From Halorubrum sp. PV6 (GTDB taxonomy: Archaea > Halobacteriota > Halobacteria > Halobacteriales > Haloferacaceae), in NCBI RefSeq assembly GCF_003990725.2, contig NZ_CP030064.1:744001-808000 (forward strand): a stretch of 64,000 nt of DNA, written 5' to 3'. Positions 1 through 64,000 of this stretch are shown here, piece by piece. The stretch's first letter is position 1. The number at the start of each line of letters is the position of its first letter. Under the pieces are notes generated by a model. It saw nothing but the letters and a program-made list of their open reading frames with translations. It searched no databases and was not told the origin of the DNA. The translations under genes were made by a program, and so were the position numbers.

Positions 1-3000
1 TAGCCCAGTTCGGCCATGATCTCTCTGAGCTCCTGGGCGATGAACGTCATGTAGTTGATGACGTGGTCCGGCTGACCGGGGAAGCGCTGGCGGAGGTCCT
101 CGCGCTGGGTCGCGACCCCGACCGGGCAGGTGTTCTCGTGACACTGCCGCGCCATCACGCAGCCGGCGGTGACGAGCGAGGCGGTCCCGAACACGTACTC
201 CTCGGCGCCGAGCGCGGCGGCGATGGCCACGTCTCGGCCGGTCTTCATCCCGCCGTCGGCCGTCACGCGGATGCGGTCGCGCAGGCCGGTTGCGCGGAGC
301 ATCTGGTTGGCCTCGGCGAGGCCGAGCTCCCACGGGAGCCCCGCGTTCTTGATCGACGTCTTCGGGGAGGCGCCCGTCCCGCCGTCGTGCCCGGAGACGT
401 GGACCACGTCGGCGTTGGCCTTCGCGACGCCCGCCGCGATGGTGCCGATGCCGGCCTCGGAGACCAGCTTCACGTTGACATCGGCGTCCGGGCTGGCGGC
501 CTTCAGATCGAATATCAGCTGTTTGAGGTCCTCGATCGAGTAGATGTCGTGTTGCGGGGGCGGCGAGATGAGCCCGACGCCGGGGGTCGAACACCGGACG
601 TGCGCGATCATCTCGTTGACCTTCTTGCCGGGGAGGTGGCCGCCCTCGCCGGGCTTCGACCCCTGTGCCATCTTGATCTGGAGCTCGTCGGCGCTCGCGA
701 GGTACTCGGAGGTGACCCCGAACCGCCCGGAGGCGACCTGCTTCACCGAACACTCCTTCTCGGTGTCGAACCGCTCCGGCGGCTCGCCGCCCTCGCCCGT
801 GTTCGACTTCGCGCCGATGCGGTTCATGGCGATGGCGTTGTTCTCGTGGGCCTCCGGCGAAATGCTCCCGAGGCTCATCGCCGCCGTGGAGAAGCGCTCC
901 ACGATCGACTCGACCGGCTCGACCGCTTCTACCGGGACCGCGTCGCGGTCGGAGTCGAACTCCAGCAGCCCGCGAAGCGTCTGTAACTCCTCGGACTGGT
1001 CGTTGACGAGCTCCGCGAACTCCCGGTACTGCTCGTAGTCGCCCCCGCGGACCGCCTGCTGGAGCGTGCCGACCGTCTGGGGGTTCCAGCCGTGTTTCAC
1101 GCCCGACGAGCGGTGTTCGTACTCGCCGATGGTCTCTAAGTCGGGGTCCGCGCCGAACGCCATCGCGTGCCGGGTCCGGAGGTCGTCTTCGATCTCCGCG
1201 ATCCCGATCCCCTCGGTGCGGATCTCGGTCCCCTCGAAGTACTCGGCGACGAACTCGGAGGCGAGCCCGACCGCCTCGAAGATCTGGGCGCCCTGGTACG
1301 ACTCCATCGTCGAGATGCCCATCTTCGCCATCGTCTTGAGGAGGCCGTCTTCCAGCGCGTGGCGGTACGCGGCCAGCGCCTCCTCCTCGTCGGCACCGTC
1401 GGGGCCGGCGACCACGTCGGCGATGGAGGCGTACGCGAGGTAGGGGTCGACCGCGTCGGCGCCGTACCCGACGAGCGTCGCGACGTGGTGGACCTCGTGC
1501 GGTTCGCCGGACTCGACCACGACGCCCGCGCGATTCCGGAGGCCGTTCCGCACGAGGTGGTGGTGGACCGCGCCGGTCGCCAGCAGGCTCGGGACGGCGA
1601 GCCGGTCCGGGCCGACGTTCCGGTCGGAGAGCACCACCACGTCGGCGCCCTCGCGGATCGCGGTCGCGGACGCCTCGCGAACGCGGTTCACCGCGTCGAC
1701 GAGCGAGTCGTCTCGGTCGTAGGTCACGTCGACGGTCGACGCCGAGAACGCGGGGCCGTCGCCGGCCTCGGACGCCCCGTCGCCCGCGGGCTCGCCGTCC
1801 AACCGCTTCAGCGCGGCCGTCTCGCTGTCGGTGAGTATCGGCGTCCCGGAGACGATCTGTTCGGCGTGTGCCGGCGTCTCGTTTAAGAGGTTGCGCTGGT
1901 TCCCCATCCGGGTTTCGAGCGACGTCACCAGCTCCTCGCGGATGTAGTCGATCGGGGGGTTCGAGACCTGTGCGAACAGCTGTTTGAAGTACGTGAACAG
2001 GGGACGGTCGACGTCCGCGAGCACCGAGAGCGGCGTGTCGTCGCCCATCGACCCCACCGGGTCCTTCCCGTCTTTCGCCATCGGCTCGACGAGGTGGTTC
2101 AGCGAGTCGGTGGTGTAGCCGAACGCCGCCTGGTGGGCGCGCACCGTCGGTTCTGGCTCGTCGGGGTCCGCGTCCGCGTCGCCGTCGGCCGCCTCGCCCT
2201 CCACGTCGTCGCTCTCGTCGCCGTCTGCACCGACCTGGTCGATGCCGGCGGCGATCCCGTCTTCCTCGACGAGGTCGTCGAGGTCGACCTGCCCGTCGTC
2301 GACCCACTCGCCGTACTTCTCGTCGGTCAGATCGGCGAACACCTCGTCGTCCGGGACGATGCGGCCCTGCTCCGGGTCGGCGACGAAGATCTCGCCGGGC
2401 TGGAGCCGCCCGCGACGGCGCACGTCCGCCGGTTCGGTCGGCAGCGCGCCGACCTCGCTCCCGACGATCAGCCGGTTGTCCTCGGTCACCTCGTACCGGC
2501 ACGGTCGGAGTCCGTTGCGGTCTAACACGCCGGCGACGCGGTCGCCGTCGAAGCCGATGACGAGGGCGGGGCCGTCCCACGGCTCGACGAGCGACGCGTG
2601 GTAGTCGTAGAACTGCTTCCGGGCCGTCTCCATGAGGTCGTCGTTCCGGAACGCCTCCGGGATCAGCATCCGGAGCGTGTGCGGGAGGTCGCGGCCGGAC
2701 TGCAAGAGGAGTTCGACCGCGTTGTCGACGCTCGCCGTGTCGGACTGGTTCGGGTCGTCGATCACCGGCTTGATGGTGTCGAGCTCCGCCCCGAACGCCG
2801 GGTGTTCGAGGTCGTTCTCGCGAGCGCGCATCCAGTTGACGTTCCCGCGAATCGTGTTGAACTCGCCGTTGTGGACGATGTTTCGGTACGGGTGAGCGAG
2901 ATGCCACGCCCCGAGCGTGTTCGTCGAGAACCGGGCGTGGACCAAGGCAACGTGGCTCGCGAACCGCTCGTCGGTCAGGTCCGGGAAGTAGCCGGCCAAC

Positions 3001-3698
3001 TGCGAACCCTTCAGCAGTCCCTTATACACGACGCGCTGGCGGTCGAGCGAGCAGACGTAGAACTGCCCGGCGCCGTCGACCTCGGACACCGCGTTCTCGA
3101 TCTCGCGGCGCGCGGCGTACAGCGCTCGGTCGAAGCCGAGGACGCTCGGGTCGACGTCGTCGGGGCGGCTCTCCTCGTTGGTGAACCGCTCGGCGAGGCC
3201 CGCGCCCTCGACCGGCGCGGCGAACAGCTGGGCGACCTCCGGCTCGGAGTCGAGCGCGGTCGCGCCTAGGTCGGCGTTGTCGGTCGGAACCGACCGCCAC
3301 GCCAACACCTCCAGCCCGTACACGGAGAACACCTCCGCGATGACGTCGTGGATCTCGGCCTGGACGCTCGGTTCGGTCGGCATGAACACGGAGCCGACGG
3401 CGTACTCCTCGGGGAGGTCGGCGTCGACGACCTCACGGAAAAAGTCGTCCGGGCGCGCGACCATGATCCCGGCGCCGTCCCCGGTGTTCTCCTCGGCACC
3501 CGTCGTCCCGCGGTGTTCGAGGTTTTCGAGCAGTTCGACGGCGTCCGTCACCGTTCCGTGGCTCGGGTCGCCGTCCAAGTCGACGATTCCGCCGATCCCG
3601 CAGTTCGACCGCTCGTCCGTTACTGCCGCAAGCCCCCCACTGTGGCCCGAGGATCCCTGTGCCGATTCCTCTCGGGTGTTACTACGTGGCTCGGTCAT
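1..3698 (-). CDS. gltB: Glutamate synthase large subunit, 3' end outside window
   Basis: Makes glutamate from glutamine and 2-oxoglutarate in the cytoplasm, the second half of the GS/GOGAT ammonia assimilation cycle. About 1232 codons are visible; the family is usually near 1500, so the last part, normally the beta-helix domain, is beyond base 1. After a 32-residue leader comes [12 protein letters not shown], whose Cys33 fits the N-terminal nucleophile freed by propeptide cleavage in the class II glutaminase domain. Near bases 100-170 the minus strand reads [13 protein letters not shown], preceded by GCVMARQ, giving the Cx5Cx4C ligands of the 3Fe-4S cluster; just upstream lies the FMN-barrel glycine-rich stretch. 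The start is the ATG at 3698, followed at once by the conserved domain. The gene stands alone. Its upstream region carries inverted repeats that may bind a nitrogen or Lrp-type regulator (inference). Confidence 0.95.
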
Positions 3699-4030
3699 GA
3701 TACACACTCGTGATCCGCCACTTAAAGGTATGACCCTGATAGGGGTAGGATCCATCGTACACACATTAGGGAATATAAGGTAATTATTGATCAGGGGTGT
3801 GTACCAATACGCCGGCTCCCTGTTCGATCAGAAGATACCCGAATTTGAGTAAACTCCCCTTCGCTGGCGGCGTCGAGCCCGATGTACGGGAACGAATCCC
3901 GGTCGCTACTGTCTGATTGTCAACCACTCACGGACCGCGAATTCACGAGGGTGAACCGTTCGCCGAGTAGATATGATCGACCGGCCAACACGAGCGCCGA
4001 CCCGAGCGGCGTCGGTCGCGCGCCTGCTAC
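3699..4030 (-). promoter_or_regulatory. gltB upstream region, no gene seen
   Basis: 332 bases without a convincing gene. The part next to gltB is AT-rich compared with its surroundings, with TATA-like stretches near 3722-3727 and 3772-3779 as read toward gltB. It carries an 8-bp inverted repeat (GTACACAC at 3757-3764, GTGTGTAC at 3797-3804), and a third TACACAC lies at 3701-3707. The rest, about 3805-4030, is GC-rich and separates gltB from the HEWD gene, which ends at 4031 on the same strand. Short ORFs here lack haloarchaeal codon bias and are discounted. Confidence 0.6.
3757..3804. repeat. 8-bp inverted repeat flanking the gltB promoter
   Basis: GTACACAC at 3757-3764 and its exact reverse complement GTGTGTAC at 3797-3804, 32 bases apart, flank an AT-rich TATA-like stretch upstream of gltB. 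A partial third copy, TACACAC, lies at 3701-3707 just before the start codon. The arrangement suits a dimeric or multimeric regulator wrapping the promoter, but no protein is assigned. Confidence 0.55.
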
Positions 4031-4201
4031 CTACTCCACGGTCACCGGCGTGAACGTCCCGTTGATGTCCCACTCGTGGATACAGTAGACGTTGCCGGCG
4101 TCCCCGTCGATCCGCCACCCGGTGGCCTCGTCGTCCCACCGCTCGTCCCGGCCGCACAGCTCACACTCGCGCTCCCGTGGGGGGGTGATGGTGACGCTCA
4201 T
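4031..4201 (-). CDS. Small HEWD-family zinc-binding protein
   Basis: A 56-residue protein with a CxxC pair (CELCGRDERW) and a second Cys-His element in YCIHEWDINGTF. The HEWD signature is typical of a family of small haloarchaeal proteins of unknown function, presumably a single zinc site. I chose the ATG at 4201 (MSVTITPP) because family members begin like this; an in-frame ATG at 4228 would add nine residues. The gene stands alone between gltB and the large surface-protein gene, all on the minus strand. No partner or process can be inferred from context. It is too short to exclude a regulatory or nucleic-acid-binding role. Confidence 0.75.
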   Translation of the reverse strand: MSVTITPPRERECELCGRDERWDDEATGWRIDGDAGNVYCIHEWDINGTFTPVTVE

Positions 4202-4272
4202 ACCGGTATACAGCGTGTCGTCCAGCAAAAGGATACCGCTGACACCGCCGTCTCACCACGAATGATCGCCGC

Positions 4273-7200
4273 TCATCGGGGTCGTGTCCGTCGAACCGCC
4301 GTCAACGCAGTTACCGCGAGCGCCGCCACCGAGTGAAGCGGACCGAACCCCGGAACGTCTTCGGCGGTCGCCCGAATCGGCGCGTTCTCGTAGGTCGGCG
4401 TCGGCCGCGCCGAAGCGTCTCCCTCCGGATCGCTCCGGCCGCCCTGTTCGGCCGTCGCCTCCCCGAGTTCGCCGGCGTCGTTCCCGCCTGTGGACTGTGC
4501 GCTATCGACGGGCGGCGCGCGGTCGGCCGATGTCTCGGGCGCTCCGGCTTGGACCGCTCCCGTCGATACCACGAGCCCGTTCGACCCGTGCTCGAACGGA
4601 AGCCACCCCGCGGCGGTCGGGAACGGCGCAAACCGAATCGCGCGCTCGGACGCGTTCTGCCCGTCGCTCTCACCGGCGCTGGGCGCGCTCGTATCGCTCG
4701 CCCCGTCCGAGCGGCCGCGGCCAGACGGGTCGGTTGGATTCGCGCCCTGCGTCGCACCCGCGGGGCCGGCGCTCCCCGCTCCGCCGGCACCGGCGGCGTT
4801 ACCAACATCGCCGCCGCCACTACTACCGGCGCCACCGCCAGCACCACCAGCACCACCACCCACCGCGCCGCCGCCTCCAGCACCACCCACCGCGCCGCCG
4901 CCGGCGACGCGCCTGGTTTCCCTTCCCGCCGACGCGCTCTCGTCGCTGGTGACGAACGTCACCGTCTCGTTCACCCGGTGATCACTCGACCGGTCGGAGG
5001 CGGCGGTCTGCAGGTGGTCGTCGACGACGCGAAACGCGGCCGTGAACTCCGTCCCCGGCGTCGGTACCCCGTCGGTCGGGAACGCGTCGTCGCCGTCCGC
5101 GACGACGTAGAGCCCGGTCCGGTCGACGTGAACGGTCGCATTGGATGGGACCTCGCCGAGCGTGTCACCGCCCGACCGGGTGCCGTTGGGCTCGGCCGAG
5201 CGCACCCCGAACTCCACGCCGTCGAGGCGAGCGAGGCCGTGACCCGTCTCCAGGGTGGCGTTTCGCGCGCCCACCAGTCCGGTGAGCCCGGAGGCGTTCA
5301 CGGCGTACACCACGGTGTCGGTTGCGTCGATACGGTCGGTCTGCGAGAGGGTGCCCTCCGCGATCGCGTCTCGTACTGCCGTGGGGGTCTTGAGCTCCGA
5401 CCGAACCGCTTCCGGTCCCGTGTAGGCGGTGAGTCGGCTCGTCGACCGGCGGGCGAGCGTCAGCGTCGCGTTGTCGCTCGTCTCTGCGAGTCCCTGCGTC
5501 GAGCGAACCGCGAGCTCGTAGGTGCCTGTAGGGAGGGTTTCGTCGTTGTCCGGCGTCGAAACCGACGTGATCGACGCGTTCGAACCCCGTACGGACACGC
5601 TCTCGTTGAGCGACTTGGTCGCCGCTAGGTAGGTGTTGAGTTCGAGCGTTGTCGCTTCTTGCTTTGGGGTTGCGAGTTTGATAGTGGCGGCAGTAGAATT
5701 CGATCTTTTGAGACTAATTCTTGACTCTGGGGTGTGATGCTGAATTCGAAACTTAACGATACTACCATTTGCTACTAAATTTCTTACTTGGTCAATTCGC
5801 ACATATTGGTCCTCTGAGCCAATTATTCTAAAAGAATATCCATCTGATGACTGGTTTTCAGTAAGTACATACTCCCCAGATTTCAACCCTTTCGTTCTGT
5901 ATCTTATTTTACTATCGTTATATCTTGAATATCCAACTGAAGATAGGACACGTGCACTCTGGCTGATAGAATATAAATTTCTAGATTCTACTGCACTGCT
6001 ACTATTATCAACTATTGTTGTTCCTGAATATATAGTTGGCTTCGCCGTGCCTCCATGATTTAATTCAGTAATGTGAATCTGTTTGTCGCTAGTATTTGGT
6101 TCTTGATCAGCCGCCACTGTTGCTGTATCTGAAACACCTGCACCTACAAATCCATTCTCTAGGTCTGAGTTAGGGAGACGTACTATTGACTCAACTAGAG
6201 CACTATCTGTAGTAGTATTATTGTACAGTTGTAGTACTGCTGCTAATTTGTTTCTGCCATATAATTCGGAGTTACTACTGTGATTTTCCAAATCCACACT
6301 TACACCCCCTTCACTATCAACCAACTTGCCAGAGTATCCATAAACTGTATCATAAGCAACCCGTTGGTTGCTGGTTATCGGATGAACTGAAACGATATAG
6401 GGCGTAGATCCCCCTCTCATATCAAGTAAACTCACATTTTGTATCGTTAGGTTGGATCTAAGTTTACTGTTATATGTCTGAGTCTCTATATTTATTATCC
6501 CTGAATATACGTATGCTGTATCTGTTGCAATAGCGGAATTAAGTACTGAATCTGAAATGGTATCTCTAGGGTCTTCCCTGTCCAACTTTATTTCACTATC
6601 TGGAATTATGTGGACTCGCTTTTCGCCGCCGATTGTATTTAATCTAACAGAAATATTTTGTTTACCCCGTGTTGGCGTTGCAGGTTGGTCAGCAAAACCA
6701 GCTAACTCGTTCCCATCATATCCTTGTGTGATGACTATGGTCGAATCAACATCTGCAACAAGATTATCGATTGTCAGTGAAGAAGAAGTAGGGAACTCAG
6801 AGAATGCCTCAGTTGAGACCGTTGCTTGATCTGAAACACTAACTGAATTAGCTATCAGCTCAAATGGCCTTGATAATCTTACTTTATCATCAGCTAGCAG
6901 ATGAGAGTAATCCACATCTGACTTGACCTCAGATGCTGACATTTTGAAGCTTGCGTTAACTGTCGAATTAACTTTCGAACTGTCTAATCCAGATATTGTA
7001 AGATGGTCGATTTTTAGAGTATCTTTGTTGTTGCTCTTATTAGAGATAACCTCAAAGACAGTGTGGTTCTTGTGCTCAAACCGATTTATTCCGGTTACTT
7101 CACCGCCTGTGATCTTATAATCAGTCACATTGCTAGATGCTGCGTCTATCGCTTTATTTTCTATAATTTCAGTACTAATAAACACACGTGCACCTGATCC

Positions 7201-7410
7201 GTTCGTTTTGACGGATACATTTTGCAACGTGGTTCTATTTTCATGGATAAATACATCTCTACCCTCTCCTGTGTCCGTTATAATTGGTGTCTGTGTTTCA
7301 TTATTAGTTGATTCTGCACTAGTAGTTCCTACCCCAACGACCGCAAAGACACTGACAACGAGAACAAGCGCACAAATGGCGACACGCCGACCCGACATGT
7401 CTTGGATCAT
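4273..7410 (-). CDS. Large PGF-CTERM surface glycoprotein
   Basis: A 1045-residue exported protein. A hydrophobic signal sequence covers about residues 9-32 and ends near TTSAES. The body is rich in Asn-X-Ser/Thr sites, as expected of an N-glycosylated S-layer-like protein. A Gly/Ala/Ser-rich linker follows at about residues 855-905. The tail reads PGF (1020-1022), a hydrophobic stretch, then RRTRPR: the PGF-CTERM signal that archaeosortase A processes to give a lipid-anchored protein. Residues about 560-840 resemble the repeat-like surface domains of haloarchaeal BGTF/DUF7827-type proteins (tentative). The 5' part of the gene (about 5690-7370) is AT-rich and the 3' part (4273-5650) GC-rich like the chromosome. 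ATG at 7398 is an alternative start. A TATA-like element at 7526-7533 could give a leader of about 90 nt. An artA gene lies 10 kb away. Confidence 0.85.
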   Translation of the reverse strand: MIQDMSGRRVAICALVLVVSVFAVVGVGTTSAESTNNETQTPIITDTGEGRDVFIHENRTTLQNVSVKTNGSGARVFISTEIIENKAIDAASSNVTDYKITGGEVTGINRFEHKNHTVFEVISNKSNNKDTLKIDHLTISGLDSSKVNSTVNASFKMSASEVKSDVDYSHLLADDKVRLSRPFELIANSVSVSDQATVSTEAFSEFPTSSSLTIDNLVADVDSTIVITQGYDGNELAGFADQPATPTRGKQNISVRLNTIGGEKRVHIIPDSEIKLDREDPRDTISDSVLNSAIATDTAYVYSGIINIETQTYNSKLRSNLTIQNVSLLDMRGGSTPYIVSVHPITSNQRVAYDTVYGYSGKLVDSEGGVSVDLENHSSNSELYGRNKLAAVLQLYNNTTTDSALVESIVRLPNSDLENGFVGAGVSDTATVAADQEPNTSDKQIHITELNHGGTAKPTIYSGTTIVDNSSSAVESRNLYSISQSARVLSSVGYSRYNDSKIRYRTKGLKSGEYVLTENQSSDGYSFRIIGSEDQYVRIDQVRNLVANGSIVKFRIQHHTPESRISLKRSNSTAATIKLATPKQEATTLELNTYLAATKSLNESVSVRGSNASITSVSTPDNDETLPTGTYELAVRSTQGLAETSDNATLTLARRSTSRLTAYTGPEAVRSELKTPTAVRDAIAEGTLSQTDRIDATDTVVYAVNASGLTGLVGARNATLETGHGLARLDGVEFGVRSAEPNGTRSGGDTLGEVPSNATVHVDRTGLYVVADGDDAFPTDGVPTPGTEFTAAFRVVDDHLQTAASDRSSDHRVNETVTFVTSDESASAGRETRRVAGGGAVGGAGGGGAVGGGAGGAGGGAGSSGGGDVGNAAGAGGAGSAGPAGATQGANPTDPSGRGRSDGASDTSAPSAGESDGQNASERAIRFAPFPTAAGWLPFEHGSNGLVVSTGAVQAGAPETSADRAPPVDSAQSTGGNDAGELGEATAEQGGRSDPEGDASARPTPTYENAPIRATAEDVPGFGPLHSVAALAVTALTAVRRTRPR

Positions 7411-7667
7411 TGTTCGGTCCGCGGTGGTCAGAACGGCGGCGACAGGGCTCGAAACCGCTCGACTGTAGCGGTATGGGCCCGGACCGCAGTCTCACACCGC
7501 AACTGGCTGAGATTCGGTCTGATTGCTTATAAATCGGTTACGGACCGCGAAGCTTCCGCTCGCGGAAACGTCGGCGGCTGACGGCGACGCGGTCAGTCGT
7601 TTTTCGCCGTCGCTTACGGGTGTAAACGCACGGCAGAATCGCGCGGGCTGAAGAAGTGACCGCTGTG

Positions 7668-8336
7668 TTAGTGCTCGACCTGCTCCATCAGAGACAACAC
7701 GGACTCGGAGGCGTCGACCTCGGTCGGGTGGACCCCGACGATCGCGATCACGTCCTCCTCGTGTTGGACGGTGCCGACGTACAGGTACACCGGCACGCCC
7801 TCAACCTCGCTGCTCTGTCCGTCGCCGGTTTCGACTTCGGCGTCGATCGTCGTCTCCAGAATAGAGATCTCGACCTCTTCCCCGAGAATCGTACGCGTCT
7901 CCGACCCGACGTCTTTGATGTCGTCCGCCTTGATTTCGGTCCCGCCACCGCCGACGTCTCGCTGGTTGACCTGCTCTACGAGCCGCCGTATCAGATCGCC
8001 TTCATCCGCCCGAACGAGCGGGTTGACGGACTGCCCGGCCACCTTCCCGTCCGGCGTGCTCGCCACGAACACCGCCGACCCGTTGTCGGGGTTCTCGTAC
8101 CCGGCGAGCCACGTCGTCGCCGACACCTCGACGTTGACTCCCGAGGCTTCGAGCCGCTCGTCGATGGTGAACGACTGCGGCGATTCGCCCTCGTACCCGG
8201 CCTCCGTGACCGCCGCCGCCGGGATGCTGGCCGGTTTCGCGTCGAACTCGAAGGACCCGTCCTCGACGCCGCTACAGCCGGCGACTGCGAGGGACGTCGA
8301 GGCGGCGACCGCCGCGAGCAGTTCACGTCTTTCCAT
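7668..8336 (-). CDS. Haloarchaeal lipoprotein, DUF6517-like
   Basis: A 222-residue exported lipoprotein. The N-terminus MERRELLAAVAAS has twin arginines and runs into LAVAGC, a lipobox with lipid-acceptor Cys21, which suggests Tat export as is common for haloarchaeal lipoproteins. The rest is acidic and soluble with no membrane segments. The order of elements (FEFDAKPASIP near the N-terminus, a TWLAGYEN stretch, and a hydrophobic C-terminal strand region) resembles the DUF6517 family of haloarchaeal lipoproteins, function unknown. The start at 8336 was chosen because it opens directly on the signal peptide; the frame stays open upstream to 8630 without any signal. It sits upstream of the surface protein on the same strand, 257 bases away, and is probably transcribed separately. 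Confidence 0.75.
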   Translation of the reverse strand: MERRELLAAVAASTSLAVAGCSGVEDGSFEFDAKPASIPAAAVTEAGYEGESPQSFTIDERLEASGVNVEVSATTWLAGYENPDNGSAVFVASTPDGKVAGQSVNPLVRADEGDLIRRLVEQVNQRDVGGGGTEIKADDIKDVGSETRTILGEEVEISILETTIDAEVETGDGQSSEVEGVPVYLYVGTVQHEEDVIAIVGVHPTEVDASESVLSLMEQVEH

Positions 8337-8635
8337 GCGAGCAGGTACGACAGGTCGCGGTGTTAAGCGTGTCGCCGCGATTGTGGCGATCTGATACTCG
8401 CACGGGAGCCAACTCACGCGGAGACCGAGTGAACGGGCGGAATCAGCGATCCGCCTGAGTGGATTGAGCGGCTGTCGAGGGAGGTAGTTCGTCGGGCCGT
8501 CGGTGGCGAGACACCACGCTCTCCGGACCGTCGTACAGACACTCGCTCCGACCAACCGTACAAACCAACCGTACAAACACCGCGGCCCGATCAAAGGCAC
8601 AAAGTTCACGGTGTGGCGCGCGCGAGTCAAGCCAA
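8337..8635. other. Divergent intergenic spacer
   Basis: Spacer between the lipoprotein (minus) and the membrane-protein gene at 8636 (plus). It holds a short direct repeat, two copies of ACCAACCGTACAAA at about 8551-8576. AAAGTTC near 8611 lies at promoter distance from the 8636 start. I see no RNA gene or coding signal here. Confidence 0.5.
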
Positions 8636-9403
8636 ATGGAACGCCGAGGACAAATCGGGCTGGTGGAAGCGCTCCTCCTTGACGTCGTCCGTCTCCACGA
8701 GACCTGGATGGAGGTCGTCTTCCCGAGACAGCTCGACCCGAGTGCGGTGTTAGGAAAGTGGAAGCCGGAAACCGCCGTCCAGAGCGTCGGGTACTACCTC
8801 TGGGCGCTGCTCGGCGCGCCGCTCGTGGCGGTGACGTACCCGCTTCTTCTGGTCGGGTTCGCGACCCGGTTTTACGCGGCGAAGCTCGATTCCGCCGTCG
8901 CGCGGTTCGGCGTGGTGGGCGCGGTGATCGTCGCGACCGTCGTCTGGGGGTCGCTCACGGTTCTCGCACACTTCCAACTCCCCACGGACGTGATGCTCGG
9001 CATCGGCCTCGCGAGTATCGTGGCGGTCGTCTCTGCGGGCTTGGCCGCCGGGTTCTCGAAGGTCGGGGGGCGATTCGTCAGCGTCCTGCTCGCGTACCCC
9101 TTCGCGATGACGGCGTTTTTCCTGCCGCCGGTCGTCGCCGCGGTCCTCACCCCGGCGCTTTCGAGCGCCGTCCTCGACCCGAGCTACGAGCTCGCGCGGT
9201 GGATCCTCGACACGTTCCTCGCGGTCGGCGGAATCAACGAGACGCTCCGCGGCGCCTTCGATCTGGAGACGTTCGGGCAGCAGTGGGGGCTCCCCGGTCT
9301 CGGCTACGTGTTGATGTGGATCGGCATCTCCGTCCCGCTCGGCTGGTTCCTCGGACTGCTCGTGGCGCTCGCCGACCTGATCCGACCGAAAGCCGACGAC
9401 TGA
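8636..9403 (+). CDS. Conserved multi-pass membrane protein, function unknown
   Basis: 255 residues. A soluble amphipathic N-terminal stretch of about 50 residues (MERRGQIGLVEALLLDVVRLHETW) is followed by about five or six hydrophobic segments: near 52-77, 90-110, 120-140, 145-172 and 222-247. No catalytic or transport motif is recognisable. It begins at the ATG at 8636, with a TATA-like element about 25 bases upstream, so the transcript is probably leaderless. Transcription diverges from the lipoprotein gene, and the gene converges on the HNH-like gene, which ends 33 bases downstream. Function cannot be inferred from these neighbours. Confidence 0.7.
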   Translation: MERRGQIGLVEALLLDVVRLHETWMEVVFPRQLDPSAVLGKWKPETAVQSVGYYLWALLGAPLVAVTYPLLLVGFATRFYAAKLDSAVARFGVVGAVIVATVVWGSLTVLAHFQLPTDVMLGIGLASIVAVVSAGLAAGFSKVGGRFVSVLLAYPFAMTAFFLPPVVAAVLTPALSSAVLDPSYELARWILDTFLAVGGINETLRGAFDLETFGQQWGLPGLGYVLMWIGISVPLGWFLGLLVALADLIRPKADD

Positions 9404-9435
9404 CGGCCGACCCTCGGCGCCCTTTTCTCTCGCGT

Positions 9436-10014
9436 CTACTCGTCGTCCCGGTCGAACCGCTCGCTCGCCGTCTCGAACGCCGACTCCGACTGCTCTCTGC
9501 TCCGCCGGCTCTCACGGGCCGCGATCGCTTCGGGGCCGGGGCTGGCGTCGTCGTTGATGCGGGCGAACGACCGGTGGACCTTCGTGTGACACCAGCGGCA
9601 CAGCGCCACGGTGATCTCGTGGGGGCCGGCGTCGTCGCCGCCGGACTCCTCGCCGTCGTCGGGGCCAGCGGCGTCGTCGGGGCCAGCGGCGTCGGCGCCG
9701 CCGTACGACAGGTGGTGTTCTTCGACGAGCGGCCGCGAGTCGTCGTGTGCGATCCGGACTTCCGGGAGGCCACAGCGGTGGCACTCGCGGCCGTCGGTCG
9801 TCGACCGGTAGTGGGGACACGCGCGCCACGCGCCGTCGGGGCCGACGTGGCAGGCGTAGTCGTCGTCGCGGCGCGCGGCGGCGAACTCCGGGTCGTCGCC
9901 GGCCCGCGTCAGCGCGAACCGACAGCGACCGTCGTCGGTGAGGTGATCGCAGACGCCGGCGACAGAATAGGGGTCGTCGACGCCGACCGGGGTCCCGTCG
10001 GGTGTTCGTTCCAT
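9436..10014 (-). CDS. HNH-like zinc-finger protein
   Basis: 192 residues. The central part has CHRCGLPE, then EEHHLSYGG, then ALCRWCHTKVH: two CxxC zinc knuckles with a His pair and a C-terminal His, the layout of a beta-beta-alpha-metal (HNH) nuclease fold. The N-terminal 75 residues add Cys and His residues (VCDHLTDDGRC, YACHV, ACPHY), so a second zinc site is likely. The HNH core is interrupted by an acidic low-complexity insert (AAGPDDAAGPDD) encoded by an 18-bp direct repeat around 9660-9695. The C-terminus is Ser/Arg/Glu-rich. Whether it is an active nuclease is uncertain; a structural zinc protein is possible. It lies 21 bases downstream of the phosphatase-fold gene on the same strand and may share its transcript. 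Confidence 0.75.
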   Translation of the reverse strand: MERTPDGTPVGVDDPYSVAGVCDHLTDDGRCRFALTRAGDDPEFAAARRDDDYACHVGPDGAWRACPHYRSTTDGRECHRCGLPEVRIAHDDSRPLVEEHHLSYGGADAAGPDDAAGPDDGEESGGDDAGPHEITVALCRWCHTKVHRSFARINDDASPGPEAIAARESRRSREQSESAFETASERFDRDDE

Positions 10015-10035
10015 GTCGCCGTCTCCTCAGTCGAC

Positions 10036-11382
10036 TCAGATCAGACTCGCGCCGTCGAGGTCGGTCCGGCCGTAGTCGATGTCGAGGAGTCGCAGGAGCG
10101 TCGGCGCGATGTCGAGTAAGTCCGCGTCCTCGACCTTCGCGTCCGGGTGGTCGACGAACAGCGCGGCGTCCTCGAAGGTGTGCATCCCGGTTCGCGGGCC
10201 GGTCGTGTCGAACACCGAGTCGTGGGGGCGGAAGCCGGCCTTGAGGTCGAACCCTTCGTTCGGGATGACGACCAGATCCGGCGCGATGGCCTCGTGATCG
10301 CCGCGGAACACCGTCTCGCGTTCGACGACTCGCTTCGCAACAGGGTTCCCGTCCGGTCCCTCCCAGGCTTCAAGATCAGCCCGCAGGGACTGCCGGGTGG
10401 ACTCGTACTCCGACTCGGCGACGACGCCGTTTGGCTCGCGGCCCTCCACGTTGAGGTAGAATCGACCGGGGACCAGCGAGTACGCGCGGGCGTCGTCGGC
10501 GATGTCTGCGAGTGAGCCGTGGTCGTCGTCTTCATACGAGAGCCACCCCGACTCTTCGAGCCACTCGTTGCAGTAGACATCGTACTGCAACCGGGTGAAC
10601 CCGTGGGTGGAGCCGACGACGAGCCGCACGTCGTTCGGGAGCGCTCGCCGAATCTCTCCGATGTGTTCGTCGAGCGCCGCGTAGAAGTCGAGCATGGCCT
10701 CGCGGTACGGCCCCTCGGTCTCGTAATCTCCCCAGAGGAAGTGGTTGATCCGATCGGGCGCGGAGAACACGCCGACGAACAGGTCCCAGTCGTCCATCTC
10801 GACGCAGCGGGAGAACGCCGCCGCGCGCGCGTCGAGCGTCTGGCGGGCCTGTTCGATGAACTTCGTCTTGTCGTCTCGGTGGCCGAGTTTCGCGTTGACG
10901 GACAGGCGGTAGTCGCTCTCCGTGAGGTACTTCCGGAACTCCTCGGGATGCGCGGCCTTGTCCACGTCCGGCGAGAGGTACCCGGAGACCATGCGCTGGA
11001 CGGTTCGCTGGGGCGGGAACGTGACGGGGACGTTCAGCACCGTCGCGTTGAGCCCGGCCTCGGTCGCGCGGTCCCAGACTCGCGTCGCCTGCACGTCGCG
11101 GCCCATGGGAACGTACGTGTCGTACGAGCCGACCTCCCGGTCTTGGAAGCCGTACACGCCGGTCTCGCCGGGATTCACGCCGCTCGTGAGCACCGGCCAG
11201 CACGCGCTCGACTCGGGCGGCACGGCGCTGTCGATCGGTCCCCCGTCGCCCTCCTCGGCAATCGCCGACAGCGTCGGAAACGTGTCCGGGTTGTCGGCAA
11301 CCAGGCTGTGGGGGAGCCCGTCGATCCCGATGAACGCCACGCGGGGCGTATCGTTCCCTCGTAGCCGGTCGAAGAGACCCAT
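10036..11382 (-). CDS. Alkaline phosphatase superfamily (type I phosphodiesterase) protein
   Basis: 448 residues. RVAFIGIDGLPHSL at the N-terminus supplies the first metal-binding Asp, and PPESSACWPVLTSGVNPG holds the usual nucleophile region. DRINHFLWGDY, STHGFTRLQYDVY and MHTFEDAALFV follow in the order seen in the type I phosphodiesterase / nucleotide pyrophosphatase branch of the alkaline phosphatase fold. It ends LLDIAPTLLRLLDID, typical of this family in archaea. Substrate unknown; relatives act on nucleotides, phosphoglycerol or sulfate esters. I chose the ATG at 11382 (MGLFDRLRGND); the frame is open further upstream, but that part is not family-like. It is divergent from the PhzF-like gene and followed by the HNH-like gene. 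Confidence 0.85.
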   Translation of the reverse strand: MGLFDRLRGNDTPRVAFIGIDGLPHSLVADNPDTFPTLSAIAEEGDGGPIDSAVPPESSACWPVLTSGVNPGETGVYGFQDREVGSYDTYVPMGRDVQATRVWDRATEAGLNATVLNVPVTFPPQRTVQRMVSGYLSPDVDKAAHPEEFRKYLTESDYRLSVNAKLGHRDDKTKFIEQARQTLDARAAAFSRCVEMDDWDLFVGVFSAPDRINHFLWGDYETEGPYREAMLDFYAALDEHIGEIRRALPNDVRLVVGSTHGFTRLQYDVYCNEWLEESGWLSYEDDDHGSLADIADDARAYSLVPGRFYLNVEGREPNGVVAESEYESTRQSLRADLEAWEGPDGNPVAKRVVERETVFRGDHEAIAPDLVVIPNEGFDLKAGFRPHDSVFDTTGPRTGMHTFEDAALFVDHPDAKVEDADLLDIAPTLLRLLDIDYGRTDLDGASLI

Positions 11383-11474
11383 AGCAGTATATCCGCCGTG
11401 GAGGGCAAAAGGGTTGACATCGCTTTCGGTCGGTTCGCGCCCGCCCGACAGATCGCCCGTCGCTCTCGGGAGCA

Positions 11475-11481
11475 TTTTAAA
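11475..11481 (+). promoter_or_regulatory. TATA box of the PhzF-like gene
   Basis: TTTTAAA centred 25 bases before the ATG at 11503, the standard distance from TATA box to start point in haloarchaea, so the transcript should be leaderless. It decides the start, because the frame is open back to 11398. Confidence 0.7.
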
Positions 11482-11502
11482 GCCGGGCCGTCACCGTGGC
11501 GC

Positions 11503-12420
11503 ATGGAGACGCGCCGCACCCTTCTCGTCGACGCGTTCGCGGACGAGCCGCTGGCCGGGAACGTCGCCGGAGTCGTCCCGAACGCCGCAGGGCTGAGCGA
11601 TGACCAGATGCAGCGGATCGCCGCGGAGCTCGGCGCCTCGGAGACCGCGTTCCTGCTCGGGAGCGACGAGGCCGACGAGCGACTCCGATACTTCACGCCC
11701 GCGACCGAGGTCGACCTGTGCGGTCACGCCACGATCGCGGCCTACGGCGCCCTCTTCGAGGAGGGGGCGATCGACGCCGGCGACCGGACCCTCCGGACCA
11801 ACGTCGGCGACCTCGACGTCACCGTCGACGACGACGGGACCGTCTGGATGGGACAGAACCCGCCGTCGGTCGAGCGTATCGAGGCGGACGAGCTCGACGC
11901 CGACCGCCTCGGCGACGCGCTCGGCATCGACCCCGCGGCCCTGCGCGACGTGGGCGCGGACCTCCCGGTGGCGGTCGCCACCACCGGCCTCCCGTGGCTC
12001 GTCGTCCCCGTCAACTTCCTCGAACGGCTCGGCGAGGCGGACCCCGACTCGGCCGCCATCGAAGCGGTCTGCGCGGCACACGACGCGGTCGGGATATACG
12101 CGTACACGTTCGACGCGCTCGACCCGGAGTCGACGCTTCACGGCCGGGCGTTCGCGCCCGCGGTCGGCGTGCAGGAAGACCCCGTGACGGGAACCGCGAG
12201 CGGCGCCGTGGGCGCTTACCTGCAAGAGGTCGGCGCCTTCGACGGCGACTTCCCGGACGAACTCCGATTCGAACAGGGTCACTTCATCAATCGTCCCGGT
12301 CACGTCCGCGTCCGCGTCGCAGGCGACGAGGTTCGCGTCGGCGGCGACGCGGTCACCTCGCTGGACGGCGACCTTCGGGTGCCGGCCGCGGACCGCGACG
12401 ACGACATCATCGAGGCGTAG
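11503..12420 (+). CDS. PhzF-family isomerase/epimerase
   Basis: 305 residues, the usual length of the PhzF/diaminopimelate-epimerase-fold family. Landmarks are the N-terminal VDAFADEPLAGN, GASETAFLL with the catalytic-type Glu, DLCGHATIAAYGAL, and EDPVTGTASGAVGAYL, the second-half mirror of the fold. Members isomerise small cyclic or amino acid-like metabolites, but most are uncharacterised, and nothing nearby suggests phenazine synthesis. The start at ATG 11503 (METRRTLLVDAF) is set by the TATA box 25 bases upstream. Transcription diverges from the phosphodiesterase-like gene at 11382. Cytoplasmic, no signal peptide. Confidence 0.87.
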   Translation: METRRTLLVDAFADEPLAGNVAGVVPNAAGLSDDQMQRIAAELGASETAFLLGSDEADERLRYFTPATEVDLCGHATIAAYGALFEEGAIDAGDRTLRTNVGDLDVTVDDDGTVWMGQNPPSVERIEADELDADRLGDALGIDPAALRDVGADLPVAVATTGLPWLVVPVNFLERLGEADPDSAAIEAVCAAHDAVGIYAYTFDALDPESTLHGRAFAPAVGVQEDPVTGTASGAVGAYLQEVGAFDGDFPDELRFEQGHFINRPGHVRVRVAGDEVRVGGDAVTSLDGDLRVPAADRDDDIIEA

Positions 12421-12526
12421 CGCCCTCGTCACACCGGGCGGCTCGCTCGGGGCGTGCCGGCCGAACCGGGGCGCGAATCCGACCCGAAGGGCGAACGCTT
12501 ACGAGTCCGCGAACCGTATCGTGTTC

Positions 12527-12721
12527 ATGGAGTTCGACTTGCCGCGTGCGGCCGGTATCGTTGCGCTCATCGTCGTCGCCGGGACCCTCGGGGTCGCGTT
12601 CGGCACGCCGATGGCGCTCTCGACGACGCTGATGATGGTGCTGCCCTCGATGTTGGTCTTCGGTGCCATCGCGTTCGTCGTCGGAATGAAACACGGCGAG
12701 TTCCGGGCGACGCGCGCCTGA
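12527..12721 (+). CDS. Small two-helix membrane protein
   Basis: 64 residues, mostly two hydrophobic helices (about 8-30 and 35-55) with a short positive C-terminal tail (KHGEFRATRA). Small membrane proteins like this (DUF7333-type, tentative) are widespread in haloarchaea and have no known function. ATG at 12527 lies about 28 bases after a CTTACG element; a GTG at 12521 would add two residues. It sits 106 bases after the PhzF-like gene and 86 bases before the exchanger, on the same strand but with separate promoter-like elements. Confidence 0.65.
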   Translation: MEFDLPRAAGIVALIVVAGTLGVAFGTPMALSTTLMMVLPSMLVFGAIAFVVGMKHGEFRATRA

Positions 12722-12807
12722 GGCGGCTCCGGGGTCGGCGAACGCCCCGCGTCCGTCGCGACGCGGAATCACGACGCTTTTTAAAACGGTGACGACAATC
12801 CGGAGCC

Positions 12808-13758
12808 GTGCTACTCGGGTCGCCGCTCACGGAACTGCTGTTGCTCGCCGGCGGCGCCGCCCTCCTGTACGCCGGCGCCGAGCTACTCGTCAAGGGCGCA
12901 AGCGACCTCGCGCTCGCGGTCGGGCTGAAGGCGTCGACGGTCGGCGTCACCGTCGTCGCGTTCGCGACCACGGCCCCCGAACTCTTCGTCTCCCTGCTCG
13001 GCGCGGTCACCGTCTCGACCGACACCGGGCTCGGCGCCATCGTAGGATCGAACATCGCGAACATCGGGCTCGTGTTGGGCGTCTCGGCGCTGATCCGCCC
13101 GCTCGATATCTCACAGACCGTCTTCGAGCGGCACGTCCCGTTCATGGTCCTCGCCGCGCTGCTGCTCGTCGGACTCGGGTGGGACGGCCAGATCGGCGCG
13201 CTCGACGGCGTCTTCATGCTCGCCGTTCTCGTCGCCTTCACCGCGGTCGTCTTGCGACGCGTCCAGCAGACGCAGTCGAGCATCTCGGCGGCCGAACGCG
13301 AGGGGATGCCCGACGCACGCCTCCGGGACGCCGCCTTCGTCGTCGTCGGCATCGTCGCCCTCGTCCTCGGCTCCCAGTGGCTCGTCGAGGGCGGGCAGTC
13401 GCTGCTCTCCGCGGCCGGGTTCTCGGACATCTTCATCGGGCTCACGGTGCTGGCGCTCGGCACCTCGCTGCCGGAGCTGGCGGCGAGCGTCGTGGCCGCG
13501 ATCCGGGGCGAGGCCGACTTCAGCGTCGGCAACGTCGTCGGATCGAACATCTACAACGTGCTCGCGGTCCTCGGCATCGTCGCGGTCATCACGCCCATCA
13601 GCGTCAGCGCCGACGTCCGCGGGTTCGAGTTCCCCGCGCTGCTCGTCGTCACCGCCCTCGTGGTCGGGCTGATGTCCCGCGGCAAGCGCATCTCGCGGGC
13701 CGACGGCGCCGTCCTCGTCGCCACCTACGGCGGGTTCATCTACCTGTTGTTGCCGTAG
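12808..13758 (+). CDS. Na+/Ca2+ (cation/H+) exchanger, CaCA family
   Basis: 316-residue integral membrane antiporter with about ten hydrophobic segments. It carries the two inverted alpha repeats that form the ion path: VVAFATTAPELFVSLLGA with GSNIANI in the first half, and VLALGTSLPELAASVVAA with GSNIYNV in the second. The Glu in each PEL motif binds Ca2+ in known structures of the family. The likely job is calcium export driven by the sodium gradient. The GTG at 12808 starts directly at the first helix, and TTTTTAAAA at 12778-12786 sits at the right distance for a leaderless transcript. A cytosolic loop between the halves contains RRVQQTQSSISAAEREG. Confidence 0.9.
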   Translation: MLLGSPLTELLLLAGGAALLYAGAELLVKGASDLALAVGLKASTVGVTVVAFATTAPELFVSLLGAVTVSTDTGLGAIVGSNIANIGLVLGVSALIRPLDISQTVFERHVPFMVLAALLLVGLGWDGQIGALDGVFMLAVLVAFTAVVLRRVQQTQSSISAAEREGMPDARLRDAAFVVVGIVALVLGSQWLVEGGQSLLSAAGFSDIFIGLTVLALGTSLPELAASVVAAIRGEADFSVGNVVGSNIYNVLAVLGIVAVITPISVSADVRGFEFPALLVVTALVVGLMSRGKRISRADGAVLVATYGGFIYLLLP

Positions 13759-13815
13759 GCGCTCTCGCTGTCGCGAACCGACGGCTATTCGGCCGCCCGA
13801 CCCGGACCGCCGTCC

Positions 13816-15216
13816 GTGATAGCGATCGTCGTCAGCCGGGCCGACAGCGCCTCGGAACACATCGGCGAGCAGCTGCTCGCCGTCGGCGACTGGGAGCGTC
13901 GGACCGACCCGACCCGACCGGACGCCGCCGGCGGTGGAACCTACTACCGGACCGACGGGTTCGAACTGCGAGAGTTCGACGACCTCCACATCGAACTCTC
14001 CGATCCGGCGGCCGCGTTCGGAGCGAGCGAGGACGCGGGCGACGACGAGCCCGCGTTCCTCGTGTTCGTCTCCCGCCACTCCGGCGAGACGGGAGCGCTC
14101 CTGACGGCGCACGTCACGGGCAACTTCGGTCCCGCGCCGTACGGCGGCGCCCCGGAGACCCTGGCGCGAGCCGCGCCGGGCGCCGAAAAGCGCGTCGTCG
14201 AGGCGCTGGCGGCTCACGCCCCGGCGGGGTACGACGTGGGGATCGAGTGTACGCACCACGGCCCGACCGACACCGCCGTGCCGTCGCTGTTCGTCGAACT
14301 CGGCTCAGGCGAACCGCAGTGGCGCGATCCGGACGCGGCTCGCGCCGTCGCACGGGCGGTCCTCGACCTGCGGGGCACCGGCGCGGAACTGCGCGGCGAC
14401 GGCGACCGCCGGCCGCGCCACGTCGTCGGGTTCGGCGGCGGCCACTACGCCCCGCGGTTCACCCGAATCGTCCGGGAGACGGACTGGGCAGTGGGCCACG
14501 TCGCCGCCGACTGGTCGCTCGGGGACCTCGGCGCGCCCGACGCGAACCGCGACGTGATCGAACAGGCGTTCTCCCGGAGCCGGGCGGATCTGGCCGTCAT
14601 CGAGGGCGAAAAGCCCGCCCTCGCGGCGACGATCCGGGATCTCGGCCACCGCGTCGTGAGCGAGACGTGGGTGCGCGAGGTCGGCGACCGGCCCCTCCCG
14701 CTGGTCGACCGGCTGGCGGCCGACCTCGCGACCGTCGAGGAGGGGCTCCGGTTCGGCGACGTCGTCCCGGCGGCCCCCGACGCGATCCGTCTCGGGGACC
14801 TCCCGGCGGCGCTGTGCTCGCGGGCGCAGGGCATCGACGCCGACGCGGCCCGCGCGGCCGTGGAGTCGGCGACCGTCGCCTTCGAGACCGCGCAGGCGGG
14901 GACGCGAGCGACGGGGCGGGCCGCCTTCGACGCCGCCGACTCGTCGCCCGGCTACGCCGACCTCGTCGCGGGGCTCGCGGCGGTGTTGGAGGAGGGCTAC
15001 GACGCGGTCGAAGTCACCGACGAGGCAGTGACCGCCCACGAGACCGCCTTCGACCCCGAACTCGCGGCCACACTGGGCGTTCCGGAGGGCCCGGCGTTCG
15101 GGCGACTCGCTGACGGGGAGTCGGTCGAGGTCGACGGCGAAACGATCGCGCCGGAGGCGGTGTCGCGAGAGCGGACGGACCGGTTTCCGATCGGTCCGGC
15201 GCCGACCCCGGACTGA
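13816..15216 (+). CDS. dtdA: D-aminoacyl-tRNA deacylase, archaeal DtdA type
   Basis: 466 residues. Hydrolyses D-amino acids mischarged onto tRNA. This archaeal/plant type (GEK1-like) is unrelated in sequence to bacterial Dtd. Features typical of it are MIAIVVSRADSAS at the N-terminus, FVSRHSGETGALLTAH, IECTHHGPTD, VGFGGGHYAPRFT and VGHVAADWSLGD; the His-rich motifs form the putative zinc-dependent active site. The C-terminal third (about 330-466) is the extension present in haloarchaeal members. The start is GTG 13816, 57 bases after the exchanger. It stands alone, and a long spacer follows before ftsZ1. Confidence 0.9.
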   Translation: MIAIVVSRADSASEHIGEQLLAVGDWERRTDPTRPDAAGGGTYYRTDGFELREFDDLHIELSDPAAAFGASEDAGDDEPAFLVFVSRHSGETGALLTAHVTGNFGPAPYGGAPETLARAAPGAEKRVVEALAAHAPAGYDVGIECTHHGPTDTAVPSLFVELGSGEPQWRDPDAARAVARAVLDLRGTGAELRGDGDRRPRHVVGFGGGHYAPRFTRIVRETDWAVGHVAADWSLGDLGAPDANRDVIEQAFSRSRADLAVIEGEKPALAATIRDLGHRVVSETWVREVGDRPLPLVDRLAADLATVEEGLRFGDVVPAAPDAIRLGDLPAALCSRAQGIDADAARAAVESATVAFETAQAGTRATGRAAFDAADSSPGYADLVAGLAAVLEEGYDAVEVTDEAVTAHETAFDPELAATLGVPEGPAFGRLADGESVEVDGETIAPEAVSRERTDRFPIGPAPTPD

Positions 15217-15370
15217 CTCTCCGAGGCGAGCGACGGCGTCGGCGACCGTCGCCGCGCGAGCGATCGCCGAAGGGCCGGTTTCGGCGGGTATCGAGACGTC
15301 TCGGGCCGTCTGACCCACGTCAGACGATCGGGCAAAAATAAATACGTCCGGGTCGCAACCACACGATATA

Positions 15371-16525
15371 ATGGACTCTATCGTTGAGGACGCCATCGAC
15401 GAAGCCGAGGAACCTCCGGCGGACGACGCCGGAGGCGCCGGCGCCGGCGACACCGACCCAACCGCCGGCACGCCGCCACAGACGGGAACGATGACGGACG
15501 ACGAGCTGCAGGATGTTCTCCAAGACCTCCAGACGAACATCACCGTCGTGGGCTGTGGCGGCGCCGGCGGCAACACCGTAAACCGGATGACAGAAGAGGG
15601 GATTCACGGGGCGAAACTCGTCGCCGCGAACACCGACGTACAACACCTGGTCAACATCGAGGCCGACACGAAGATCCTCATGGGCCAGCAGAAGACGCAG
15701 GGCCGCGGGGCCGGCTCCCTCCCGCAGGTCGGCGAGGAGGCGGCGATCGAGTCCCAAGAGGAGATCCACGACGCCATCGACGGCTCCGACATGGTGTTCG
15801 TCACCGCCGGGCTCGGCGGCGGAACCGGCACCGGCTCGGCCCCGGTCGTCGCCAAGGCGGCCCGCGAGTCCGGCGCGCTCACCATCGCCATCGTCACCAC
15901 GCCGTTCACGGCCGAGGGCGAGGTCCGACGCACGAACGCGGAGGCCGGTCTCGAACGCCTTCGCGACGTGAGCGACACGGTCATCGTCGTCCCCAACGAC
16001 CGGCTGCTCGACGCGGTCGGCAAACTCCCCGTCCGGCAGGCGTTTAAGGTGTCCGACGAGGTGCTGATGCGCTCGGTGAAGGGGATCACGGAGCTCATCA
16101 CGATGCCCGGCCTGGTCAACCTCGACTTCGCCGACGTTCGCACGGTCATGGAGAAGGGCGGCGTCGCGATGATCGGCCTCGGCGAGTCCGACTCCGACTC
16201 GAAGGCGCAGGACTCGGTGAAGTCCGCGCTCCGCTCGCCGCTGCTCGACGTCGACATCTCCGGCGCGAACTCCGCGCTGGTCAACGTCACCGGCGGCACC
16301 GACATGTCCATCGAGGAAGCCGAGGGCGTCGTCGAGGAGATCTACGACCGGATCGACCCCGACGCGCGGATCATCTGGGGGACTTCCGTCGACGAGGAGT
16401 TGGAAGGCGAGATGCGGACCATGATCGTCGTGACCGGCGTCGAGTCCCCGCAGATTTACGGACGCAACGGCGAGGGCGCAGAAGAGGCCTCGCCCGAGAT
16501 GGAAGACATCGACTACGTCGAGTAA
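15371..16525 (+). CDS. ftsZ1: Cell division tubulin homologue FtsZ1
   Basis: 384-residue tubulin-superfamily GTPase that polymerises at midcell. An acidic, disordered N-terminal extension (about 1-50) precedes the GTPase domain, with [14 protein letters not shown] at 59-72 and the tubulin signature GGGTGTG at 149-155. T5/T7-type elements follow ([20 protein letters not shown]). The short acidic C-terminus ends EDIDYVE. The next genes, secE and nusG, are the usual neighbours of ftsZ1 rather than ftsZ2 in haloarchaea, which is why I name it ftsZ1. FtsZ1 is known in Haloferax to act with FtsZ2 and to organise the division machinery. A TATA-like AAAAATAAATAC at 15334-15345 precedes the ATG, and a T-run after the gene (16580-16585) may end the transcript. 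Confidence 0.95.
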
Positions 16526-16713
16526 TCGCGCCGCTCGCGTGCCGGTCGATTCGATGGCGTGGACGACCGTGTCTGTGGCCGCTTTTTTCCGGGCGTCGCC
16601 CGCCGCCCACCGCTCGCGAGCGTCGCGCCCGTGTCGGCCACGTCGCGGGCGTCGGCGAGCCGGAGGCGCGCATCAAAAGGTAAAAACCGGATCGACTCGA
16701 ACTGCCTCGTAAC

Positions 16714-16890
16714 ATGGACGTCCCGTACGACCTCAACAGCTACATTCGGGTGCTGAAACTGGCGAGCACGCCGAGCTCCGACGAGTTCCTCCAAGTGTCG
16801 AAGATCGCCGGCGCCGGCATCCTGCTCATCGGCTTCATCGGCTTCCTGATGTTCGCGGTCATGAGCCTCCTGCCGGGGGTCGGCGCGTAA
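16714..16890 (+). CDS. secE: Preprotein translocase subunit SecE
   Basis: 58-residue single-pass membrane protein of the Sec61/SecYEG translocon (Sec61 gamma equivalent). An amphipathic segment lies at about 5-30 (LNSYIRVLKLASTPSSDEF), and one transmembrane helix at about 33-54. The length and the RVLKLASTPS motif are typical of archaeal SecE. The ATG at 16714 lies about 30 bases after CAAAAGGTAAAAACC. Its TAA shares one base with the ATG of nusG (TAATG), so the two are co-translated, as in most archaea. Too short to appear in a routine long-ORF scan, but certain from sequence and context. Confidence 0.93.
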   Translation: MDVPYDLNSYIRVLKLASTPSSDEFLQVSKIAGAGILLIGFIGFLMFAVMSLLPGVGA

Positions 16891-17342
16891 TGCCGATCTT
16901 CTCGGTCAAGACCACCGCGAGCCAGGAGCGGACCGTCGCCGACATGCTCGCCGAAAAGGAGATGCCGGAGATCCAAGCCGTCATCGCTCCCGACCAGCTG
17001 ACGAGCTACGTGATGGTCGAAGCCAGCGACGGCAGCGTGTTCGCCCGGATCCTCGACGAGATCCCCCACGCTCGCGGCGTGATTCAGGGCTCCGAGGGGC
17101 CGGCCAGGAGCCCCTTCTCCGAGGTCGAGCACTTCCTCTCGCCGACCCCCGACGTGGAAGGGATCGCCGAGGGCGACATCGTGGAACTCATCGCCGGGCC
17201 GTTTAAAGGCGAGAAGGCTCGCGTCCAGCGGATCGACGAGGGCAAAGACCAGGTGACCGTCGAACTGTACGAGGCCACCGTTCCGATTCCGGTGACGGTC
17301 CGCGGCGACCAGATCCGCGTGCTCGACTCGGACGAACGCTGA
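16890..17342 (+). CDS. spt5: Transcription elongation factor Spt5 (NusG)
   Basis: 150-residue archaeal Spt5. The NGN domain (about 1-85, MPIFSVKTTASQERTVADML) binds the RNA polymerase clamp and partners with Spt4. A linker leads to the KOW domain (about 92-145, IAEGDIVELIAGPFKGEKAR) that contacts the ribosome or RNA. Length is standard. The start overlaps the secE stop codon by one base, and the pair forms an operon downstream of ftsZ1. No unusual features. Confidence 0.95.
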   Translation: MPIFSVKTTASQERTVADMLAEKEMPEIQAVIAPDQLTSYVMVEASDGSVFARILDEIPHARGVIQGSEGPARSPFSEVEHFLSPTPDVEGIAEGDIVELIAGPFKGEKARVQRIDEGKDQVTVELYEATVPIPVTVRGDQIRVLDSDER

Positions 17343-17440
17343 CCGGCCCGCTCCGGCGCTGATATCCCCTCTTCTGTCCTGCGGTGACGGATCGGCTGCA
17401 ACGACAAGGGCTTTATCCGGCGATGACTGACGGTCTCGAT

Positions 17441-18403
17441 ATGCTCGGTTCCGGCGTCCCGGCGGTGCTGTCCCTCGTGCCGGACACGTTCACGTTCGCC
17501 TGGATCGTCGCCCTCCTGTTCGGACTCGCGTGGCTCTTGGACAGCCGCGGCCTCGCGGCCGGTCGGTCGATAGCGGCCGGCACGTGGGGGTTGTTCGGGC
17601 TCTTCTGGCTGTCGACGGTGCCGTACTTCGCGTTCGAACACCAGAGCTACGTCGAGTCGATCCTCGCGCTCGTCGGGGTGCCGGCCTGTCTGTACGCCGG
17701 CTATCTCCTGTACAACGGGCGGGCGTCGCTGTTCACGCTCACGCGAGCGATCGCCATTATGCTCTTTATCTACCTCCCGTTCGAGACCATTCCAGCGTTC
17801 ACGCTCGGCGGCGTGGCCTTTCCCGAACCGCGGCGAATCCTGATCGAGGTCGTCGCGACGCAGACCGGGATGCTCATCGACCTGCTCGGCTACGCGCCGG
17901 AGCGAGTCGCGAGCAGCGAGGGGTACGACGCGGCCTACCTCTGGACGCTCGACGACGGCCACACCTACCGGATCGACATCGTCTTGGCCTGTACGGGGCT
18001 CGGGAGCATGGCGATATTCGGCGGGCTCGTCGCGGCCGTCGAGGCCCCCCTGCGGCGCAAGGTTCGCGGACTCGCCGTCTCCGTCTCGCTCATCTACGTC
18101 CTCAACATCCTCCGGACGACGTTCATCTCGGTCGTCGCGGGCAACCAGTACATGCAGTGGTACCCCGATATCGTGTTGACGATGTTCGGCGCGAGCGACC
18201 CGTACCGGGTGTCGTTTCTGATCTCCGACCGCATCATGAGCCAACTGCTCGCGGTCGTGGCGCTGATCGCTATTACGTTCCTCGTGGTCCGAGAACTCCC
18301 GGAGCTCGTGGTCATCCTCGAAGACGTCCTCTACCTGCTCACCGGTGAGGAACACGACCTCACGGAGACGTTAGATCTCCCGCGGTCGCCGACGAACCGC
18401 TGA
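17441..18403 (+). CDS. artA: Archaeosortase A
   Basis: About 320 residues with eight or so membrane helices. It cuts the C-terminal PGF-CTERM signal of secreted proteins and directs their lipid anchoring. The catalytic residues are visible: Cys184 in LACTGLGSM, Arg225 in LNILRTTFI and Arg264 in ISDRIMSQ. The spacing of 41 and 39 residues agrees with the catalytic Cys/Arg/Arg known for Haloferax ArtA. The start is uncertain: the TTTAT box at 17412-17416 fits a leaderless start at ATG 17441, while ATG 17423 or GTG 17384 would lengthen the protein. Two likely substrates are in this window, the surface protein at 4273-7410 and BtuF at 35107-36186. It follows nusG by about 100 bases and is probably transcribed alone. 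Confidence 0.93.
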   Translation: MLGSGVPAVLSLVPDTFTFAWIVALLFGLAWLLDSRGLAAGRSIAAGTWGLFGLFWLSTVPYFAFEHQSYVESILALVGVPACLYAGYLLYNGRASLFTLTRAIAIMLFIYLPFETIPAFTLGGVAFPEPRRILIEVVATQTGMLIDLLGYAPERVASSEGYDAAYLWTLDDGHTYRIDIVLACTGLGSMAIFGGLVAAVEAPLRRKVRGLAVSVSLIYVLNILRTTFISVVAGNQYMQWYPDIVLTMFGASDPYRVSFLISDRIMSQLLAVVALIAITFLVVRELPELVVILEDVLYLLTGEEHDLTETLDLPRSPTNR

Positions 18404-18447
18404 TCGGGCTCCACCGACGGGGTCGGACACCACGGCGGCGCCGACAG

Positions 18448-18822
18448 TTACGAGAGGTGTTCGGCGACGTCGGTCGAAGAGACCATCCCGACGTAGTCGT
18501 CGTCGACGACCGGGAGGTGTTTGACGCCGTACATCGTCATCATCGCCGCGACTTCCTCCATCATGAGGTCCGGGGTCACGGTCTCGACGTTCTGCGTCAT
18601 CACGTCTCGGACGGTCGTCTCGTCGGTGTCCTCGCCGACGGCGACGGCGCCGACGATGTCGCCTTGGGTCACGATACAGCCGCCGCCAGTGGTCACGACG
18701 AGCGCGCTGATGTCGCTGTCGCTCATCCGTCGCGCCGCCTCGCGGAGCGGTTCGTCAGCGCCGATCGTCTCAAGCGGCGTCGACATGACGTCTTTGACGC
18801 GGGTCCGGTCGTTCAAATCCAT
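18448..18822 (-). CDS. CBS-domain-pair protein
   Basis: 124 residues made entirely of two CBS motifs (about 8-60 and 70-124): VKDVMSTPLETIGADEPL and VRDVMTQNVETVTPDLMM each open a repeat, and MVSSTDVAEHLS closes the second. Stand-alone CBS pairs bind adenosine nucleotides or S-adenosylmethionine and sense energy state; the ligand here is unknown. An AATAATC element at 18848-18854 fits a leaderless start at 18822. A second, related CBS protein lies directly upstream on the same strand, so the two look like a tandem duplication that has diverged. It converges on artA. Confidence 0.88.
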   Translation of the reverse strand: MDLNDRTRVKDVMSTPLETIGADEPLREAARRMSDSDISALVVTTGGGCIVTQGDIVGAVAVGEDTDETTVRDVMTQNVETVTPDLMMEEVAAMMTMYGVKHLPVVDDDYVGMVSSTDVAEHLS

Positions 18823-18919
18823 AGCACGTCCTGCGACAGCGCGTCTGATTATTCTTCCGGTGTCTCACATCCTCGCCCGGAGGAGTATTTAAAAGCGCTA
18901 CGGGGCCCGGCAGCGAGGG

Positions 18920-19306
18920 CTATCGCTTCCCCGAGACGTACGCCGTGAAATCGGTCGTCGAGACCATGCCGACCAGAGTGCCGTCCCCGTCGACGACCGG
19001 GAGGTGGGTGTACCCCTGCTCCGTCGGCTCGGCGAGCTCCGCGACGGAGTCGTCGAGCGACACGGTGAGGACGTCCGTCGTCATAAACGCGTCCACGACG
19101 CTCGTGTCCTGTGGCTCGTTCTGCCGGACGAGCGAGACGAAGTCCCTCCCGGTTATCAGCCCCGCGAGGCGTCTGTCGTCGTCGACGACGAGGATCGAGT
19201 TCACGCCCGTTTCCAGCATGCGGCTCGCCGCTTCCGCGGCGGCCGCACCCGTTTCGATGGTGACGAGGTCGGTCGACATCAGTCGCTCGACAGTGATCTC
19301 TGCCAT
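18920..19306 (-). CDS. CBS-domain-pair protein (second copy)
   Basis: 128 residues, two CBS motifs: VERLMSTDLVTIETGAAAAE with GLITGRDFVSLV, and VVDAFMTTDVLTVSLDDSV with MVSTTDFTAYVSG. It is related to the neighbour at 18448-18822 in length and layout but clearly diverged. Likely a cytoplasmic nucleotide-sensing dimer. A TTTAAA sequence at 18889-18894 in the gap may serve as the downstream gene's promoter, so the two need not be co-transcribed. The upstream neighbour is dphB on the same strand, 62 bases away. Confidence 0.88.
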   Translation of the reverse strand: MAEITVERLMSTDLVTIETGAAAAEAASRMLETGVNSILVVDDDRRLAGLITGRDFVSLVRQNEPQDTSVVDAFMTTDVLTVSLDDSVAELAEPTEQGYTHLPVVDGDGTLVGMVSTTDFTAYVSGKR

Positions 19307-19368
19307 GTTGCTTGATAACGCACGACAAGAATATCAACCAACCGGTCGGCGACCCGACAGGCTCGGCC

Positions 19369-20166
19369 CTACTCCTCGAGGAGTTCCGCCGGTGCGCCGG
19401 CGAGTCCAGCGAGCGCGTCGGCCTCGACGTGGTGGAGGGCTCCGGGAATGACGAGGAGGTGGAGCGGGTCGCCGAACTCCCGGTCGGCGAGCGCGCTCAG
19501 TCGGTCGGCGGCCACGACCGCGTCCGGTGAGCCGGCGCGAGCGACGACGACCCCGAGCGGGTCCGCCCACTCGTCGGCGAGCAGGCCGGCGGCGACGTCG
19601 GCGGTCATGTACTCCTCGTGGTCCGGATCGGGGCCGGTCGGACCCGTACCGACCTTGATGTCGAGGTACACGACGGTGTGGAGTCCGCGGTCGCGGTTCG
19701 CCGCTATCGTCTCGATCACGCTCGCCGGCACGTCGTCGCCGCCGTGCGCGTACGGGAACGGGAGCGTCGTCGCCTTCCCGAACCGATAGTTCTGGAGCCC
19801 GGTGAGGCTGGAGGCGGCCGACTGGGCCGTGACCCCGTGGATCACGCGGGTGTCGATGCCGCGCGACTCGGCGCGCAGTCTGAGATCGGTGTGTGTCGTC
19901 GAGATCATCGTGTCGCCGGCGGTGAGGAAGGCGACGTCGCCATCTTCGGCCGCCGCGAGGATCGCCTCCGGGTCCTGTTCGACGCCCTCGCGCGGGCGAA
20001 CCTCGATCTCCACGTCGTGGTAGGCCTCCAGCGTTTCGACGTCCGCGCCGACGAGTTTGCTGGTGTAAAACTCCGCGAAGACCCGATCCGCGTCTCCGAG
20101 CGCCTCGCGACCCTTGACGGTGATGGATCGCTCGTCGTAGAGACCGAGGCCGATGAAGGTAAGCAT
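19369..20166 (-). CDS. dphB: Diphthine synthase
   Basis: 265-residue S-adenosylmethionine-dependent methyltransferase that methylates the modified histidine of elongation factor 2 on the way to diphthamide. It has the tetrapyrrole-methylase fold: MLTFIGLGLYDERSITVKG at the N-terminus, GDTMISTTHTDLRL, the HGVTAQSAASSLTGLQNYRFG motif split over about residues 105-126, and LPFPYAHGGD. Length matches archaeal Dph5. The start at ATG 20166 is 27 bases from the centre of CTTTTAC on the minus strand; the frame stays open upstream but loses family similarity. Transcription is divergent from porA. Confidence 0.94.
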   Translation of the reverse strand: MLTFIGLGLYDERSITVKGREALGDADRVFAEFYTSKLVGADVETLEAYHDVEIEVRPREGVEQDPEAILAAAEDGDVAFLTAGDTMISTTHTDLRLRAESRGIDTRVIHGVTAQSAASSLTGLQNYRFGKATTLPFPYAHGGDDVPASVIETIAANRDRGLHTVVYLDIKVGTGPTGPDPDHEEYMTADVAAGLLADEWADPLGVVVARAGSPDAVVAADRLSALADREFGDPLHLLVIPGALHHVEADALAGLAGAPAELLEE

Positions 20167-20333
20167 ACGGGGACTCAGACGGGCGGTGAGTAAAAGGACG
20201 CGGAACGTCCCGAAACCGGCGACTCCGTCGCTGCCGTGTCCTTCATGATCGTCTCTTGTGATTCCATAGCAAGCCATAAGAGGTAACCAACACAACGTGG
20301 ATTCACGAGGCCCTCACGGGCTCACATACCACT

Positions 20334-22229
20334 ATGACTGATGATGAACTCATCTGGCGGATATCGGGGGGATCCGGTGACGGGATCGCTTCGACCAGCC
20401 AGAACTTCGCCAAGGCCTTGATGCGGTCGGGGCTCAACGTCTTCACGCATCGCCACTACCCGTCGCGGATCCGCGGGGGCCACACGTACACCGAGGTCCG
20501 AGCGTCGTCGGACCCGGTACGGTCCCGAGGTGACGGATACAACTTCCTGCTCGCGCTCGGCGACTCGTTCGCCCGCAACCCGCAGGAGGACGCGCTCTAC
20601 GGGAATGAGGAGATCAAGCCGCTCTCCGAGAATCTCGACGAACTCCGCGAGGGCGGGGTCATCGTGTACGACGAGGGGCTCTTAGACACCTCCGAGATCC
20701 CCAACTTCGACGAGCGCGTCGAAGAGAACAACTGGCACGTCTACCCCCTCGACCTCCGCGGGCTCGCCCGCGACATGGGCCGCGAGGTCATGCGCAACAC
20801 CGCCGGCGTCGGCGCCACCTGCGCGCTGACCGGCATGGCCCTCGAACACGTCGAGGACCTCATGCGCGACGCGATGCCGGAGAAGATCCTCGACCCGAAC
20901 CTGGAGATTCTGGAGACGGCGTACAACCAGGTGCGCGAGGAGTACGACGTGGACGCCCCGGACGTGTCGGTTCCGACCGGCGAGCACGACGAAACGCAGC
21001 TGCTCATGTCCGGGTCGGACGCCATCTCCTACGGCGCCATCGACGAGGGCTGCCGGTTCATCGCCGGCTACCCCATGACGCCGTGGACCGAGGTGTTCAC
21101 CATCATGACGAACAACCTGCCGAAGCTCGGCGGGATCTCGGAGCAGGTCGAAGACGAGATCGCCGCGGCCGCGCTCGCCGTCGGTGCGTCACACGCCGGC
21201 GTGAAGGCCATGTCGGGCTCTTCCGGCGGCGGCTTCGCGCTGATGTCGGAGCCACTCGGCCTCGCGGAGATGACGGAGACGCCCGTCGTCTTAGTCGAGG
21301 CCATGCGCGCCGGTCCCTCGACCGGGATGCCGACGAAGCCCGAGCAGTCCGATCTCGAACACGTCCTGTACACCTCACAGGGCGACTCCCAGCGCGTCGT
21401 CTTGGCGCCGGGAACGGTCGAGGAGGCGTACGAGCAGTCGCGGATCGCCTTCCGGCTGGCCTACGAGTACCAGATCCCGTCGATCCTCCTGTACGACCAG
21501 AAGCTCGGCGGCGAGATGACCAACGTCCCCAAGAGCCACTTCGACCGTGAGCCGAACCCGACGCTCGGGAAGACGCTCACCGAGGACGCGCTGGCCGACG
21601 AGCCGCACTCCCCAGACGGGAAGTTCCACCGGTTCCAGCACGACGTCGACGACGGCGTCTCCCCGCGGTCGATCCCCGGCCAGAAGGGCGGGCGCTACCT
21701 CGCGACCGGTAACGAGCACGACCCGACGGGACACATCTGTGAGGACGCGGACAACCGCGTCGCGCAGATCGACCGGCGGACGGAGAAACTGGAGGCGATC
21801 CGCGCCGACCTCGACACCGTCGACACCGGCTCGTACGCCGGCCCTGACGACGCCCAGTACGGCATCCTCACGTTCGGCAGCCAGCAGGGCACCGTCGAGG
21901 AGGCCGTCGGCCGACTCAACGACGCCGGCATCTCGGTGAAGTCGTACGGCGTCTCGGACATGCTCCCCTTCCCGACCGATCAGGTCGAGGCGTTCGTCGA
22001 GAGCGTCGACGAAGTCTTAGTCGTCGAGATGACCGCCTCGGGGCAGTTCCGCGGGCTCATCCAGAAGAACCTCGGCCGTTACGGCGAGAAGCTGTCGAGC
22101 CTGTTGAAGTACAACGGTAACCCGTTCGAGCCCGCAGAGGTCGTCGACGGGTTCGAGGCCGCGATCATCGACGACGACGGTGACGCGTCCGGCCATCAGA
22201 CCACCTTCGTCCCAGCCGCAGGTGACTAA
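20334..22229 (+). CDS. porA: 2-oxoacid:ferredoxin oxidoreductase alpha subunit, probably pyruvate-specific
   Basis: 631 residues. Oxidatively decarboxylates a 2-oxoacid to acyl-CoA, passing electrons to ferredoxin. The order is a gamma domain (about 1-195; HYPSRIRGGHTYTEVRASS), then the pyrimidine-binding alpha domain (from about 220; RFIAGYPMTPWTEVF), then a transketolase C-like domain (about 505-600). This gamma-alpha fusion is the haloarchaeal two-subunit arrangement. The lengths, 631 and 312, match from memory the Halobacterium pyruvate enzyme better than its shorter 2-oxoglutarate enzyme, so I call it porA, but korA cannot be excluded without alignment. The stop is three bases before the porB ATG. 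CATAAGAGG at 20274-20282 gives a leader of about 30 nt. An Lrp regulator follows the operon. Confidence 0.85.
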   Translation: MTDDELIWRISGGSGDGIASTSQNFAKALMRSGLNVFTHRHYPSRIRGGHTYTEVRASSDPVRSRGDGYNFLLALGDSFARNPQEDALYGNEEIKPLSENLDELREGGVIVYDEGLLDTSEIPNFDERVEENNWHVYPLDLRGLARDMGREVMRNTAGVGATCALTGMALEHVEDLMRDAMPEKILDPNLEILETAYNQVREEYDVDAPDVSVPTGEHDETQLLMSGSDAISYGAIDEGCRFIAGYPMTPWTEVFTIMTNNLPKLGGISEQVEDEIAAAALAVGASHAGVKAMSGSSGGGFALMSEPLGLAEMTETPVVLVEAMRAGPSTGMPTKPEQSDLEHVLYTSQGDSQRVVLAPGTVEEAYEQSRIAFRLAYEYQIPSILLYDQKLGGEMTNVPKSHFDREPNPTLGKTLTEDALADEPHSPDGKFHRFQHDVDDGVSPRSIPGQKGGRYLATGNEHDPTGHICEDADNRVAQIDRRTEKLEAIRADLDTVDTGSYAGPDDAQYGILTFGSQQGTVEEAVGRLNDAGISVKSYGVSDMLPFPTDQVEAFVESVDEVLVVEMTASGQFRGLIQKNLGRYGEKLSSLLKYNGNPFEPAEVVDGFEAAIIDDDGDASGHQTTFVPAAGD

Positions 22230-22232
22230 CAC

Positions 22233-23171
22233 ATGAGCACGTTTTCAGCAATCGGAGAGGAGCGAGAGATCGACCGCGACGAGTACACGCCCGGCGTCGA
22301 GCCCCAGCCGACCTGGTGTCCCGGCTGCGGTGACTTCAGCGTCCTGAAGGCGCTCAAGCAGGCGCTCCCTGAAGTCGGCCGCTCGCCCGAGGAGACCCTG
22401 CTGTGTACGGGGATCGGCTGTTCCGGGAAGCTGAACAGCTACCTCGACACGTACGGGTTCCACACGATCCACGGGCGGTCGCTGCCGGTGGCTCGCGCCG
22501 CGAAGCTCGCGAACCCCGGCCTCGAAGTGATCGCCGCCGGCGGCGACGGCGACGGCTACGGGATCGGTGGGAACCACTTCATCCACACGGCGCGGGAGAA
22601 CCACGACATGACGTACATCGTCTTCAACAACGAGATCTTCGGACTCACCAAGGGACAGACCTCCCCGACGAGCCCGAAGGGACACAAGTCGAAGACGCAA
22701 CCCCACGGGAGCGCCAAGGAGCCGCTCAAGCCGCTCTCGATGTCGCTCAACGCTGGTTCCTCCTACGTTGCCCGCACGGCCGCGGTCAACCCGAACCAGG
22801 CCAAAGAGATCATCATCGAAGCGATCGAACACGACGGCTTCGCGCACGTCGACTTCCTCACCCAGTGTCCGACCTGGAACAAGGACGCGCGCCAGTACGT
22901 CCCCTACATCGACGTCAACGAGTCGGACGACTACGACTTCGACAAGACGGACCGCGTCGAAGCCGCGGAGATGATGCGCGAGACCGAAGAGTCGCTGCAC
23001 GAGGGTGAGGTCCTCACCGGCCGCTTCTACGTCGACGAGGATCGCCCGTCTTACGGCGAAGAGAAGCGGACGATCGGCGAGATGCCCGAAGAGCCGCTGG
23101 CGGAGCGCTACTGGGACGACGACTACGAGTGGGAGCGCTCTCACGACCAGTTCCTCGACAAGCACGCCTGA
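22233..23171 (+). CDS. porB: 2-oxoacid:ferredoxin oxidoreductase beta subunit, probably pyruvate-specific
   Basis: 312 residues. The thiamine-diphosphate and 4Fe-4S subunit partnering porA. TWCPGCGDFSVLKAL has the first CxxC of the cluster, and CTGIGCSGKL supplies more cysteines. The TPP/Mg motif is GGDGDGYGIGGNHF with IVFNNEIFGLTKGQ about 30 residues later. A further conserved Cys is in LTQCPTWNK. The acidic C-terminal tail (about 235-312) is the haloarchaeal extension. It begins three bases after porA and must be co-transcribed with it. The end is followed by a short spacer and the separately promoted Lrp gene. Confidence 0.87.
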   Translation: MSTFSAIGEEREIDRDEYTPGVEPQPTWCPGCGDFSVLKALKQALPEVGRSPEETLLCTGIGCSGKLNSYLDTYGFHTIHGRSLPVARAAKLANPGLEVIAAGGDGDGYGIGGNHFIHTARENHDMTYIVFNNEIFGLTKGQTSPTSPKGHKSKTQPHGSAKEPLKPLSMSLNAGSSYVARTAAVNPNQAKEIIIEAIEHDGFAHVDFLTQCPTWNKDARQYVPYIDVNESDDYDFDKTDRVEAAEMMRETEESLHEGEVLTGRFYVDEDRPSYGEEKRTIGEMPEEPLAERYWDDDYEWERSHDQFLDKHA

Positions 23172-23237
23172 GACGGCCGTCTACGGTCTCTCCCCGACCG
23201 GGCCGTCCATCAGCCAACTCGTTTTTCGGTTCGCAAG

Positions 23238-23245
23238 GTATTTTT
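23238..23245 (+). promoter_or_regulatory. TATA-like box of the Lrp gene
   Basis: GTATTTTT lies about 27 bases before the ATG at 23269, at leaderless-promoter distance. It shows that the regulator has its own promoter even though it sits 97 bases behind porB. Confidence 0.6.
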
Positions 23246-23268
23246 TCTGTGGTGACAAAGTGGTTGGT

Positions 23269-23697
23269 ATGAGTACGGTATCGACGGAAGAACGGATCCT
23301 GTCGGTGTTAGAGGAGGACGCGCAGGCGTCCTGTGCGGAAATCGCCGACCGGGCCGACGTCTCGAAACCGACAGTGCGGAAGTACATCGATCGCCTCGAA
23401 GAGAAGGGCGTTATCGTCGGCTACTCCGCCGAGATCGACCCGAAGAAGCTCTCCTCGCAGTCGATCGCGATGGTGGGGATGGACGTCGACTCGGGACAGT
23501 ACGTGGGTGCGACCCGCCAGCTCAAGGCGCTCGACGAGGTACAGGCGCTGTACACGTCCTCCGGCGACCACATGCTGATGGCCGAGGTCCGCGCCGGCGA
23601 CGGCGACGAACTCGGGGATGTCATCTCGGAACAGCTGCTCGGCGTCGACGGCGTCACCGCGGCACACCCCTCGTTCCTCCAAGAGCGACTGAAGTGA
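23269..23697 (+). CDS. Lrp/AsnC-family transcriptional regulator
   Basis: 142 residues. A winged-helix DNA-binding part (about 1-60; EERILSVLEEDAQAS, ADVSKPTVRKYIDRLEEKG) is followed by a RAM/ACT-like ligand-binding domain (about 65-142; MVGMDVDSGQYV, ALYTSSGDHMLMAEV). Such proteins form octamers and respond to amino acids or 2-oxoacids. Its place directly after porAB suggests that it controls that operon or central nitrogen and carbon balance (inference). The start is ATG 23269, behind its own TATA-like box. It converges on the acetyltransferase gene. Confidence 0.9.
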   Translation: MSTVSTEERILSVLEEDAQASCAEIADRADVSKPTVRKYIDRLEEKGVIVGYSAEIDPKKLSSQSIAMVGMDVDSGQYVGATRQLKALDEVQALYTSSGDHMLMAEVRAGDGDELGDVISEQLLGVDGVTAAHPSFLQERLK

Positions 23698-23761
23698 CGA
23701 CCGGCAGTTAAAAGCGAACGGCGCTCGCGAGGTCGCGCGTGAATCGACACACGGACTGCTG

Positions 23762-24268
23762 TTACTGAAGCGACTCCACGTCCGCGGCGAGGATCGACTC
23801 GTCACCGGCCGGGCCGCGCCGAGTGCGGCGGTGGGTGAAGCCGTGCGCGCTGAAAAACTCCGTACTGCCGGGATTGTCGGTCGCGACGGTCGCACGGAGG
23901 GTGTCGACGCCTCGGTCGGCGACCGACGACGCGACGCGAGCGAGCAGTTCGTTCGCCACGCCCTCGCCCGCGTGCGTCGGGTGGACCCACAACGCGAGCA
24001 GTTCGGCCTCGCGATCCCCCTCGCTCGCGTCGGGGCGGTCGACGGTCGCCTCTTCTACGTCGGGGTGCGCGATGGCGACGCCCACGGGTCCCTCCTCGTC
24101 CTCCATGAGGAACGACCACTCGGCCTCGGCGGCGGCCTCGCGGACGCCGGCGGCAGACACGTCGAGAAGGGGGGCTCCGATGTCGTCGAAGACGGTGGCC
24201 TCGCGGGCTCGCGACACGGCTGTCCGCAGCGCCTCTGCGTCGTCGGGCCGGGCCGCCCGGACATGCAT
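23762..24268 (-). CDS. GNAT-family N-acetyltransferase
   Basis: 168 residues of GNAT fold: MHVRAARPDDAEALRTAVSR at the N-terminus, AELLALWVHPTHAGEGVANEL as motif A binding acetyl-CoA, and DNPGSTEFFSAHGFTHRRT as the C-terminal motif B. The acetyl-CoA loop reads HAGEGVA rather than the classic Q/R-x-x-G-x-G/A, which is slightly unusual. Substrate unknown. A TATA-like CCTATAGG around 24292-24299 fits a leaderless start at ATG 24268. It is convergent with the Lrp gene and downstream of ileS, but 170 bases away, so probably a separate unit. Confidence 0.86.
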   Translation of the reverse strand: MHVRAARPDDAEALRTAVSRAREATVFDDIGAPLLDVSAAGVREAAAEAEWSFLMEDEEGPVGVAIAHPDVEEATVDRPDASEGDREAELLALWVHPTHAGEGVANELLARVASSVADRGVDTLRATVATDNPGSTEFFSAHGFTHRRTRRGPAGDESILAADVESLQ

Positions 24269-24438
24269 GTGTACCCATGAGTAAAGAAGTCACCTATAGG
24301 TTTCGGGGTGACAACGTTTCACACAGTACGATCGACCCGAACCGGGCGAACGATCGGTTCGAGTCGGGGAGCACGTCAGACCGCCACCCGATTGTCACTT
24401 CGGATGGGCGAACGCCCGGAGAAACGCGTGTCAGATCG

Positions 24439-27400
24439 TCACGCGACCGGTTCGATCCCGATGGTCACCGTGACGCGCTCGACGTCCCACTCCTCGGTGA
24501 GGCCGCCGGCCGCCTCCGCGGCGTCGCTCGGCTCGTCGAGCCACGCGTCGGCGCGCACTTCGCCCGCGATGAGGTCGGCGTGCTCCTCGACGAACCCGGC
24601 GACCCTGTCGTCGTCGACGGCGACGCCGACGCGGATGGGCGCCTCGACGTCCAAATCGAGCTCCTTCCGCATCTCCTGGATCCGGCGGATCACGTCGCGA
24701 GCGTACCCTTCGGACTCGATTTCGGGGGTCAACGAGGTGTCGACGTAGACGGCGCCGCCGTCGAACTCGGCGCCGGAGACGTGCTCGGGCGGTTCGGCGA
24801 CGTACTCGACCATCTCGTCGTCGAGTTCGATCGGGTCGCCGTCGACGGTCAGTTCCCCGCCCTCGACTTCGGCGCGGGTCGCGCCCTGGACCGCCTCCAT
24901 CACCTTCTGTGCGTCGGCGCCAAAGGCGGGACCGATAGCGCCCATCTGCGGCTCCGCGGTCTCGACTAACTCCTCGAACGCGTCCGTGACGACCACCTCG
25001 CGGGCGTTGACGCGGTCGCCGATCAGGTCGGCGAGCCGGTCTGCCGCGGCCGTCACCGCCTCGTCGTCGCTCTCGACGACCACGCGCGGGACGGGCCAGC
25101 GGAGCTTCCGACCGGCCTGCTGGCGGGCGTTCGCGGCGGCCTCCTCGACGTTGCGGAGGACGGCCACGTCGCGTTCGAGTTCCGGGTCGCGGAGGTCGTC
25201 GTCCGGCGTCGGGTAGTCGAGCTGGTGGACGGTGGTCGCCTCGCCGTCGAGCGTCTGGTACATCCGCTCGGTCATGTACGGCGCGATCGGCGCGAGCAGC
25301 CGGGTCGTCTCGTCTAAGACGGTGGCGAGCGTCGCGTACGCGCCGCGCTTGGAGGCCGAGTCGGCCTCCTCCCACATGCGGTTCCTGACGGCCTTCACGT
25401 AGAACCGCGAGACGTCTTGGGTGACGAACTCGATCACCGCGTTGACGGCGTCGCTGACGCGGTAGTCGTCCCACGCCTCGGTCACCTCGGTCTCCACGGA
25501 CTGGAGCCGAGAGAGGACCCACTCGTCGACGAGTTCGAGGTCGCCGTCCGCGAGGTCGGCCTCGGCGGGGTCGTAGCCGTCCAGGTCCATGTACTCCAGC
25601 GGGAAGCGGAAGACGTTCCAGAGGATGTTGAGCTTCCCCTGAATCTCGCCGAGCCCGTCCCACTCGAAGGCGAGGTCGACGCCCTGCTGGTCGTGGCTGA
25701 GCAGGTAGGTCCGGAGCGGGTCGCGGCCGGCGCGTTCGATGGCCTCCTCCGGGGTGACGATGTTGCCGACCGACTTCGACATCTTCCGACCGTCTTTGTC
25801 GTTGGCGAACCCGTGCATCAACACCTCTTCGTAGGGGACCTCGCCGACCGCGGCGGTCCCCATCCCGAGCTGCGACCAGAACCAGCCGCGGGTCTGGTCG
25901 TGGGCCTCGACGATGAGGTCGGCGGGCCACAGCTCGTCGTGTGCGTCCGCCTCCGAGGGGTAGCCGAGCGTGCCCCACGTGGCCACCGACGAGTCGAGCC
26001 ACACGTCGAAGACGTCCTCGACGCGGCGGTACGTGGTGCCGTCCTCGACGATGGTCAGGTCGTCGACGGCGGGTCGGTGGAGGTCGATCGACTCGGGGTC
26101 GATCTCCTCCTCGACGCGCTCGGCCAGCTCCTCGCGGGTGCCGACCACGATCATGTCCTCGTCGAGGCTGCCCGCCTCGGCGTCTTCGGGCACCCAGATC
26201 GGGATCGGGATCCCCCAGTAGCGCTGCCGGGAGACGTTCCAGTCGGGGGCGTCCTCGATGAAGTCGCGGAAGCGGTTGTCCCGCGCCCACTGGGGGTGCC
26301 ACTCGGACTCCTCCATGTTGTCGAGGAGGTCGTCTTTGACGTCCGTGATCGAGATGAACCACTGGTCGGTGACGAGTTGGATGATCCCGGTGTCACAGCG
26401 CCAGCAGTGGCCGTAGCTGTGGTCGACCGTGCCGTGCGCGAGCATGTGGCCGTCGGCGACGAGGTCGTCGATGATGTCGTCGTTGGCGTCGCGCACGAAC
26501 TGCCCGGCGTATTCGCCGGCGGCCTCGGCGAACTCGCCGTTCGGCCCGACGGGACAGTGGATGTCGAGTCCGAGCTCGCTGCCGCGGTGGAAGTCCTCCT
26601 CCCCGTGGCCCGGCGCGGAGTGGACCAGTCCGGTGCGGTCGGCCTCCACGTAGTCTGCGGCGTACACCTGCCCGGCGCCCTCGAAGTCGGGGTGCTCGGC
26701 GACGCGGTCGGCGAGCGGGTGGTCGTACGCCCAGCCGACGAGCTCCTCGCCGGTGAGTTCCGACTCAATCTCGTAGGAGTCGTACCGGCCCTCGCCCAGC
26801 ACGTCCTCGACGCACTCGGCGGCGACGTAGAGGACCTCCTCGTCGCCCCCCTTCTCGGCGCGGACCGCGTTGTAGGTGAGGTCCTCGTCGACGGCGACGA
26901 AGGTGTTCGCGGGGATGGTCCACGGCGTCGTCGTCCAGATGACGAGGCTCCCCTCGCGGTCGGCGAGCGGGAACTTCACGTAGATGGAGGGGTCCTCGAC
27001 GTCCTCGTACTCGACCTCGTTGTTGGCGAGGCCGGTCTCACAGCGCGGGCACTGCGAGATGGACCGCTTCCCCTGCTCGACGAGCCCGTTGTCGGCGACG
27101 TTCGAGAAGGCCCACCACGCGGCCTCCATGTACTCCGGCGAGATGGTCTCGTACGGATCGTCGAAGTCCATCCACACGCCGATGGACTCGAAGTCGTCGT
27201 CCATCGCCGCGCGGTTGGTGACGGCGAACTCCTTGCACTTCTGGATGAACGACTCCATCCCGTACTCCTCGATGTCCCCTTTGTTCTCGAAGCCGAGTTC
27301 CTCCTCGACTTTCACCTCGATGGGGAGCCCGTGCATGTCGTACCCTGGGCGGTCGGTGACGCGGTGGCCGCTCATCCGCTTGTGGCGGATGATGGCGTCT

Positions 27401-27591
27401 TTCAGCGTCTTGTTCCACGCCGTCCCGAGGTGCATCTGCCCGGACGTGTACGGCGGTCCGTCAACGAAGAAGAAGGGCGGGTCGTCGGCGTGTGCCTCCT
27501 TCGCCGCCTCGTAGGCGTCCGTCTCGTCCCAGTACGCGTCGACCCCGGACTCGACGTCCGCGGGCGTGTACTGGTCGTCGATATCGTCCAT
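24439..27591 (-). CDS. ileS: Isoleucyl-tRNA synthetase
   Basis: 1050-residue class I aminoacyl-tRNA synthetase that charges tRNA-Ile. The HIGH-type motif is PYTSGQMHLGTAWNK near residue 46-60, and KMSKS is at 603-607 (GRKMSKSVGN). The long insertion between them is the editing (CP1) domain, and CPRC (about 185) and CWRC (about 395) are paired cysteines likely to bind zinc. The anticodon-binding and C-terminal domains follow. Length and order fit the archaeal/eukaryal-like type. CAAATATCC on the minus strand at about 27612-27620 sets a leaderless start at ATG 27591. It is monocistronic. A 729-codon open frame on the other strand is its shadow. Confidence 0.97.
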   Translation of the reverse strand: MDDIDDQYTPADVESGVDAYWDETDAYEAAKEAHADDPPFFFVDGPPYTSGQMHLGTAWNKTLKDAIIRHKRMSGHRVTDRPGYDMHGLPIEVKVEEELGFENKGDIEEYGMESFIQKCKEFAVTNRAAMDDDFESIGVWMDFDDPYETISPEYMEAAWWAFSNVADNGLVEQGKRSISQCPRCETGLANNEVEYEDVEDPSIYVKFPLADREGSLVIWTTTPWTIPANTFVAVDEDLTYNAVRAEKGGDEEVLYVAAECVEDVLGEGRYDSYEIESELTGEELVGWAYDHPLADRVAEHPDFEGAGQVYAADYVEADRTGLVHSAPGHGEEDFHRGSELGLDIHCPVGPNGEFAEAAGEYAGQFVRDANDDIIDDLVADGHMLAHGTVDHSYGHCWRCDTGIIQLVTDQWFISITDVKDDLLDNMEESEWHPQWARDNRFRDFIEDAPDWNVSRQRYWGIPIPIWVPEDAEAGSLDEDMIVVGTREELAERVEEEIDPESIDLHRPAVDDLTIVEDGTTYRRVEDVFDVWLDSSVATWGTLGYPSEADAHDELWPADLIVEAHDQTRGWFWSQLGMGTAAVGEVPYEEVLMHGFANDKDGRKMSKSVGNIVTPEEAIERAGRDPLRTYLLSHDQQGVDLAFEWDGLGEIQGKLNILWNVFRFPLEYMDLDGYDPAEADLADGDLELVDEWVLSRLQSVETEVTEAWDDYRVSDAVNAVIEFVTQDVSRFYVKAVRNRMWEEADSASKRGAYATLATVLDETTRLLAPIAPYMTERMYQTLDGEATTVHQLDYPTPDDDLRDPELERDVAVLRNVEEAAANARQQAGRKLRWPVPRVVVESDDEAVTAAADRLADLIGDRVNAREVVVTDAFEELVETAEPQMGAIGPAFGADAQKVMEAVQGATRAEVEGGELTVDGDPIELDDEMVEYVAEPPEHVSGAEFDGGAVYVDTSLTPEIESEGYARDVIRRIQEMRKELDLDVEAPIRVGVAVDDDRVAGFVEEHADLIAGEVRADAWLDEPSDAAEAAGGLTEEWDVERVTVTIGIEPVA

Positions 27592-27763
27592 ACAGGTTGG
27601 TCTTGACGCGGATATTTGAATACGACGGAGTTACGCAGGTGCGTGGCACGGACTGGCGGGGGCGTCGGCAGCCGATTGACGGGTGCGAGACGCCGCTCGC
27701 GCGCGGCTCGCTAATTTATAAATGATCTCTGCCGGCCGTACGCGCTCACCGCTACTGCTACGA

Positions 27764-27770
27764 TTTATAT
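27764..27770 (+). promoter_or_regulatory. TATA box of the aldo/keto reductase gene
   Basis: TTTATAT centred 26 bases before the GTG at 27793, which supports that non-ATG start and a leaderless transcript. Confidence 0.72.
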
Positions 27771-27792
27771 TTCGCCACCGAGTCGTGCGGGT

Positions 27793-28818
27793 GTGAACTA
27801 CCGACGACTCGGCAACACGGGACTGTCCGTCTCCGAACTCTGCTTCGGGACGTGGCGCTTCGGGCGGGAAACGAACGGCGTCGTCGAGACGGGTCGCGAG
27901 GAGGCACACGCCCTCCTCGACGCCGCGGCCGACCACGGGATCAACTTCATCGACACCGCGAACGTGTACGGGACGCCGAACGGGACGAGCGAGGAGTACG
28001 TCGGCGAGTGGCTGGCCGACCGCGACCGCGAAGACTACGTGATCGCTTCGAAGGTGTACTTCCCGTTCGACGGGCGCGGCGAACCCGGCCCGAACGACTC
28101 TGGACTGGGGCGCAAACACATTCGCGCGCAGATCGAGGGGACGCTCGACCGCCTCGACACCGACTACCTCGACATTTATTACATCCACCGCTGGGACGAC
28201 GAGACGCCCATCGAGGAGACGATGCGCGTCCTCGACGAACTCGTCACGGAGGGGAAAGTCCGCTACCTCGGCGCGTCGACGATGGCCGCGTGGCAGTTGA
28301 CCAAGGCGCTGTGGACCGCCGACACCAACGACTACGCGCGCTTCGACGTGGTCCAGCCGCTCCACCACGCCGGCTACTACGAGGATGTGAAGGAGTATCT
28401 CGGCGTGTGTATCGACCAGGATATCGCCGTCTGCCCGTACTCGCCGCTCGCCGGCGGCTTCCTCACCGGGAAGTACGAGCGCGCCGACCCGGACGACCCC
28501 GAACAGGTGATCGCGCCGGACGGCTCGCGCGCCAGCTTCGACGACCGCTTCGAGCGGTTCTACCTCTCCGAGCGCGGGTGGGAGGTCCTCGACGCGGTCC
28601 GCGAGGTCGCCGCCGAACTCGACGCGACGCCGGCGCAGGTCGCGCTCGCGTGGCTCACCGAGTGGGACGAGTTCACGTGCGTCCCGATCGTCGGCGCGCG
28701 TACGGCCGACCAACTCGCGGAGAACGTCGCCGCGACCGATCTTGCGCTGTCCGACGCGCAGTGGGATCGGATCATGGACGCGCGGTACGCTCCCGACGGG
28801 ACGCTCTGGGGACACTGA
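27793..28818 (+). CDS. Aldo/keto reductase
   Basis: 341-residue TIM-barrel NADP(H)-dependent oxidoreductase. The signature elements are MNYRRLGNTGLSVSELCFGTWRFG, FIDTANVYG with the catalytic Asp and Tyr, IASKVYFPF with the Lys, and YIHRWDDETPIEETMR with the His. The C-terminal cofactor region reads VPIVGARTADQLAENV. It resembles the YajO/voltage-gated potassium channel beta-subunit-like branch. Substrate not predictable. The start is GTG 27793, set by the TATA box. It converges on the next gene, which ends 19 bases downstream on the other strand. Confidence 0.9.
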   Translation: MNYRRLGNTGLSVSELCFGTWRFGRETNGVVETGREEAHALLDAAADHGINFIDTANVYGTPNGTSEEYVGEWLADRDREDYVIASKVYFPFDGRGEPGPNDSGLGRKHIRAQIEGTLDRLDTDYLDIYYIHRWDDETPIEETMRVLDELVTEGKVRYLGASTMAAWQLTKALWTADTNDYARFDVVQPLHHAGYYEDVKEYLGVCIDQDIAVCPYSPLAGGFLTGKYERADPDDPEQVIAPDGSRASFDDRFERFYLSERGWEVLDAVREVAAELDATPAQVALAWLTEWDEFTCVPIVGARTADQLAENVAATDLALSDAQWDRIMDARYAPDGTLWGH

Positions 28819-28837
28819 GCGAATCGCCCGCCCCGCG

Positions 28838-29296
28838 TTACTCGCCGAAATCAGGCAGGTCGTCCGGCGCCTCGAACTCGGCCTCCCAGTCGATGTACTC
28901 GGCTTTGAGCGTCTCACAGACGATCTGGCCGAGCTCCGTGAGCCCCGCGTTGATCGCGGAGACCGTTCCCCACGACTCCAGATCCGGGTGGAGGTCGCGC
29001 TCCTTCCAGTCTTCGGGGAGGCCCGGCGCGTGATAGCCGACGCGGTCGGCGAAGTCGTCCCAGAAGAAGTCGAACCGGGAGACCAAGCCGAGATCGACGG
29101 CGATCTCCCAGTCGGCTTCGTCCATGTCGCTTCCGGCGGCCCACTCGGCGAACGCCTCCTCCCACGCGCCCTCGCGCAGGAAGGCCTCGAGCTCGTCGCG
29201 GCGGTACTCGCCGCCCGCGACGTCCGCGTCTTCGTACTCGTTCGGGTCAACGGCGGCGAGTTCGGGCGGCTCCGGCGGGTCCACATCGAGAGTCAT
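28838..29296 (-). CDS. Conserved haloarchaeal hypothetical protein, acidic
   Basis: 152-residue strongly acidic soluble protein (MTLDVDPPEPPELAAVDPNE at the start, EAEFEAPDDLPDFGE at the end), rich in Trp and Asp in its centre (MDEADWEIAVDLGLVSRFDFFW). No domain I recognise. Codon use matches the neighbours, so it is a real gene. The start is ATG 29296; the frame is open a little further but with GC-rich filler. Divergent from the membrane protein at 29420, with promoter elements for both in the 123-base gap. Confidence 0.7.
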   Translation of the reverse strand: MTLDVDPPEPPELAAVDPNEYEDADVAGGEYRRDELEAFLREGAWEEAFAEWAAGSDMDEADWEIAVDLGLVSRFDFFWDDFADRVGYHAPGLPEDWKERDLHPDLESWGTVSAINAGLTELGQIVCETLKAEYIDWEAEFEAPDDLPDFGE

Positions 29297-29419
29297 ACCG
29301 CCCCCTCGGCGCCGCCGCGGCAAAACGCTACGGGAGATCGGTCGTCATCGCTCGGACGGTCCCGGTCGAGCGCGGCCGCGATCCGGTCCTTTTACCGCCG
29401 TCGGCCGCCGAGTTCGCGT

Positions 29420-29833
29420 ATGGATTTCCGTGAGGTCTCGCGGGGGGTGGGGATCGGTGCCGCCGTCGCCACCGTCCTCGTACTTGGCGCCCCGTACGCG
29501 ATCATCTCGGGCGAGGCGTACGCGTCACAGCTCGCGAGCTACTACGCGTCGGGCGTCGTCGGCGGCGGCGGCATCGCGCTGTTCGCGCTGCTCAGCGTGG
29601 TCGTCATCGCCTCGGTCGAGAAGGGGAACCTCGAGCCCGGCACGCTCGCCGGCGCCGCGGTCGTCCTCGGCGTCGCGACGACCCTGAGCGCGGTGACGTG
29701 GGCGCTCGCCATCGAGCCGAGCGCGATGTCCCGCGACAACCTCTGGCTGTTGTGGCACCCCCGCGCCGTCGTCGCGCTCTCCGTCCCGATACCCCTGGCC
29801 GCCGCGGCGTACGCCCGCGGGCTGCTCGCGTAA
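29420..29833 (+). CDS. Conserved four-helix membrane protein
   Basis: 137 residues with four hydrophobic segments (about 10-30, 45-65, 72-95, 110-132). No motif suggests enzymatic or transport activity. ATG 29420 lies 28 bases after the centre of CCTTTTACC at 29388-29396, so the transcript is leaderless. The same frame is open far upstream, over the preceding gene, but this is GC-rich shadow. Function unknown. It lies just before the SRP RNA gene. Confidence 0.72.
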   Translation: MDFREVSRGVGIGAAVATVLVLGAPYAIISGEAYASQLASYYASGVVGGGGIALFALLSVVVIASVEKGNLEPGTLAGAAVVLGVATTLSAVTWALAIEPSAMSRDNLWLLWHPRAVVALSVPIPLAAAAYARGLLA

Positions 29834-29881
29834 CGGATTTCGTCGGCGGCGAACAGGGGGCGCGATACGACGAACGAAAGG

Positions 29882-29904
29882 CCCTTAAGGTGGACACGTA
29901 TATC
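29882..29904 (+). promoter_or_regulatory. Promoter of the SRP RNA gene
   Basis: CCTTAAGG centred at about 29886 would start transcription near 29912, the predicted 5' end of the RNA. TATATC at 29899-29904 is a second candidate that would start about 15 bases later. Confidence 0.5.
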
Positions 29905-29911
29905 GGGAAGT

Positions 29912-30218
29912 GGACTAGGTCGGGCGGTTAGGCCCCGCTCGTCACCCGTGAGGTAGTCTTTAGCGGGGACCGAACAGCGGGCGCGTCCGGTCTGACCGGC
30001 ACGGGCCCCGAGAGCCAACGTGGAAGCCTCGTCCGCCGGGGACAGCGGTCCGTGGCGCCCGCTCGCAGGAGCGGTCCGTCACGGTTCGTCGGCGACACCG
30101 GGTCAGGCGCGGAAGCGAGCAGCCCACCGCCGGACGCCCGTCGCTCGTCGGGTCGCGGGGTGGAGAAGGCAACCGGGATACCCCGCGCCGGAACGCCGGG
30201 CCACCCCGTCTGTCCACC
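29912..30218 (+). ncRNA. ffs: Signal recognition particle RNA (7S RNA)
   Basis: The conserved SRP54-binding domain is present: GGTCAGG at 30101-30107, GGAAG at 30111-30115 and AGCAGCCC at 30118-30125, the asymmetric and symmetric loops of helix 8. The 5' and 3' ends pair: GTGGAC at 29910-29915 with GTCCAC at 30212-30217, then CGGGCGGTTAGGCCC with GGGCCACCCCG as helix 1 and following, typical of archaeal SRP RNA. An internal hairpin (CCCCGCT with AGCGGGG, 29934-29967) fits the helix 3-4 region. About 306 nt matches haloarchaeal 7S RNA. The RNA targets nascent membrane and secretory proteins with SRP19 and SRP54. Exact ends are accurate to perhaps 15 bases. Several open frames across this stretch are spurious. 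Confidence 0.94.
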
Positions 30219-30273
30219 ATTCATACGCGGTCGCTATCCTCGGAGAGCGGCAGATGTCCGCAGCGTCGCCGGA

Positions 30274-31938
30274 TCAGTCGTTCTGCACCAACGCCCCCGA
30301 GCAGTCGTACGTGATCAGGTCGAACTCGTTTGCGGCCTCGACGGTGTCGTTGCTGGGGATGGTTCGCTCGTACGACTGCGTCACCGTCAGCTGCTCGACG
30401 CTCGTGTCGTGGGTGCGATTCCAGTCGTCACAGAGGTAGTTCGCGAAGTACGAGCGGTGCTTCTCGTTGTCGGCGGAGTAGACGTTCGAGAGGTACTTGC
30501 GCCACCGCGCGCTCGGATACGTGGTCTCTACCCGTGCCGGCCGATCGTAGTCGACGGCCGCGTCGCGGAACACGTCCCACTCGCTCCCGTCTTCGAGGGT
30601 GCCGGGCACGACGTACCAGCGGGTCGTGTGGAGGGGGTCGGGTGCGAACATCCGCCACGACTGGTCCATCTCGACCGCCTCTAAGACCTCCTCGCCCGGT
30701 TCGGGCGTGTCCGCGTAGCCCACCGCCTGCGCGCTCGACAGGACGATCAACACGAGGAACACGTACGGGACGACCGTCGTGACGAGGACGCGCCCGCGGG
30801 CGACCCCGGCGGAAAGCCTCTCGACGCGGGATCGAAGCCCTCGGCCGTCGACGGCGGGTCGCGGGAACGCTCCGGTGACCGCGAGGAACCGACGCGCCGT
30901 CGACACGAAACGGGCGCGCCACCGCGTCCGACTCCCCGAACGGTCCAGGAGGGCGACACCGCGCTCGGCGAGGTCCCAGACGGGCGTCTGGTAGAACGGA
31001 ATGAAGGCGACGACGACGACGAGCGGAAAGAGCCCGATCCGAATCGTGGCCGCCATGCCGAGGTGCATGCCGACGAAAAGCGAGGCGACCGCCGCGCGGG
31101 GGAGGCCGCGAAGCAGGAGCAGCAGCGGCGACGCGAACAACAGTCCGATCCACAACAGGCTGAACGCCCGCAAGAGCCCATGGAACTCGGCGAGGTGGTT
31201 CCCGAGGAGGTAGGTGAACTGGTCGGCCTGCATGATGTACGCGATCGCGTCGCCGTTCATCCAGAGCTCGCTCTCGTACTTGTGGACGGCATTGGTCGCG
31301 TACATCACGAGCACCTGCACCAGCACCGCCATCGTGGCGACCGTCGCCACCGCGGGACCGCTCGGGCTCCGCGACGCCGAATCGGTGTCACCCGTCGTCG
31401 TCGAATCGGCGTCGGCGTCGGAACCTGCTCCCGCGCTCGCGTCCGCCCGCTTGACGGCGTCGACCGACCAGCGCGCGCCGAGCGGGAGGAACACGCTCCA
31501 GAACAGCAGCATCAAGAGCAGGCTGTCGCCCGCGTTCAACACCATCGGGTTCCGAGTGTGGAGCGAGAGCAACAGCAGCCACGACACCACCGTCGCCAGT
31601 CGCGTGCGATATCCGACTGTCAACGCGAGCGCGAAGACGGCCGCGGCCGCGAACAGCACCCCCACGGCCCACGGCTCGCCGACGAAGGCGTGTACCGACC
31701 GGATCGTCGAGTAGTCGGCGAAGAACGCGCGACTCGGGAGCACGCCGCCGTCAGTATAAAAGGCGGTCAGCGAGCGCGACCGTGCCAGGAGGTCGACGAT
31801 CAACAGCACCCCCAGCCCGATCCGGAAGGCGGCGAGCGCGCGCCGGTCGATCTCGACCCGCGCGGCCAGCGCCGTTCCGAGCCGACTGGCCGCGGCTGTG
31901 AGTCGTGAGCGAGCCGTCGTGGAGGGTTGTCGATCCAT
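30274..31938 (-). CDS. HTTM-domain membrane protein (vitamin K-dependent carboxylase-like)
   Basis: 554 residues. The N-terminal two thirds is a multi-helix membrane domain (about eleven segments from residue 35 to 400) beginning EIDRRALAAFRIGLGVLLIVD, the hallmark start of HTTM proteins, which share their fold with vitamin K-dependent gamma-carboxylase. A Ser/Asp/Thr-rich loop lies at about 175-200. The C-terminal 130 residues form a soluble extracytoplasmic-type domain (DQSWRMFAPDPLHTTRWYVV) with conserved WRMFAP. The substrate of archaeal HTTM proteins is unknown. It is divergent from a DCC thiol-disulfide oxidoreductase, a family often linked or fused to HTTM proteins. The start is ATG 31938; the frame remains open upstream through non-family sequence. 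Confidence 0.87.
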   Translation of the reverse strand: MDRQPSTTARSRLTAAASRLGTALAARVEIDRRALAAFRIGLGVLLIVDLLARSRSLTAFYTDGGVLPSRAFFADYSTIRSVHAFVGEPWAVGVLFAAAAVFALALTVGYRTRLATVVSWLLLLSLHTRNPMVLNAGDSLLLMLLFWSVFLPLGARWSVDAVKRADASAGAGSDADADSTTTGDTDSASRSPSGPAVATVATMAVLVQVLVMYATNAVHKYESELWMNGDAIAYIMQADQFTYLLGNHLAEFHGLLRAFSLLWIGLLFASPLLLLLRGLPRAAVASLFVGMHLGMAATIRIGLFPLVVVVAFIPFYQTPVWDLAERGVALLDRSGSRTRWRARFVSTARRFLAVTGAFPRPAVDGRGLRSRVERLSAGVARGRVLVTTVVPYVFLVLIVLSSAQAVGYADTPEPGEEVLEAVEMDQSWRMFAPDPLHTTRWYVVPGTLEDGSEWDVFRDAAVDYDRPARVETTYPSARWRKYLSNVYSADNEKHRSYFANYLCDDWNRTHDTSVEQLTVTQSYERTIPSNDTVEAANEFDLITYDCSGALVQND

Positions 31939-32085
31939 CTGTTCGAACTCCGTCGTGGTCGAAACACCGGCTTCCGACCGGCATAAGTTTGGTGTGTCCC
32001 CGACCGCGGCGCGTCCCGACCGACGCACGACGCGATTCGGTGACCGGAAACGTGAACTGCGACAACGACGTATCGCCGACAGGCG

Positions 32086-32502
32086 ATGGCAACAGAGATA
32101 CCGGACGACAAGGCGGTCATCCTCTTCGACGGCGTCTGCAACCTCTGTAGCGGGTTCGTGCAGTTCGTTCTCCCCCGCGACACCGAGGAAAAGTACCGCT
32201 TCGCCTCGCTGCAGTCCGACGTGGGCCAAGCGCTTTTAAGTGAACACGGTCTGCCGACGGACGAACTGGAGTCGGTCGTCTTGATCGAAGACGGGAACAG
32301 CTACGTCAAATCGACGGCCGTCATCCGGATCGCGGCCGATCTGGGCGGCCCGTACCGGCTGTTGTCGCCGTTTCGGTACCTCCCCCGCGCCCTCCGCGAC
32401 CGCGTGTACGACTTCGTCGCCGACCACCGATACGGGTGGTTCGGCAAGAAAGACCAGTGTCTGATGCCGTCCGGGGACGTCCAGTCGCGGTTCTTAGACT
32501 GA
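32086..32502 (+). CDS. DCC-family thiol-disulfide oxidoreductase (DUF393)
   Basis: 138 residues, thioredoxin-like. The signature VILFDGVCNLCSGFVQF contains the DxxCxxC motif at about residues 15-21. The rest (FASLQSDVGQALLSEHGLP, KSTAVIRIAADLGGPYRLL, VADHRYGWFGKKDQCLMPS) matches the DCC family closely, including the late Cys in DQCLMP. Members are cytoplasmic or peripheral redox proteins whose partner is often an HTTM membrane protein, which here is the divergent neighbour 147 bases away. The pairing suggests that the two act together on a quinone or disulfide substrate (inference). A second DCC gene is at 60421-60855. Confidence 0.92.
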   Translation: MATEIPDDKAVILFDGVCNLCSGFVQFVLPRDTEEKYRFASLQSDVGQALLSEHGLPTDELESVVLIEDGNSYVKSTAVIRIAADLGGPYRLLSPFRYLPRALRDRVYDFVADHRYGWFGKKDQCLMPSGDVQSRFLD

Positions 32503-32570
32503 ACGCGCGTTTCGGCACACCGCGACCCTGTTTCTGCGCCTTGCCGACCTGGCCGTCCTCTCGTTCCCGT

Positions 32571-32614
32571 CTACTGGCCACCCACTGACCACCCACTGAC
32601 GACCTACTGACCGT
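32571..32614. repeat. 11-bp tandem repeat, four copies, at the end of btuD
   Basis: Four consecutive 11-base units: CTACTGGCCAC, CCACTGACCAC, CCACTGACGAC and CTACTGACCGT. The last contains the btuD stop codon (TAG on the minus strand). It lies between the 3' ends of the convergent DCC and btuD genes. Confidence 0.8.
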
Positions 32615-33905
32615 CGGTGTCGGGCTCGATGCCTCGAACGGCCGCGCGCGCGTCCCCGTCCGTACCGACGTGCACGACCCGGTCGCTGGCGGCGAGGACC
32701 GCGGCGTTCACTCCGGAATCGCCGCGCGCATCGCGCTTGTCGCCTCCGACCGCGACGGTCACGTCGGCCTCCCGAGCGAGCGCGACGGCCTCGGCCTCTC
32801 GCTCCGGGGGCACCGGGGCGAACGGCGGCGCCGTCACGACCCGCGCGCTCGCCTCGGCGTCGCCGCCGTCGGCTTCGGCGCCCCGCGCTGCGTCGACAGC
32901 GACGCCGGCCGCCGTGTCGCCCTCGGGCACGACGCCGACGGACACGACGTGACCCGCCGCGCTCAGCCGGGCGACCGCTCGCGCCGCCGGTCGCCCGCCG
33001 CCCGCGACGTGAACGCGCCGGGGGGCATCTCTCTCCGAGGCGTCCGAGCCGGTCGGCGCGTCGGGGCCGGCCGCGTCGAACGCGGTGACGGTCGGCGACC
33101 CGGTGGCCGGATTCTCGCCGACGAACGCCTCGGCGTCGAACGCGGCCCGGAGCGCCGTCGCCGTCAACACCGTCTCTGGCGGGCCGGCGGCGTGGACGCC
33201 GCCGTTCGCGAGGACGACGATCCGATCGCAGTACCGCGCCGCCATGTCGAGGTCGTGGATCGCCGCGAGCGCGGCGCGCCCGTCGTCGACGAGGTCCCTG
33301 ACGAGTTCGAGCGTCCGGACCGCGTGGGTCACGTCGAGGCTCGCGGTCGGCTCGTCGAGCAGAAGCGACGGGGTCTCCTGGGCCAGCGCTCGGGCGAGCA
33401 GGACCCGCTGGCGCTCACCGCCGGAGACCTCGGTGATGGACCGGTCGGCGAACCGGGCGACCCCCGCGTCGGCCATCGCCTCGCGGACCGCCCGCTCGTC
33501 GTCCGGGCCGTGGCCGTCGAACCGCCCGAGGTGCGGCGTCCGTCCCATCTCGACTATCTGCCTGACCCGAAAGTCGAACCCGAGGGTCGTCTCCTGCGGG
33601 ACGCTCGCGACTCGCCGACCGGTCTCGCGGGCGGACAGCGCGGTCGTCGGGTCGCCGTCGAGCCTGACCGTCCCGGTGTCGGGCGAGAGCGTCCCCTTGA
33701 TAGCGCGGAGGACCGTCGTCTTCCCCGCGCCGTTCGGTCCGACGAGCCCCACGAGCGACCCGCGCTCGACGCCGAGGTCGACGCCGGAGACCACCGGCAC
33801 GTCGCCGAACGAGACGGACAGGTCGTCGACTTCGATCGGCGGAGGCGTCGGTGAGTCGCCCGCGGCGGACGCCGACTCGCTGCGGGCAGGTGAGTCGGCG
33901 GTCAC
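32604..33905 (-). CDS. btuD: Corrinoid (cobalamin) ABC transporter ATPase with C-terminal extension
   Basis: 433 residues. The ABC domain (about 20-265) has Walker [13 protein letters not shown], signature VSGGERQRV and Walker B SLLLDEP. It matches the iron-siderophore/B12/haem importer subfamily. Residues about 290-433 form an extra alpha/beta domain ([56 protein letters not shown]) found on haloarchaeal BtuD proteins and absent from bacterial ones; function unknown. The GTG start at 33905 overlaps the btuC stop (GTGA), so the two are translationally coupled. The frame remains open far upstream as a shadow of btuC. Works with BtuC and the divergent BtuF to import corrinoids. Confidence 0.9.
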
Positions 33906-35044
33906 AGTTCGTGCACCTCTCTGGTGACGAGCAGGTAGACGAAGAAGGGCGCGCCCACCGCCGCGGTGACGATTCCGACGGGGAGTTCCGTGCTCCCCGC
34001 CCGCGCGACGGTGTCCGCGGCCACCAGGAACGACCCGCCCGCGAGCGCGGCGTTCGGCAGCAGGACGCGGTGGTCGGGGCCGACGACGAGCCGGACCATG
34101 TGCGGGACGATCAGCCCCACGAAACCGATGACGCCCGCGAACGCGACGCCCGCGGCCGTGATCAGCGCGGCGGCGCCGAGGAGGATCCGCTTGGTTCGCT
34201 CGACCGCGATCCCGAGCCCGCGGGCCTCCTCTTCGCCGAGCAGGAGGACGTTGAGATCCCGCGCGTACACCAGGAGAACGACGAAAAGCGGCGGCACGAC
34301 GACTGCGGTGACTCCGACGTCGCTCCATCCGGCCCCGGAGAGGTGGCCCATCAGCCACGCGACGATCCGACGGAGCGACTCGCCGGCCTGCAGTTGGAGG
34401 TAGGAGATGACCGCACCGAGGAAGGTCTGTACCGCGACGCCGGCGAGCAGCAGCGTCGCCACGGGGGTCCGCCCGTGTCGCGTCGCGATGGCGTACACGC
34501 CGAAGGCGGCGATCACGGCGCCGACGAACGCGAAGAGGCTCACGCCCGCGCCGTACGAGAGCCCCACGTCGACGGCGCCGACGACCGGGAGCGTCAGCGT
34601 CGCCGACAGCGCGACCGGGAAGACGATGAACGCGACCGCGCCCGCCGCCGCGCCCGACGACACCCCGATGATCGACGGGTCGGCCATCGGGTTCCGGAAG
34701 AACCCCTGCATCACCGTCCCGGCGGCCGCGAGCGCGAACCCGACGAGGGCAGCCATGAGGATCCGCGGCAGCCGGACGCCGACGACGATCTGCTGGTGAA
34801 CGTCGTCGACGGGGAAGGCGAACGGCGACTGGTACGCGAGGGTGACGCCCGGCAGCATGAGCGCCCCGGTCCCCTGCGAGGTCGTCTCGATCCCCGCCGG
34901 AACCACGAGCGCGTTCAGCACCGATTTCACCACCTCTACCGGCGGAATTCTGACGGGGCCGATCGCGGCGCTCACGACGACGACGGCGACTAACGCCGCC
35001 GTCAGCGCCGCGGACCAGGCCGCCGATCGCCCCCAAGCACTCAT
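33902..35044 (-). CDS. btuC: Corrinoid ABC transporter permease
   Basis: 380-residue FecCD/BtuC-type permease with about ten membrane helices. [19 protein letters not shown] with [20 protein letters not shown] is the classic opening of the family, and [20 protein letters not shown] lies near the C-terminus. The cytoplasmic coupling loop ([16 protein letters not shown]) contacts the ATPase. The gene order btuC-btuD and the divergent btuF, 62 bases away, give a complete importer. Cobalamin is assigned by resemblance to the Halobacterium BtuCDF system; haem or siderophore transport is the alternative. Confidence 0.9.
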
Positions 35045-35067
35045 TCGTTCTCCAACAAAACTTGTAG

Positions 35068-35085
35068 TAGGTAAATACTTATTGG
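35068..35085. promoter_or_regulatory. Shared divergent promoter of btuCD and btuF
   Basis: GGTAAATACTTATTGG holds TATA-like elements usable in both directions, each about 27-30 bases from its start codon (35044 minus, 35107 plus). Both transcripts would be nearly leaderless, leaving no room for a riboswitch; control is more likely by a protein binding this overlap. Confidence 0.6.
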
Positions 35086-35106
35086 ACGAGCCGCGTCGTC
35101 AACTCG

Positions 35107-36186
35107 ATGCGAGACACGTACGTTGTCGCGATGGCCCTGCTCGTGACGGCCGCCCTCGTGGGCGGCGTCGCGGGCCCGGCCGCCGGCGCACAGCCGACGA
35201 TAGAGACGCCGCCGACCGCGAGTGCGGCAGACGGCCCCGCCGTCGCCCAGGCGGACGGCGCCGACACCTGCGAGTCCCCCGTCGAACTGACCGACGCCAC
35301 GGGGACGACGATCACCCTCGACGAGCGCCCCGAGCGGGTGACGACGATCAACCCCTCCGCCGCCCAGACCATGTGGGAGTTGGGCGCCGAAGACCGGGTC
35401 GTCGGCGTCACCCAGTACGCGTTCTACCTCGACGGAGCCGAGGCGAGACAGAACGTCTCCGCCGGGTTCGGCGCCAGCGTCGAGCGGGTCGTGGCCACGG
35501 ACCCCGACCTGGTCCTCGCGCCGAACGCCTCCGCGGGCGACGTCGCGCCGCTCCGCGAACAGGGGCTCACCGTCTACCACTTCGAGTCGGCGACGTCCAT
35601 CGACGACATCGCCGAGAAGACGGAGACGATCGGGCGCCTCGTCGGTGCGTGCGAGCGCGCCGCCGCCACCAACGAGGAGATGTACGACGCGGTCGCCGAG
35701 GCGGAGAACCGGACGGCCGACCTCGACCGGCCGGCCGCGCTGTACCCGCTCGGCGACGGCTACGTCGCGGCGGGCAACACCTTCATCGACGAGATCATGC
35801 GAGTCGGCGGGACGGAGAACGTCGCGGCCGCGGAGGGCGACGGCTACCCGCAGCTTTCGAACGAGGTGATCCTCCAGACCGACCCCGAACTGCTGATCGT
35901 CACCGACCCCGAGGCGCCGATCCTCGACGAGGAGCCGTACGCCAGCACGACCGCCGGACGGGAGGGCAACTACGTCGTCTTGAACGTCAACTACCTCAAC
36001 CAGCCCGCCCCGCGGAGCGTGATCGAGTCGGCGGAGACGCTCTCGGTCGCGGTCGAGGAGCTACAGACGACGGACGCCGGGGCGACCGAAAGCGAGGGCG
36101 ACTCGCAGAGTCAGGCGCCCGGATTCGGTGTCGTGGCGGCCCTGATCGCGGCGCTCGCGGCTGCGCTCGTGGCTCGGCGCCAGTAA
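35107..36186 (+). CDS. btuF: Corrinoid-binding lipid-anchored protein with PGF-CTERM tail
   Basis: 359-residue exported substrate-binding protein for BtuCD. A signal peptide covers about residues 8-28 (VVAMALLVTAALVGGVAG). The two lobes of the helical-backbone binding-protein fold follow: TTINPSAAQTMWELGAEDRV, DPDLVLAPNASAG, and in the second lobe NEVILQTDPELLIVTDPEAP. After an acidic Ser/Asp linker the protein ends APGFGVV, a hydrophobic helix and ARRQ, with PGF at 338-340: an archaeosortase A signal, so this protein is probably cut and lipid-anchored at its C-terminus rather than anchored by an N-terminal lipobox. Divergent from btuCD over a shared promoter. Confidence 0.92.
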   Translation: MRDTYVVAMALLVTAALVGGVAGPAAGAQPTIETPPTASAADGPAVAQADGADTCESPVELTDATGTTITLDERPERVTTINPSAAQTMWELGAEDRVVGVTQYAFYLDGAEARQNVSAGFGASVERVVATDPDLVLAPNASAGDVAPLREQGLTVYHFESATSIDDIAEKTETIGRLVGACERAAATNEEMYDAVAEAENRTADLDRPAALYPLGDGYVAAGNTFIDEIMRVGGTENVAAAEGDGYPQLSNEVILQTDPELLIVTDPEAPILDEEPYASTTAGREGNYVVLNVNYLNQPAPRSVIESAETLSVAVEELQTTDAGATESEGDSQSQAPGFGVVAALIAALAAALVARRQ

Positions 36187-36238
36187 CCGGTCGGTTCTCG
36201 GTTCGCGATTTCGGACCGCTCTCTGAGTCGGGCTATCG

Positions 36239-36313
36239 CTTTTAAACTGGCCGCTTCTTTTTAAATCGAGTACTGCATTTTAAACCGACTACTGCCGATT
36301 AAATCGGCTACTG
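36239..36313. repeat. 19-bp tandem repeat of TTTTAAA-type units between convergent genes
   Basis: Three 19-base units at 36257-36275, 36276-36294 and 36295-36313, each with a T-run, a TAAA core and ending TACTG, plus a degenerate first unit at 36239-36256. The last unit overlaps the stop codon of the hydrolase gene (36308). Placed at the 3' end of btuF, the T-runs on the plus strand could end its transcript; haloarchaeal terminators are often plain T-tracts. Confidence 0.75.
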
Positions 36314-37042
36314 GTTCGCCGAGCGCGCGTCGAGCGCGACCGGGATCGAGCGCGCGGCCACGTCGCCCGCGAACGCCTCGCCGTCCGCCTCCAGCTGTTC
36401 GAAGGTGTCGTAGTGGATCGGGACGACCAGGTCCGGGTCCATCGCTTCGGCCAGTTCCGCGCTCGCGCGGCGGTCGGAGACGATCCCGCCGCCCCCGATG
36501 TTGGCGAGGAAAATCGAGACGTCGAGCTCCGCGAACCCGTCGAGCGCGTCGGCGTCGCCCGGCCAGAAGACGGTGCGGTCACCGATCCCGAGCAGGAAGC
36601 CGCAGCCGAGTCCCGGCGGATGCGGCACCGATCCGTCGGGGCCGGCGTTGGGGCCGTCCGGGTCGTTGTGCGCGGGGACGGACCAGACGGTGATCTCTCC
36701 GGCCGGGGTCTCCACGTCGACGCGCGCCTCCGCGTCGACGCGGATCACGTCGTAGTCGTCCGCGAGCGACGCGACCGACTCCACGTCCCGGTCGATGCCC
36801 GCGGCGTCGACCGCGTCGTAGATCACCAGCGTCGCGTCGTCGCGCGCGACCGACCGTATCCCCTCGGGGTCGTAGTGGTGGTCGTGGGTGACGACGACGA
36901 GGTCCCCGTCCCGCGCCCAGTAGTCGTCGAGGACCCCGTATCGGCCGGGGTCCGTGTAGGCGACGGGACCGTCTTCGGGCGCCAGCCGCGCCGTCGCGTA
37001 GCCGAGCCACTCCACCGCGAAGTCGTCGTAGCGAACCGTCAT
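36308..37042 (-). CDS. MBL-fold metallo-hydrolase (UlaG-like)
   Basis: 244 residues. The metal site reads VVVTHDHHYDPEG near residue 51-63, a shortened variant of HxHxDH. VWSVPAHNDP follows with a further His, VFWPGDAD with the bridging Asp, and VVPIHYDTFEQLEAD with the last His. These fit the metal-dependent hydrolase branch related to UlaG. Substrate unknown. The ATG at 37042 was chosen because it begins directly at MTVRYDDFAVEWLGYAT; the frame is open further. It lies 35 bases downstream of the hypothetical gene at 37078 on the same strand and ends inside a tandem repeat. Confidence 0.88.
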   Translation of the reverse strand: MTVRYDDFAVEWLGYATARLAPEDGPVAYTDPGRYGVLDDYWARDGDLVVVTHDHHYDPEGIRSVARDDATLVIYDAVDAAGIDRDVESVASLADDYDVIRVDAEARVDVETPAGEITVWSVPAHNDPDGPNAGPDGSVPHPPGLGCGFLLGIGDRTVFWPGDADALDGFAELDVSIFLANIGGGGIVSDRRASAELAEAMDPDLVVPIHYDTFEQLEADGEAFAGDVAARSIPVALDARSANQ

Positions 37043-37077
37043 GGGTCCCGATCCGACAGCGGGCGCCTTGAGGGTGG

Positions 37078-37929
37078 CTATGCGTCGTCGGCCGCCGCGA
37101 ACCGGCGCACGCACCACGCGTCGGCGAGGGCGACGCCGGAACCCACGCCGGCTCGCCGGTCGGGGGCGTACGACGGCCCGAGGACGTGTTCCGGAACGAG
37201 CGGCATCGGCACCGGGACGTAGCCCGCCGCGCGCATCGGCGCGAACCCGCTCGCGCTCTCGACGACCTCCCCGTCGGCGCCGCGGCGGACCCGGAACCGC
37301 TTGTCGTCGGCGTGCCGGCTGTAGGCGTACGGGAAGGCCTCGGCCGGGGGGTCCCTGAGGCTCTCGACGCCGGCGAGGACCGCAACCACCCGCCCGTCGA
37401 CCTCACAGACCAACCGCGGCACGGTCGGTCGGCCGTCTTCCGCGACGCTCGCCGCGTCGACGCCGGGTCCCGAGGGGACCGGTCCGACCGGGGTGTCGGT
37501 CTCCCGCCACACGAACGTCGGCGTCCCCGCTCCCTCGAACCGGATGCAGGCGTACCCGCCGCCGGCGACGGGGATCCGGTCCGGTCCGGCGTGAAACGTC
37601 CGGCGACCCTCCCGTTCGGCGGCGAGCAGCGCGGGTTCGGACAGCAGCGTTCGCACCGTCTCGGCGGTCGCGCCGTCGTCGACGGCGAAGCAGACGCTCC
37701 GGTCGCGGTCGAGCGCGTGGGCGAGCCGCGAGGCGATCACCGTCGCCGTCGCGTCGTCCGCGGTGAGCGGCTCGACCGCGAGCGTCCGCTCGCCGTCCGG
37801 ATGGGTCGCCACCGCCGGCGGTTCGACGCTCGTCTCCGGGCGGCTCACCGCGTACCCGTCCCCGGCCAGTCGGGCCGCAGCCGCGTCTGCCAGCCGCCCT
37901 CGCGCCGCGTCCCCGATCGGGCCTAACAT
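37078..37929 (-). CDS. Conserved haloarchaeal hypothetical protein next to DNA ligase
   Basis: 283 residues, soluble, no motif I recognise. The N-terminal half contains LTADDATATVIASRLAHAL and SVCFAVDDGATAETV; the C-terminal half has YAYSRHADDKRFRVRRGADG and a Gly/Pro-rich GYVPVPMPLVPEHVLGPSY. Codon use is normal. It starts at ATG 37929, 59 bases after the ligase stop, and is followed 35 bases later by the metallo-hydrolase, so the three minus-strand genes may form one operon. Context alone hints at, but does not establish, a DNA metabolism link. Confidence 0.7.
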   Translation of the reverse strand: MLGPIGDAARGRLADAAAARLAGDGYAVSRPETSVEPPAVATHPDGERTLAVEPLTADDATATVIASRLAHALDRDRSVCFAVDDGATAETVRTLLSEPALLAAEREGRRTFHAGPDRIPVAGGGYACIRFEGAGTPTFVWRETDTPVGPVPSGPGVDAASVAEDGRPTVPRLVCEVDGRVVAVLAGVESLRDPPAEAFPYAYSRHADDKRFRVRRGADGEVVESASGFAPMRAAGYVPVPMPLVPEHVLGPSYAPDRRAGVGSGVALADAWCVRRFAAADDA

Positions 37930-37988
37930 AGCCTTGAGGAGGGGCCGGATCGTAAAGCGCGTTTCGCGTCCGCGCGTCCGCGGCGGGA

Positions 37989-39806
37989 CTACGCCTCGCT
38001 GTCGCCGTCGCCGTCGCCGGCGAGCCGCGAGACGCGCGCGACCGAGTCGGCGTCGGCGGTCGACTTGTCCTCGCGCACCCCGACGAACCGCGGGAATCGG
38101 AGCGCGTACCCGGACGAGTAGGTGGGGGAGCGCTGGATCTCCTCGTAGCCGACTTCGAGGACGACTTCCGGACGGATCGCGATCTCGGTCCCGTCTTCGC
38201 TCACGACGTGCGGTTCGAGCCGCTCCGTGAGGGCCGCGAGCGCCTCGTCGGTGAGTCCCGTCGCGACCTTCCCGATGGTCGCGAACCCCTCGGGAGCCTC
38301 CTCGGCGGTTCGACCGTCGGTTCCGTCGTTCCCGTTGGCGCGCTCGTCGGCGCGGACGGCCAACAGAAACGTCCCGAACAGCTCCGCGCGCCGGCCCTCG
38401 CCCCACTCCGCGCCGACCACGACGGCGTCGAGCGTCTCCACGTCCGGCTTGCGCTTGAGCCAGTCTCGCCCCCGATCGCCCGGCGTGTACGTCGACTCGG
38501 GGTTTTTCAACATCACGCCCTCGTGGCCCGCCTCCAGCGCGGCCGCCTCCGCCCTCTCGACCGCCGCGGCGTCGCTCGCGGTCTCGACGGTCGCGGCCGC
38601 GTCGGGAAGCACCGCGTCGATCCGGTCGTGGCGGGCGCGGAACGGCTCGTCGAGGAGGTCGTCGCCGTCGGCGTGGAGGCAGTCGAACGCGTGGAGCCTG
38701 AGTCGAACCTCATCGCGCATGCGGTCCACGTCGTGTTTCCGCCGGAACCGGCGCAACACCTCCTGGAACGGGCGCGGGTTCCCGTCCTCGTCGACCGCGA
38801 CGACCTCGCCGTCGAGGATCACGGGGACGGAGACGCGCTCGGCGACGTACTCGACTATCTCCGGGAGCGCGTCGGTCACGTCCTCCATGTTTCGCGAGTA
38901 GATCCGCGGACCGAGGTCGTCGCCGTCGCGACCGGGCACGTAGTGGACCTGCACGCGCGCCCCGTCGAACTTGGTCTCGACGGCGACCTCCCCGAACGAC
39001 TCGACCGCGTCCGTGGCGGTTCCGGCCTGTGCGAGCATCGCCTGGACCGGCCTCCCGACTTCGAGCCTCTCCGAGCGCAGGCCGGGCACCCCGTCCTCGC
39101 GGGCCACGACGGCGACGTGCCCGTAATCGTTGGTCACCTGCAGCGCGCGTTCGACCGCCGAGACGGCCTCGGGGTCGGCGCGAAGCCTCGCGTCCCCCGC
39201 CTCGGAATCGGCGTCCGCGTCGCCGCGCTCGTCCGTCAGGAAGGCCTCGGCTATCGCATCGCGGACGGCGCCCTCGCCGACGCCGAGGCGCATCTCGCCG
39301 AGCACCAGCCGGGCGAGGACCGTCGCCTCGGCCGGGTCGCATCGGTTGAACAGCCCGAACAGCGTGTCGCGCTTGCGGGACTCGCTCCCGTCGCCGGCGG
39401 CGGCGGCCAGCTCGCGCAGTTCGTCGTCGACCGCGGCCACCGTGAGCCCGTCTCGTCCCGCACCGAACGCGGCGAGCCCGCGCTGGCCGCCGAACTCGAA
39501 ACTGGCGGCGACCGCGCCGATCTCGCCGCGCTCGGCCAGCCGCGCCTCTACGTCGTCGTCGGTCACGTTCGGGCCGGCCGCGCGGGCGATGGCCTCTCGG
39601 CACAGCGCCGGGCCGACGTCCAGCGTCCGGGTGTCGTGGGCCGGGAAGACGCGCCCGAGCAGAAACCGGGTGACCGTCGCGAGGTCGTCGCCCCCGTCCG
39701 CGGCTCCGGCGGCGGAGAGCAGGTCGGCGACGAGCCGAGTCGTCTCGATGTCCGCGGGCTCGGCCGCCAACTCGCCCGCGCGTTCGGCGAACGCTGCGAA
39801 CTCCAT
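37989..39806 (-). CDS. lig: ATP-dependent DNA ligase
   Basis: 605 residues. Joins Okazaki fragments and repairs nicks. The N-terminal DNA-binding domain covers about 1-240 (MEFAAFAERAGELAAEPADI), with an acidic insert at about 198-215. The adenylation domain has the nucleotide-accepting Lys279 in VETKFDGARVQVH; RIYSRNMEDVTDALPEI, VILDGEVVA, GVMLKNPESTYTPG and DWLKRK are the later nucleotidyltransferase motifs. The C-terminal OB domain includes LEVGYEEIQRSPTYSSGYAL. Length and motif order match archaeal LigI-like ligases. CTTTTGCC on the minus strand near 39833 fits the leaderless ATG at 39806; the frame is open upstream to 39947 without similarity. Confidence 0.95.
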   Translation of the reverse strand: MEFAAFAERAGELAAEPADIETTRLVADLLSAAGAADGGDDLATVTRFLLGRVFPAHDTRTLDVGPALCREAIARAAGPNVTDDDVEARLAERGEIGAVAASFEFGGQRGLAAFGAGRDGLTVAAVDDELRELAAAAGDGSESRKRDTLFGLFNRCDPAEATVLARLVLGEMRLGVGEGAVRDAIAEAFLTDERGDADADSEAGDARLRADPEAVSAVERALQVTNDYGHVAVVAREDGVPGLRSERLEVGRPVQAMLAQAGTATDAVESFGEVAVETKFDGARVQVHYVPGRDGDDLGPRIYSRNMEDVTDALPEIVEYVAERVSVPVILDGEVVAVDEDGNPRPFQEVLRRFRRKHDVDRMRDEVRLRLHAFDCLHADGDDLLDEPFRARHDRIDAVLPDAAATVETASDAAAVERAEAAALEAGHEGVMLKNPESTYTPGDRGRDWLKRKPDVETLDAVVVGAEWGEGRRAELFGTFLLAVRADERANGNDGTDGRTAEEAPEGFATIGKVATGLTDEALAALTERLEPHVVSEDGTEIAIRPEVVLEVGYEEIQRSPTYSSGYALRFPRFVGVREDKSTADADSVARVSRLAGDGDGDSEA

Positions 39807-39998
39807 GCCCAGAATCGGCGATCGCTCGGCAAAAGCGCCCCGATACGGGTCGGTCTCGCCGTCGCCCCGCGACCGTCGAGACGGCGCGTCGGTCGCCTCC
39901 GGACGGCGCCGATAGGGCTCGTCACCGCCCGTGTTGACGATACCCAAAGCGACCGATCGGCGCAGACCTTTTTACTGGCCGGGGTCGTCGACCGTCCC

Positions 39999-41558
39999 AT
40001 GAGTACTGATTCCGCCCTCGCCGACGGGGTCCGCGAGGCGCTCGCGGTCCCGCACGAAGAGTTCGCAGCCCGCGCCGAGGAGGAGGCGGAGCTGGTCAAA
40101 CAGGGGCTCCACGACGGCGCCTTCGACAACCACCAGTCGATCGTCGGCTTCGAGTACGAGTTCTACGCCGTCGCCGACGGGCGGTGGAGCGAGGAGTCGC
40201 GGGCGGGCGAGTACGCCCTGATGCGGGTCCCGCGTCGCCTGCTGGAACTGATGGGCTTCGAGAAGGAGCTGGGACTCCACAACGCCGAGATGTCGACGAG
40301 CCCGCAGCCGCTCTCGGACCACGGGCTCCGGGCGCAGCTCGAAGAGGTCCGAGCGCGACTGGAGGCCGCGGAGAACACCGCCGCCGTCGAGGGGATGCGG
40401 CTCGTCTCCGACGGCATCTGGACGATCCCGCCGACCGGCGAGACCGCCTGCGACTACCTCACCGACAGCGTCGAGGTCGACGGGATCACCGTCGCGGTCA
40501 ACATGAGCGACGCCGTCCGGTACCACGCGATGGCGAACGCCGGCAGCGACGAGGGGCGCGGGACGGTCGTCGAGGCGCCGGGGGTGTCGCTGCCGGCGGA
40601 CACGGTGATGCCCGAGAGCCTCATCACGTCGATCCAGCCGCACTACCAGGTGGCACAGGCCGAGACCTTACCGGAGCACTTCCGGTACGCCCTCCGTATC
40701 GCCGCCCCACTGTTAGCGCTCGGCGTTAACTCGCCGTTCTTCCCGCCGGAGCTGTACGACGACGACTGGGACGCCGAGCGCGTCCTCTCGGAGGGGGCGA
40801 CCGAAAACCGGATTCACGTGTTCGAGTCCGTTCTCAACGCCCGCACCGACGCCGACAAGGTGCGGTTCCCGAAGGACCTCAGGGACCTCGAAACCGCGGT
40901 CGACCGGATCGCCACCGACGAGACGCTGATCCCGATGCCGGAGCCCGAGGGCACCGATCGGTTCGACGACGCGTTCGCGACGTTCCGGACGAAACACGGG
41001 AGCTACTGGCGCTGGGTCCGCCCCGTCTTCGAGGGCGCGAGCCGGTCGAGCGCCAACGCGCGGATCGAGTTCCGGCCCATCGCGGCCCAGCCGACCGTCC
41101 GCGACTCAATCGCCTTTCAGGCGGCGTTCGCCGGGCTGATGCAGTCGCTTCCGCAACGCGATCACCCGGTGATCGACCTCGACTGGGAGACGGCCCGTTC
41201 GAACTTCTACGCCGCCGTCGCCGACGGGCTCGACGCCACGATCGAGTGGGTCGGCCACGACGGCAGGGAGACCACCGACACCGACGCGCTGTACACCGAT
41301 CTCTTCGACCACGCCGAGGCGGGGCTCCGGACCGCCGGCTGTCCCGAAGCCGAGGCCGCCGCGTGGCTCGCCCCGCTCCGCTGGCGCGTGGCGAACCGGA
41401 CGACCCCCGCGAGCTGGAAGCGCGACCGCGTCCGCGACCGCCTCGACGCGGGCGACGACTTCGAGACCGCCGTCCACGACACCCAACGGGAGTACATCGA
41501 CAGGCAGGCCGAGACGCTCATCGACGGCGGCTTCTCCGCGTGGGCGAACGGCGACTGA
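39999..41558 (+). CDS. GCS2-like carboxylate-amine ligase family protein, substrate unknown
   Basis: 519 residues, longer than typical GCS2 enzymes (about 360-400). SIVGFEYEFYAVADGRW resembles the GxExEF opening of the glutamate-cysteine ligase fold, and ANARIEFRPIAAQPTVRDSI with AFAGLMQSL closely follows the late ExR...Q-(P)-T-x-x-D pattern of GCS2. Between them, ELGLHNAEMSTSPQPLSDHG and RYHAMANAGSDEGRG are further conserved-looking patches. I infer an ATP-dependent amide-bond-forming enzyme; glutamate-cysteine ligase itself is possible but the length differs. TTTTTACTGG at 39969-39978 sets the leaderless start at ATG 39999. An open frame running back over the ligase is a shadow. Divergent from the DNA ligase. 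Confidence 0.65.
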   Translation: MSTDSALADGVREALAVPHEEFAARAEEEAELVKQGLHDGAFDNHQSIVGFEYEFYAVADGRWSEESRAGEYALMRVPRRLLELMGFEKELGLHNAEMSTSPQPLSDHGLRAQLEEVRARLEAAENTAAVEGMRLVSDGIWTIPPTGETACDYLTDSVEVDGITVAVNMSDAVRYHAMANAGSDEGRGTVVEAPGVSLPADTVMPESLITSIQPHYQVAQAETLPEHFRYALRIAAPLLALGVNSPFFPPELYDDDWDAERVLSEGATENRIHVFESVLNARTDADKVRFPKDLRDLETAVDRIATDETLIPMPEPEGTDRFDDAFATFRTKHGSYWRWVRPVFEGASRSSANARIEFRPIAAQPTVRDSIAFQAAFAGLMQSLPQRDHPVIDLDWETARSNFYAAVADGLDATIEWVGHDGRETTDTDALYTDLFDHAEAGLRTAGCPEAEAAAWLAPLRWRVANRTTPASWKRDRVRDRLDAGDDFETAVHDTQREYIDRQAETLIDGGFSAWANGD

Positions 41559-41691
41559 CGGGAGCGGAGGGAACGCCTGATCCGCGGGTCGTGTCCCCGG
41601 TGACGCGTCGCCGCTGGCACGCCTCGCAGACACCTTCGCCGCCGCGTCGACCGCGCGCCGACCCCGCGGCGAACGAAACGAACGTCGAGCC

Positions 41692-41758
41692 GATTTATAT
41701 ACTCGGTTCCGAAACGACCGCATATATACACTCGACCGAATATATAACCCATATAAAC
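41692..41758. repeat. Cluster of four TATA-like elements
   Basis: TTTATATAC, CATATATAC, AATATATAAC and CATATAAAC occur within 67 bases at about 41694, 41721, 41738 and 41750, the first two followed by similar ACTCG-containing spacers. Such AT-rich density is unlike the flanks. Possible roles are multiple promoters, a bendable regulatory site or an A/T-rich unwinding element; nothing decides between them. Confidence 0.6.
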
Positions 41759-41849
41759 ACTACCCAGCCCGACGCTGTCGTGCGGTTTCCGTCGCGCTCG
41801 GGCGGGGTCGGTCTCGTCGGGGCGAGTCGTTTTTGTGAACGGCACAAGT

Positions 41850-41857
41850 GTTAAGTT
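41850..41857 (+). promoter_or_regulatory. TATA-like box of leuA
   Basis: GTTAAGTT is centred about 27 bases before the ATG at 41881. It marks that ATG as the leaderless start of leuA even though its frame does not continue into the conserved protein. Confidence 0.6.
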
Positions 41858-41880
41858 CCTTACCGTGCTTTCGACAGTCG

Positions 41881-43105
41881 ATGACAGACATCACGGAGGC
41901 TTCGTCGGACACCCCGGCGGATCGAGTTCTTCCAGGGCACGATAGCTTCTAACATCGATATCGGTCCTGTACGGATCTTCGACACGACGTTACGAGACGG
42001 TGAACAGTCACCACGAACGTCGTTCAGCTACGACGAGAAACGCCGCATAGCGGCGACGCTGGACGACATGAACACCCACGTCATCGAGGCGGGGTTCCCG
42101 GTGAACTCGGACGCGGAGTTCGAGGCGGTAAGCGACATCGCCGCCGCGACGGACACCACCGTCTGCGGGCTCGCGCGGGTCGTCGAGGGCGACATCGACG
42201 CCGCCATCGACTCCGGCGTCGAGATGGTCCACGTGTTCGTCTCCACCAGCGACGTACAGCTGGAGGATTCGATGCACGCGACCCGGCAGGAGGCGAAACA
42301 GCGCGCCATCGACGCCGTCGAGCAGGTGAAAGACGCCGGCGTCGAGTGCATGTTCTCGCCGATGGACGCGACGCGGACCGACCCCGACTACCTGCGGGAC
42401 ATCGTCGAGGCGGTCTCGGACGCGGGCACCGACTGGATCAACATCCCCGACACGTGCGGCGTCGCGATGCCGACCAGCTTCGGGAAGACGGTGAAGGCCG
42501 TCGTCGAGGCGACCGACGCCCGCGTCGACGTCCACACCCACGACGACTTCGGGATGGCCGCGGCCAACGCCGTCACCGGCTTCGAGAACGGCGCGGAGCA
42601 GGCGCAGGTGTCGGTCAACGGGATCGGCGAGCGCGCCGGCAACGCCGCCTACGAGGAGGTCGTCATGGCGGTCGAATCGGTGTACGGCGTCGACACCGGC
42701 ATCGACACCACGCAGATCACCAAGCTGGCCCGCATCGTGGAGGAGGCGTCGGACATCCCGGTGCCGGCGAACAAACCCGTCACCGGGCGGAACGCCTTCG
42801 CTCACGAGTCGGGCATCCACGCCGCGGGCGTCATCGAGAACGCCGACACGTTCGAGACCGGCGTGATGACCCCCGAGATGGTCGGCGCCGAGCGCGAGTT
42901 CGTCCTCGGGAAACACACCGGCACTCACAGCGTGCGCAAGCACCTCGTCGAGGCCGGGTTCGACCCGACGGACAGCGAGGTCCGGCGTATCACCAAACGC
43001 GTCAAGGAGTACGGCTCCGGCAAGCGGCAGGTGACCGCCGGCGACGTCGAGCGGTTCGCCGAGGAGGCGAGCATCGACCGCGATGAGGAGGAGGTCCGGA
43101 TCTGA
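41881..43105 (+). CDS. leuA: 2-isopropylmalate/citramalate synthase, apparent frameshift near its start
   Basis: About 408 residues if joined. Condenses acetyl-CoA with 2-oxoisovalerate (or pyruvate) as the first committed step to leucine (or isoleucine). The DRE-TIM barrel is clear: RIFDTTLRDGEQSPRTSFSY with the metal-binding Asp, WINIPDTCGVAMP, VDVHTHDDFGMA with HxH, and NAFAHESGIHAAGV. There is no C-terminal LeuA allosteric domain, which suggests a feedback-insensitive or citramalate-type enzyme. Reading from ATG 41881 gives MTDITEASSDTP and then a stop at 41950. The family sequence (IEFFQGT then the DTTLRDGEQ motif) lies in the frame one base further on, which has no start codon before 42068. 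Removing one G at about 41916-41920 would give DTPRIEFFQGT. Assembly error, recent mutation or programmed shift are all possible. Confidence 0.85.
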
Positions 43106-43225
43106 TGGCCGCCTCCCTGAACGGGGAGTCCGCCGAGCGACCGCCGTCTGCCGCGACGGCCGACCGCGGGCGCCCGTTCCGCGCCGCCGGGCGGAACCGA
43201 CCGTCCGGTTCGCCCCCCCGACAGG

Positions 43226-43235
43226 GATTTATACC
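43226..43235 (+). promoter_or_regulatory. TATA box of the ilvB leader
   Basis: GATTTATACC is centred about 27-28 bases before the ATG of the 23-codon leader ORF at 43259. This is the strongest TATA match in the leuA-ilvB spacer and predicts a transcript starting at about 43257 with a 210-nt leader before ilvB. Confidence 0.65.
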
Positions 43236-43258
43236 TCGGCCGCATTGCTCGATCCGAG

Positions 43259-43330
43259 ATGCGACGGCACACCGCGCGCCAGACGACCGCTGCCGCCGGA
43301 GCCGTCGCGCCGATTATTGTAGGGGTATAA
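43259..43330 (+). CDS. Putative 23-residue leader peptide ending IIVGV
   Basis: ATG to TAA, reading MRRHTARQTTAAAG then AVAPIIVGV. The ATG sits at leaderless distance from the TATA box at 43226-43235. The last codons are ATT ATT GTA GGG GTA TAA: two Ile and two Val codons, in forms (ATT, GTA) that are uncommon in this GC-rich window, where ATC and GTC/GTG dominate. The GTA GGG G stretch is also the 5' arm of the hairpin at 43318-43339. It precedes ilvBNC-leuCDB, whose products make Ile, Val and Leu. The arrangement copies bacterial ilv leader peptides. Translation is not shown, and a 23-codon ORF can arise by chance. Confidence 0.5.
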   Translation: MRRHTARQTTAAAGAVAPIIVGV

Positions 43331-43339
43331 GCCCCTACA
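43318..43339 (+). terminator. Perfect 8-bp hairpin after the leader ORF (attenuator or operator)
   Basis: TGTAGGGG at 43318-43325, a 6-base loop TATAAG, and CCCCTACA at 43332-43339. The sequence CTACCCTTTCCTC follows, a weak U-tract. As RNA it could be a terminator. As DNA it is a dyad around a TATA-like GTATAA that could serve as a second ilvB promoter starting near 43354, in which case the dyad would be an operator. Confidence 0.5.
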
Positions 43340-43469
43340 CTACCCTTTCCTCATCGACGCCACGTATCGACGAACGCCAGCGAGCGAGCCAGTTTTCGCC
43401 CACCGATTCGGCGTTCGGACCGACCGACTCTCACAGCCGCGAGATGCACCACCGAACACCACCACGACA

Positions 43470-45272
43470 ATGAGCGACACAGCAGCACAGCCACGAGAGG
43501 ACGACGCGGAGGACACGGACGACCCCACCGAGGGCGGAACGGGCGACCCATCGGACGACCACGGCTCGGGGCCGGTGTCGACGGGCGCCGAGTCGGTCGT
43601 CGCCGCGCTGGAAACGGCCGGCGCCGAGACCGCCTTCGGCGTGCAGGGCGGCGCGATCATGCCCGTCTACGACGCCCTGTACAGCTCGTCGATCCGGCAC
43701 GTGACGATGGCCCACGAGCAGGGCGCGGCCCACGCCGCCGACGCGTACGGCGTCGTCGCCGGCGAACCGGGCCTCTGTCTCGCGACGTCGGGCCCCGGCG
43801 CGACCAACCTCGTCACCGGCATCGCCGACGCCGACATGGACTCCGACGCCATGCTCGCGTTGACCGGGCAGGTGCCGACCGAGTTCGTCGGCAACGACGC
43901 GTTCCAGGAGACCGACACGGTCGGCGTCACGCGCCCGATCACGAAACACAACTACTTCGCTCACGGCGCGGACAGCGTCGGCGACACCGTCGGCGAGGCG
44001 TTCGAACTGGCGCGCGCGGGGCGCCCCGGTCCGACGCTCGTCGACCTCCCGAAGGACGTGACCCAAGACGAGACGAACGAGACGCCCGGCCCGGCGACGG
44101 CGCCGCCCGGAACCGATCCCGACCCGAACGCCGACGCCGACGCCGTCGAGGAGGCCGCCCGCGCCATCGAGGCGGCCGAACGGCCCCTGTGCCTGTTCGG
44201 CGGCGGCGTGATCAAAGCCGAGGCGAGCGACGCCGCGCGAAGCTTCGCTCGCACGTACGGGATTCCCGTGACGACGACGATGCCGGGAATCGGCTCGTTC
44301 CCCGAAGACGACGACCTCTGCCTCTCGTGGGCGGGGATGCACGGGACCGGCTACGCGAACATGGCGATCACCCACACCGACTGCCTTATCGCGGTCGGCA
44401 CTCGCTTCGACGACCGGCTGACCGGCGGCATCGACACGTTCGCCCCGGAGGCGGAAGTCGTCCACGTCGACATCGACCCGGCCGAAATCTCGAAGAACGT
44501 CCACGCCGACTACCCGCTCATCGGCGACGCCGACCGCGTCCTCGACCAGTTGACCGCGGCGGTCCGCGAGGCGCCGGACGCCGAGGCGTGGCGTGACCGG
44601 TGTGCGGAGTGGAAAGAGACGTATCCGCTCACGTACGCGACCCCGGACGACGAGCCGCTGAAGCCGCAGTTCGTCGTCGAGGCGTTCGACGAGGCGACCG
44701 ACGACGACACCATCGTGACGACCGGCGTCGGCCAACACCAGATGTGGGCCTCCCAGTTCTGGACGTACACGGAGCCCCGGACGTGGGTCTCCTCGCACGG
44801 GCTGGGCACGATGGGATACGGCGTGCCCGCCGCGGTCGGCGCGCGCGTCGCGGCCGACACGATGGGCGAGGAGGACCGCGACGTGGTGTGTTTCGACGGC
44901 GACGGCTCCTTCCTGATGACGATGCAGGAGCTCTCGGTGGCCGTCCGCGAGGACCTGAACATCACCATCGCCGTGCTCAACAACGAGTACATCGGCATGG
45001 TGCGTCAGTGGCAGGACGCCTTCTACGAGGGCCGTCACATGGCCTCGGATTACACGTGGATGCCCGAGTTCGACAAGCTCGCCGAGGCGTTCGGCGCGCT
45101 CGGCCTCCGCGTCGACGACTACGACGAGGTCGCGCCCGCAGTCGAGGAGGCCCTCGACTACGACGGGCCCGTCGTGATCGACTTCCACGTCGACCCCGAG
45201 GAGAACGTTCTCCCGATGGTGCCGAGCGGCGGTGCAAACGGCCAGTTCGCGGCCGTGGAGGACCAGCTATGA
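43470..45272 (+). CDS. ilvB: Acetolactate synthase large subunit
   Basis: 600-residue TPP- and FAD-dependent enzyme making acetolactate (Val/Leu) or acetohydroxybutyrate (Ile). An acidic N-terminal tail of about 35 residues precedes the catalytic part. Glu83 in AHEQGAAHAADAYG is the TPP-activating Glu. The TPP/Mg motif is FDGDGSFLMTMQELSV at about 475-490, with LNNEYIGMVRQWQ after it. The central FAD domain contains FGGGVIKAEASD and VGTRFDDRLTGG. Length is standard. It begins at ATG 43470 after a long leader and overlaps ilvN by the ATGA junction. Confidence 0.96.
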   Translation: MSDTAAQPREDDAEDTDDPTEGGTGDPSDDHGSGPVSTGAESVVAALETAGAETAFGVQGGAIMPVYDALYSSSIRHVTMAHEQGAAHAADAYGVVAGEPGLCLATSGPGATNLVTGIADADMDSDAMLALTGQVPTEFVGNDAFQETDTVGVTRPITKHNYFAHGADSVGDTVGEAFELARAGRPGPTLVDLPKDVTQDETNETPGPATAPPGTDPDPNADADAVEEAARAIEAAERPLCLFGGGVIKAEASDAARSFARTYGIPVTTTMPGIGSFPEDDDLCLSWAGMHGTGYANMAITHTDCLIAVGTRFDDRLTGGIDTFAPEAEVVHVDIDPAEISKNVHADYPLIGDADRVLDQLTAAVREAPDAEAWRDRCAEWKETYPLTYATPDDEPLKPQFVVEAFDEATDDDTIVTTGVGQHQMWASQFWTYTEPRTWVSSHGLGTMGYGVPAAVGARVAADTMGEEDRDVVCFDGDGSFLMTMQELSVAVREDLNITIAVLNNEYIGMVRQWQDAFYEGRHMASDYTWMPEFDKLAEAFGALGLRVDDYDEVAPAVEEALDYDGPVVIDFHVDPEENVLPMVPSGGANGQFAAVEDQL

Positions 45273-45985
45273 GCGACGACGCCCCCGACGCCCGACCCGC
45301 GACCGACGGCGGCTCCGCGTCCGACGCCGGGAGCGGCGCCGAGGCCCGGCCGGCCGCGGCCGACCAGCCCGCGCCGGAAGAGCGCGAGCAGCCGGAGGGC
45401 CGTCGCAACCTCGAAGGGATCCGCATCGACCCCGTCGTCGAGGCGGAACACGACTCCCGTCGCGCCGTCATCTCGGCGCTCGTGGAAGACGAGCCGGGCG
45501 TGCTCGCGCGCGTCTCCGGGCTCGTCTCCCGCCGGCAGTTCAACATCGAGAGCCTCACCGTCGGCCCCACGACCGTCGAGGGCCACTCGCGGATCACGAT
45601 GGTCGTCGAGGAGACGGACCCCGGCATCGACCAGATTGAAAAGCAGATGGCGAAGCTGAAGCCGGTCATCTCGGTCGGCGAGGTGTCCGGCGACGCGGTC
45701 ACGGCCGAACTCGTCCTGTTAAAGGTCGAGGCCGACGACCCCGCGGCGGTCCACGCTGTCACCGAGATGTACGACGGTCGGACGCTCGACGCCGGGCCGC
45801 GAACGATCACCGTGCAACTCACCGGCGACGAAGACCGGATCGACGACGCGCTCGACGCGTTCCGCCAGTTCGGCATCCTCGAAATCGCCCGGACGGGCCA
45901 GACGGCGCTCGCGCGCGGCGACACCCCCACCGCACCTGGAGAGAAACCCGGAACGGCCGGCGAACCGACAACCCACGGCGATTAA
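45269..45985 (+). CDS. ilvN: Acetolactate synthase small (regulatory) subunit
   Basis: 238 residues, longer than many because of a disordered acidic N-terminal tail (about 1-45) and C-terminal tail. The core is an ACT domain ([39 protein letters not shown]) that binds valine for feedback control, and a second half ([29 protein letters not shown]) of the IlvH type. It overlaps ilvB by four bases (ATGA), so the subunits are coupled. Confidence 0.94.
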
Positions 45986-45998
45986 TTTCCCACAACAC

Positions 45999-47057
45999 AT
46001 GACCGACGCAGACACGCAGACGTTCGATTCGACAGTATACTACGACGACGACGCAGACGAGGAGGCGATCGCACACAAGACCGTCGCCGTCCTCGGCTAC
46101 GGGTCGCAGGGCCACGCGCACGCACAGAACCTCGCCGACAGCGGGGTCGACGTGGTCGTCGGCCTCCGCGAGAGCAGTTCCTCGTGGGACGCCGCGGAGA
46201 GCGACGGGCTCCGCGTCGCGACCCCTGCCGAGGCGGCCGCGGAAGCCGACATCGTGAGCGTCCTCGTCCCGGACACGGTTCAGCCGGACGTGTACGAGAA
46301 CGCGGTCGAGCCGAACCTCGACGCGGGCGACACGCTCCAGTTCGCCCACGGGTTCAACATCCACTACAACCAGATCCAGCCGCCCGAAGACGTCGACGTG
46401 ACGATGGTCGCGCCGAAGTCGCCGGGCCACCTCGTGCGCCGTAACTACGAGAACGACGAGGGGACGCCCGGCCTGCTGGCGGTCTACCAGGACGCGACCG
46501 GCGACGCCCACGACGAGGGGCTCGCGTACGCGGCCGCCATCGGCTGTACCCGCGCCGGCGTCGTTGAGACGTCGTTCCGCGAGGAGACGGAGACCGACCT
46601 GTTCGGCGAGCAGGCCGTCCTCTGTGGCGGCGTTACCTCGCTGGTGAAACAGGGCTACGAGACGCTCGTCGACGCGGGCTACTCGCCGGAGATGGCCTAC
46701 TTCGAGTGTCTCAACGAGCTGAAACTCATCGTCGACCTGATGTACGAAGACGGACTCGGCGGCATGTGGGACTCCGTCTCCGACACCGCCGAGTACGGCG
46801 GGCTCACGCAGGGTGACGTCGTCGTCGACGAGCACGCCCGCGAGAACATGGAGGAAGTGCTGGAGAAGGTCCAGAACGGCGAGTTCGCCCGCGAGTGGAT
46901 CGCCGAGAACCAGGCGGGCCGGCCCTCCTACACGCAGCTCCGGACGGCCGAGAAGAACCACGAAATCGAGGCCGTCGGCGAGGAGCTTCGCGGCCTGTTC
47001 TCGTGGCAGGAGGAGGCCGAAGAGGACGAAGAGGAGTCGGCCGAGGTGACCGCCTGA
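45999..47057 (+). CDS. ilvC: Ketol-acid reductoisomerase
   Basis: 352 residues, class I. NADPH-dependent rearrangement and reduction of acetolactate to dihydroxyisovalerate. The Rossmann fingerprint is [17 protein letters not shown] at about 28-44, followed by the [12 protein letters not shown] cofactor-specificity loop. The knotted C-terminal domain has the metal-binding [12 protein letters not shown] and [21 protein letters not shown] short acidic tail ([15 protein letters not shown]) is added. It begins 13 bases after ilvN and its stop overlaps the leuC start (TGATG). Confidence 0.96.
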
Positions 47058-48517
47058 TGAGCGAGGGAACGCTGTACGACAAGGTATGGGAGCGCCACAA
47101 GGTAACGGAGCTCCCGAACGGGCAAGACCAGCTCTTCATCGGCCTCCACCTCGTTCACGAGGTGACGAGTCCGCAGGCGTTCGGGATGCTTCGCGAGCGC
47201 GACCTCGACGTCGCGTACCCGGACCAGACGTTCGCCACGACCGACCATATCGCGCCCACCGAAGCCGACAAGCGCGAACGACCGCTGGCCGACGACCAGG
47301 CCGAGGAGATGCTCTCGGCGCTCGAACGCAACACGAGCGAGAGCGGCATCACCTTCTTCGGCTTCGAGTCCGGCAAGCAGGGGATCACCCACGTCGTCGC
47401 GCCGGAGCTGGGCCTCTCCCAGCCGGGGATGACGGTCGCGTGCGGCGACAGCCACACGGCGACTCACGGCGCGTTCGGCTCCATCGGCGTCGGCATCGGA
47501 ACGAGCCAGATCCGCGACGTGCTCGCGACGGGCTGTATCGCGGCCGACAAACAGAAGGTGCGCCGGATCGAGGTCGAGGGCGAGCTCGGCGAGGGCGTCT
47601 ACGCGAAGGACGTGATCATGAAAGTGATCAAAGACCTCGGCGTCGACGGCGGCGTGGGCCACGTGTACGAGTACGGCGGTCCCGCCATCGAGGCGCTCGA
47701 CATGGAGGGGCGGCTCGCCGTCTGTAACATGTCCATCGAGGGCGGCGCTCGCGCCGGGTACGTCAACCCCGACGAGACCACCTACGAGTACCTGCGGGGT
47801 CGCGAGTACGTCCCCGAAGGCGAGGCGTTCGAGGAGCGGAAGCAGTACTGGGAGTCGGTCGCCTCCGACGACGACGCGGAGTACGACGACGTCGTCACCG
47901 TCGACGCGGACGGTCTCGACCCCCTCGTCACGTGGGGGATAAACCCCGGACAGGTGGTCGGGATCGACGAGCCGGTGCCGCACCCGGACGACTTCGAGGC
48001 CCGCACGGACCGCGAGGCCGCCGAGAAGGCGATCGATCACATGGACGTCGAGCCCGGCCAGTCGATGCTCGGCTACGATGTCGACGTGGCCTTCCTCGGC
48101 ACCTGCACGAACGGCCGGCTCTCGGACTTCGAGGAGGCGGCGCGGATCTTAGAGAACCACAGCGTCGACGAGGACGTGCGCGCGCTCGCGGTGCCCGGCT
48201 CGGAGACGGTCCGCGCGCAGTGCGAGGAGCGCGGCATCGATCAGACGTTCATCGAGGCCGGCTTCCAGTGGCGCCGCGCCGGCTGCTCGATGTGTCTCGC
48301 GATGAACGACGACCAGCTCGGCGCCGGCGAGGTCTGTGCGTCCTCGTCGAACCGCAACTTCATCGGCCGGCAGGGGTCGAAGGAGGGGCGAACGGTGCTG
48401 ATGAGTCCCGCGATGGTCGCGGCCGCGGCCGTCGAGGGAGAGGTCGTCGACGCGCGCGACTACCTGCGCGACGGGCCGACCGGCGGCGCCGGCGGCGTCG
48501 AGGAGGTGGCCGACTGA
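47057..48517 (+). CDS. leuC: 3-isopropylmalate dehydratase large subunit
   Basis: 486 residues, aconitase family. Isomerises 2- to 3-isopropylmalate with LeuD. The 4Fe-4S ligands are visible at Cys350 (GTCTNGR), Cys410 and Cys413 (AGCSMCLAMN). CGDSHTATHGAFG and the N-terminal TLYDKVWERH are typical; active-site elements GTSQIRDVLAT and SSSNRNFIGRQG are intact. The start shares a base with the ilvC stop, and its own TGA overlaps the ATG of leuD (TGATG), indicating tight coupling. Confidence 0.96.
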   Translation: MSEGTLYDKVWERHKVTELPNGQDQLFIGLHLVHEVTSPQAFGMLRERDLDVAYPDQTFATTDHIAPTEADKRERPLADDQAEEMLSALERNTSESGITFFGFESGKQGITHVVAPELGLSQPGMTVACGDSHTATHGAFGSIGVGIGTSQIRDVLATGCIAADKQKVRRIEVEGELGEGVYAKDVIMKVIKDLGVDGGVGHVYEYGGPAIEALDMEGRLAVCNMSIEGGARAGYVNPDETTYEYLRGREYVPEGEAFEERKQYWESVASDDDAEYDDVVTVDADGLDPLVTWGINPGQVVGIDEPVPHPDDFEARTDREAAEKAIDHMDVEPGQSMLGYDVDVAFLGTCTNGRLSDFEEAARILENHSVDEDVRALAVPGSETVRAQCEERGIDQTFIEAGFQWRRAGCSMCLAMNDDQLGAGEVCASSSNRNFIGRQGSKEGRTVLMSPAMVAAAAVEGEVVDARDYLRDGPTGGAGGVEEVAD

Positions 48518-49146
48518 TGGCTCCCGAGGCGAGCGCGGGCGACGACGGGGAGCAACACATCACCGAGGTGTCCGGGACGGGCGTGCCGATCCCAGGCGAC
48601 GACGTCGACACCGACCAGATCCTGCCGGCGCAGTTCATGAAGGAGGTCACGTTCGACAACATGGCGGACTACCTCTTTTACGACGCCCGGCGCGACGAGA
48701 ACGAGGAGCTCAACGACCACCCGCTCAACCGCTTCGAGGGCGCGTCGATCGCGGTGGTCAACTCCAACTTCGGCTGCGGCTCCTCTCGGGAGCACGCGCC
48801 GCAGGCGATGATGCGATGGGGCGTCGACGGGGTCGTCGGCGAGTCGTACGCCGAGATCTTCCGGGACAACTGCAAGTCGCTGGGCATCCCCGCGGTCACC
48901 GCGGACCACGAGACCGTGGTGGCGCTCCAGGAGTGGATCGAAGCGAATCCCGACGGCGACATCGAGATCGACGTCGAGGGCGAGACCGTCACCTACGGCG
49001 ACACCGTCATCGATGTCGACGTGGACGACGCGATGCGAGAGGCCCTCGTCGAGGGTATCTGGGACACGACCGCGCTGATGTACTCGAACCGAAGCAAGGT
49101 CGACTCGACCGTCGACGGGCTTCCGTACGTCGAGGGTGACGACTGA
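48517..49146 (+). CDS. leuD: 3-isopropylmalate dehydratase small subunit
   Basis: 209 residues, the swivel domain partnering LeuC. Elements: GDDVDTDQILPAQFMKEV, NFGCGSSREHAPQAMMRWG with the substrate-binding SSREHAP, and ESYAEIFRDNCKSLGIPAV. An acidic tail extends either end, as common in haloarchaea. It begins on the leuC stop codon and ends immediately before the leuB ATG at 49147. Confidence 0.95.
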   Translation: MAPEASAGDDGEQHITEVSGTGVPIPGDDVDTDQILPAQFMKEVTFDNMADYLFYDARRDENEELNDHPLNRFEGASIAVVNSNFGCGSSREHAPQAMMRWGVDGVVGESYAEIFRDNCKSLGIPAVTADHETVVALQEWIEANPDGDIEIDVEGETVTYGDTVIDVDVDDAMREALVEGIWDTTALMYSNRSKVDSTVDGLPYVEGDD

Positions 49147-50145
49147 ATGGGCGACGAGATCGTCGTCATCGAGGGCGACGGGATCGGCCGCGAGGTCATC
49201 CCCGCCGCCGTCGACGTGTTGGAGGCGTTCGACCTCGACCTCGAGTTCGTCGCCGCCGACGCGGGCGACGCGACGAAGGAGGCGACCGGCGAGGCGCTCC
49301 CGGCGGAGACGTACGACCTCGCCGCCGACGCGGACGCGACGCTGTTCGGCGCGGCCGGCGAGACGGCCGCGGACGTCATCCTCCCGCTGCGCGACGCGGT
49401 CGGGTCGTTCGTCAACGTCCGGCCCGCCAAAGCGTACCCCGGCGTCGACGCGCTCCGCCCGGAGACGGACGTGGTCTTCCTCCGCGAGAACACCGAGGGC
49501 GTCTACTCGGGCCACGAATCCCGGCTCTCCGAGGACCTCTCGACGCTGACGCGCGTCGTCACCTCGCCGGCCTCGCGCGAACTGGCCGAGTACGCCTGCG
49601 AGTTCGTCGAGGACGGGCGCGGTCCGGCCGGCGGCCCCGAAGACGGGTTCACGGTCGCGCACAAGGCGAACGTGATGCGCGAGACCGACGGGCGGTTCCG
49701 CGACGAGGTGCTCGCGGTCGCCGAGGAGCAGGGCGTCGACGCCGACGAGGAGCTGATGGACGCGTTCGCGACGAAGCTCCCGCTGAATCCGAACCAGTAC
49801 GGCGTGATCGTCTGTCCGAACCTCGCGGGCGACGTCCTCTCGGATCTGGCGGCTGGACTCGTCGGCGGGCTCGGACTGTTACCCTCGGCGAACATCGGCC
49901 ACGACAACGCGCTGTTCGAGCCGGTCCACGGGACCGCGCCCGACATCGCGGGCGAGGGGGTCGCCAACCCCACGGCGGCGATCCTGTCGGCCGCGATGCT
50001 CCTCGCACACCTCGGTCACGAGGCCGAGGCCGAGCGCGTGCGCGACGCGGTCGAAGGCGTGCTGTCCGACGGCCCGCGCACCGGCGACCTCGGCGGCGAC
50101 GCGACGACCGGCGAGGTCACGGACGCGGTCTTAGACCGGCTGTAA
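49147..50145 (+). CDS. leuB: 3-isopropylmalate dehydrogenase
   Basis: 332 residues. NAD-dependent oxidative decarboxylation giving 2-oxoisocaproate, the leucine precursor. [20 protein letters not shown] opens the fold; [14 protein letters not shown] has the substrate loop, [13 protein letters not shown] the catalytic Lys, [20 protein letters not shown] the Asp metal ligands, and [13 protein letters not shown] the cofactor loop. It follows leuD without a gap and closes the operon. A small hairpin at its stop (CCGGCT 50136-50141 with AGCCGG 50145-50150) may take part in transcript ending. Confidence 0.95.
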
Positions 50146-50250
50146 GCCGGCTCCGAGGGCGCGTTCGGGTCGGTCACCGACTTCTCGTAAGCCTACGACC
50201 TCCGCGGGCGAACCACAAGAAAGGAAACCCTGCGGCCCGTCGAACCGCGT

Positions 50251-50625
50251 ATGAGCAACTACGAAGTCGCGATGGAAGCCGCCTGGTTGGTCCGTGACGT
50301 CGAGGAGACCGACGACGCCATCGGCGTCGCGGTCAGCGAAGCCGGCAAGCGACTCAACGAGACGGACAAGCAGTACGTCGAGGTCGAACCCGGCGTCACC
50401 GGCTGTCCGGCCTGCGGCGAGCCCTTCGACGCCGCGTTCCTCGCGGCCAACACGGCCTTAGTCGGACTTCTCTTAGAGATCGACATCTTCAACGCCGACA
50501 GCGAAGAGCACGCAGAGCGGATCGCGAAAAGCGAAGTCGGCGGCGCGCTGCGAGACGTGCCCCTCGAGATCATCGAGGTCATCGAGACCGAGGGCGACGA
50601 GGACGACGACCGCGACGACGAGTAA
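50251..50625 (+). CDS. UPF0212 (DUF555) family protein
   Basis: 124 residues. MSNYEVAMEAAWLVRDV at the start and the single CPACGEPFDAAFLAANTALV zinc-type CxxC centre are typical of the archaeal UPF0212 family, whose function is unknown. An acidic tail (EGDEDDDRDDE) ends the protein. It begins 105 bases after leuB, and 'ACAAGAAAGG' before it is a weak promoter candidate. The gene is widely kept in archaea, suggesting a basic role. Confidence 0.88.
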   Translation: MSNYEVAMEAAWLVRDVEETDDAIGVAVSEAGKRLNETDKQYVEVEPGVTGCPACGEPFDAAFLAANTALVGLLLEIDIFNADSEEHAERIAKSEVGGALRDVPLEIIEVIETEGDEDDDRDDE

Positions 50626-50670
50626 GCGTCCGTTCGCTCGGCGGCGCGATATCGGTCATCGTCGAAACCT

Positions 50671-50677
50671 TTTATAA
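50671..50677 (+). promoter_or_regulatory. TATA box of the HTH-CBS regulator
   Basis: TTTATAA centred 25 bases before the ATG at 50699; a strong match within CCTTTTATAATAACTG. Confidence 0.75.
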
Positions 50678-50698
50678 TAACTGTGGGTAATCTGGCGT

Positions 50699-51238
50699 AT
50701 GGAACTCCCGACGCCACAAGACCTCCGCGAGCGGCGGACCACGCTGGAGTTGACACAGAGCGATCTGGCCGACGCCGCAGACGTCTCACAGCCGCTGATC
50801 GCGCGCATCGAGGGCGGCGACGTCGACCCGCGGCTGTCGACGCTGCGGCGCATCGTGAACGCGCTCCAGGAGGCGGAAGGCGAGGTCGTCCGCGCGAGCG
50901 ACCTGATGAACGAGACGGTCATCAGCGTCGCGCCCGACGACGCCGTGCGCGGCGCGGTCGAGCTCATGGAAGACGAGGCGTACTCGCAGTTACCCGTCCT
51001 CCAGAGCGGCGTCCCCGTCGGCTCGATCAGTCAGGGCGACGTGGTCCACGCCGGCGAGAACGTCGGCGACCATCCCGTCAGCGAGGTGATGAGCGAGTCG
51101 TTCCCCACGGTCGCACAGACCGCGACCGTCGACGAGGTTCGAAACCTGCTGGACCACTACAAGGCGGTGATGGTGACCGACGGCGGTGAGACCGTCGGGA
51201 TCATCACCGAGGCCGACATCGCCGCGCACCTGTCGTAG
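50699..51238 (+). CDS. HTH-CBS transcriptional regulator
   Basis: 179 residues. The N-terminal XRE-type helix-turn-helix (about 8-60: LRERRTTLELTQSDLADAAD, SQPLIARIEGGDVDPRLSTL) is fused to a CBS pair (about 65-179: LMNETVISVAPDDAVRGAV, EVMSESFPTVAQTATVDEV, GIITEADIAAHLS). The fusion suggests nucleotide-sensing DNA binding. It resembles archaeal regulators often encoded near central metabolic genes. Leaderless ATG. It converges, with no spacer at all, on the small gene that ends at 51239. Confidence 0.9.
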   Translation: MELPTPQDLRERRTTLELTQSDLADAADVSQPLIARIEGGDVDPRLSTLRRIVNALQEAEGEVVRASDLMNETVISVAPDDAVRGAVELMEDEAYSQLPVLQSGVPVGSISQGDVVHAGENVGDHPVSEVMSESFPTVAQTATVDEVRNLLDHYKAVMVTDGGETVGIITEADIAAHLS

Positions 51239-51418
51239 TCAGCTCTCTCGCTGTTCCGAGAGCCGCTCCCAGATCTCCGTACAGCCGACGCCGTCCTCGA
51301 TTTCGTCGAGGTGGTCGGCGCCGGCGTCGCCCGCCCCGTCTCGCTCCGTTTCCGCGTCCGGTTCGCGGTCGGCGGCCTCCCTGTCGTCGGTCGCCTGCGA
51401 GTCGTCCCGCTCGGTCAT
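51239..51418 (-). CDS. Small acidic haloarchaeal protein
   Basis: 59 residues: a disordered Asp/Glu-rich first half (MTERDDSQATDDREAADREP), then a compact end, DHLDEIEDGVGCTEIWERLS, with one Cys. The DHLD...GCTEIWE ending recurs, as I recall, in small haloarchaeal proteins of unknown function, which supports a real gene. Its ATG at 51418 overlaps the TGA of the 38-codon gene before it (ATGA), so translation is probably coupled. It abuts the stop of the HTH-CBS gene. Confidence 0.6.
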   Translation of the reverse strand: MTERDDSQATDDREAADREPDAETERDGAGDAGADHLDEIEDGVGCTEIWERLSEQRES

Positions 51419-51531
51419 CGGTCCGCGGAGCGGTCGTCGAAGAGTTCCGGAGCCACGTCCGCGGACGTGTGCTGGCGGTGCTCGTCGTCTGGTGCGGGTC
51501 GATCGTCGGTCGGATCGGCGGTCGTCGTCAT
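51415..51531 (-). CDS. Tiny acidic protein upstream of and overlapping the 59-residue gene
   Basis: 38 residues, MTTTADPTDDRPAPDDEHRQ then HTSADVAPELFDDRSADR. It begins at ATG 51531, 27 bases from CTTATCC on the minus strand (51555-51561), the right distance for a leaderless transcript, and its stop overlaps the next start codon by four bases. That arrangement argues for a real short gene or a translated leader. The protein is disordered-looking and I do not recognise it. Confidence 0.5.
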   Translation of the reverse strand: MTTTADPTDDRPAPDDEHRQHTSADVAPELFDDRSADR

Positions 51532-51745
51532 ACCCAAACGCAAGCACACGGGACGGATAAGGCCCTGTACAGCTGTAAATCGAACCACTACTCCCCGATA
51601 CCGGATTTCTCCTCCGGTATCTCAGAGGGCGTCCTGCGCGCGATCCCGTCGCAGTCATGCGGTTTTCTGATCGGGCGGCGTCACCGAAACTGTCGCCGAT
51701 TGTGACCACCGCCACGCATTGGGTCGCCGCGGGTGAACTGGCGGT

Positions 51746-52051
51746 ATGACCACTCGTCTGCGCGTCCTCGACGACGGGGCGTGGATCTCCGTCGACGACA
51801 GCCGCGAAGTCCGCGTCAGCGAACTGTGGCGCCTCGACGCGCCGGATTTCTGCCGGTGTGCGCTCGCGGATCTGGTCGTCGAGAACTTCCAGTCGGTCGG
51901 CGTCGACGGGTCGACCGTGGAGGCGCGGGTGTACGGCCAGTGTATCGCGTGCGGCGAGACGGGCGTCACCGGCTGGGTCCCGGTCGGGCGGGTACACGAG
52001 GGTGAGTTCGCCGAACTCGCCCGCGCCGCGGTTCGATCCCCCCAGGGGTGA
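51746..52051 (+). CDS. Conserved hypothetical protein with four cysteines
   Basis: 101 residues. DFCRCALADL (CxC) and YGQCIACGETG (CxxC) suggest one zinc site. The remainder is beta-rich and acidic. The ATG at 51746 is preceded by a GC-rich spacer without a clear TATA box; a start slightly downstream is possible. It lies just before nirA on the same strand, 92 bases away. Function unknown. Confidence 0.65.
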   Translation: MTTRLRVLDDGAWISVDDSREVRVSELWRLDAPDFCRCALADLVVENFQSVGVDGSTVEARVYGQCIACGETGVTGWVPVGRVHEGEFAELARAAVRSPQG

Positions 52052-52143
52052 TCGTCCCGGCAACACGTGCCGGATCGCTGAAGCATCGGGGAAGGTTGAC
52101 TCTACGCGGTCGCCTATGTGGGTACCGGGAGTAGCGAAGGTCG

Positions 52144-53907
52144 ATGCCAACGGACGTAGAGAACTGGAAGTCGGAGGCGTACGGGAACGAGGTCCGCGAC
52201 CGCTTGTTCGAGTTCGCGGAGGCGGGGTTCGACTCGATTCCGGACGACGAGCGGGACGCGTGGTTCGAGCGCTTCAAATGGTGGGGGCTGTACCACCAGC
52301 GAAACGGACAGGAGGGGTACTTCATGCTGCGGATCGGCACCCCGAACGGCGTCCTCGAACCGGGGCAACTCCGGACCGTCGGCGAGATAGCCGACGAGTA
52401 CGCCCGCGGGCCGGGGACGAACCCGATCTTCGGCGACGCGTACGCCGATTTCACCACCCGGCAGTCGATCCAGCTCCACTGGATCGAGCTGTCCGACGTG
52501 CCGGCGGTCTTCGAGACACTCGAAGCGAACGGGCTCTCGACCCAGCAGGCCTGCGGGGACTCCTGGCGGAACATCGTCGGAAACCCGGTCGCCGGCAAAG
52601 ACGCCCAAGAGGTGATCGACGCGTGGCCGGTGATCCGCGACCTCAACGAGACGTTTAAAGGAAACGACGACCACGCGAACCTCCCGCGGAAGTGGAAGGT
52701 GTCCGTGACCGGGTCGGCCGACGGCTCCGGGCAGGGCGACATCAACGACCTCGCGTTCGAGCCCGCGTACAAGGCGGTTGGAGGCGCGGGCGACGACGGC
52801 GAGGACGCCGTCGGCTTCAACGTCCGCGTCGGCGGGGGGCTCGCGCGCAACGAACCGCGGCTCGCCCGCGACATCGACGTCTGGGTGCCGCCGGAGCGGG
52901 TCGCCGACGTCGCCGGCGGGCTCTCCGCGCTGTTCCGCGACTACGGCGACCGCGAGGACCGGTACAACGCTCGCGTGAAGTTCCTCGTCGACGAGTGGGG
53001 CGCAGAGGAGGTCCGCGAGACGCTCCAAGACGAGTACGTCGAGTTCGACCTGGAGCCCGCCGGCCGCGACGTTCGCGAGGAGTACACCTACAACGCGGGC
53101 GAAGGCGCGCGCAACGACCTGGTCGGCGTCCACGACCAGAAAGACGGAGCGAACTTCGTCGGGCTGAACGTGCTCGTCGGCCGGATGGGCGCGGCCGACG
53201 TGCTCGCGCTCGCCGACCTCGCCGAGGAGTACGGCTCCGGCGAGGTCCGGCTCTCGCAGCGCCAGAACGTCATCGTCACCGACGTGCCGGACGACGCGCT
53301 CGACGAGTTCCTCGCGGAGCCGCTTCTCGACCACTACTCGCCGGACCCGTCCCCGTTCATGCGCGGCTCCGTCGCGTGTACCGGGACCGAGTTCTGCTCG
53401 CTGTCCATCGTCGAGACGAAGAACCGGCAGGTGCGATTCGCCCGCTGGCTGAAGGCCAACGTCGACCTCCCCGCCGACGTCGAGGAGTTCCACATCCACC
53501 TCTCCGGGTGTACGGCCTCGTGCGCGCAGCCGCAGATCGCCGACGTGAGCCTGCGCGGGATGAAGACCCGCAAGGACGGCGACCCGGTCGAGGCGCTCGA
53601 CGTGGGCCTCGGCGGGGGGCTCGGCGAGAACCCGCAGTTCGCGCGGTGGGTCACGCAGCGCGTCCCCGTCGACGAGGTGCCCGGTGCGATCGCGAACCTG
53701 ATCGAGAGCTTCGCCGCCGAGCGAGAGGCGGGCGAGTCGTTCCGAGCGTTCGTCGCTCGCCACGACGACGACGCGTTAGACGCGCTCGTCGACCCCGAAG
53801 AGACCGACTACGAGGACCCGATGATGCACAACACCAAACGCACCTGGTACCCGTACGCCGAGGACGACGCCATCGAGGACGCGCCGGCGACGCCGGCGGA
53901 CGACTGA
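52144..53907 (+). CDS. nirA: Ferredoxin-dependent assimilatory nitrite (sulfite) reductase
   Basis: 587 residues, sirohaem and 4Fe-4S enzyme reducing nitrite to ammonia (sulfite to sulfide is the alternative). The cluster ligands are Cys412 and Cys418 (ACTGTEFCSLS, Cx5C) and Cys456 and Cys460 (HLSGCTASCAQPQ, Cx3C). Two half-repeats are seen: GYFMLRIGTPNGVLEPGQL with DFTTRQSIQLHWI, and ANFVGLNVLVGRMG with RLSQRQNVIVTDV. Length and the haloarchaeal context favour NirA (called NasD in Haloferax). It is followed 28 bases later by a small gene often found beside it. Its product ammonia would feed the gltB pathway at the other end of the window. Confidence 0.9.
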   Translation: MPTDVENWKSEAYGNEVRDRLFEFAEAGFDSIPDDERDAWFERFKWWGLYHQRNGQEGYFMLRIGTPNGVLEPGQLRTVGEIADEYARGPGTNPIFGDAYADFTTRQSIQLHWIELSDVPAVFETLEANGLSTQQACGDSWRNIVGNPVAGKDAQEVIDAWPVIRDLNETFKGNDDHANLPRKWKVSVTGSADGSGQGDINDLAFEPAYKAVGGAGDDGEDAVGFNVRVGGGLARNEPRLARDIDVWVPPERVADVAGGLSALFRDYGDREDRYNARVKFLVDEWGAEEVRETLQDEYVEFDLEPAGRDVREEYTYNAGEGARNDLVGVHDQKDGANFVGLNVLVGRMGAADVLALADLAEEYGSGEVRLSQRQNVIVTDVPDDALDEFLAEPLLDHYSPDPSPFMRGSVACTGTEFCSLSIVETKNRQVRFARWLKANVDLPADVEEFHIHLSGCTASCAQPQIADVSLRGMKTRKDGDPVEALDVGLGGGLGENPQFARWVTQRVPVDEVPGAIANLIESFAAEREAGESFRAFVARHDDDALDALVDPEETDYEDPMMHNTKRTWYPYAEDDAIEDAPATPADD

Positions 53908-53935
53908 CGATGCGGGGTCCGAGCCGGGGGCTGCG

Positions 53936-54229
53936 ATGAGCAACCGACTGCTCCGCGTGAACGCGTACACGACCCTCGACCTCGTCGACGGCCGGGTCCG
54001 CGCCCACGAGTTCGAGTCCGACGCGCCGGGCGTCGTGAACGTCACCGCGCCGCGCGAGGCGCCCGAACAGGTGACACTCCAGGTCGAACTCGACGACACG
54101 GCGGTCGACGGCCTCCCCGCCCACGCCGACGAGATCGACCTCTCGCCCGCGCAGGCGCGGACGCTCGCCGAGGCGCTACAGTCGACGGCGGACCGCGTCG
54201 AGGCCGCACAACGCGGCGACTCCTTATAA
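53936..54229 (+). CDS. Small conserved protein behind nirA (DUF6360-like)
   Basis: 97 residues: MSNRLLRVNAYTTLDLVDGR, VVNVTAPREAPEQVTLQVEL, then an acidic helical end. It resembles a small haloarchaeal family (DUF6360, tentative) of unknown function. It lies 28 bases after nirA and is probably co-transcribed, which suggests a role in nitrite reduction or its maturation (inference). It ends with TAA within CTTATAAGC. The intergenic region behind it contains two hairpins. Confidence 0.65.
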   Translation: MSNRLLRVNAYTTLDLVDGRVRAHEFESDAPGVVNVTAPREAPEQVTLQVELDDTAVDGLPAHADEIDLSPAQARTLAEALQSTADRVEAAQRGDSL

Positions 54230-54246
54230 GCGAACTGTGCGGTGGC

Positions 54247-54289
54247 GCCGGCGTCAGACCGCCGGCTGCAAGAGGTGCATCGCGCCTCT
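54247..54289. terminator. Two hairpins between convergent genes
   Basis: GCCGGCG (54247-54253) pairs with CGCCGGC (54260-54266) over a 6-base loop, and AGAGG (54271-54275) with CCTCT (54285-54289). They lie between the 3' ends of the nirA partner gene and purM. A bidirectional terminator is likely, but T-tracts are short. A TATA-like TTTATAA at 54345-54351 in the same gap has no gene assigned. Confidence 0.45.
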
Positions 54290-54381
54290 CTGCGTGCCGG
54301 CGAGCGCGCAGACCCCCGAGAGACGGGCGTCACGCCGCCGTCCATTTATAAGCGATCGAGAGCGGTGTCGAGGGCAACCCC

Positions 54382-55380
54382 TTATAAATCCAGTCCACGG
54401 ATCGCGACGCTCCCCTCGTCGCCCTCCTCCACGTGCCCGATCACGCGCCCGTCCGTCTCCGCAGCCAGCGACTCGGCGGCTTCGGGGTCGAGCGCCGCGA
54501 CGAAGCCGGTTCCCATGTTGAACGTGCGGTGCATCTCCTCGTCGGAGACGCTCCCTTCGGCCTGGACGAACTCGAAGACGGGCTGGGGGTCGAAGGCGTC
54601 GTCGACGACGTACCGGTTCGCGCCGAGCCGCGTCAGGTTCGTCCAGCCGCCGCCGGTGACGTGGGCCGCGCCGTTGACGCCGTGGTCGCGCATCGGGTCG
54701 AGCAGGTCGGTGTAGATCCGCGTCGGCTCCAAGAGCGCCTCGCCGACCGTCTCGTACCCGTCGAACAGGCACGGGTCGGTGTACGCGTGGTCGCGGGTCG
54801 CGGCTTCGCGCGCGAGCGTGAGCCCGTTCGAGTGGATCCCCGACGAGCGCCACCCGACGAGCGCGTCGCCCGGCTTCGCCGCGCCGTCGAAGACGGCGCC
54901 CTTCGCGGCGAGTCCCGCGCAGGTCCCCGCCAGATCGAGTCCCGAGATCACGTCTGGCATCACCGCGGTCTCGCCGCCGACGAGTTCCATGTCCGCGAGT
55001 TCGGCGCCGCGCGCCAGCCCGTCGCCGACCTGTTCGGCGAACTGCTCGTCCGGCTCGTCGACCGCGAGGTAGTCGACGAAGGCGACGGGGCGCACCCCGG
55101 CGGCGACCAGATCGTTGACGTTCATCGCGATACAGTCGATCCCGACGGTCGAGTAGTCACCGAGAGCCTCGGCGACGAGCAGCTTCGTCCCCACGCCGTC
55201 AGTCGCGAGCGCGAGGTAGCGGTCGCCGATGTCGAGCAAGCCGGCGTAGTCGCCCTCGGCCTCGCCGACCGCGCCGATCAGCGCGGCGGTTGCCGCCTCA
55301 CTGGCGTCGATGTCGACGCCGGCGTCCGCGTAAGTGAGTTCGTCGCCGTCGCGTGCGTCGTCGTCCTCGCCCTCGGTCAT
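54382..55380 (-). CDS. purM: Phosphoribosylformylglycinamidine cyclo-ligase
   Basis: 332 residues. Closes the imidazole ring in purine synthesis (AIR synthetase). LTYADAGVDIDASEAATAAL opens the protein; ALATDGVGTKLLVAEALGDY, DCIAMNVNDLVAAGVRP, ELVGGETAVMPDVI and GWRSSGIHSNGLTLAREA are the ATP- and substrate-binding motifs, and EEMHRTFNMGTGFV is near the C-terminus. The start is ATG 55380 (MTEGEDDD, acidic tail); the frame is open to 55551 without similarity. It is alone between the nirA partner (convergent) and the site-2 protease (same strand, 71 bases). Confidence 0.95.
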   Translation of the reverse strand: MTEGEDDDARDGDELTYADAGVDIDASEAATAALIGAVGEAEGDYAGLLDIGDRYLALATDGVGTKLLVAEALGDYSTVGIDCIAMNVNDLVAAGVRPVAFVDYLAVDEPDEQFAEQVGDGLARGAELADMELVGGETAVMPDVISGLDLAGTCAGLAAKGAVFDGAAKPGDALVGWRSSGIHSNGLTLAREAATRDHAYTDPCLFDGYETVGEALLEPTRIYTDLLDPMRDHGVNGAAHVTGGGWTNLTRLGANRYVVDDAFDPQPVFEFVQAEGSVSDEEMHRTFNMGTGFVAALDPEAAESLAAETDGRVIGHVEEGDEGSVAIRGLDL

Positions 55381-55451
55381 GTGTGTCGAGGGACGCCGGC
55401 GGAGCAAAAACGCACCGTTACGGCCGGGAGCGCGTCGAGCGTCGAGCCGCC

Positions 55452-56126
55452 TCAGAACGGCCCGCCGAATCCGAGCCCGCCCACGAACACCAACCCGACG
55501 GTCAAAAGCACGGAGAGGGCGAAGAAGCCGGCCCACACCGGCTTGCTCCACTTCATGACGGTCTTCCCGTCGAGGGGGCCGTACGGGATCAGGTTAAACG
55601 CGGCGAGGAAGACGTTGATCGCGATGCCCCGCGAGCCGATCAGGGTGACGACCGGGCTTCCGATCACGGGCCCGACGACAAGCGCCGGCAGGAAGACGGC
55701 CGTGAGAAGCAGGTTGACGACCGGGCCGGCGAGCGCGATGTGACCGTGTTCGCGCGGCGTGAGCCGACCGCGGTGGTGGACCGCGCCGGGCGCGGCGAAG
55801 ATGAACCCCAGGAGCGAGCTCATCACCGCCAGAAACAGCATGCTGTTGTCGGCCCGGAACTCGGCCACCTGGTCGTAGTGGACCGCGACGACCTTGTGGG
55901 CGATCTCGTGGAGCAGGAACGCGACGCCCGCAGTGAGCAGCCCGACGAGCAGCGGCGGGAGCACGCCCGCCGCGAGCAGTCGCCCGAAGCCCGCGGTGCC
56001 GTTCACGAAGAAGAGCGTGAACGCGACGCCGAGCGCGAGCCACGCGACGAGTAGGTCGCGGAGCTCCGTGCCGCTGAAGTAGAGCCCGGCGATCCGGCGG
56101 CCCTGGAAGGTGCCACTCACGGGCAT
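55452..56126 (-). CDS. Site-2-type intramembrane metalloprotease (M50)
   Basis: 224 residues with about six membrane helices. The zinc-binding motif is FLLHEIAHKVVAVHY (HExxH), and the third ligand region reads AFNLIPYGPLDGKTVMKW (NxxPxxxxDG). GHIALAGPVVNLLLTA is the conserved GPxxN-like segment. These define a site-2 protease able to cut within membranes. I start at ATG 56126 (MPVSGTFQGRRIAGL); an upstream ATG at 56183 would overlap the TraB gene by 11 bases. The neighbours are a TraB-like membrane protein upstream on the same strand and, beyond it, a divergent membrane-anchored winged-helix regulator, a possible substrate (inference). Confidence 0.9.
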   Translation of the reverse strand: MPVSGTFQGRRIAGLYFSGTELRDLLVAWLALGVAFTLFFVNGTAGFGRLLAAGVLPPLLVGLLTAGVAFLLHEIAHKVVAVHYDQVAEFRADNSMLFLAVMSSLLGFIFAAPGAVHHRGRLTPREHGHIALAGPVVNLLLTAVFLPALVVGPVIGSPVVTLIGSRGIAINVFLAAFNLIPYGPLDGKTVMKWSKPVWAGFFALSVLLTVGLVFVGGLGFGGPF

Positions 56127-56172
56127 CCCCCTCCCGCGAGTCGGGTTACGGGAGCCACCGAGCGCGGATCGC

Positions 56173-57954
56173 TCATGCGCCACCCGTGACCGCGTTCCGG
56201 ACCAACTCGGCCCCAGTGGTTGCGCCCTGGACCAGCAGCCGCCCCACCTCGTCGACGCCGCCGACGTCCCCGAACATCGCGGGGATGACGTACACCGCGA
56301 ACAGGAAGCTCGCGACGATGCTGCCGATGTTCGTCATCGCGACGACGACGATGAGCTTGAACAGGGGCACGTCGAGCATCGCGGCAATAAGCTCCGAGGG
56401 CGACTGCGTCTCGTCGGAGAGCAGCTCGTTGAGCCGCCCGATGTCGCCGACGTTCACCGTCAGACTGCGCAGTTCGACGTAGCCGGTGAACCAGCCGGGA
56501 GCCAGCATCGGGTTGATCGAGGTCATCCACGCGACCGCGCCGCCGACCCCGGCAGATGTCCAGCGAGCCCCGGCAGCCTTCGCGAACGCGAACGCGAAGA
56601 CGCCGTTTATCAGGAACCACGCGGCGAACAGCCGGAGCAGGAACGCGTTCGCCACGCCGGCGAGCGCGAGCAGGACGAAAAAGCCCACGAACCCGACGGT
56701 GATCGCGTAGCCGATCGCCTTCTTCCAGGGGAGTCCGCGCCCGCGCTCTTTCCCCACGAGGTCCTCCATCGGGGGCAGCGAGGCGGGGTCGGCGAGGTAC
56801 CCCTCGATCCCGGCCCGGTGGCCCGCCCCGACGACGGCGACCACGTCGTAGCCGGCCTCGCGGAGGGCGACGAGGCGGTGGCCGATGAAGGCGTCGCGCT
56901 CGTCGATGAGCGCCTCGGCCCCGCCGGGCGAGAACTGGCGGAACTCCTCCATCATCATCGTCACCACGTCGGTGTCGGTCAGGTCCTCCATCCCCAACTC
57001 TTCGATGCCGCCGTGTTCTGGCTCGCCGCCGCCCCGTCCGAGGGCGCCCATCGCGAGCGACGCGAAGCCACCGAGGATCAGGCCGAACGAGACGCCGAGA
57101 CCGAGGCTCCCGACCGCGCGCACGGTGAACCCGCCGAGGTACGTCGCGACGACTCCGTCAAGCACCCCGAGGGCGGCGGCGAACACCCCCGCGACGACGC
57201 CCGAGACGGCCGCGGCGTAGAGACGTCCGTCGGGCGAGAGCGCGATCTTCCCCCCCTGATCGACGGCGATGGCGACCCCGACCGCGGCGACGACGCCGCC
57301 CGTGACGCTCGTCAGCAGCGCGTCGGTGACGCCGAAGCTCCCGCCGAAGAGACCGATCACCGGTCCGGCCAAGATTCCGACGAACAGCCCGACCAACACG
57401 CCGACGACCCGAGAGTCGGTGACGCCGAACGCGAGCCCGCCGACCATGCGCAGCTTCTCCGTGATCGTCATCCGGGCCCAGAAGCGCTGGATCGTCGTCT
57501 GGATGTCCCTGTCGACCAAGGCCACGTCGATGCCGAGCCCCTCGGCGACGTCGATGGCGGCTCGCATGTCCGCGCCGGGCTCGATGTCGAAGCGGTCGCC
57601 CAGCTGGGTCTGGACGTACGACAGCATCCAGTACGCGAGGAACTGGAAGACGGTGTTGCCCCGGAGCAGGTCGCTCGCGTCCAGATCGTCGGGGCTCTCG
57701 CCGTTCATCTGCCGGTACCGCCCCTCGTCGAGTTCGACGGCGACCACGTCGGGTCGCTCGCGTTCGATCGTCTCCTCGACCTCGTCGACCGACCGCTCGG
57801 AGACGTGTGCGGTCCCGACGACCGTCACCGAGCCGTCGCCCTCGGCGGTCGCGCCGGCCGCGTCGCTCGGCGGGGCGCCCTCGCCGCCGGAGGCGACTGC
57901 CGGGCCGTTCGCCGTCGGGGGCGGGGACTCGGATCCCCCTGGCGTCTCTGTCAT
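56173..57954 (-). CDS. TraB/PrgY-family membrane protein
   Basis: 593 residues. After a disordered N-terminal 40 residues, the TraB domain is split: VTVVGTAHVSERSVDEVEET with a conserved His, then DVVAVELDEGRY and FEIEPG-like RFDIEPGADMRAAI, later VVAVVGAGHRAGIEGYL with a second conserved His. A long insert of hydrophobic segments (about 165-330) and a C-terminal set (about 435-590) make it a polytopic membrane protein. Relatives include the enterococcal pheromone-shutdown protein PrgY and GumN/TIKI proteins, thought to be metal-dependent peptidases. In archaea the substrate is unknown. CCTAAAC on the minus strand near 57980 supports ATG 57954; a GTG at 57960 adds two residues. It is followed by the site-2 protease, 46 bases away. 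Confidence 0.87.
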   Translation of the reverse strand: MTETPGGSESPPPTANGPAVASGGEGAPPSDAAGATAEGDGSVTVVGTAHVSERSVDEVEETIERERPDVVAVELDEGRYRQMNGESPDDLDASDLLRGNTVFQFLAYWMLSYVQTQLGDRFDIEPGADMRAAIDVAEGLGIDVALVDRDIQTTIQRFWARMTITEKLRMVGGLAFGVTDSRVVGVLVGLFVGILAGPVIGLFGGSFGVTDALLTSVTGGVVAAVGVAIAVDQGGKIALSPDGRLYAAAVSGVVAGVFAAALGVLDGVVATYLGGFTVRAVGSLGLGVSFGLILGGFASLAMGALGRGGGEPEHGGIEELGMEDLTDTDVVTMMMEEFRQFSPGGAEALIDERDAFIGHRLVALREAGYDVVAVVGAGHRAGIEGYLADPASLPPMEDLVGKERGRGLPWKKAIGYAITVGFVGFFVLLALAGVANAFLLRLFAAWFLINGVFAFAFAKAAGARWTSAGVGGAVAWMTSINPMLAPGWFTGYVELRSLTVNVGDIGRLNELLSDETQSPSELIAAMLDVPLFKLIVVVAMTNIGSIVASFLFAVYVIPAMFGDVGGVDEVGRLLVQGATTGAELVRNAVTGGA

Positions 57955-58061
57955 TGCCACGACCTACTCCGTCGCCGCGTTTAGGGTTTGTGAGTCGGTG
58001 AGCCCCGTTCGCGCGTTGTCGATCCAACAAATTTGTATCCTCACGGGGTAGACTGTGGGGT

Positions 58062-58754
58062 ATGTCGCGGCTGTTGCCCTCCATCTCCGACGCGACCCCC
58101 GAGAACCGCGAGCCTCGGGTCGTCGGCGTCGACGACGACGACGCAGACGCCCTCATCGCGGCCCTCGGCTCCGAGACGGCGCGTGAGATTCTCACGCACC
58201 TCCACGATCAGCCGGCGACCAAGTCGGAGCTCGCCGACGCCGTCGACACCTCGCTCCAGAACGTCCAGTACCACCTCTCGAAGCTCGACGGCGCGAACCT
58301 CGTCGAGGTGGTCGACACGACCTACTCCGAGAAGGGTCGCGAGATGGACGTGTACGCGGCCGCCGACGAGCCCCTCGTGCTCTTTGCCGGCGGCTCGGCC
58401 GAGTCGCGCGGGATCAAGTCCGCGCTCATGCGCCTGCTCGGCGGGTACGGCGTCATCGGACTGGCGGCGGTCGCGGCCCAGCGTCTCCTCTCCGTCGCCG
58501 ACCCGACCGCCCGCGTGACGACGACCACCGACGGGGCCGGCGGCGACGCCGTGGGCGCGGACGGCTCGGACGGCGCCTCGATCGAGTCCGCATCGGACGC
58601 CGGAGGGGGCGACATCGACGGGACCGTCGAGTACGTCGTCGACCCCCTCGCCGACTACGCCGTCTCGCTCGTCGAGCCCGGACTCGTCTTCTTCATCGGG
58701 GCCGCCGTCGTGTTCACGCTCGCGTGGGCGTACTGGTACCGGAGCGGTCGCTGA
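58062..58754 (+). CDS. Membrane-anchored winged-helix (ArsR-like) regulator
   Basis: 230 residues. The N-terminal winged helix (about 25-100) reads ALIAALGSETAREILTHLHD, ATKSELADAVDTSLQNVQYH and LVEVVDTTYSEKGREMDVYA. A hydrophobic segment follows at about 122-143 (LLGGYGVIGLAAVAAQRLL), then a Ser/Asp/Gly-rich loop of about 50 residues, then a C-terminal membrane helix at about 205-226 (VFFIGAAVVFTLAWAYWY). A DNA-binding domain tethered to the membrane is unusual outside haloarchaea. CAAATTTG at 58029-58036 fits the leaderless ATG at 58062. Divergent from the TraB-like and site-2 protease genes. Confidence 0.88.
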   Translation: MSRLLPSISDATPENREPRVVGVDDDDADALIAALGSETAREILTHLHDQPATKSELADAVDTSLQNVQYHLSKLDGANLVEVVDTTYSEKGREMDVYAAADEPLVLFAGGSAESRGIKSALMRLLGGYGVIGLAAVAAQRLLSVADPTARVTTTTDGAGGDAVGADGSDGASIESASDAGGGDIDGTVEYVVDPLADYAVSLVEPGLVFFIGAAVVFTLAWAYWYRSGR

Positions 58755-58790
58755 GGCGGGACGCGTCGCGAGCGTGCGGGCGGCCGTTCC

Positions 58791-58858
58791 GGGTCGCACG
58801 GGTGACCGTCCTGCACTCGACTCTGGGTCGCACGGGCGACCGTCCCGCACTCGACTCG
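58791..58858. repeat. 34-bp tandem duplication
   Basis: Two adjacent 34-base copies (58791-58824 and 58825-58858), beginning GGGTCGCACGGG and differing at three positions. They lie in the spacer between the membrane-anchored regulator and the next gene, just upstream of that gene's TATA-like element (CTATTC near 58872). Confidence 0.85.
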
Positions 58859-58898
58859 CGTGGGACAGCTATTCATGCCGTCGTCGACTGTACCCACC

Positions 58899-59351
58899 AT
58901 GGAACACGAAGCCGAGGTCGTCGGGGTCGGGGCGGGCTCCGCACCCGGCGGCGACGTGCCGGCGGTCATTCTTGCGGCGCGCGACGAGTACGTCCCGATC
59001 TTCGTCAGCGGCGATCAGGCGCAGTCGATCGGGATGGCACTGGAGGGCGAACCGTTCGACAGACCGCTGACACACGACCTCCTCGTCGACATCCTCACCG
59101 AGTTCGGCGGCGCGATAGACCGCGTCAGGGTCGACGACCTCAGAGACGGCACCTTCTACGCCAAAGTCGACGCCGAGCGGTACGAGGACGGCGAGCCGGA
59201 GCGGTTCGTCTTCGACGCGCGCCCCTCCGACGCGCTCGCGCTCGCCGTCCGGATCGACTGTCCGATAGTCGTCTCCGACGAAGTGATAGACGAGGCGGGA
59301 CGCTCACAGGACTCGGTCCGGTTCGACGACGGCCCTCGCGGCGACTCGTAA
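58899..59351 (+). CDS. Bifunctional nuclease-domain (DUF151) protein
   Basis: 150 residues. PAVILAARDEYVPIFVSGDQ with AQSIGMALEGEPFDRPLTHD and LLVDILTEFGG, then FDARPSDALALAVRIDCPI, are the hallmarks of the BFN/DUF151 domain, first described as a plant nuclease domain; archaeal members are uncharacterised. The ATG at 58899 is 27 bases from a CTATTC element, favouring it over an in-frame ATG at 58860. It is preceded by the 34-bp duplication and followed 54 bases later by the thioesterase gene. Confidence 0.9.
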   Translation: MEHEAEVVGVGAGSAPGGDVPAVILAARDEYVPIFVSGDQAQSIGMALEGEPFDRPLTHDLLVDILTEFGGAIDRVRVDDLRDGTFYAKVDAERYEDGEPERFVFDARPSDALALAVRIDCPIVVSDEVIDEAGRSQDSVRFDDGPRGDS

Positions 59352-59405
59352 CCGCCGGCGCGCGTCGGTCAGGAGGTTGAAGTCGCCCGCCGTCCCACCC
59401 ACTGC

Positions 59406-59888
59406 ATGGACGAGACGGCGACGGTCGCGGAGTCGTACACCGAGATGACCGAACTGCTGTTGCCGAACGACACGAACAACCTCGAGCGCGCGCTCGGGGG
59501 CGCGGTCCTCCACTGGATGGACATCTGCGGCGCTATCGCCGGGATGCGCTTTTCGAACCGACAGGTCGTCACCGCGTCGATGGACCACGTCGATTTCATC
59601 TCCCCAATCGAGATGGGCGAGGTCGCCGTCATCGAGGGGTACGTGTTCAACGTGGGGACCACGAGCCTCGACGTGAAAGTCGACGTCAGCGCGGAGAACC
59701 CCCGGACCGACGAACACCGGCGGACGACCACCTCCTACTTCACCTTCGTCGCGCTCGACGACGACGGGCGCCCGGCGAGCGTCCCCGAGCTGATCGCGCC
59801 GACCGAGGCGGAGGCAGAGCTGCGCGACGACGCCATCGAGGGTCGGCGCGAGCAGCTCAAAAGCGTGACCGAGCGGTACGACCTGTAG
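59406..59888 (+). CDS. Acyl-CoA thioesterase, hotdog fold
   Basis: 160 residues. ESYTEMTELLLPNDTNNLERA and GGAVLHWMDICGAIAGMRFS contain the Asn and Asp of the acyl-CoA hydrolase (YciA/BFIT-like) active site. VTASMDHVDFISPIEMGEVA and TTTSYFTFVALDDDGRP complete the hotdog domain. Hydrolyses acyl-CoA; chain preference unknown. It follows the DUF151 gene on the same strand and converges on the GIY-YIG gene, which ends 47 bases downstream. Confidence 0.92.
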   Translation: MDETATVAESYTEMTELLLPNDTNNLERALGGAVLHWMDICGAIAGMRFSNRQVVTASMDHVDFISPIEMGEVAVIEGYVFNVGTTSLDVKVDVSAENPRTDEHRRTTTSYFTFVALDDDGRPASVPELIAPTEAEAELRDDAIEGRREQLKSVTERYDL

Positions 59889-59935
59889 CCCCGGCTAGCG
59901 CGCGTGGGCAGTGAGGGTGTCGTCGGGATTTCCTT

Positions 59936-60424
59936 TTAACTCGTGCCGGGAACCACGTCGACCCGGCCGTCGGTCCCCGAGACCGCGGCCTCGTGTGCGC
60001 TGCGGACGCGCTTTATAAACCCGCCAGCCTCCGCGCTCCCCGCAGCGAGGTGGCTCGCGCAGTCGCAGTCCGACGCGCCGAACCCGTCGAGCGGCCCCGC
60101 CGGAAGCCGGCTCGCGACCGCACACTCCACGTCGACGCCGACGCTCCGCACCACGCGGTCGAGCCACGCATCGGGATGGCCGAGCAGGTAGTCGACGTGC
60201 CAGTGCCGCACGTCGTTGTCGCCGCGGGCGGTCCGCCGGTGTCGGTCGACGCGCGAGAACCCGCCGGGACCGAGCGCGCTGCCGGTGTACGCGTAGGTGC
60301 CGGCGTCGAATCGGTGGGCGCCGAGCGCGCCGACTTCGATCGTCGCCGGGGCCGTGAGGTCGACGAGGAGCGTGTAGGTGCCGCCCGCGTCGCTTTCACC
60401 CTCGCCGTCGCCGTTCCCGCTCAC
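59936..60424 (-). CDS. GIY-YIG-like endonuclease (DUF123/Uri type)
   Basis: 162 residues. YTLLVDLTAPATIEVGALGA then GTYAYTGSALGPGGFSRVDR (the variant of the GIY...YIG core with a following Arg), RHWHVDYLLGHPDAWL, and the Cys-containing SDCDCASHLAAG toward the C-terminus are typical of the archaeal DUF123 family (COG1833). Its biological role is unknown. It starts with GTG 60424, overlapping the stop of the DCC gene by the GTGA junction, so the two are translated together. Confidence 0.85.
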   Translation of the reverse strand: MSGNGDGEGESDAGGTYTLLVDLTAPATIEVGALGAHRFDAGTYAYTGSALGPGGFSRVDRHRRTARGDNDVRHWHVDYLLGHPDAWLDRVVRSVGVDVECAVASRLPAGPLDGFGASDCDCASHLAAGSAEAGGFIKRVRSAHEAAVSGTDGRVDVVPGTS

Positions 60425-60855
60425 GACAGTGCGTCCGGCCGTTCGCTCGCCGCCGGGCGGAGGTCGGCGACGAGGTCACGCGCCTCGTCGCGCAGCCGAT
60501 ACGTCTCGTGGATGTCGGCGGGGTCGCGCCCGCGGCCCGATAAGGTTCCGACGACGCTCGCGATCCGGTCGTAGTTGTCCCGTACCAACCCGCCGACGAT
60601 TCCCGGCGTGCCAGCGCGGTCCGCGAGCTCCTGTGCCGCCGAGCGCCCGGCGTACACTCGGTTCTCGCCCGGATCGACGAGCACCATCGCGAACGGGCGC
60701 GAGCCGAACTGCGCGTCGAGGAACGGCCCGACCGGGTCGGCCTCCCACGGCACCGCGACGACGCCCTCCAGCCGTCTGAGCGCGACGGCGGCGACCGAGC
60801 AGTACGGGCAGTCGCCGTCGAAGATCAGCACCGGCGCGTCCGGGTCTGTGTCCAT
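60421..60855 (-). CDS. DCC-family thiol-disulfide oxidoreductase (second copy)
   Basis: 144 residues. VLIFDGDCPYCSVAAVAL carries the DxxCxxC motif; PWEADPVGPFLDAQFGSRPF, AGRSAAQELADRAGTPG and a basic-acidic tail follow. It is shorter and more diverged than the copy at 32086-32502 and lacks that copy's late Cys. GTTTAACC on the minus strand at about 60880-60887 fits a leaderless ATG at 60855; a stronger TATA at 60972-60980 lies further up. Its stop overlaps the GIY-YIG start. No HTTM gene is adjacent here. Confidence 0.88.
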   Translation of the reverse strand: MDTDPDAPVLIFDGDCPYCSVAAVALRRLEGVVAVPWEADPVGPFLDAQFGSRPFAMVLVDPGENRVYAGRSAAQELADRAGTPGIVGGLVRDNYDRIASVVGTLSGRGRDPADIHETYRLRDEARDLVADLRPAASERPDALS

Positions 60856-60928
60856 ACAGATCGGTACGCGCTCCGACGGGTTAAACTGCCTGCCGGAGGG
60901 TCTTCGTGATACATTGCGGCGGCTCCGT

Positions 60929-60972
60929 GTAGACTGGTGAACTGCTCTATGTAGACTGGTGAACTGCTCTAA
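60929..60972. repeat. 22-bp tandem duplication next to an AT-rich TATA stretch
   Basis: GTAGACTGGTGAACTGCTCT plus TA(T/A) occurs twice in a row, 60929-60950 and 60951-60972, differing only at the last base. AATATATAAAGGGG follows directly at 60971-60984. The whole lies upstream of the minus-strand DCC gene. Confidence 0.9.
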
Positions 60973-61006
60973 TATATAAAGGGGTGCGGCGACCGCCGCC
61001 GACAGA

Positions 61007-61291
61007 TTAGTGCGAGTGGCCGAGCGCGTCTTCGAGCGACTGCCCGAATCGCTCTTCGAACAGCTCTGCGGCGGTGTCGTTCATCTCTTCGATGTCGTCG
61101 GGCACCTCGCCCTCGCTGTGGTGAGCGATCACGTGCGCCTGCTGTGCCATCGCCTGTACCACCACGTCGCTGACGACGCGGGTCGCCTCCTCGCCCTGCT
61201 GGCTGAGCACGTCGACGAGGCCGGCGGGCAGTTCGAACGACTCCTCGTTTCCGTCGGGGTCCGTGACCGTGTAGGTCTCTGTGTCTCCCAT
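61007..61291 (-). CDS. Small acidic protein behind the metal transporter
   Basis: 94 residues: MGDTETYTVTDPDGNEESFE, LPAGLVDVLSQQGEEATRVV, QQAHVIAHHSEGEVPDDIEE, ending LEDALGHSH. Soluble, acidic, with a small cluster of histidines. Function unknown, and I do not recognise the family with certainty. It lies 77 bases downstream of the zinc transporter permease on the same strand; the histidines are too few to claim metal binding. A short gap with a tandem duplication separates it from the DCC gene. Confidence 0.7.
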   Translation of the reverse strand: MGDTETYTVTDPDGNEESFELPAGLVDVLSQQGEEATRVVSDVVVQAMAQQAHVIAHHSEGEVPDDIEEMNDTAAELFEERFGQSLEDALGHSH

Positions 61292-61368
61292 ACCCGGAGG
61301 ACGGGACCGGAACATAAGGGTCTGTGGAAAGCGGTCGCGGGCGACTCACACGCTCCGACGTGTCGCGA

Positions 61369-62427
61369 TCACCCATGCGAGGAGATGGCGTTCACCGAGA
61401 AGCCGGCGCCGACGATGCTCGCGAGGTACACCGCGATGGCCGTGACGACGATCGATCCCCCCGAGGGGAGGCCGAGCCCGATAGAGACCGCGAAGCCGCC
61501 GATCACGGATATCTGCCCGAATATCACGGCGAGGTACATCGTCTCTCGGAAGCTCCGGGCGACCTGCGAGGCCGCGGCGACGGGCACGACGAGCATCGCC
61601 GCGACGAGGATGACGCCGAGGACCTGCATCGCGCCGACGACGACGACCGCGGTCAACACCACGAGCAGCGTGTTGTACCCGGTCACGTTCAACTGAGCGA
61701 CCCGCGCGGCCTGCTCGTCGAAGGTGATAAAGAGGAGCTGTTTGTACGTCAGCGCCACGCCCGCGACGACGAGCAGCGACAGCACGCCCATCAGCCGCGC
61801 CCCCTGCGGGGTCACGACCGCGAGGTTCCCGAACAGGTACCCCCGGATGTTGACGCCGGTGAGCCCGTCGCCGTAGCTGATGATGAGGGTCCCGACCGCG
61901 AAGCTCCCGCTGAGCATGATCGCTATCGGCACGTCGCCGTAGGCGTCGGTGCGCTCCGTGAGCCACTGGACCACGAGCGCCCCGAGGATGCCGACGACGA
62001 GCGCGACGAGCAGCAGCGACCCGTTCCAGCCGGTCGACGACGTGACGAGGATACCGATCGCCACTCCGGCGAACGCGGTGTGCGCGAGCGTCTCGCCGAT
62101 CAGCGCCATCTCGCGGTGGACGAGGAACGACCCCACGAGGGGGGCGACGATGCCGACGAGCACGCCGGTCGCCATCGACTGCCACATGATCGGGTGGCGG
62201 AACACGTTCGTGCCGAACGCGGCGTCCATCCCGCGACCGACCGACCGGAACCCGGCGTACAGGTCACTCGCCACCGGGAGGTCCTGCGCCCAGTAGAGCA
62301 GGAGAAATCCGAGCATGCAGACGGCGACGACGCCCGTGACCGCGATGCCGGCGAGTTCCGCGGTCCGGCGAAGCCCCCGACTGGGCGGTCCGTGAGTCTC
62401 GCCGTTTGTCGGCGGCGTGTCGCTCAT
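61369..62427 (-). CDS. znuB: Zinc/manganese ABC transporter permease
   Basis: 352-residue ABC-3 family permease with about eight or nine helices. IMWQSMATGVLVGIVAPLVG, VHREMALIGETLAHTAFAGV, AMQVLGVILVAAMLVVPVAA and SYGDGLTGVNIRGYLFGN are characteristic. An N-terminal extension of about 60 residues is present. It begins on the last base of the znuC stop codon (TAATG), so the two are coupled. The metal is zinc or manganese; the His-rich binding protein favours zinc. Confidence 0.92.
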   Translation of the reverse strand: MSDTPPTNGETHGPPSRGLRRTAELAGIAVTGVVAVCMLGFLLLYWAQDLPVASDLYAGFRSVGRGMDAAFGTNVFRHPIMWQSMATGVLVGIVAPLVGSFLVHREMALIGETLAHTAFAGVAIGILVTSSTGWNGSLLLVALVVGILGALVVQWLTERTDAYGDVPIAIMLSGSFAVGTLIISYGDGLTGVNIRGYLFGNLAVVTPQGARLMGVLSLLVVAGVALTYKQLLFITFDEQAARVAQLNVTGYNTLLVVLTAVVVVGAMQVLGVILVAAMLVVPVAAASQVARSFRETMYLAVIFGQISVIGGFAVSIGLGLPSGGSIVVTAIAVYLASIVGAGFSVNAISSHG

Positions 62428-63167
62428 TAGTGGTGGTGGTGGACGACCTGTCCGGTGCTGCCGTACGCCTCCGCGAGGGCGTCGCTCTCGACGAACGACT
62501 CGGTGTCCCCGTGATGGTACAGCTCGGTGTTGATACAGGCGATTCGGCTCGCTCGGTCGGTGACGACGCCGATGTCGTGTTCGATGAGGATGATGGTGAT
62601 CCCGTCGTCGTTGAGCTCGTCGAGGAGGGCGTAGAAGGCGTCGCGCGACTCGGCGTCGACGCCGACGGTCGGCTCGTCGAGCGCGAGCAGGTCGGCGTCG
62701 CTCGCCAGCGCCCGCGCGATGTACGCCCGCTGTTTCTGGCCGCCCGACAGCTCCGAGACGAGCCGGTCGGCCAGTTCGCCGATGCCGACCGTCTCGATGG
62801 CGTCGTCAACGGCGGCGCGGTCGTCGGCCGAGAGCCGCCCGCGGCCGGCGTGCGCGAACCGGCCCATGGTGACGCACTCCCGAACCGTGACCGGCATGGC
62901 GCCGCCGCGGCTCGTCGCCTTCTGTGAGACGTATCCGATCCGACCGCCGTCGTCGAACTCGTCGACGGGACGGCCGAACAGCTCGACCGACCCCTCGTCG
63001 GGCCGGTGCAGCCCGAGCATGAGGTGGAGCAGGGTGGTCTTCCCGGACCCGTTCGGACCGACGAGGCCGAGGAACTCCCCCGCCTCGACTCGCAGAGAGA
63101 CGTCGCTCACGGCGACCGTGTCGCCGTAGGAGAACGTCACGCCGTCGAGGTCGACAATCGCGCTCAC
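62427..63167 (-). CDS. znuC: Zinc/manganese ABC transporter ATPase
   Basis: 246 residues. Walker A LVGPNGSGKTTLLHL, signature VSELSGGQKQRAYIARAL, Walker B LLALDEPTVGVDAES, and the H-loop ILIEHDIGVV. It ends with four histidines (VVHHHH), an unusual tail for an ATPase that might bind metal. The GTG at 63167 begins MSAIVDLDGVTFSYGD; the frame is open upstream without similarity. A TATA-like GATAAAC on the minus strand near 63199-63205 gives it a possible own promoter, 92 bases after znuA. Confidence 0.92.
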   Translation of the reverse strand: MSAIVDLDGVTFSYGDTVAVSDVSLRVEAGEFLGLVGPNGSGKTTLLHLMLGLHRPDEGSVELFGRPVDEFDDGGRIGYVSQKATSRGGAMPVTVRECVTMGRFAHAGRGRLSADDRAAVDDAIETVGIGELADRLVSELSGGQKQRAYIARALASDADLLALDEPTVGVDAESRDAFYALLDELNDDGITIILIEHDIGVVTDRASRIACINTELYHHGDTESFVESDALAEAYGSTGQVVHHHH

Positions 63168-63259
63168 GTGGTGTGTGCCAGATGGGTCGCCCGCACGTTT
63201 ATCTCTTTTACTCCGCGCTTCGGGGCCGCCATCCCGCGTATCGCGCCGGTGTGTCCCGC

Positions 63260-64000
63260 TCACTGCGCGTCGAACGCCCGTTTAAACGCGGGGATGTTGA
63301 CCTCGGTCATCTGCTCGAGGTAACCGTACCCGGCGTCGTTCCACTCGCGGGTCGTCCCGCCGGCGGGCGTGACCGGAACCGCCGCGGTCGCGTCGCTGTT
63401 CTCGACTATCGACTCCGCGAGCCGCGACGACTGGAAACGGTCGTACAACACCGTGTCGATCCCCTCGCTGTCGACGAGGTCGATCGTGTCGGCGATCTCC
63501 GTCTGCGTCGGCTCGTTCTGCGGCGAGACGCCGACCGGCGAGTGAAAGCGGAACCCGTAGCGAGCCTCCAAGTACTGGAAGGAGTTGTGGCCCGCCATCA
63601 CGGCCACGTCGCGCGCGGCGGTGTCGGCGATGGACTGGAACGCGTCGTCGACGGCGGCGAGTTCCTCGCCGTACGCGGCCGCGTTGTCGGCGTACGCCTC
63701 GGCGTTGTCCGGGTCCGCCTCCGAGAGGCCCGCCGCGATCGTCTCGACGATGTCGGCCGCGAACACCGGGTCGACCCAGACGTGCGGATCGTGCCGGCTG
63801 CCCTCGTGCTCGTCGCCGCCGTGTTCGTCGTGGCTGTGTTCGTCGCCGCCGTGTTCGTGGCTCGTGTCCTCGTGTTCGTCGTCGTGGCTCTGGGTCTCCT
63901 CCGACTCGTGGCCGGCTTCCGCGTGAGAGTGGTCCCACTCGAGGAGGTCGCCCTCGAGGCCCGCGAGGCCGTCGATCACGGCCACCGTGTCGTAGTCGGC
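63260..64000 (-). CDS. znuA: Zinc-binding periplasmic-type protein, N-terminus outside window
   Basis: The last 247 residues are visible; signal peptide and first lobe lie beyond base 64000. A His/Asp/Glu-rich loop of about 45 residues (with HEHGGDEHSHDEHGGDEHEG) precedes RHDPHVWVDPVFAADIV, which holds the metal-binding His of the family. MAGHNSFQYLEARYGFRFH, VSPQNEPTQTEIADTIDLV and VLYDRFQSSRLAESIV follow, matching cluster A-I binding proteins. The His-rich loop is typical of zinc rather than manganese importers. It is the first of three genes, znuA-znuC-znuB. Confidence 0.92.
   Translation of the reverse strand, partial: ADYDTVAVIDGLAGLEGDLLEWDHSHAEAGHESEETQSHDDEHEDTSHEHGGDEHSHDEHGGDEHEGSRHDPHVWVDPVFAADIVETIAAGLSEADPDNAEAYADNAAAYGEELAAVDDAFQSIADTAARDVAVMAGHNSFQYLEARYGFRFHSPVGVSPQNEPTQTEIADTIDLVDSEGIDTVLYDRFQSSRLAESIVENSDATAAVPVTPAGGTTREWNDAGYGYLEQMTEVNIPAFKRAFDAQ

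Follow-up and report, generated by a model that had tools for sequence, protein, structure and literature searches.

The ilvBNC-leuCDB operon of haloarchaea is preceded by a short leader that likely acts as a ribosome-sensed attenuator responding to branched-chain amino acids (probability about 0.72). Comparison across genomes shows a conserved in-frame leader, its control codons and two hairpins, P1 and P2, with no alternative hairpin; ribosome stalling, termination and the physiological response are inferred. A preliminary description, made from sequence alone, had proposed an attenuator-like leader at this site. That proposal is supported, and the transcription start, termination at the hairpin and dependence on amino acids remain inferences.

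The window analysed here is a 64,000-nt stretch of the Halorubrum sp. PV6 genome (NZ_CP030064.1, positions 744,001-808,000, forward strand). In it, leuA lies upstream of the leader, and ilvB-ilvN-ilvC-leuC-leuD-leuB follow downstream (Table 1). The leader ATG at 43259 is located about 28 nt from the centre of the TATA box, which corresponds to leaderless spacing, and the reading frame closes with ATT ATT GTA GGG GTA TAA. In the preliminary description, the TATA box, the ATG, the 23-codon reading frame and a perfect 8-bp hairpin at 43318-43339 had been proposed, and the Ile and Val codons had been described as uncommon. All coordinates held, as did the hairpin (TGTAGGGG/CCCCTACA, stable when compared with shuffled sequences) and the rarity of the codons: in the operon genes, GTA represents 2.2% of Val codons and ATT 1.2% of Ile codons. 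Among Rfam families, no match to a described RNA was obtained at the leader locus.

Table 1. Features of the ilvB leader and its operon (window coordinates)
Feature	Position	Strand	Support
TATA box (TTTATA) of leader promoter	43228..43233	+	sequence; nearly invariant across Halorubrum orthologues
Leaderless leader ORF, MRRHTARQTTAAAGAVAPIIVGV	43259..43330	+	23 codons plus TAA; frame conservation
P1 5' arm, GCGACGGC	43261..43268	+	pairs with 43301-43308; permutation test
P1 3' arm, GCCGTCGC	43301..43308	+	pairs with 43261-43268; partner-exchange test
Control codons ATT ATT GTA (Ile Ile Val), rare	43313..43321	+	codon counts, conservation
P2 5' arm, TGTAGGGG, overlapping the control codons	43318..43325	+	pairs with 43332-43339
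Leader stop codon, inside P2 loop	43328..43330	+	loop position conserved in 141/144 loci
P2 3' arm, CCCCTACA	43332..43339	+	pairs with 43318-43325
G-less C/U/A tract 3' of P2, possible site of termination	43336..43352	+	base composition across loci
ilvB, at the head of the operon	43470..45272	+	TIGR00118, 698 bits
ilvN, ilvC, leuC, leuD, leuB, co-directional and 3' of ilvB	45269..50145	+	gene order

In Halorubrum, 30 orthologous spacers were recovered on searching 59 related genomes, and all 30 retain the ATG, frame and C-terminus. The orthologous leader peptides comprise 24 residues and take the form MRR...AVAP(I)IVGV; that of the window has lost one residue through a one-codon deletion. Among these orthologues, variation at the Ile codon preceding GTA is confined to ATT and ATC and is thus synonymous, nearly all change in the last Val codon falls at the third base and is almost exclusively synonymous, and the stop alternates between TAA and TGA. 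Such a pattern points to selection on the reading frame; translation itself is inferred.

To cover the haloarchaea more widely, we located ilvB in 155 genomes of the order and took upstream regions from over 100 of them, which together with the genus set provided 149 readable ilvB loci. Of these 149 upstream regions, 144 contain the core sequence GTAGGGG, which is read in the frame of a short ORF. The ORF ends in (I)IVG(A/V)(x)stop; the stop lies one codon after GTA GGG GYN in 90 loci and one codon further in 52, hence within one or two codons in 142 of the 144 core-bearing loci. The TATA hexamer starts 29-36 nt from the start codon in 139/144 loci. When the best TATA-ATG pair of each locus was picked regardless of frame, every one of the 116 testable loci yielded a pair whose frame was open and matched that of the core, against a chance expectation of one third. 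These 116 loci are not independent events, the genomes being related, but about 50 genera are represented among them. A second collection, made up of named genera, has the leader in 76 of 80 loci, including those of Haloarcula, Haloquadratum, Halobellus, Halosimplex, Halomicrobium and Halobaculum, among others.

The codons near the end of the leader are strongly constrained. GTA is found in all 144 loci and is directly preceded by Ile in 139 (97%); ATT serves as the Ile codon in 103 of the 144, despite its rarity in the operon genes. Ile, Val and Leu make up about 10% of the codons located ten or more positions upstream of GTA, and their share rises to 99% in the position immediately preceding it; the sensing codons are often limited to one Ile and one Val. 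The constancy of GTAGGGG exceeds what pairing or amino acids alone demand. The preliminary description had proposed that its interpretation would be refuted if the dyad were conserved and the short ORF were not: ORF, frame, codons and hairpin are conserved together, which favours that interpretation. On this reading, short ORFs in front of the ilvB operon would gain a function in most of an order. At two loci, L073 and L065, the loop no longer holds a stop codon (TGA to TGG and TAG to TCG, respectively), and these leaders can be regarded as natural mutants.

Divergent leaders are informative as well. At two loci (L111 and L116), the arms of P2 read GGGCC/GGCCC instead of GGGG/CCCC, with ATT and GTA retained in frame. 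Second ilvB copies located away from leuA (L144, L145 and L146) are preceded by leaders ending in FVGAA, IIAIIAIIGVS and IIGASY before the stop, the last two without GTA. In the departing loci L111, L116, L145 and L146, branched-chain codons are kept while the nucleic-acid motif is lost. Divergent copies thus either restore the hairpin with other bases or put Ile in place of Val. Because they keep the codons and not the motif, a fixed binding site is disfavoured and a codon-reading device favoured.

The leader RNA can adopt two hairpins. P1 pairs the first leader codons with the segment just 5' of the Ile codons. We evaluated the arms by exchanging partners between 63 representatives less than 70% alike: native P1 partners reach -19.9 kcal/mol versus -16.3 kcal/mol for exchanged ones, a value as strong being obtained in 0 of 5000 permutations, and a base composition shared within each genome may contribute to this signal. 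The fold of P2 (43312-43342) has a predicted free energy of -15.2 kcal/mol, and none of 200 shuffled sequences was equally stable. In the same exchange test native P2 partners pair better than exchanged ones only weakly; the inner pairs (GGGG/CCCC) almost never vary and compensatory evidence for P2 is therefore limited. P2 encloses the control codons in its 5' arm and the stop codon in a loop of 5-9 nt. That its formation depends on the position of the ribosome is inferred from this geometry only.

Neither an antiterminator nor a bacterial-type terminator was detected. Since pairing between the P1 3' arm and the P2 5' arm is no better than with exchanged partners (421/2000 permutations), we find no antiterminator; among pairings of P1, P2, the tract and the downstream region, only P1 and P2 stand out. 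Behind P2, what had been taken for a weak T-tract proves to be a stretch of C, U and A that is almost free of G. It spans about 17 nt, is rich in C and T, and contains a mean of 0.5 G per 17 nt versus 26% G in the next 40 nt. T-runs after P2 do not exceed three in 127 of 144 loci and a scan for bacterial-type intrinsic terminators with a U-tract was negative, so that intrinsic termination of the bacterial kind is unlikely. The suggestion that the leader follows the logic of bacterial ilv attenuation thus holds in part.

We propose the following mechanism. Transcription would start at or a few bases from the leader ATG, and a ribosome would load on the leaderless end and trail RNA polymerase through the short ORF. 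The body of the ORF would fold into P1, and its final codons (Ile-Ile-Val-Gly-Val/Ala) would double as the 5' arm of P2. When Ile- or Val-tRNA is short, the ribosome would wait on the rare ATT or GTA codons and hold the P2 arm inside its mRNA channel; P2 would be blocked and the polymerase would continue into ilvBNC-leuCDB. When charged tRNA is plentiful, the ribosome would reach the stop in the loop and leave, and P2 would form beside naked C/U-rich RNA. Expression would then be cut back, most likely through hairpin-assisted or FttA/aCPSF1-type termination. Occlusion of the P2 5' arm by the ribosome is the simplest reading, and remains an inference, as does transcription termination at this leader. 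In Haloferax, one tested hairpin gave 59% termination in vivo, with much read-through, and intergenic termination there normally uses a T stretch (PMC7237163). Termination in archaea further relies on aCPSF1/FttA (PMC7515710, PMC8716108).

The main rival is post-transcriptional: the same Ile/Val-sensing ORF, through ribosome release and P2, would set the cutting, degradation or translation of ilvB mRNA without premature termination. All the leader evidence fits this model equally, the poor T-tract speaks for it, and in another archaeal family described below (f21) the gap between the end of the leader and ilvB is only about 10-50 nt, which would suit effects on ilvB initiation. However, the haloarchaeal leader stop usually lies more than 100 nt from ilvB, and pairing between P2 and the downstream region is not above that of exchanged partners; we consider this explanation unlikely. 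An operator is less likely still. Here GTAGGGG-N-CCCC would be a DNA (or RNA) site for a regulator and the ORF would be incidental, in agreement with a GTAGGGG arm that is almost invariant and kept even where GTA is unpaired. Against this, the arms are 5 to 9 nt apart depending on the locus, conservation extends to the reading frame, the synonymous pattern of change and the place of the stop, the motif in such a layout is single in the genome, and divergent loci drop it but retain the Ile/Val codons. A genome search for a repeated operator returned no second site of the same layout, other GTAGGGG matches lying in unrelated contexts, and the fixed half-site spacing (loop 5-9 nt) and several sites per genome expected of a palindrome bound by a dimeric regulator are not met. 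The preliminary description had considered, as an alternative, an operator around a second TATA box; this is not supported. A second promoter at GTATAA was rejected, the sequence being present in only 19/144 loci and replaced by GTCTGA in many Halorubrum species, and strong TATA-like sites between the hairpin and ilvB occur in 3/144 loci.

A TnaC-like arrest peptide may also be envisaged, in which nascent IVG(A/V) binds a free amino acid in the exit tunnel or stalls at the stop. The four C-terminal residues by the stop are indeed nearly constant. Yet divergent leaders, those of second ilvB copies and those of f21 carry other residues there and still retain branched-chain codons, and a fixed GTA codon is not expected from a peptide effect. 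Conservation of residues independent of codon choice, which an arrest peptide should display, is not met, and we hold this possibility to be very improbable.

Leader-peptide attenuation by amino acids is a textbook bacterial mechanism. The closest known system in layout is the ilvB-II motif, or ilvBNC attenuator, of Corynebacterium (PMC10272879, PMC11857589), in which, as in haloarchaea, an Ile/Leu/Val-rich upstream ORF precedes ilvBNC and extends across P1, with P2 following. The Corynebacterium element, however, is bacterial, its P2 is a U-tract intrinsic terminator and it possesses an antiterminator, whereas the haloarchaeal leader is archaeal, its ORF is leaderless, and control codons and stop lie inside P2. 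Enterobacterial ilv, leu and pheST (pheM) leaders carry codons for the amino acid of the pathway near the end of the ORF. The haloarchaeal leader resembles them in the position of its control codons at the end of a short ORF, and a pheS leader with a Phe run is also present in Halorubrum. Enterobacterial attenuators rely on a choice between 2:3 and 3:4 pairing and on U-tract terminators, neither of which is seen in the haloarchaeal ilvB leader. We thus describe an element that works like an attenuator and claim no membership in the bacterial family, since tests for two features of the classical family, antiterminator and U-tract, were negative. Upstream ORFs in long 5' UTRs of Haloferax volcanii (PMC4983044) are likewise leader ORFs with a mapped start in front of an aminoacyl-tRNA synthetase gene, but they were treated as possible small proteins, ilvB is absent from the table and attenuation was not proposed. 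The preliminary description had stated that ilv attenuation is not known to be established in archaea, and we found no report of archaeal leader-peptide amino acid attenuation in the searchable open literature, most subscription papers being outside this scope. Attenuation requires tight coupling of ribosome and polymerase, and a conserved haloarchaeal case would therefore offer a direct in vivo test of coupling. In these genetically tractable organisms it would also test factor-dependent termination, in a domain whose polymerase is eukaryote-like.

Leaders with cognate amino acid codons are also shown in front of f21 ilvB and Halorubrum pheS. In family f21, which belongs to the same phylum, a short ORF ending in a run of Ile, Val or Leu precedes ilvB in 30 of 30 examined loci. 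These ORFs start right behind a TATA-like box (examples are MLNLPVVVVC, MHTHYVNSIIISVSLVVLLVE and MSATLELNNFGVVLGVVLIVVVVLLL, each followed by a stop) and, at loci L414-L443 and L336-L342, are unrelated to the haloarchaeal ones. We infer that f21 corresponds to Archaeoglobi, as dsrA scores above its curated cut-off in 6 of 11 members tested. By our criterion, no leader with an Ile/Val/Leu run was found among the first 40 genomes fetched from other families of the phylum, with the exception of one long-distance, chance-looking ORF.

The pheS gene is preceded by a 24-codon ORF with a terminal Phe run (MALERATAGIARRADGDAFGFFFN, then a stop) in 11 of 22 Halorubrum (L192, L193, L196, L199, L201-L204, L206, L208 and L209), and such a leader occurs in 0 of 166 control loci-strands. 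The ORFs lie about 850-930 nt upstream of the match start and are followed by a GC-rich potential hairpin. This Phe-run leader was not found in the genome of the window, and in Halorubrum no leader rich in Trp or Tyr was found ahead of trpC, trpD and trpS/tyrS. In Haloferax volcanii, a 26-residue upstream ORF with a mapped start precedes pheS (PMC4983044). We may thus entertain a bolder hypothesis, for which the odds seem to us evenly balanced: ribosome-sensed attenuation may have arisen repeatedly in archaea, in haloarchaeal ilvB, in pheS and separately in Archaeoglobi-like ilvB. The haloarchaeal form would do without antiterminator or U-tract, a waiting ribosome covering both the hairpin and the C/U-rich RNA, and FttA/aCPSF1 releasing the polymerase otherwise.

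Two further observations concern the window. The 5' end of leuA (41881-42068) appears to need a +1 ribosomal frameshift, which is an inference. The ATG at 41881, the only start in leaderless position, opens MTDITEASSDTPADRVLPGHDSF followed by a stop; the catalytic LeuA body (DTTLRDGEQ...) lies in the +1 frame, without an ATG, GTG or TTG before it in the genome of the window and in many others. All 30 haloarchaeal loci compared (L444-L473) share this two-frame layout, and frame conservation shifts from 0 to +1 around an invariant block, TCGAGTTCTTC (41922-41932), which contains the Leu codon CTT. The start-codon problem of leuA, with a possible slippage tied to leucine, was raised by Pfeiffer and Dyall-Smith 2021 (PMC8305020). 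The window also contains an ordinary archaeal signal recognition particle RNA at 29908-30219 (RF01857, 177.9 bits).

Follow-up and report, generated by a model that had tools for sequence, protein, structure and literature searches.

A TraB-family membrane protein and a site-2 protease form an ancient archaeal gene unit, with a predicted membrane-hairpin regulator as a possible local client

Why do genes for a site-2 protease (S2P), a TraB-family membrane protein and a DNA-binding protein with hydrophobic C-terminal segments lie together in a haloarchaeal genome? The locus was analyzed in a window of 64,000 nucleotides from Halorubrum sp. PV6 (contig NZ_CP030064.1, positions 744,001 to 808,000). 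A first-pass annotation had read it as a possible proteolysis switch, in which S2P, perhaps after a cut by TraB, would free the winged-helix domain of the regulator for transcription control. All three open reading frames were recovered where that annotation had placed them, with S2P at 55452..56183 and TraB at 56173..57960 on the minus strand, and the regulator at 58062..58754 on the plus strand. The purM gene lies downstream of S2P. A gene for a bifunctional nuclease-domain protein (58860..59351, plus strand; PF02577, 7.6e-35), missing from the annotation, stands just 3' of the regulator. Between the open frames of TraB and the regulator lies a divergent intergenic region (57961..58061, no strand). 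The probable start codon of TraB is the ATG at 57954, which bears out the gap given earlier as 57955-58061. For S2P the ATG at 56126 is the probable start, as several relatives carry a stop within the first ~20 residues of the longer frame.

The protease is a minimal M50 site-2 protease of 243 residues, with HEIAH as the HExxH and NLIPYGPLDG as the NxxPxxxxDG motif; neither a PDZ nor a CBS domain was found in it. As a single sequence it scored 25.9 bits against Pfam M50 (7.3e-6), just below the 27.2 cut-off, and a relative from locus L231 scored 39.0 bits. H92, E93 and H96 were invariant in 78 aligned sequences, NxxPxxxxDG was kept in 77 of the 78, and motif residues were invariant or near-invariant also in a set of 23. 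With both motifs present and kept, the earlier description of an intramembrane protease was upheld. S2P was found in 236/243 genomes of the order and in 205/205 of those of good quality. No report of activity for the S2P of the window was found in the literature searched; from its conserved catalytic motifs, it would be expected to cut within the membrane.

The TraB/PrgY/GumN (Tiki-like) membrane protein has 595 residues and is a clear member of TIGR00261 (252.5 bits, cut-off 178.35, E = 6e-75), in agreement with the family first assigned to it; it also matched PF01963 (94.1 bits, cut-off 26.8, E = 1.7e-26). Two conserved G-x-x-H motifs and an acidic residue are the hallmark of the TraB/PrgY/Tiki superfamily, for which a fold in common with ChaN and erythromycin esterase is a further trait. 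Across 81 aligned sequences GTAH (49-52), E76 and GAGH (378-381) were near-invariant and, together with them, the blocks E76/D78/R81 (E-x-D) and DERD were almost invariant, which is the pattern expected of an enzyme. The AlphaFold model (mean pLDDT 84.6) predicts an alpha/beta hydrolase-like domain with four helices inserted into it, followed by a C-terminal helical bundle. A Foldseek search with the whole model against the PDB gave nothing at E ≤ 0.001, the best match being a Tetrahymena TraB family protein (3.4e-3). VIA Z scores were 13.9 to the TraB family protein of Tetrahymena complex IV, 8.4 to ChaN and 6.1 to EreC, the latter two being moderate matches. The TraB/Tiki family has been studied from bacteria to animals; for TraB in archaea, neither a published activity nor any other account of archaeal members was found in the literature searched.

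Topology was predicted from the K+R counts of 36 non-halophile TraB sequences, which were 3.1 before the C-terminal bundle, 5.1 in loop 498-531 and 0.2 in the TM5-6 loop. As basic residues lie on the cytoplasmic side (positive-inside rule) and cluster here on the face that carries the hydrolase-like domain, this domain is predicted to face the cytoplasm. TRABD is reported with its N-terminus toward the cytoplasm (available part of PMC12329661). A counter-example is PrgY, which is believed to work extracellularly (available part of PMC7117660), so the cytoplasmic orientation of TraB remains a prediction. TraB is the sole site-1 protease candidate at the window locus, and with its domain in the cytoplasm it would not reach an external loop of the regulator for a first cut. 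The first-cut step that had been suggested for TraB is not favoured on these counts, nor is TraB as a site-1 protease.

Gene linkage was compared in two samples, using heuristic gene-finding scripts. Of 80 haloarchaeal loci fetched around TraB, 77 had S2P as its same-strand neighbour and 3 did not; both genes are near-universal in haloarchaea. The overlap was most often 4 bases in the gap list of the 77 loci, and in the window the TraB stop overlaps the longest S2P frame by 11 bases (56173..56183, minus strand). The phylum sample comprised 40 loci, hand-picked and not a random draw, from 148 genomes and 20 families outside haloarchaea, with at least one locus per family (f18-f37) and extra loci from several, mainly f19 and f21. 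A same-strand S2P within 300 bp of TraB was found in 18/40 of these loci, representing 11/20 families. All 18 had a longer S2P (349-402 residues) upstream of TraB, and CBS domains were found in that of L226, the one run against Pfam. In 5 of the 18 (L226, L231, L234, L240, L242) a minimal S2P like that of the window was also present downstream, with TraB between both. The other 22 loci had no S2P within 300 bp of TraB, and several of the unlinked families encoded a CxxCxxCC metal-binding protein (putative zinc/iron-chelating) directly upstream of TraB. TraB-S2P linkage exceeds chance, and the pair is an ancient unit whose range goes far beyond the genus. That TraB pairs with two different types of S2P, one on each side, argues for a functional bond and not just inherited gene order, and TraB and S2P probably work together. 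No description of the archaeal pairing was found in the literature searched, a limited collection.

The explanation we prefer, which we consider about evenly balanced between right and wrong, is a TraB and S2P module in which S2P would cut in the membrane, TraB would handle the products, and the regulator would be a possible client and not a constant part. The two would be translationally coupled and make up a membrane module of ancient origin. In it, S2P would cut substrates inside the membrane, after which TraB, whose domain appears Tiki/ChaN/erythromycin-esterase-like and is predicted at the cytoplasmic face, next to its own predicted membrane bundle, may degrade, process or capture the products. 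Such a division of labour, if it holds for archaea, would be like that seen with the peptide pheromones of enterococci, which Eep makes and PrgY removes. As a local neighbour in one haloarchaeal family, the winged-helix protein with the hairpin could be one client. In favour of the module are the 77/80 adjacency, the two S2P types, the near-invariant TraB and S2P motifs, the ChaN and EreC matches, the side of the K+R residues and the Eep/PrgY precedent, together with the presence of S2P in 205/205 good genomes, of which 188/205 had a match to the regulator. Against it are the 22/40 non-halophile and 3/80 haloarchaeal loci without S2P beside TraB, the opposite orientation of PrgY, the moderate level of the ChaN and EreC matches and the CxxCxxCC partner in some families.

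The regulator (230 residues) matched HTH_20 (PF12840, 6e-13) and HVO_1552_C (PF24267, 2.7e-12). In its AlphaFold model (mean pLDDT 67.5) the winged helix reached ~90, and helices 112-146 and 206-229 were joined by a low-confidence segment. Foldseek matches were archaeal ArsR-like regulators (e.g. 1uly, 2p4w). The loop between the helices was hypervariable in length and sequence; the winged helix and a DTxYSEKGREM block were nearly fixed. The domain matches and the two model helices bear out the winged-helix protein with two C-terminal hydrophobic segments described at first pass, and the model suggests an ArsR-like winged helix with a two-helix membrane hairpin. The first of these helices would be oriented N-in, as is usual among substrates of site-2 proteases, and the protein is a candidate membrane-tethered DNA-binding substrate of S2P.

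The position of the regulator was less constant than that of S2P. It adjoined TraB in 20/20 loci of the genus Halorubrum; the script counted 19 because the TraB frame of L181 is broken, with the regulator at its usual place. Among the loci from the family's other genera, 17/31 contained it, with 2/31 having it directly beside TraB and the remaining 15 having it nearby. In the inspected loci of related genera, TraB and the regulator were separated by a glycerate kinase gene (DUF4147/MOFRL). At TraB loci of other families it was found in 0/29. The regulator alignment was matched in 215/243 genomes of the order, often several times each; among good genomes, 188/205 had a match and 17/205 had S2P and no regulator match (threshold 1e-25). 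Where 80 named loci encoding a regulator relative were considered, TraB was nearby in 45 and not in 35, and an M29 aminopeptidase was near the regulator in 27/31 of the examined loci without TraB nearby (31 of the 35, leaving out L301, L305, L332 and L344). In 33/33 loci with both, the nuclease gene and the regulator were same-strand neighbours. Thus the regulator is tied to the nuclease gene at least as closely as to TraB, and its linkage to TraB is beyond chance within one family only. The regulator as a constant part of the module was rejected on the 0/29 loci of other families, the orthologues elsewhere and the 17/205 good genomes with no match.

In the divergent region of the window, CCAACAAATTTGTATCC precedes the start of the regulator by ~38-22 bases, and ACAAATTTGT, at a distance of 35 bases from that start, forms a perfect palindrome. 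The palindrome was intact in only 6/38 loci, and ACAAATTTGT was rejected as a palindromic operator. In most loci the element held its place, and its right half was mostly preserved. Since position was kept and the palindrome mostly lost, CCAACAAATTTGTATCC is most likely the core promoter of the regulator, and the element gives no evidence for autoregulation.

These results bear on the switch reading of the first-pass annotation, of which the TraB-S2P unit and a neighbouring DNA-binding protein with a predicted membrane hairpin stand, and the regulator as a fixed part and the first cut by TraB find no support. The three-gene association divides in the same manner: TraB and S2P stay together far beyond the genus, and the regulator is not fixed to them, with direct adjacency nearly limited to the genus (20/20 vs 2/31) and presence in the locus reaching 17/31. 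Release of the winged-helix domain by S2P is a reading that we regard as unlikely. It draws on the modelled hairpin with an N-terminal DNA-binding domain, on the divergent neighbour in 20/20 genus loci and on its presence in 17/31 of the other genera, and has to face the 0/29 in other families, orthologues near the M29 aminopeptidase, the 17/205 genomes with S2P and no regulator match, the hypervariable external loop, the predicted cytoplasmic TraB domain and the lack of a conserved palindromic operator. Winged-helix proteins with two hydrophobic segments are common in archaea. In another family (L249; also L200-L202) an unrelated one (166 residues) is encoded immediately 5' of TraB and in the same orientation, which would fit the switch; as it is 1/40 loci and such proteins are common, the case is suggestive only.

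Another account, to which we would likewise assign a low probability, is that TraB is a metal- or haem-handling, ChaN-like partner and not a peptidase, and supplies, senses or gates S2P. The structural match to haem-binding ChaN is consistent with it, and so is the CxxCxxCC protein that several families without S2P there encode immediately 5' of TraB; against it, the esterase EreC matches the TraB domain too, more weakly, and a peptidase-like character is ascribed to PrgY/TraB and Tiki (available part of PMC7117660).

A broader variant of the module, a two-enzyme TraB-S2P complex in the phylum ancestor, with cytoplasmic TraB finishing the work of one or two S2Ps and wired in one haloarchaeal family to the hairpin regulator, seems decidedly unlikely. 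If it were true, the wiring of the regulator would be an archaeal counterpart of SREBP-type signalling, and an archaeal peptide signal would be a variant of the same reading. Shared expression only, with TraB and S2P as constitutive membrane housekeeping genes without a joint reaction, is very improbable, as inherited order alone can hardly account for the linkage of TraB with two S2P types, one upstream and one downstream, although both genes are near-universal in haloarchaea and 22/40 non-halophile loci are unlinked.

In SREBP a DNA-binding domain is followed by a two-helix membrane hairpin, and the predicted topology of the regulator resembles this. The window differs from the SREBP/site-1/site-2 system in that no site-1 protease was identified, the regulator loop is not conserved and cleavage is hypothetical. 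Site-2 proteases of the mjS2P type with CBS domains share with the window the M50 core (HExxH and NxxPxxxxDG) and, in other families, the pairing with TraB; their CBS domains and their place upstream of TraB set them apart from the S2P of the window, which is minimal and downstream. Bacterial and archaeal transmembrane transcription regulators are comparable as membrane-bound one-component regulators (PMC10269533), and the searched text of that survey names neither haloarchaea nor S2P.

Among characterized systems, the closest counterpart is the handling of pheromones in enterococci by Eep and PrgY. To our knowledge, no archaeal peptide signal of that kind has been described. Eep, an S2P, frees peptides from the signal sequences of lipoproteins, and TraB-family PrgY is believed to degrade them (available parts of PMC7117660 and PMC10202637). 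The likeness would be that an S2P cuts remnants of signal peptides and that a membrane protein of the TraB family acts on the peptide set free (PMC7117660). The systems differ in that Eep is encoded on the chromosome and PrgY on a plasmid and hence not in one operon, whereas TraB and S2P of the window are adjacent, and in that PrgY would act outside the cell whereas the window TraB domain is predicted to be cytoplasmic.

For Haloferax volcanii, the available part of a review (PMC9263693) lists four site-2 proteases, the function of all being unknown, with HVO_1555 as an M50 protease without an extra domain. HVO_1552 names the Pfam family of the regulator C-terminus. From the locus numbers and from loci such as L312 and L336, we infer that HVO_1555 and HVO_1552 are orthologues of S2P and the regulator, with TraB and glycerate kinase between; in related genera the glycerate kinase gene separates TraB and regulator, and in the window no gene stands between them. 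The TraB partner in 77/80 haloarchaeal loci is a concrete handle on the role of the window-type S2P, and as HVO_1555 is listed in Haloferax (PMC9263693), the TraB-S2P pair is testable in a genetically tractable organism.

The regulator, a winged-helix protein with a membrane hairpin (58062-58754, + strand), was followed directly on the same strand by a gene with a bifunctional-nuclease domain (58860-59351), and this order on one strand was found in 33/33 of the loci that carried both genes. In two Halopenitus loci (L301 and L305), regulator and nuclease were retained and TraB was missing from the locus. Outside the window's family, an M29 aminopeptidase adjoined the regulator orthologue in 27 of 31 loci (L303-L345), and a phosphoesterase-like protein neighbored it in 17 of the 31.

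Several relatives have a stop codon within the first ~20 residues of the longest site-2 protease frame (56126-56183 in the window), therefore this stretch is probably untranslated. The TraB reading frame was broken in the genome sequence of one further locus (L181, 5837-7627).

TraB neighbors were also compared across non-haloarchaeal loci of the same phylum. At four of these (L228, L235, L245 and L246), a CxxCxxCC (putative zinc/iron-chelating) protein, for which Pfam was run on the L246 copy only, was immediately upstream of TraB and overlapped it, as measured on longest frames; no site-2 protease was adjacent to TraB in these families. At five others (L226, L231, L234, L240 and L242), TraB was flanked on its upstream side by a longer site-2 protease of the CBS type and on its downstream side by a minimal one, all three on one strand. 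In an archaeal family other than that of the window, the gene immediately upstream of TraB encoded a winged-helix protein that has a proline-rich linker as well as two hydrophobic segments, both at L249 (6447-6944, - strand) and at three further loci (L200-L202).
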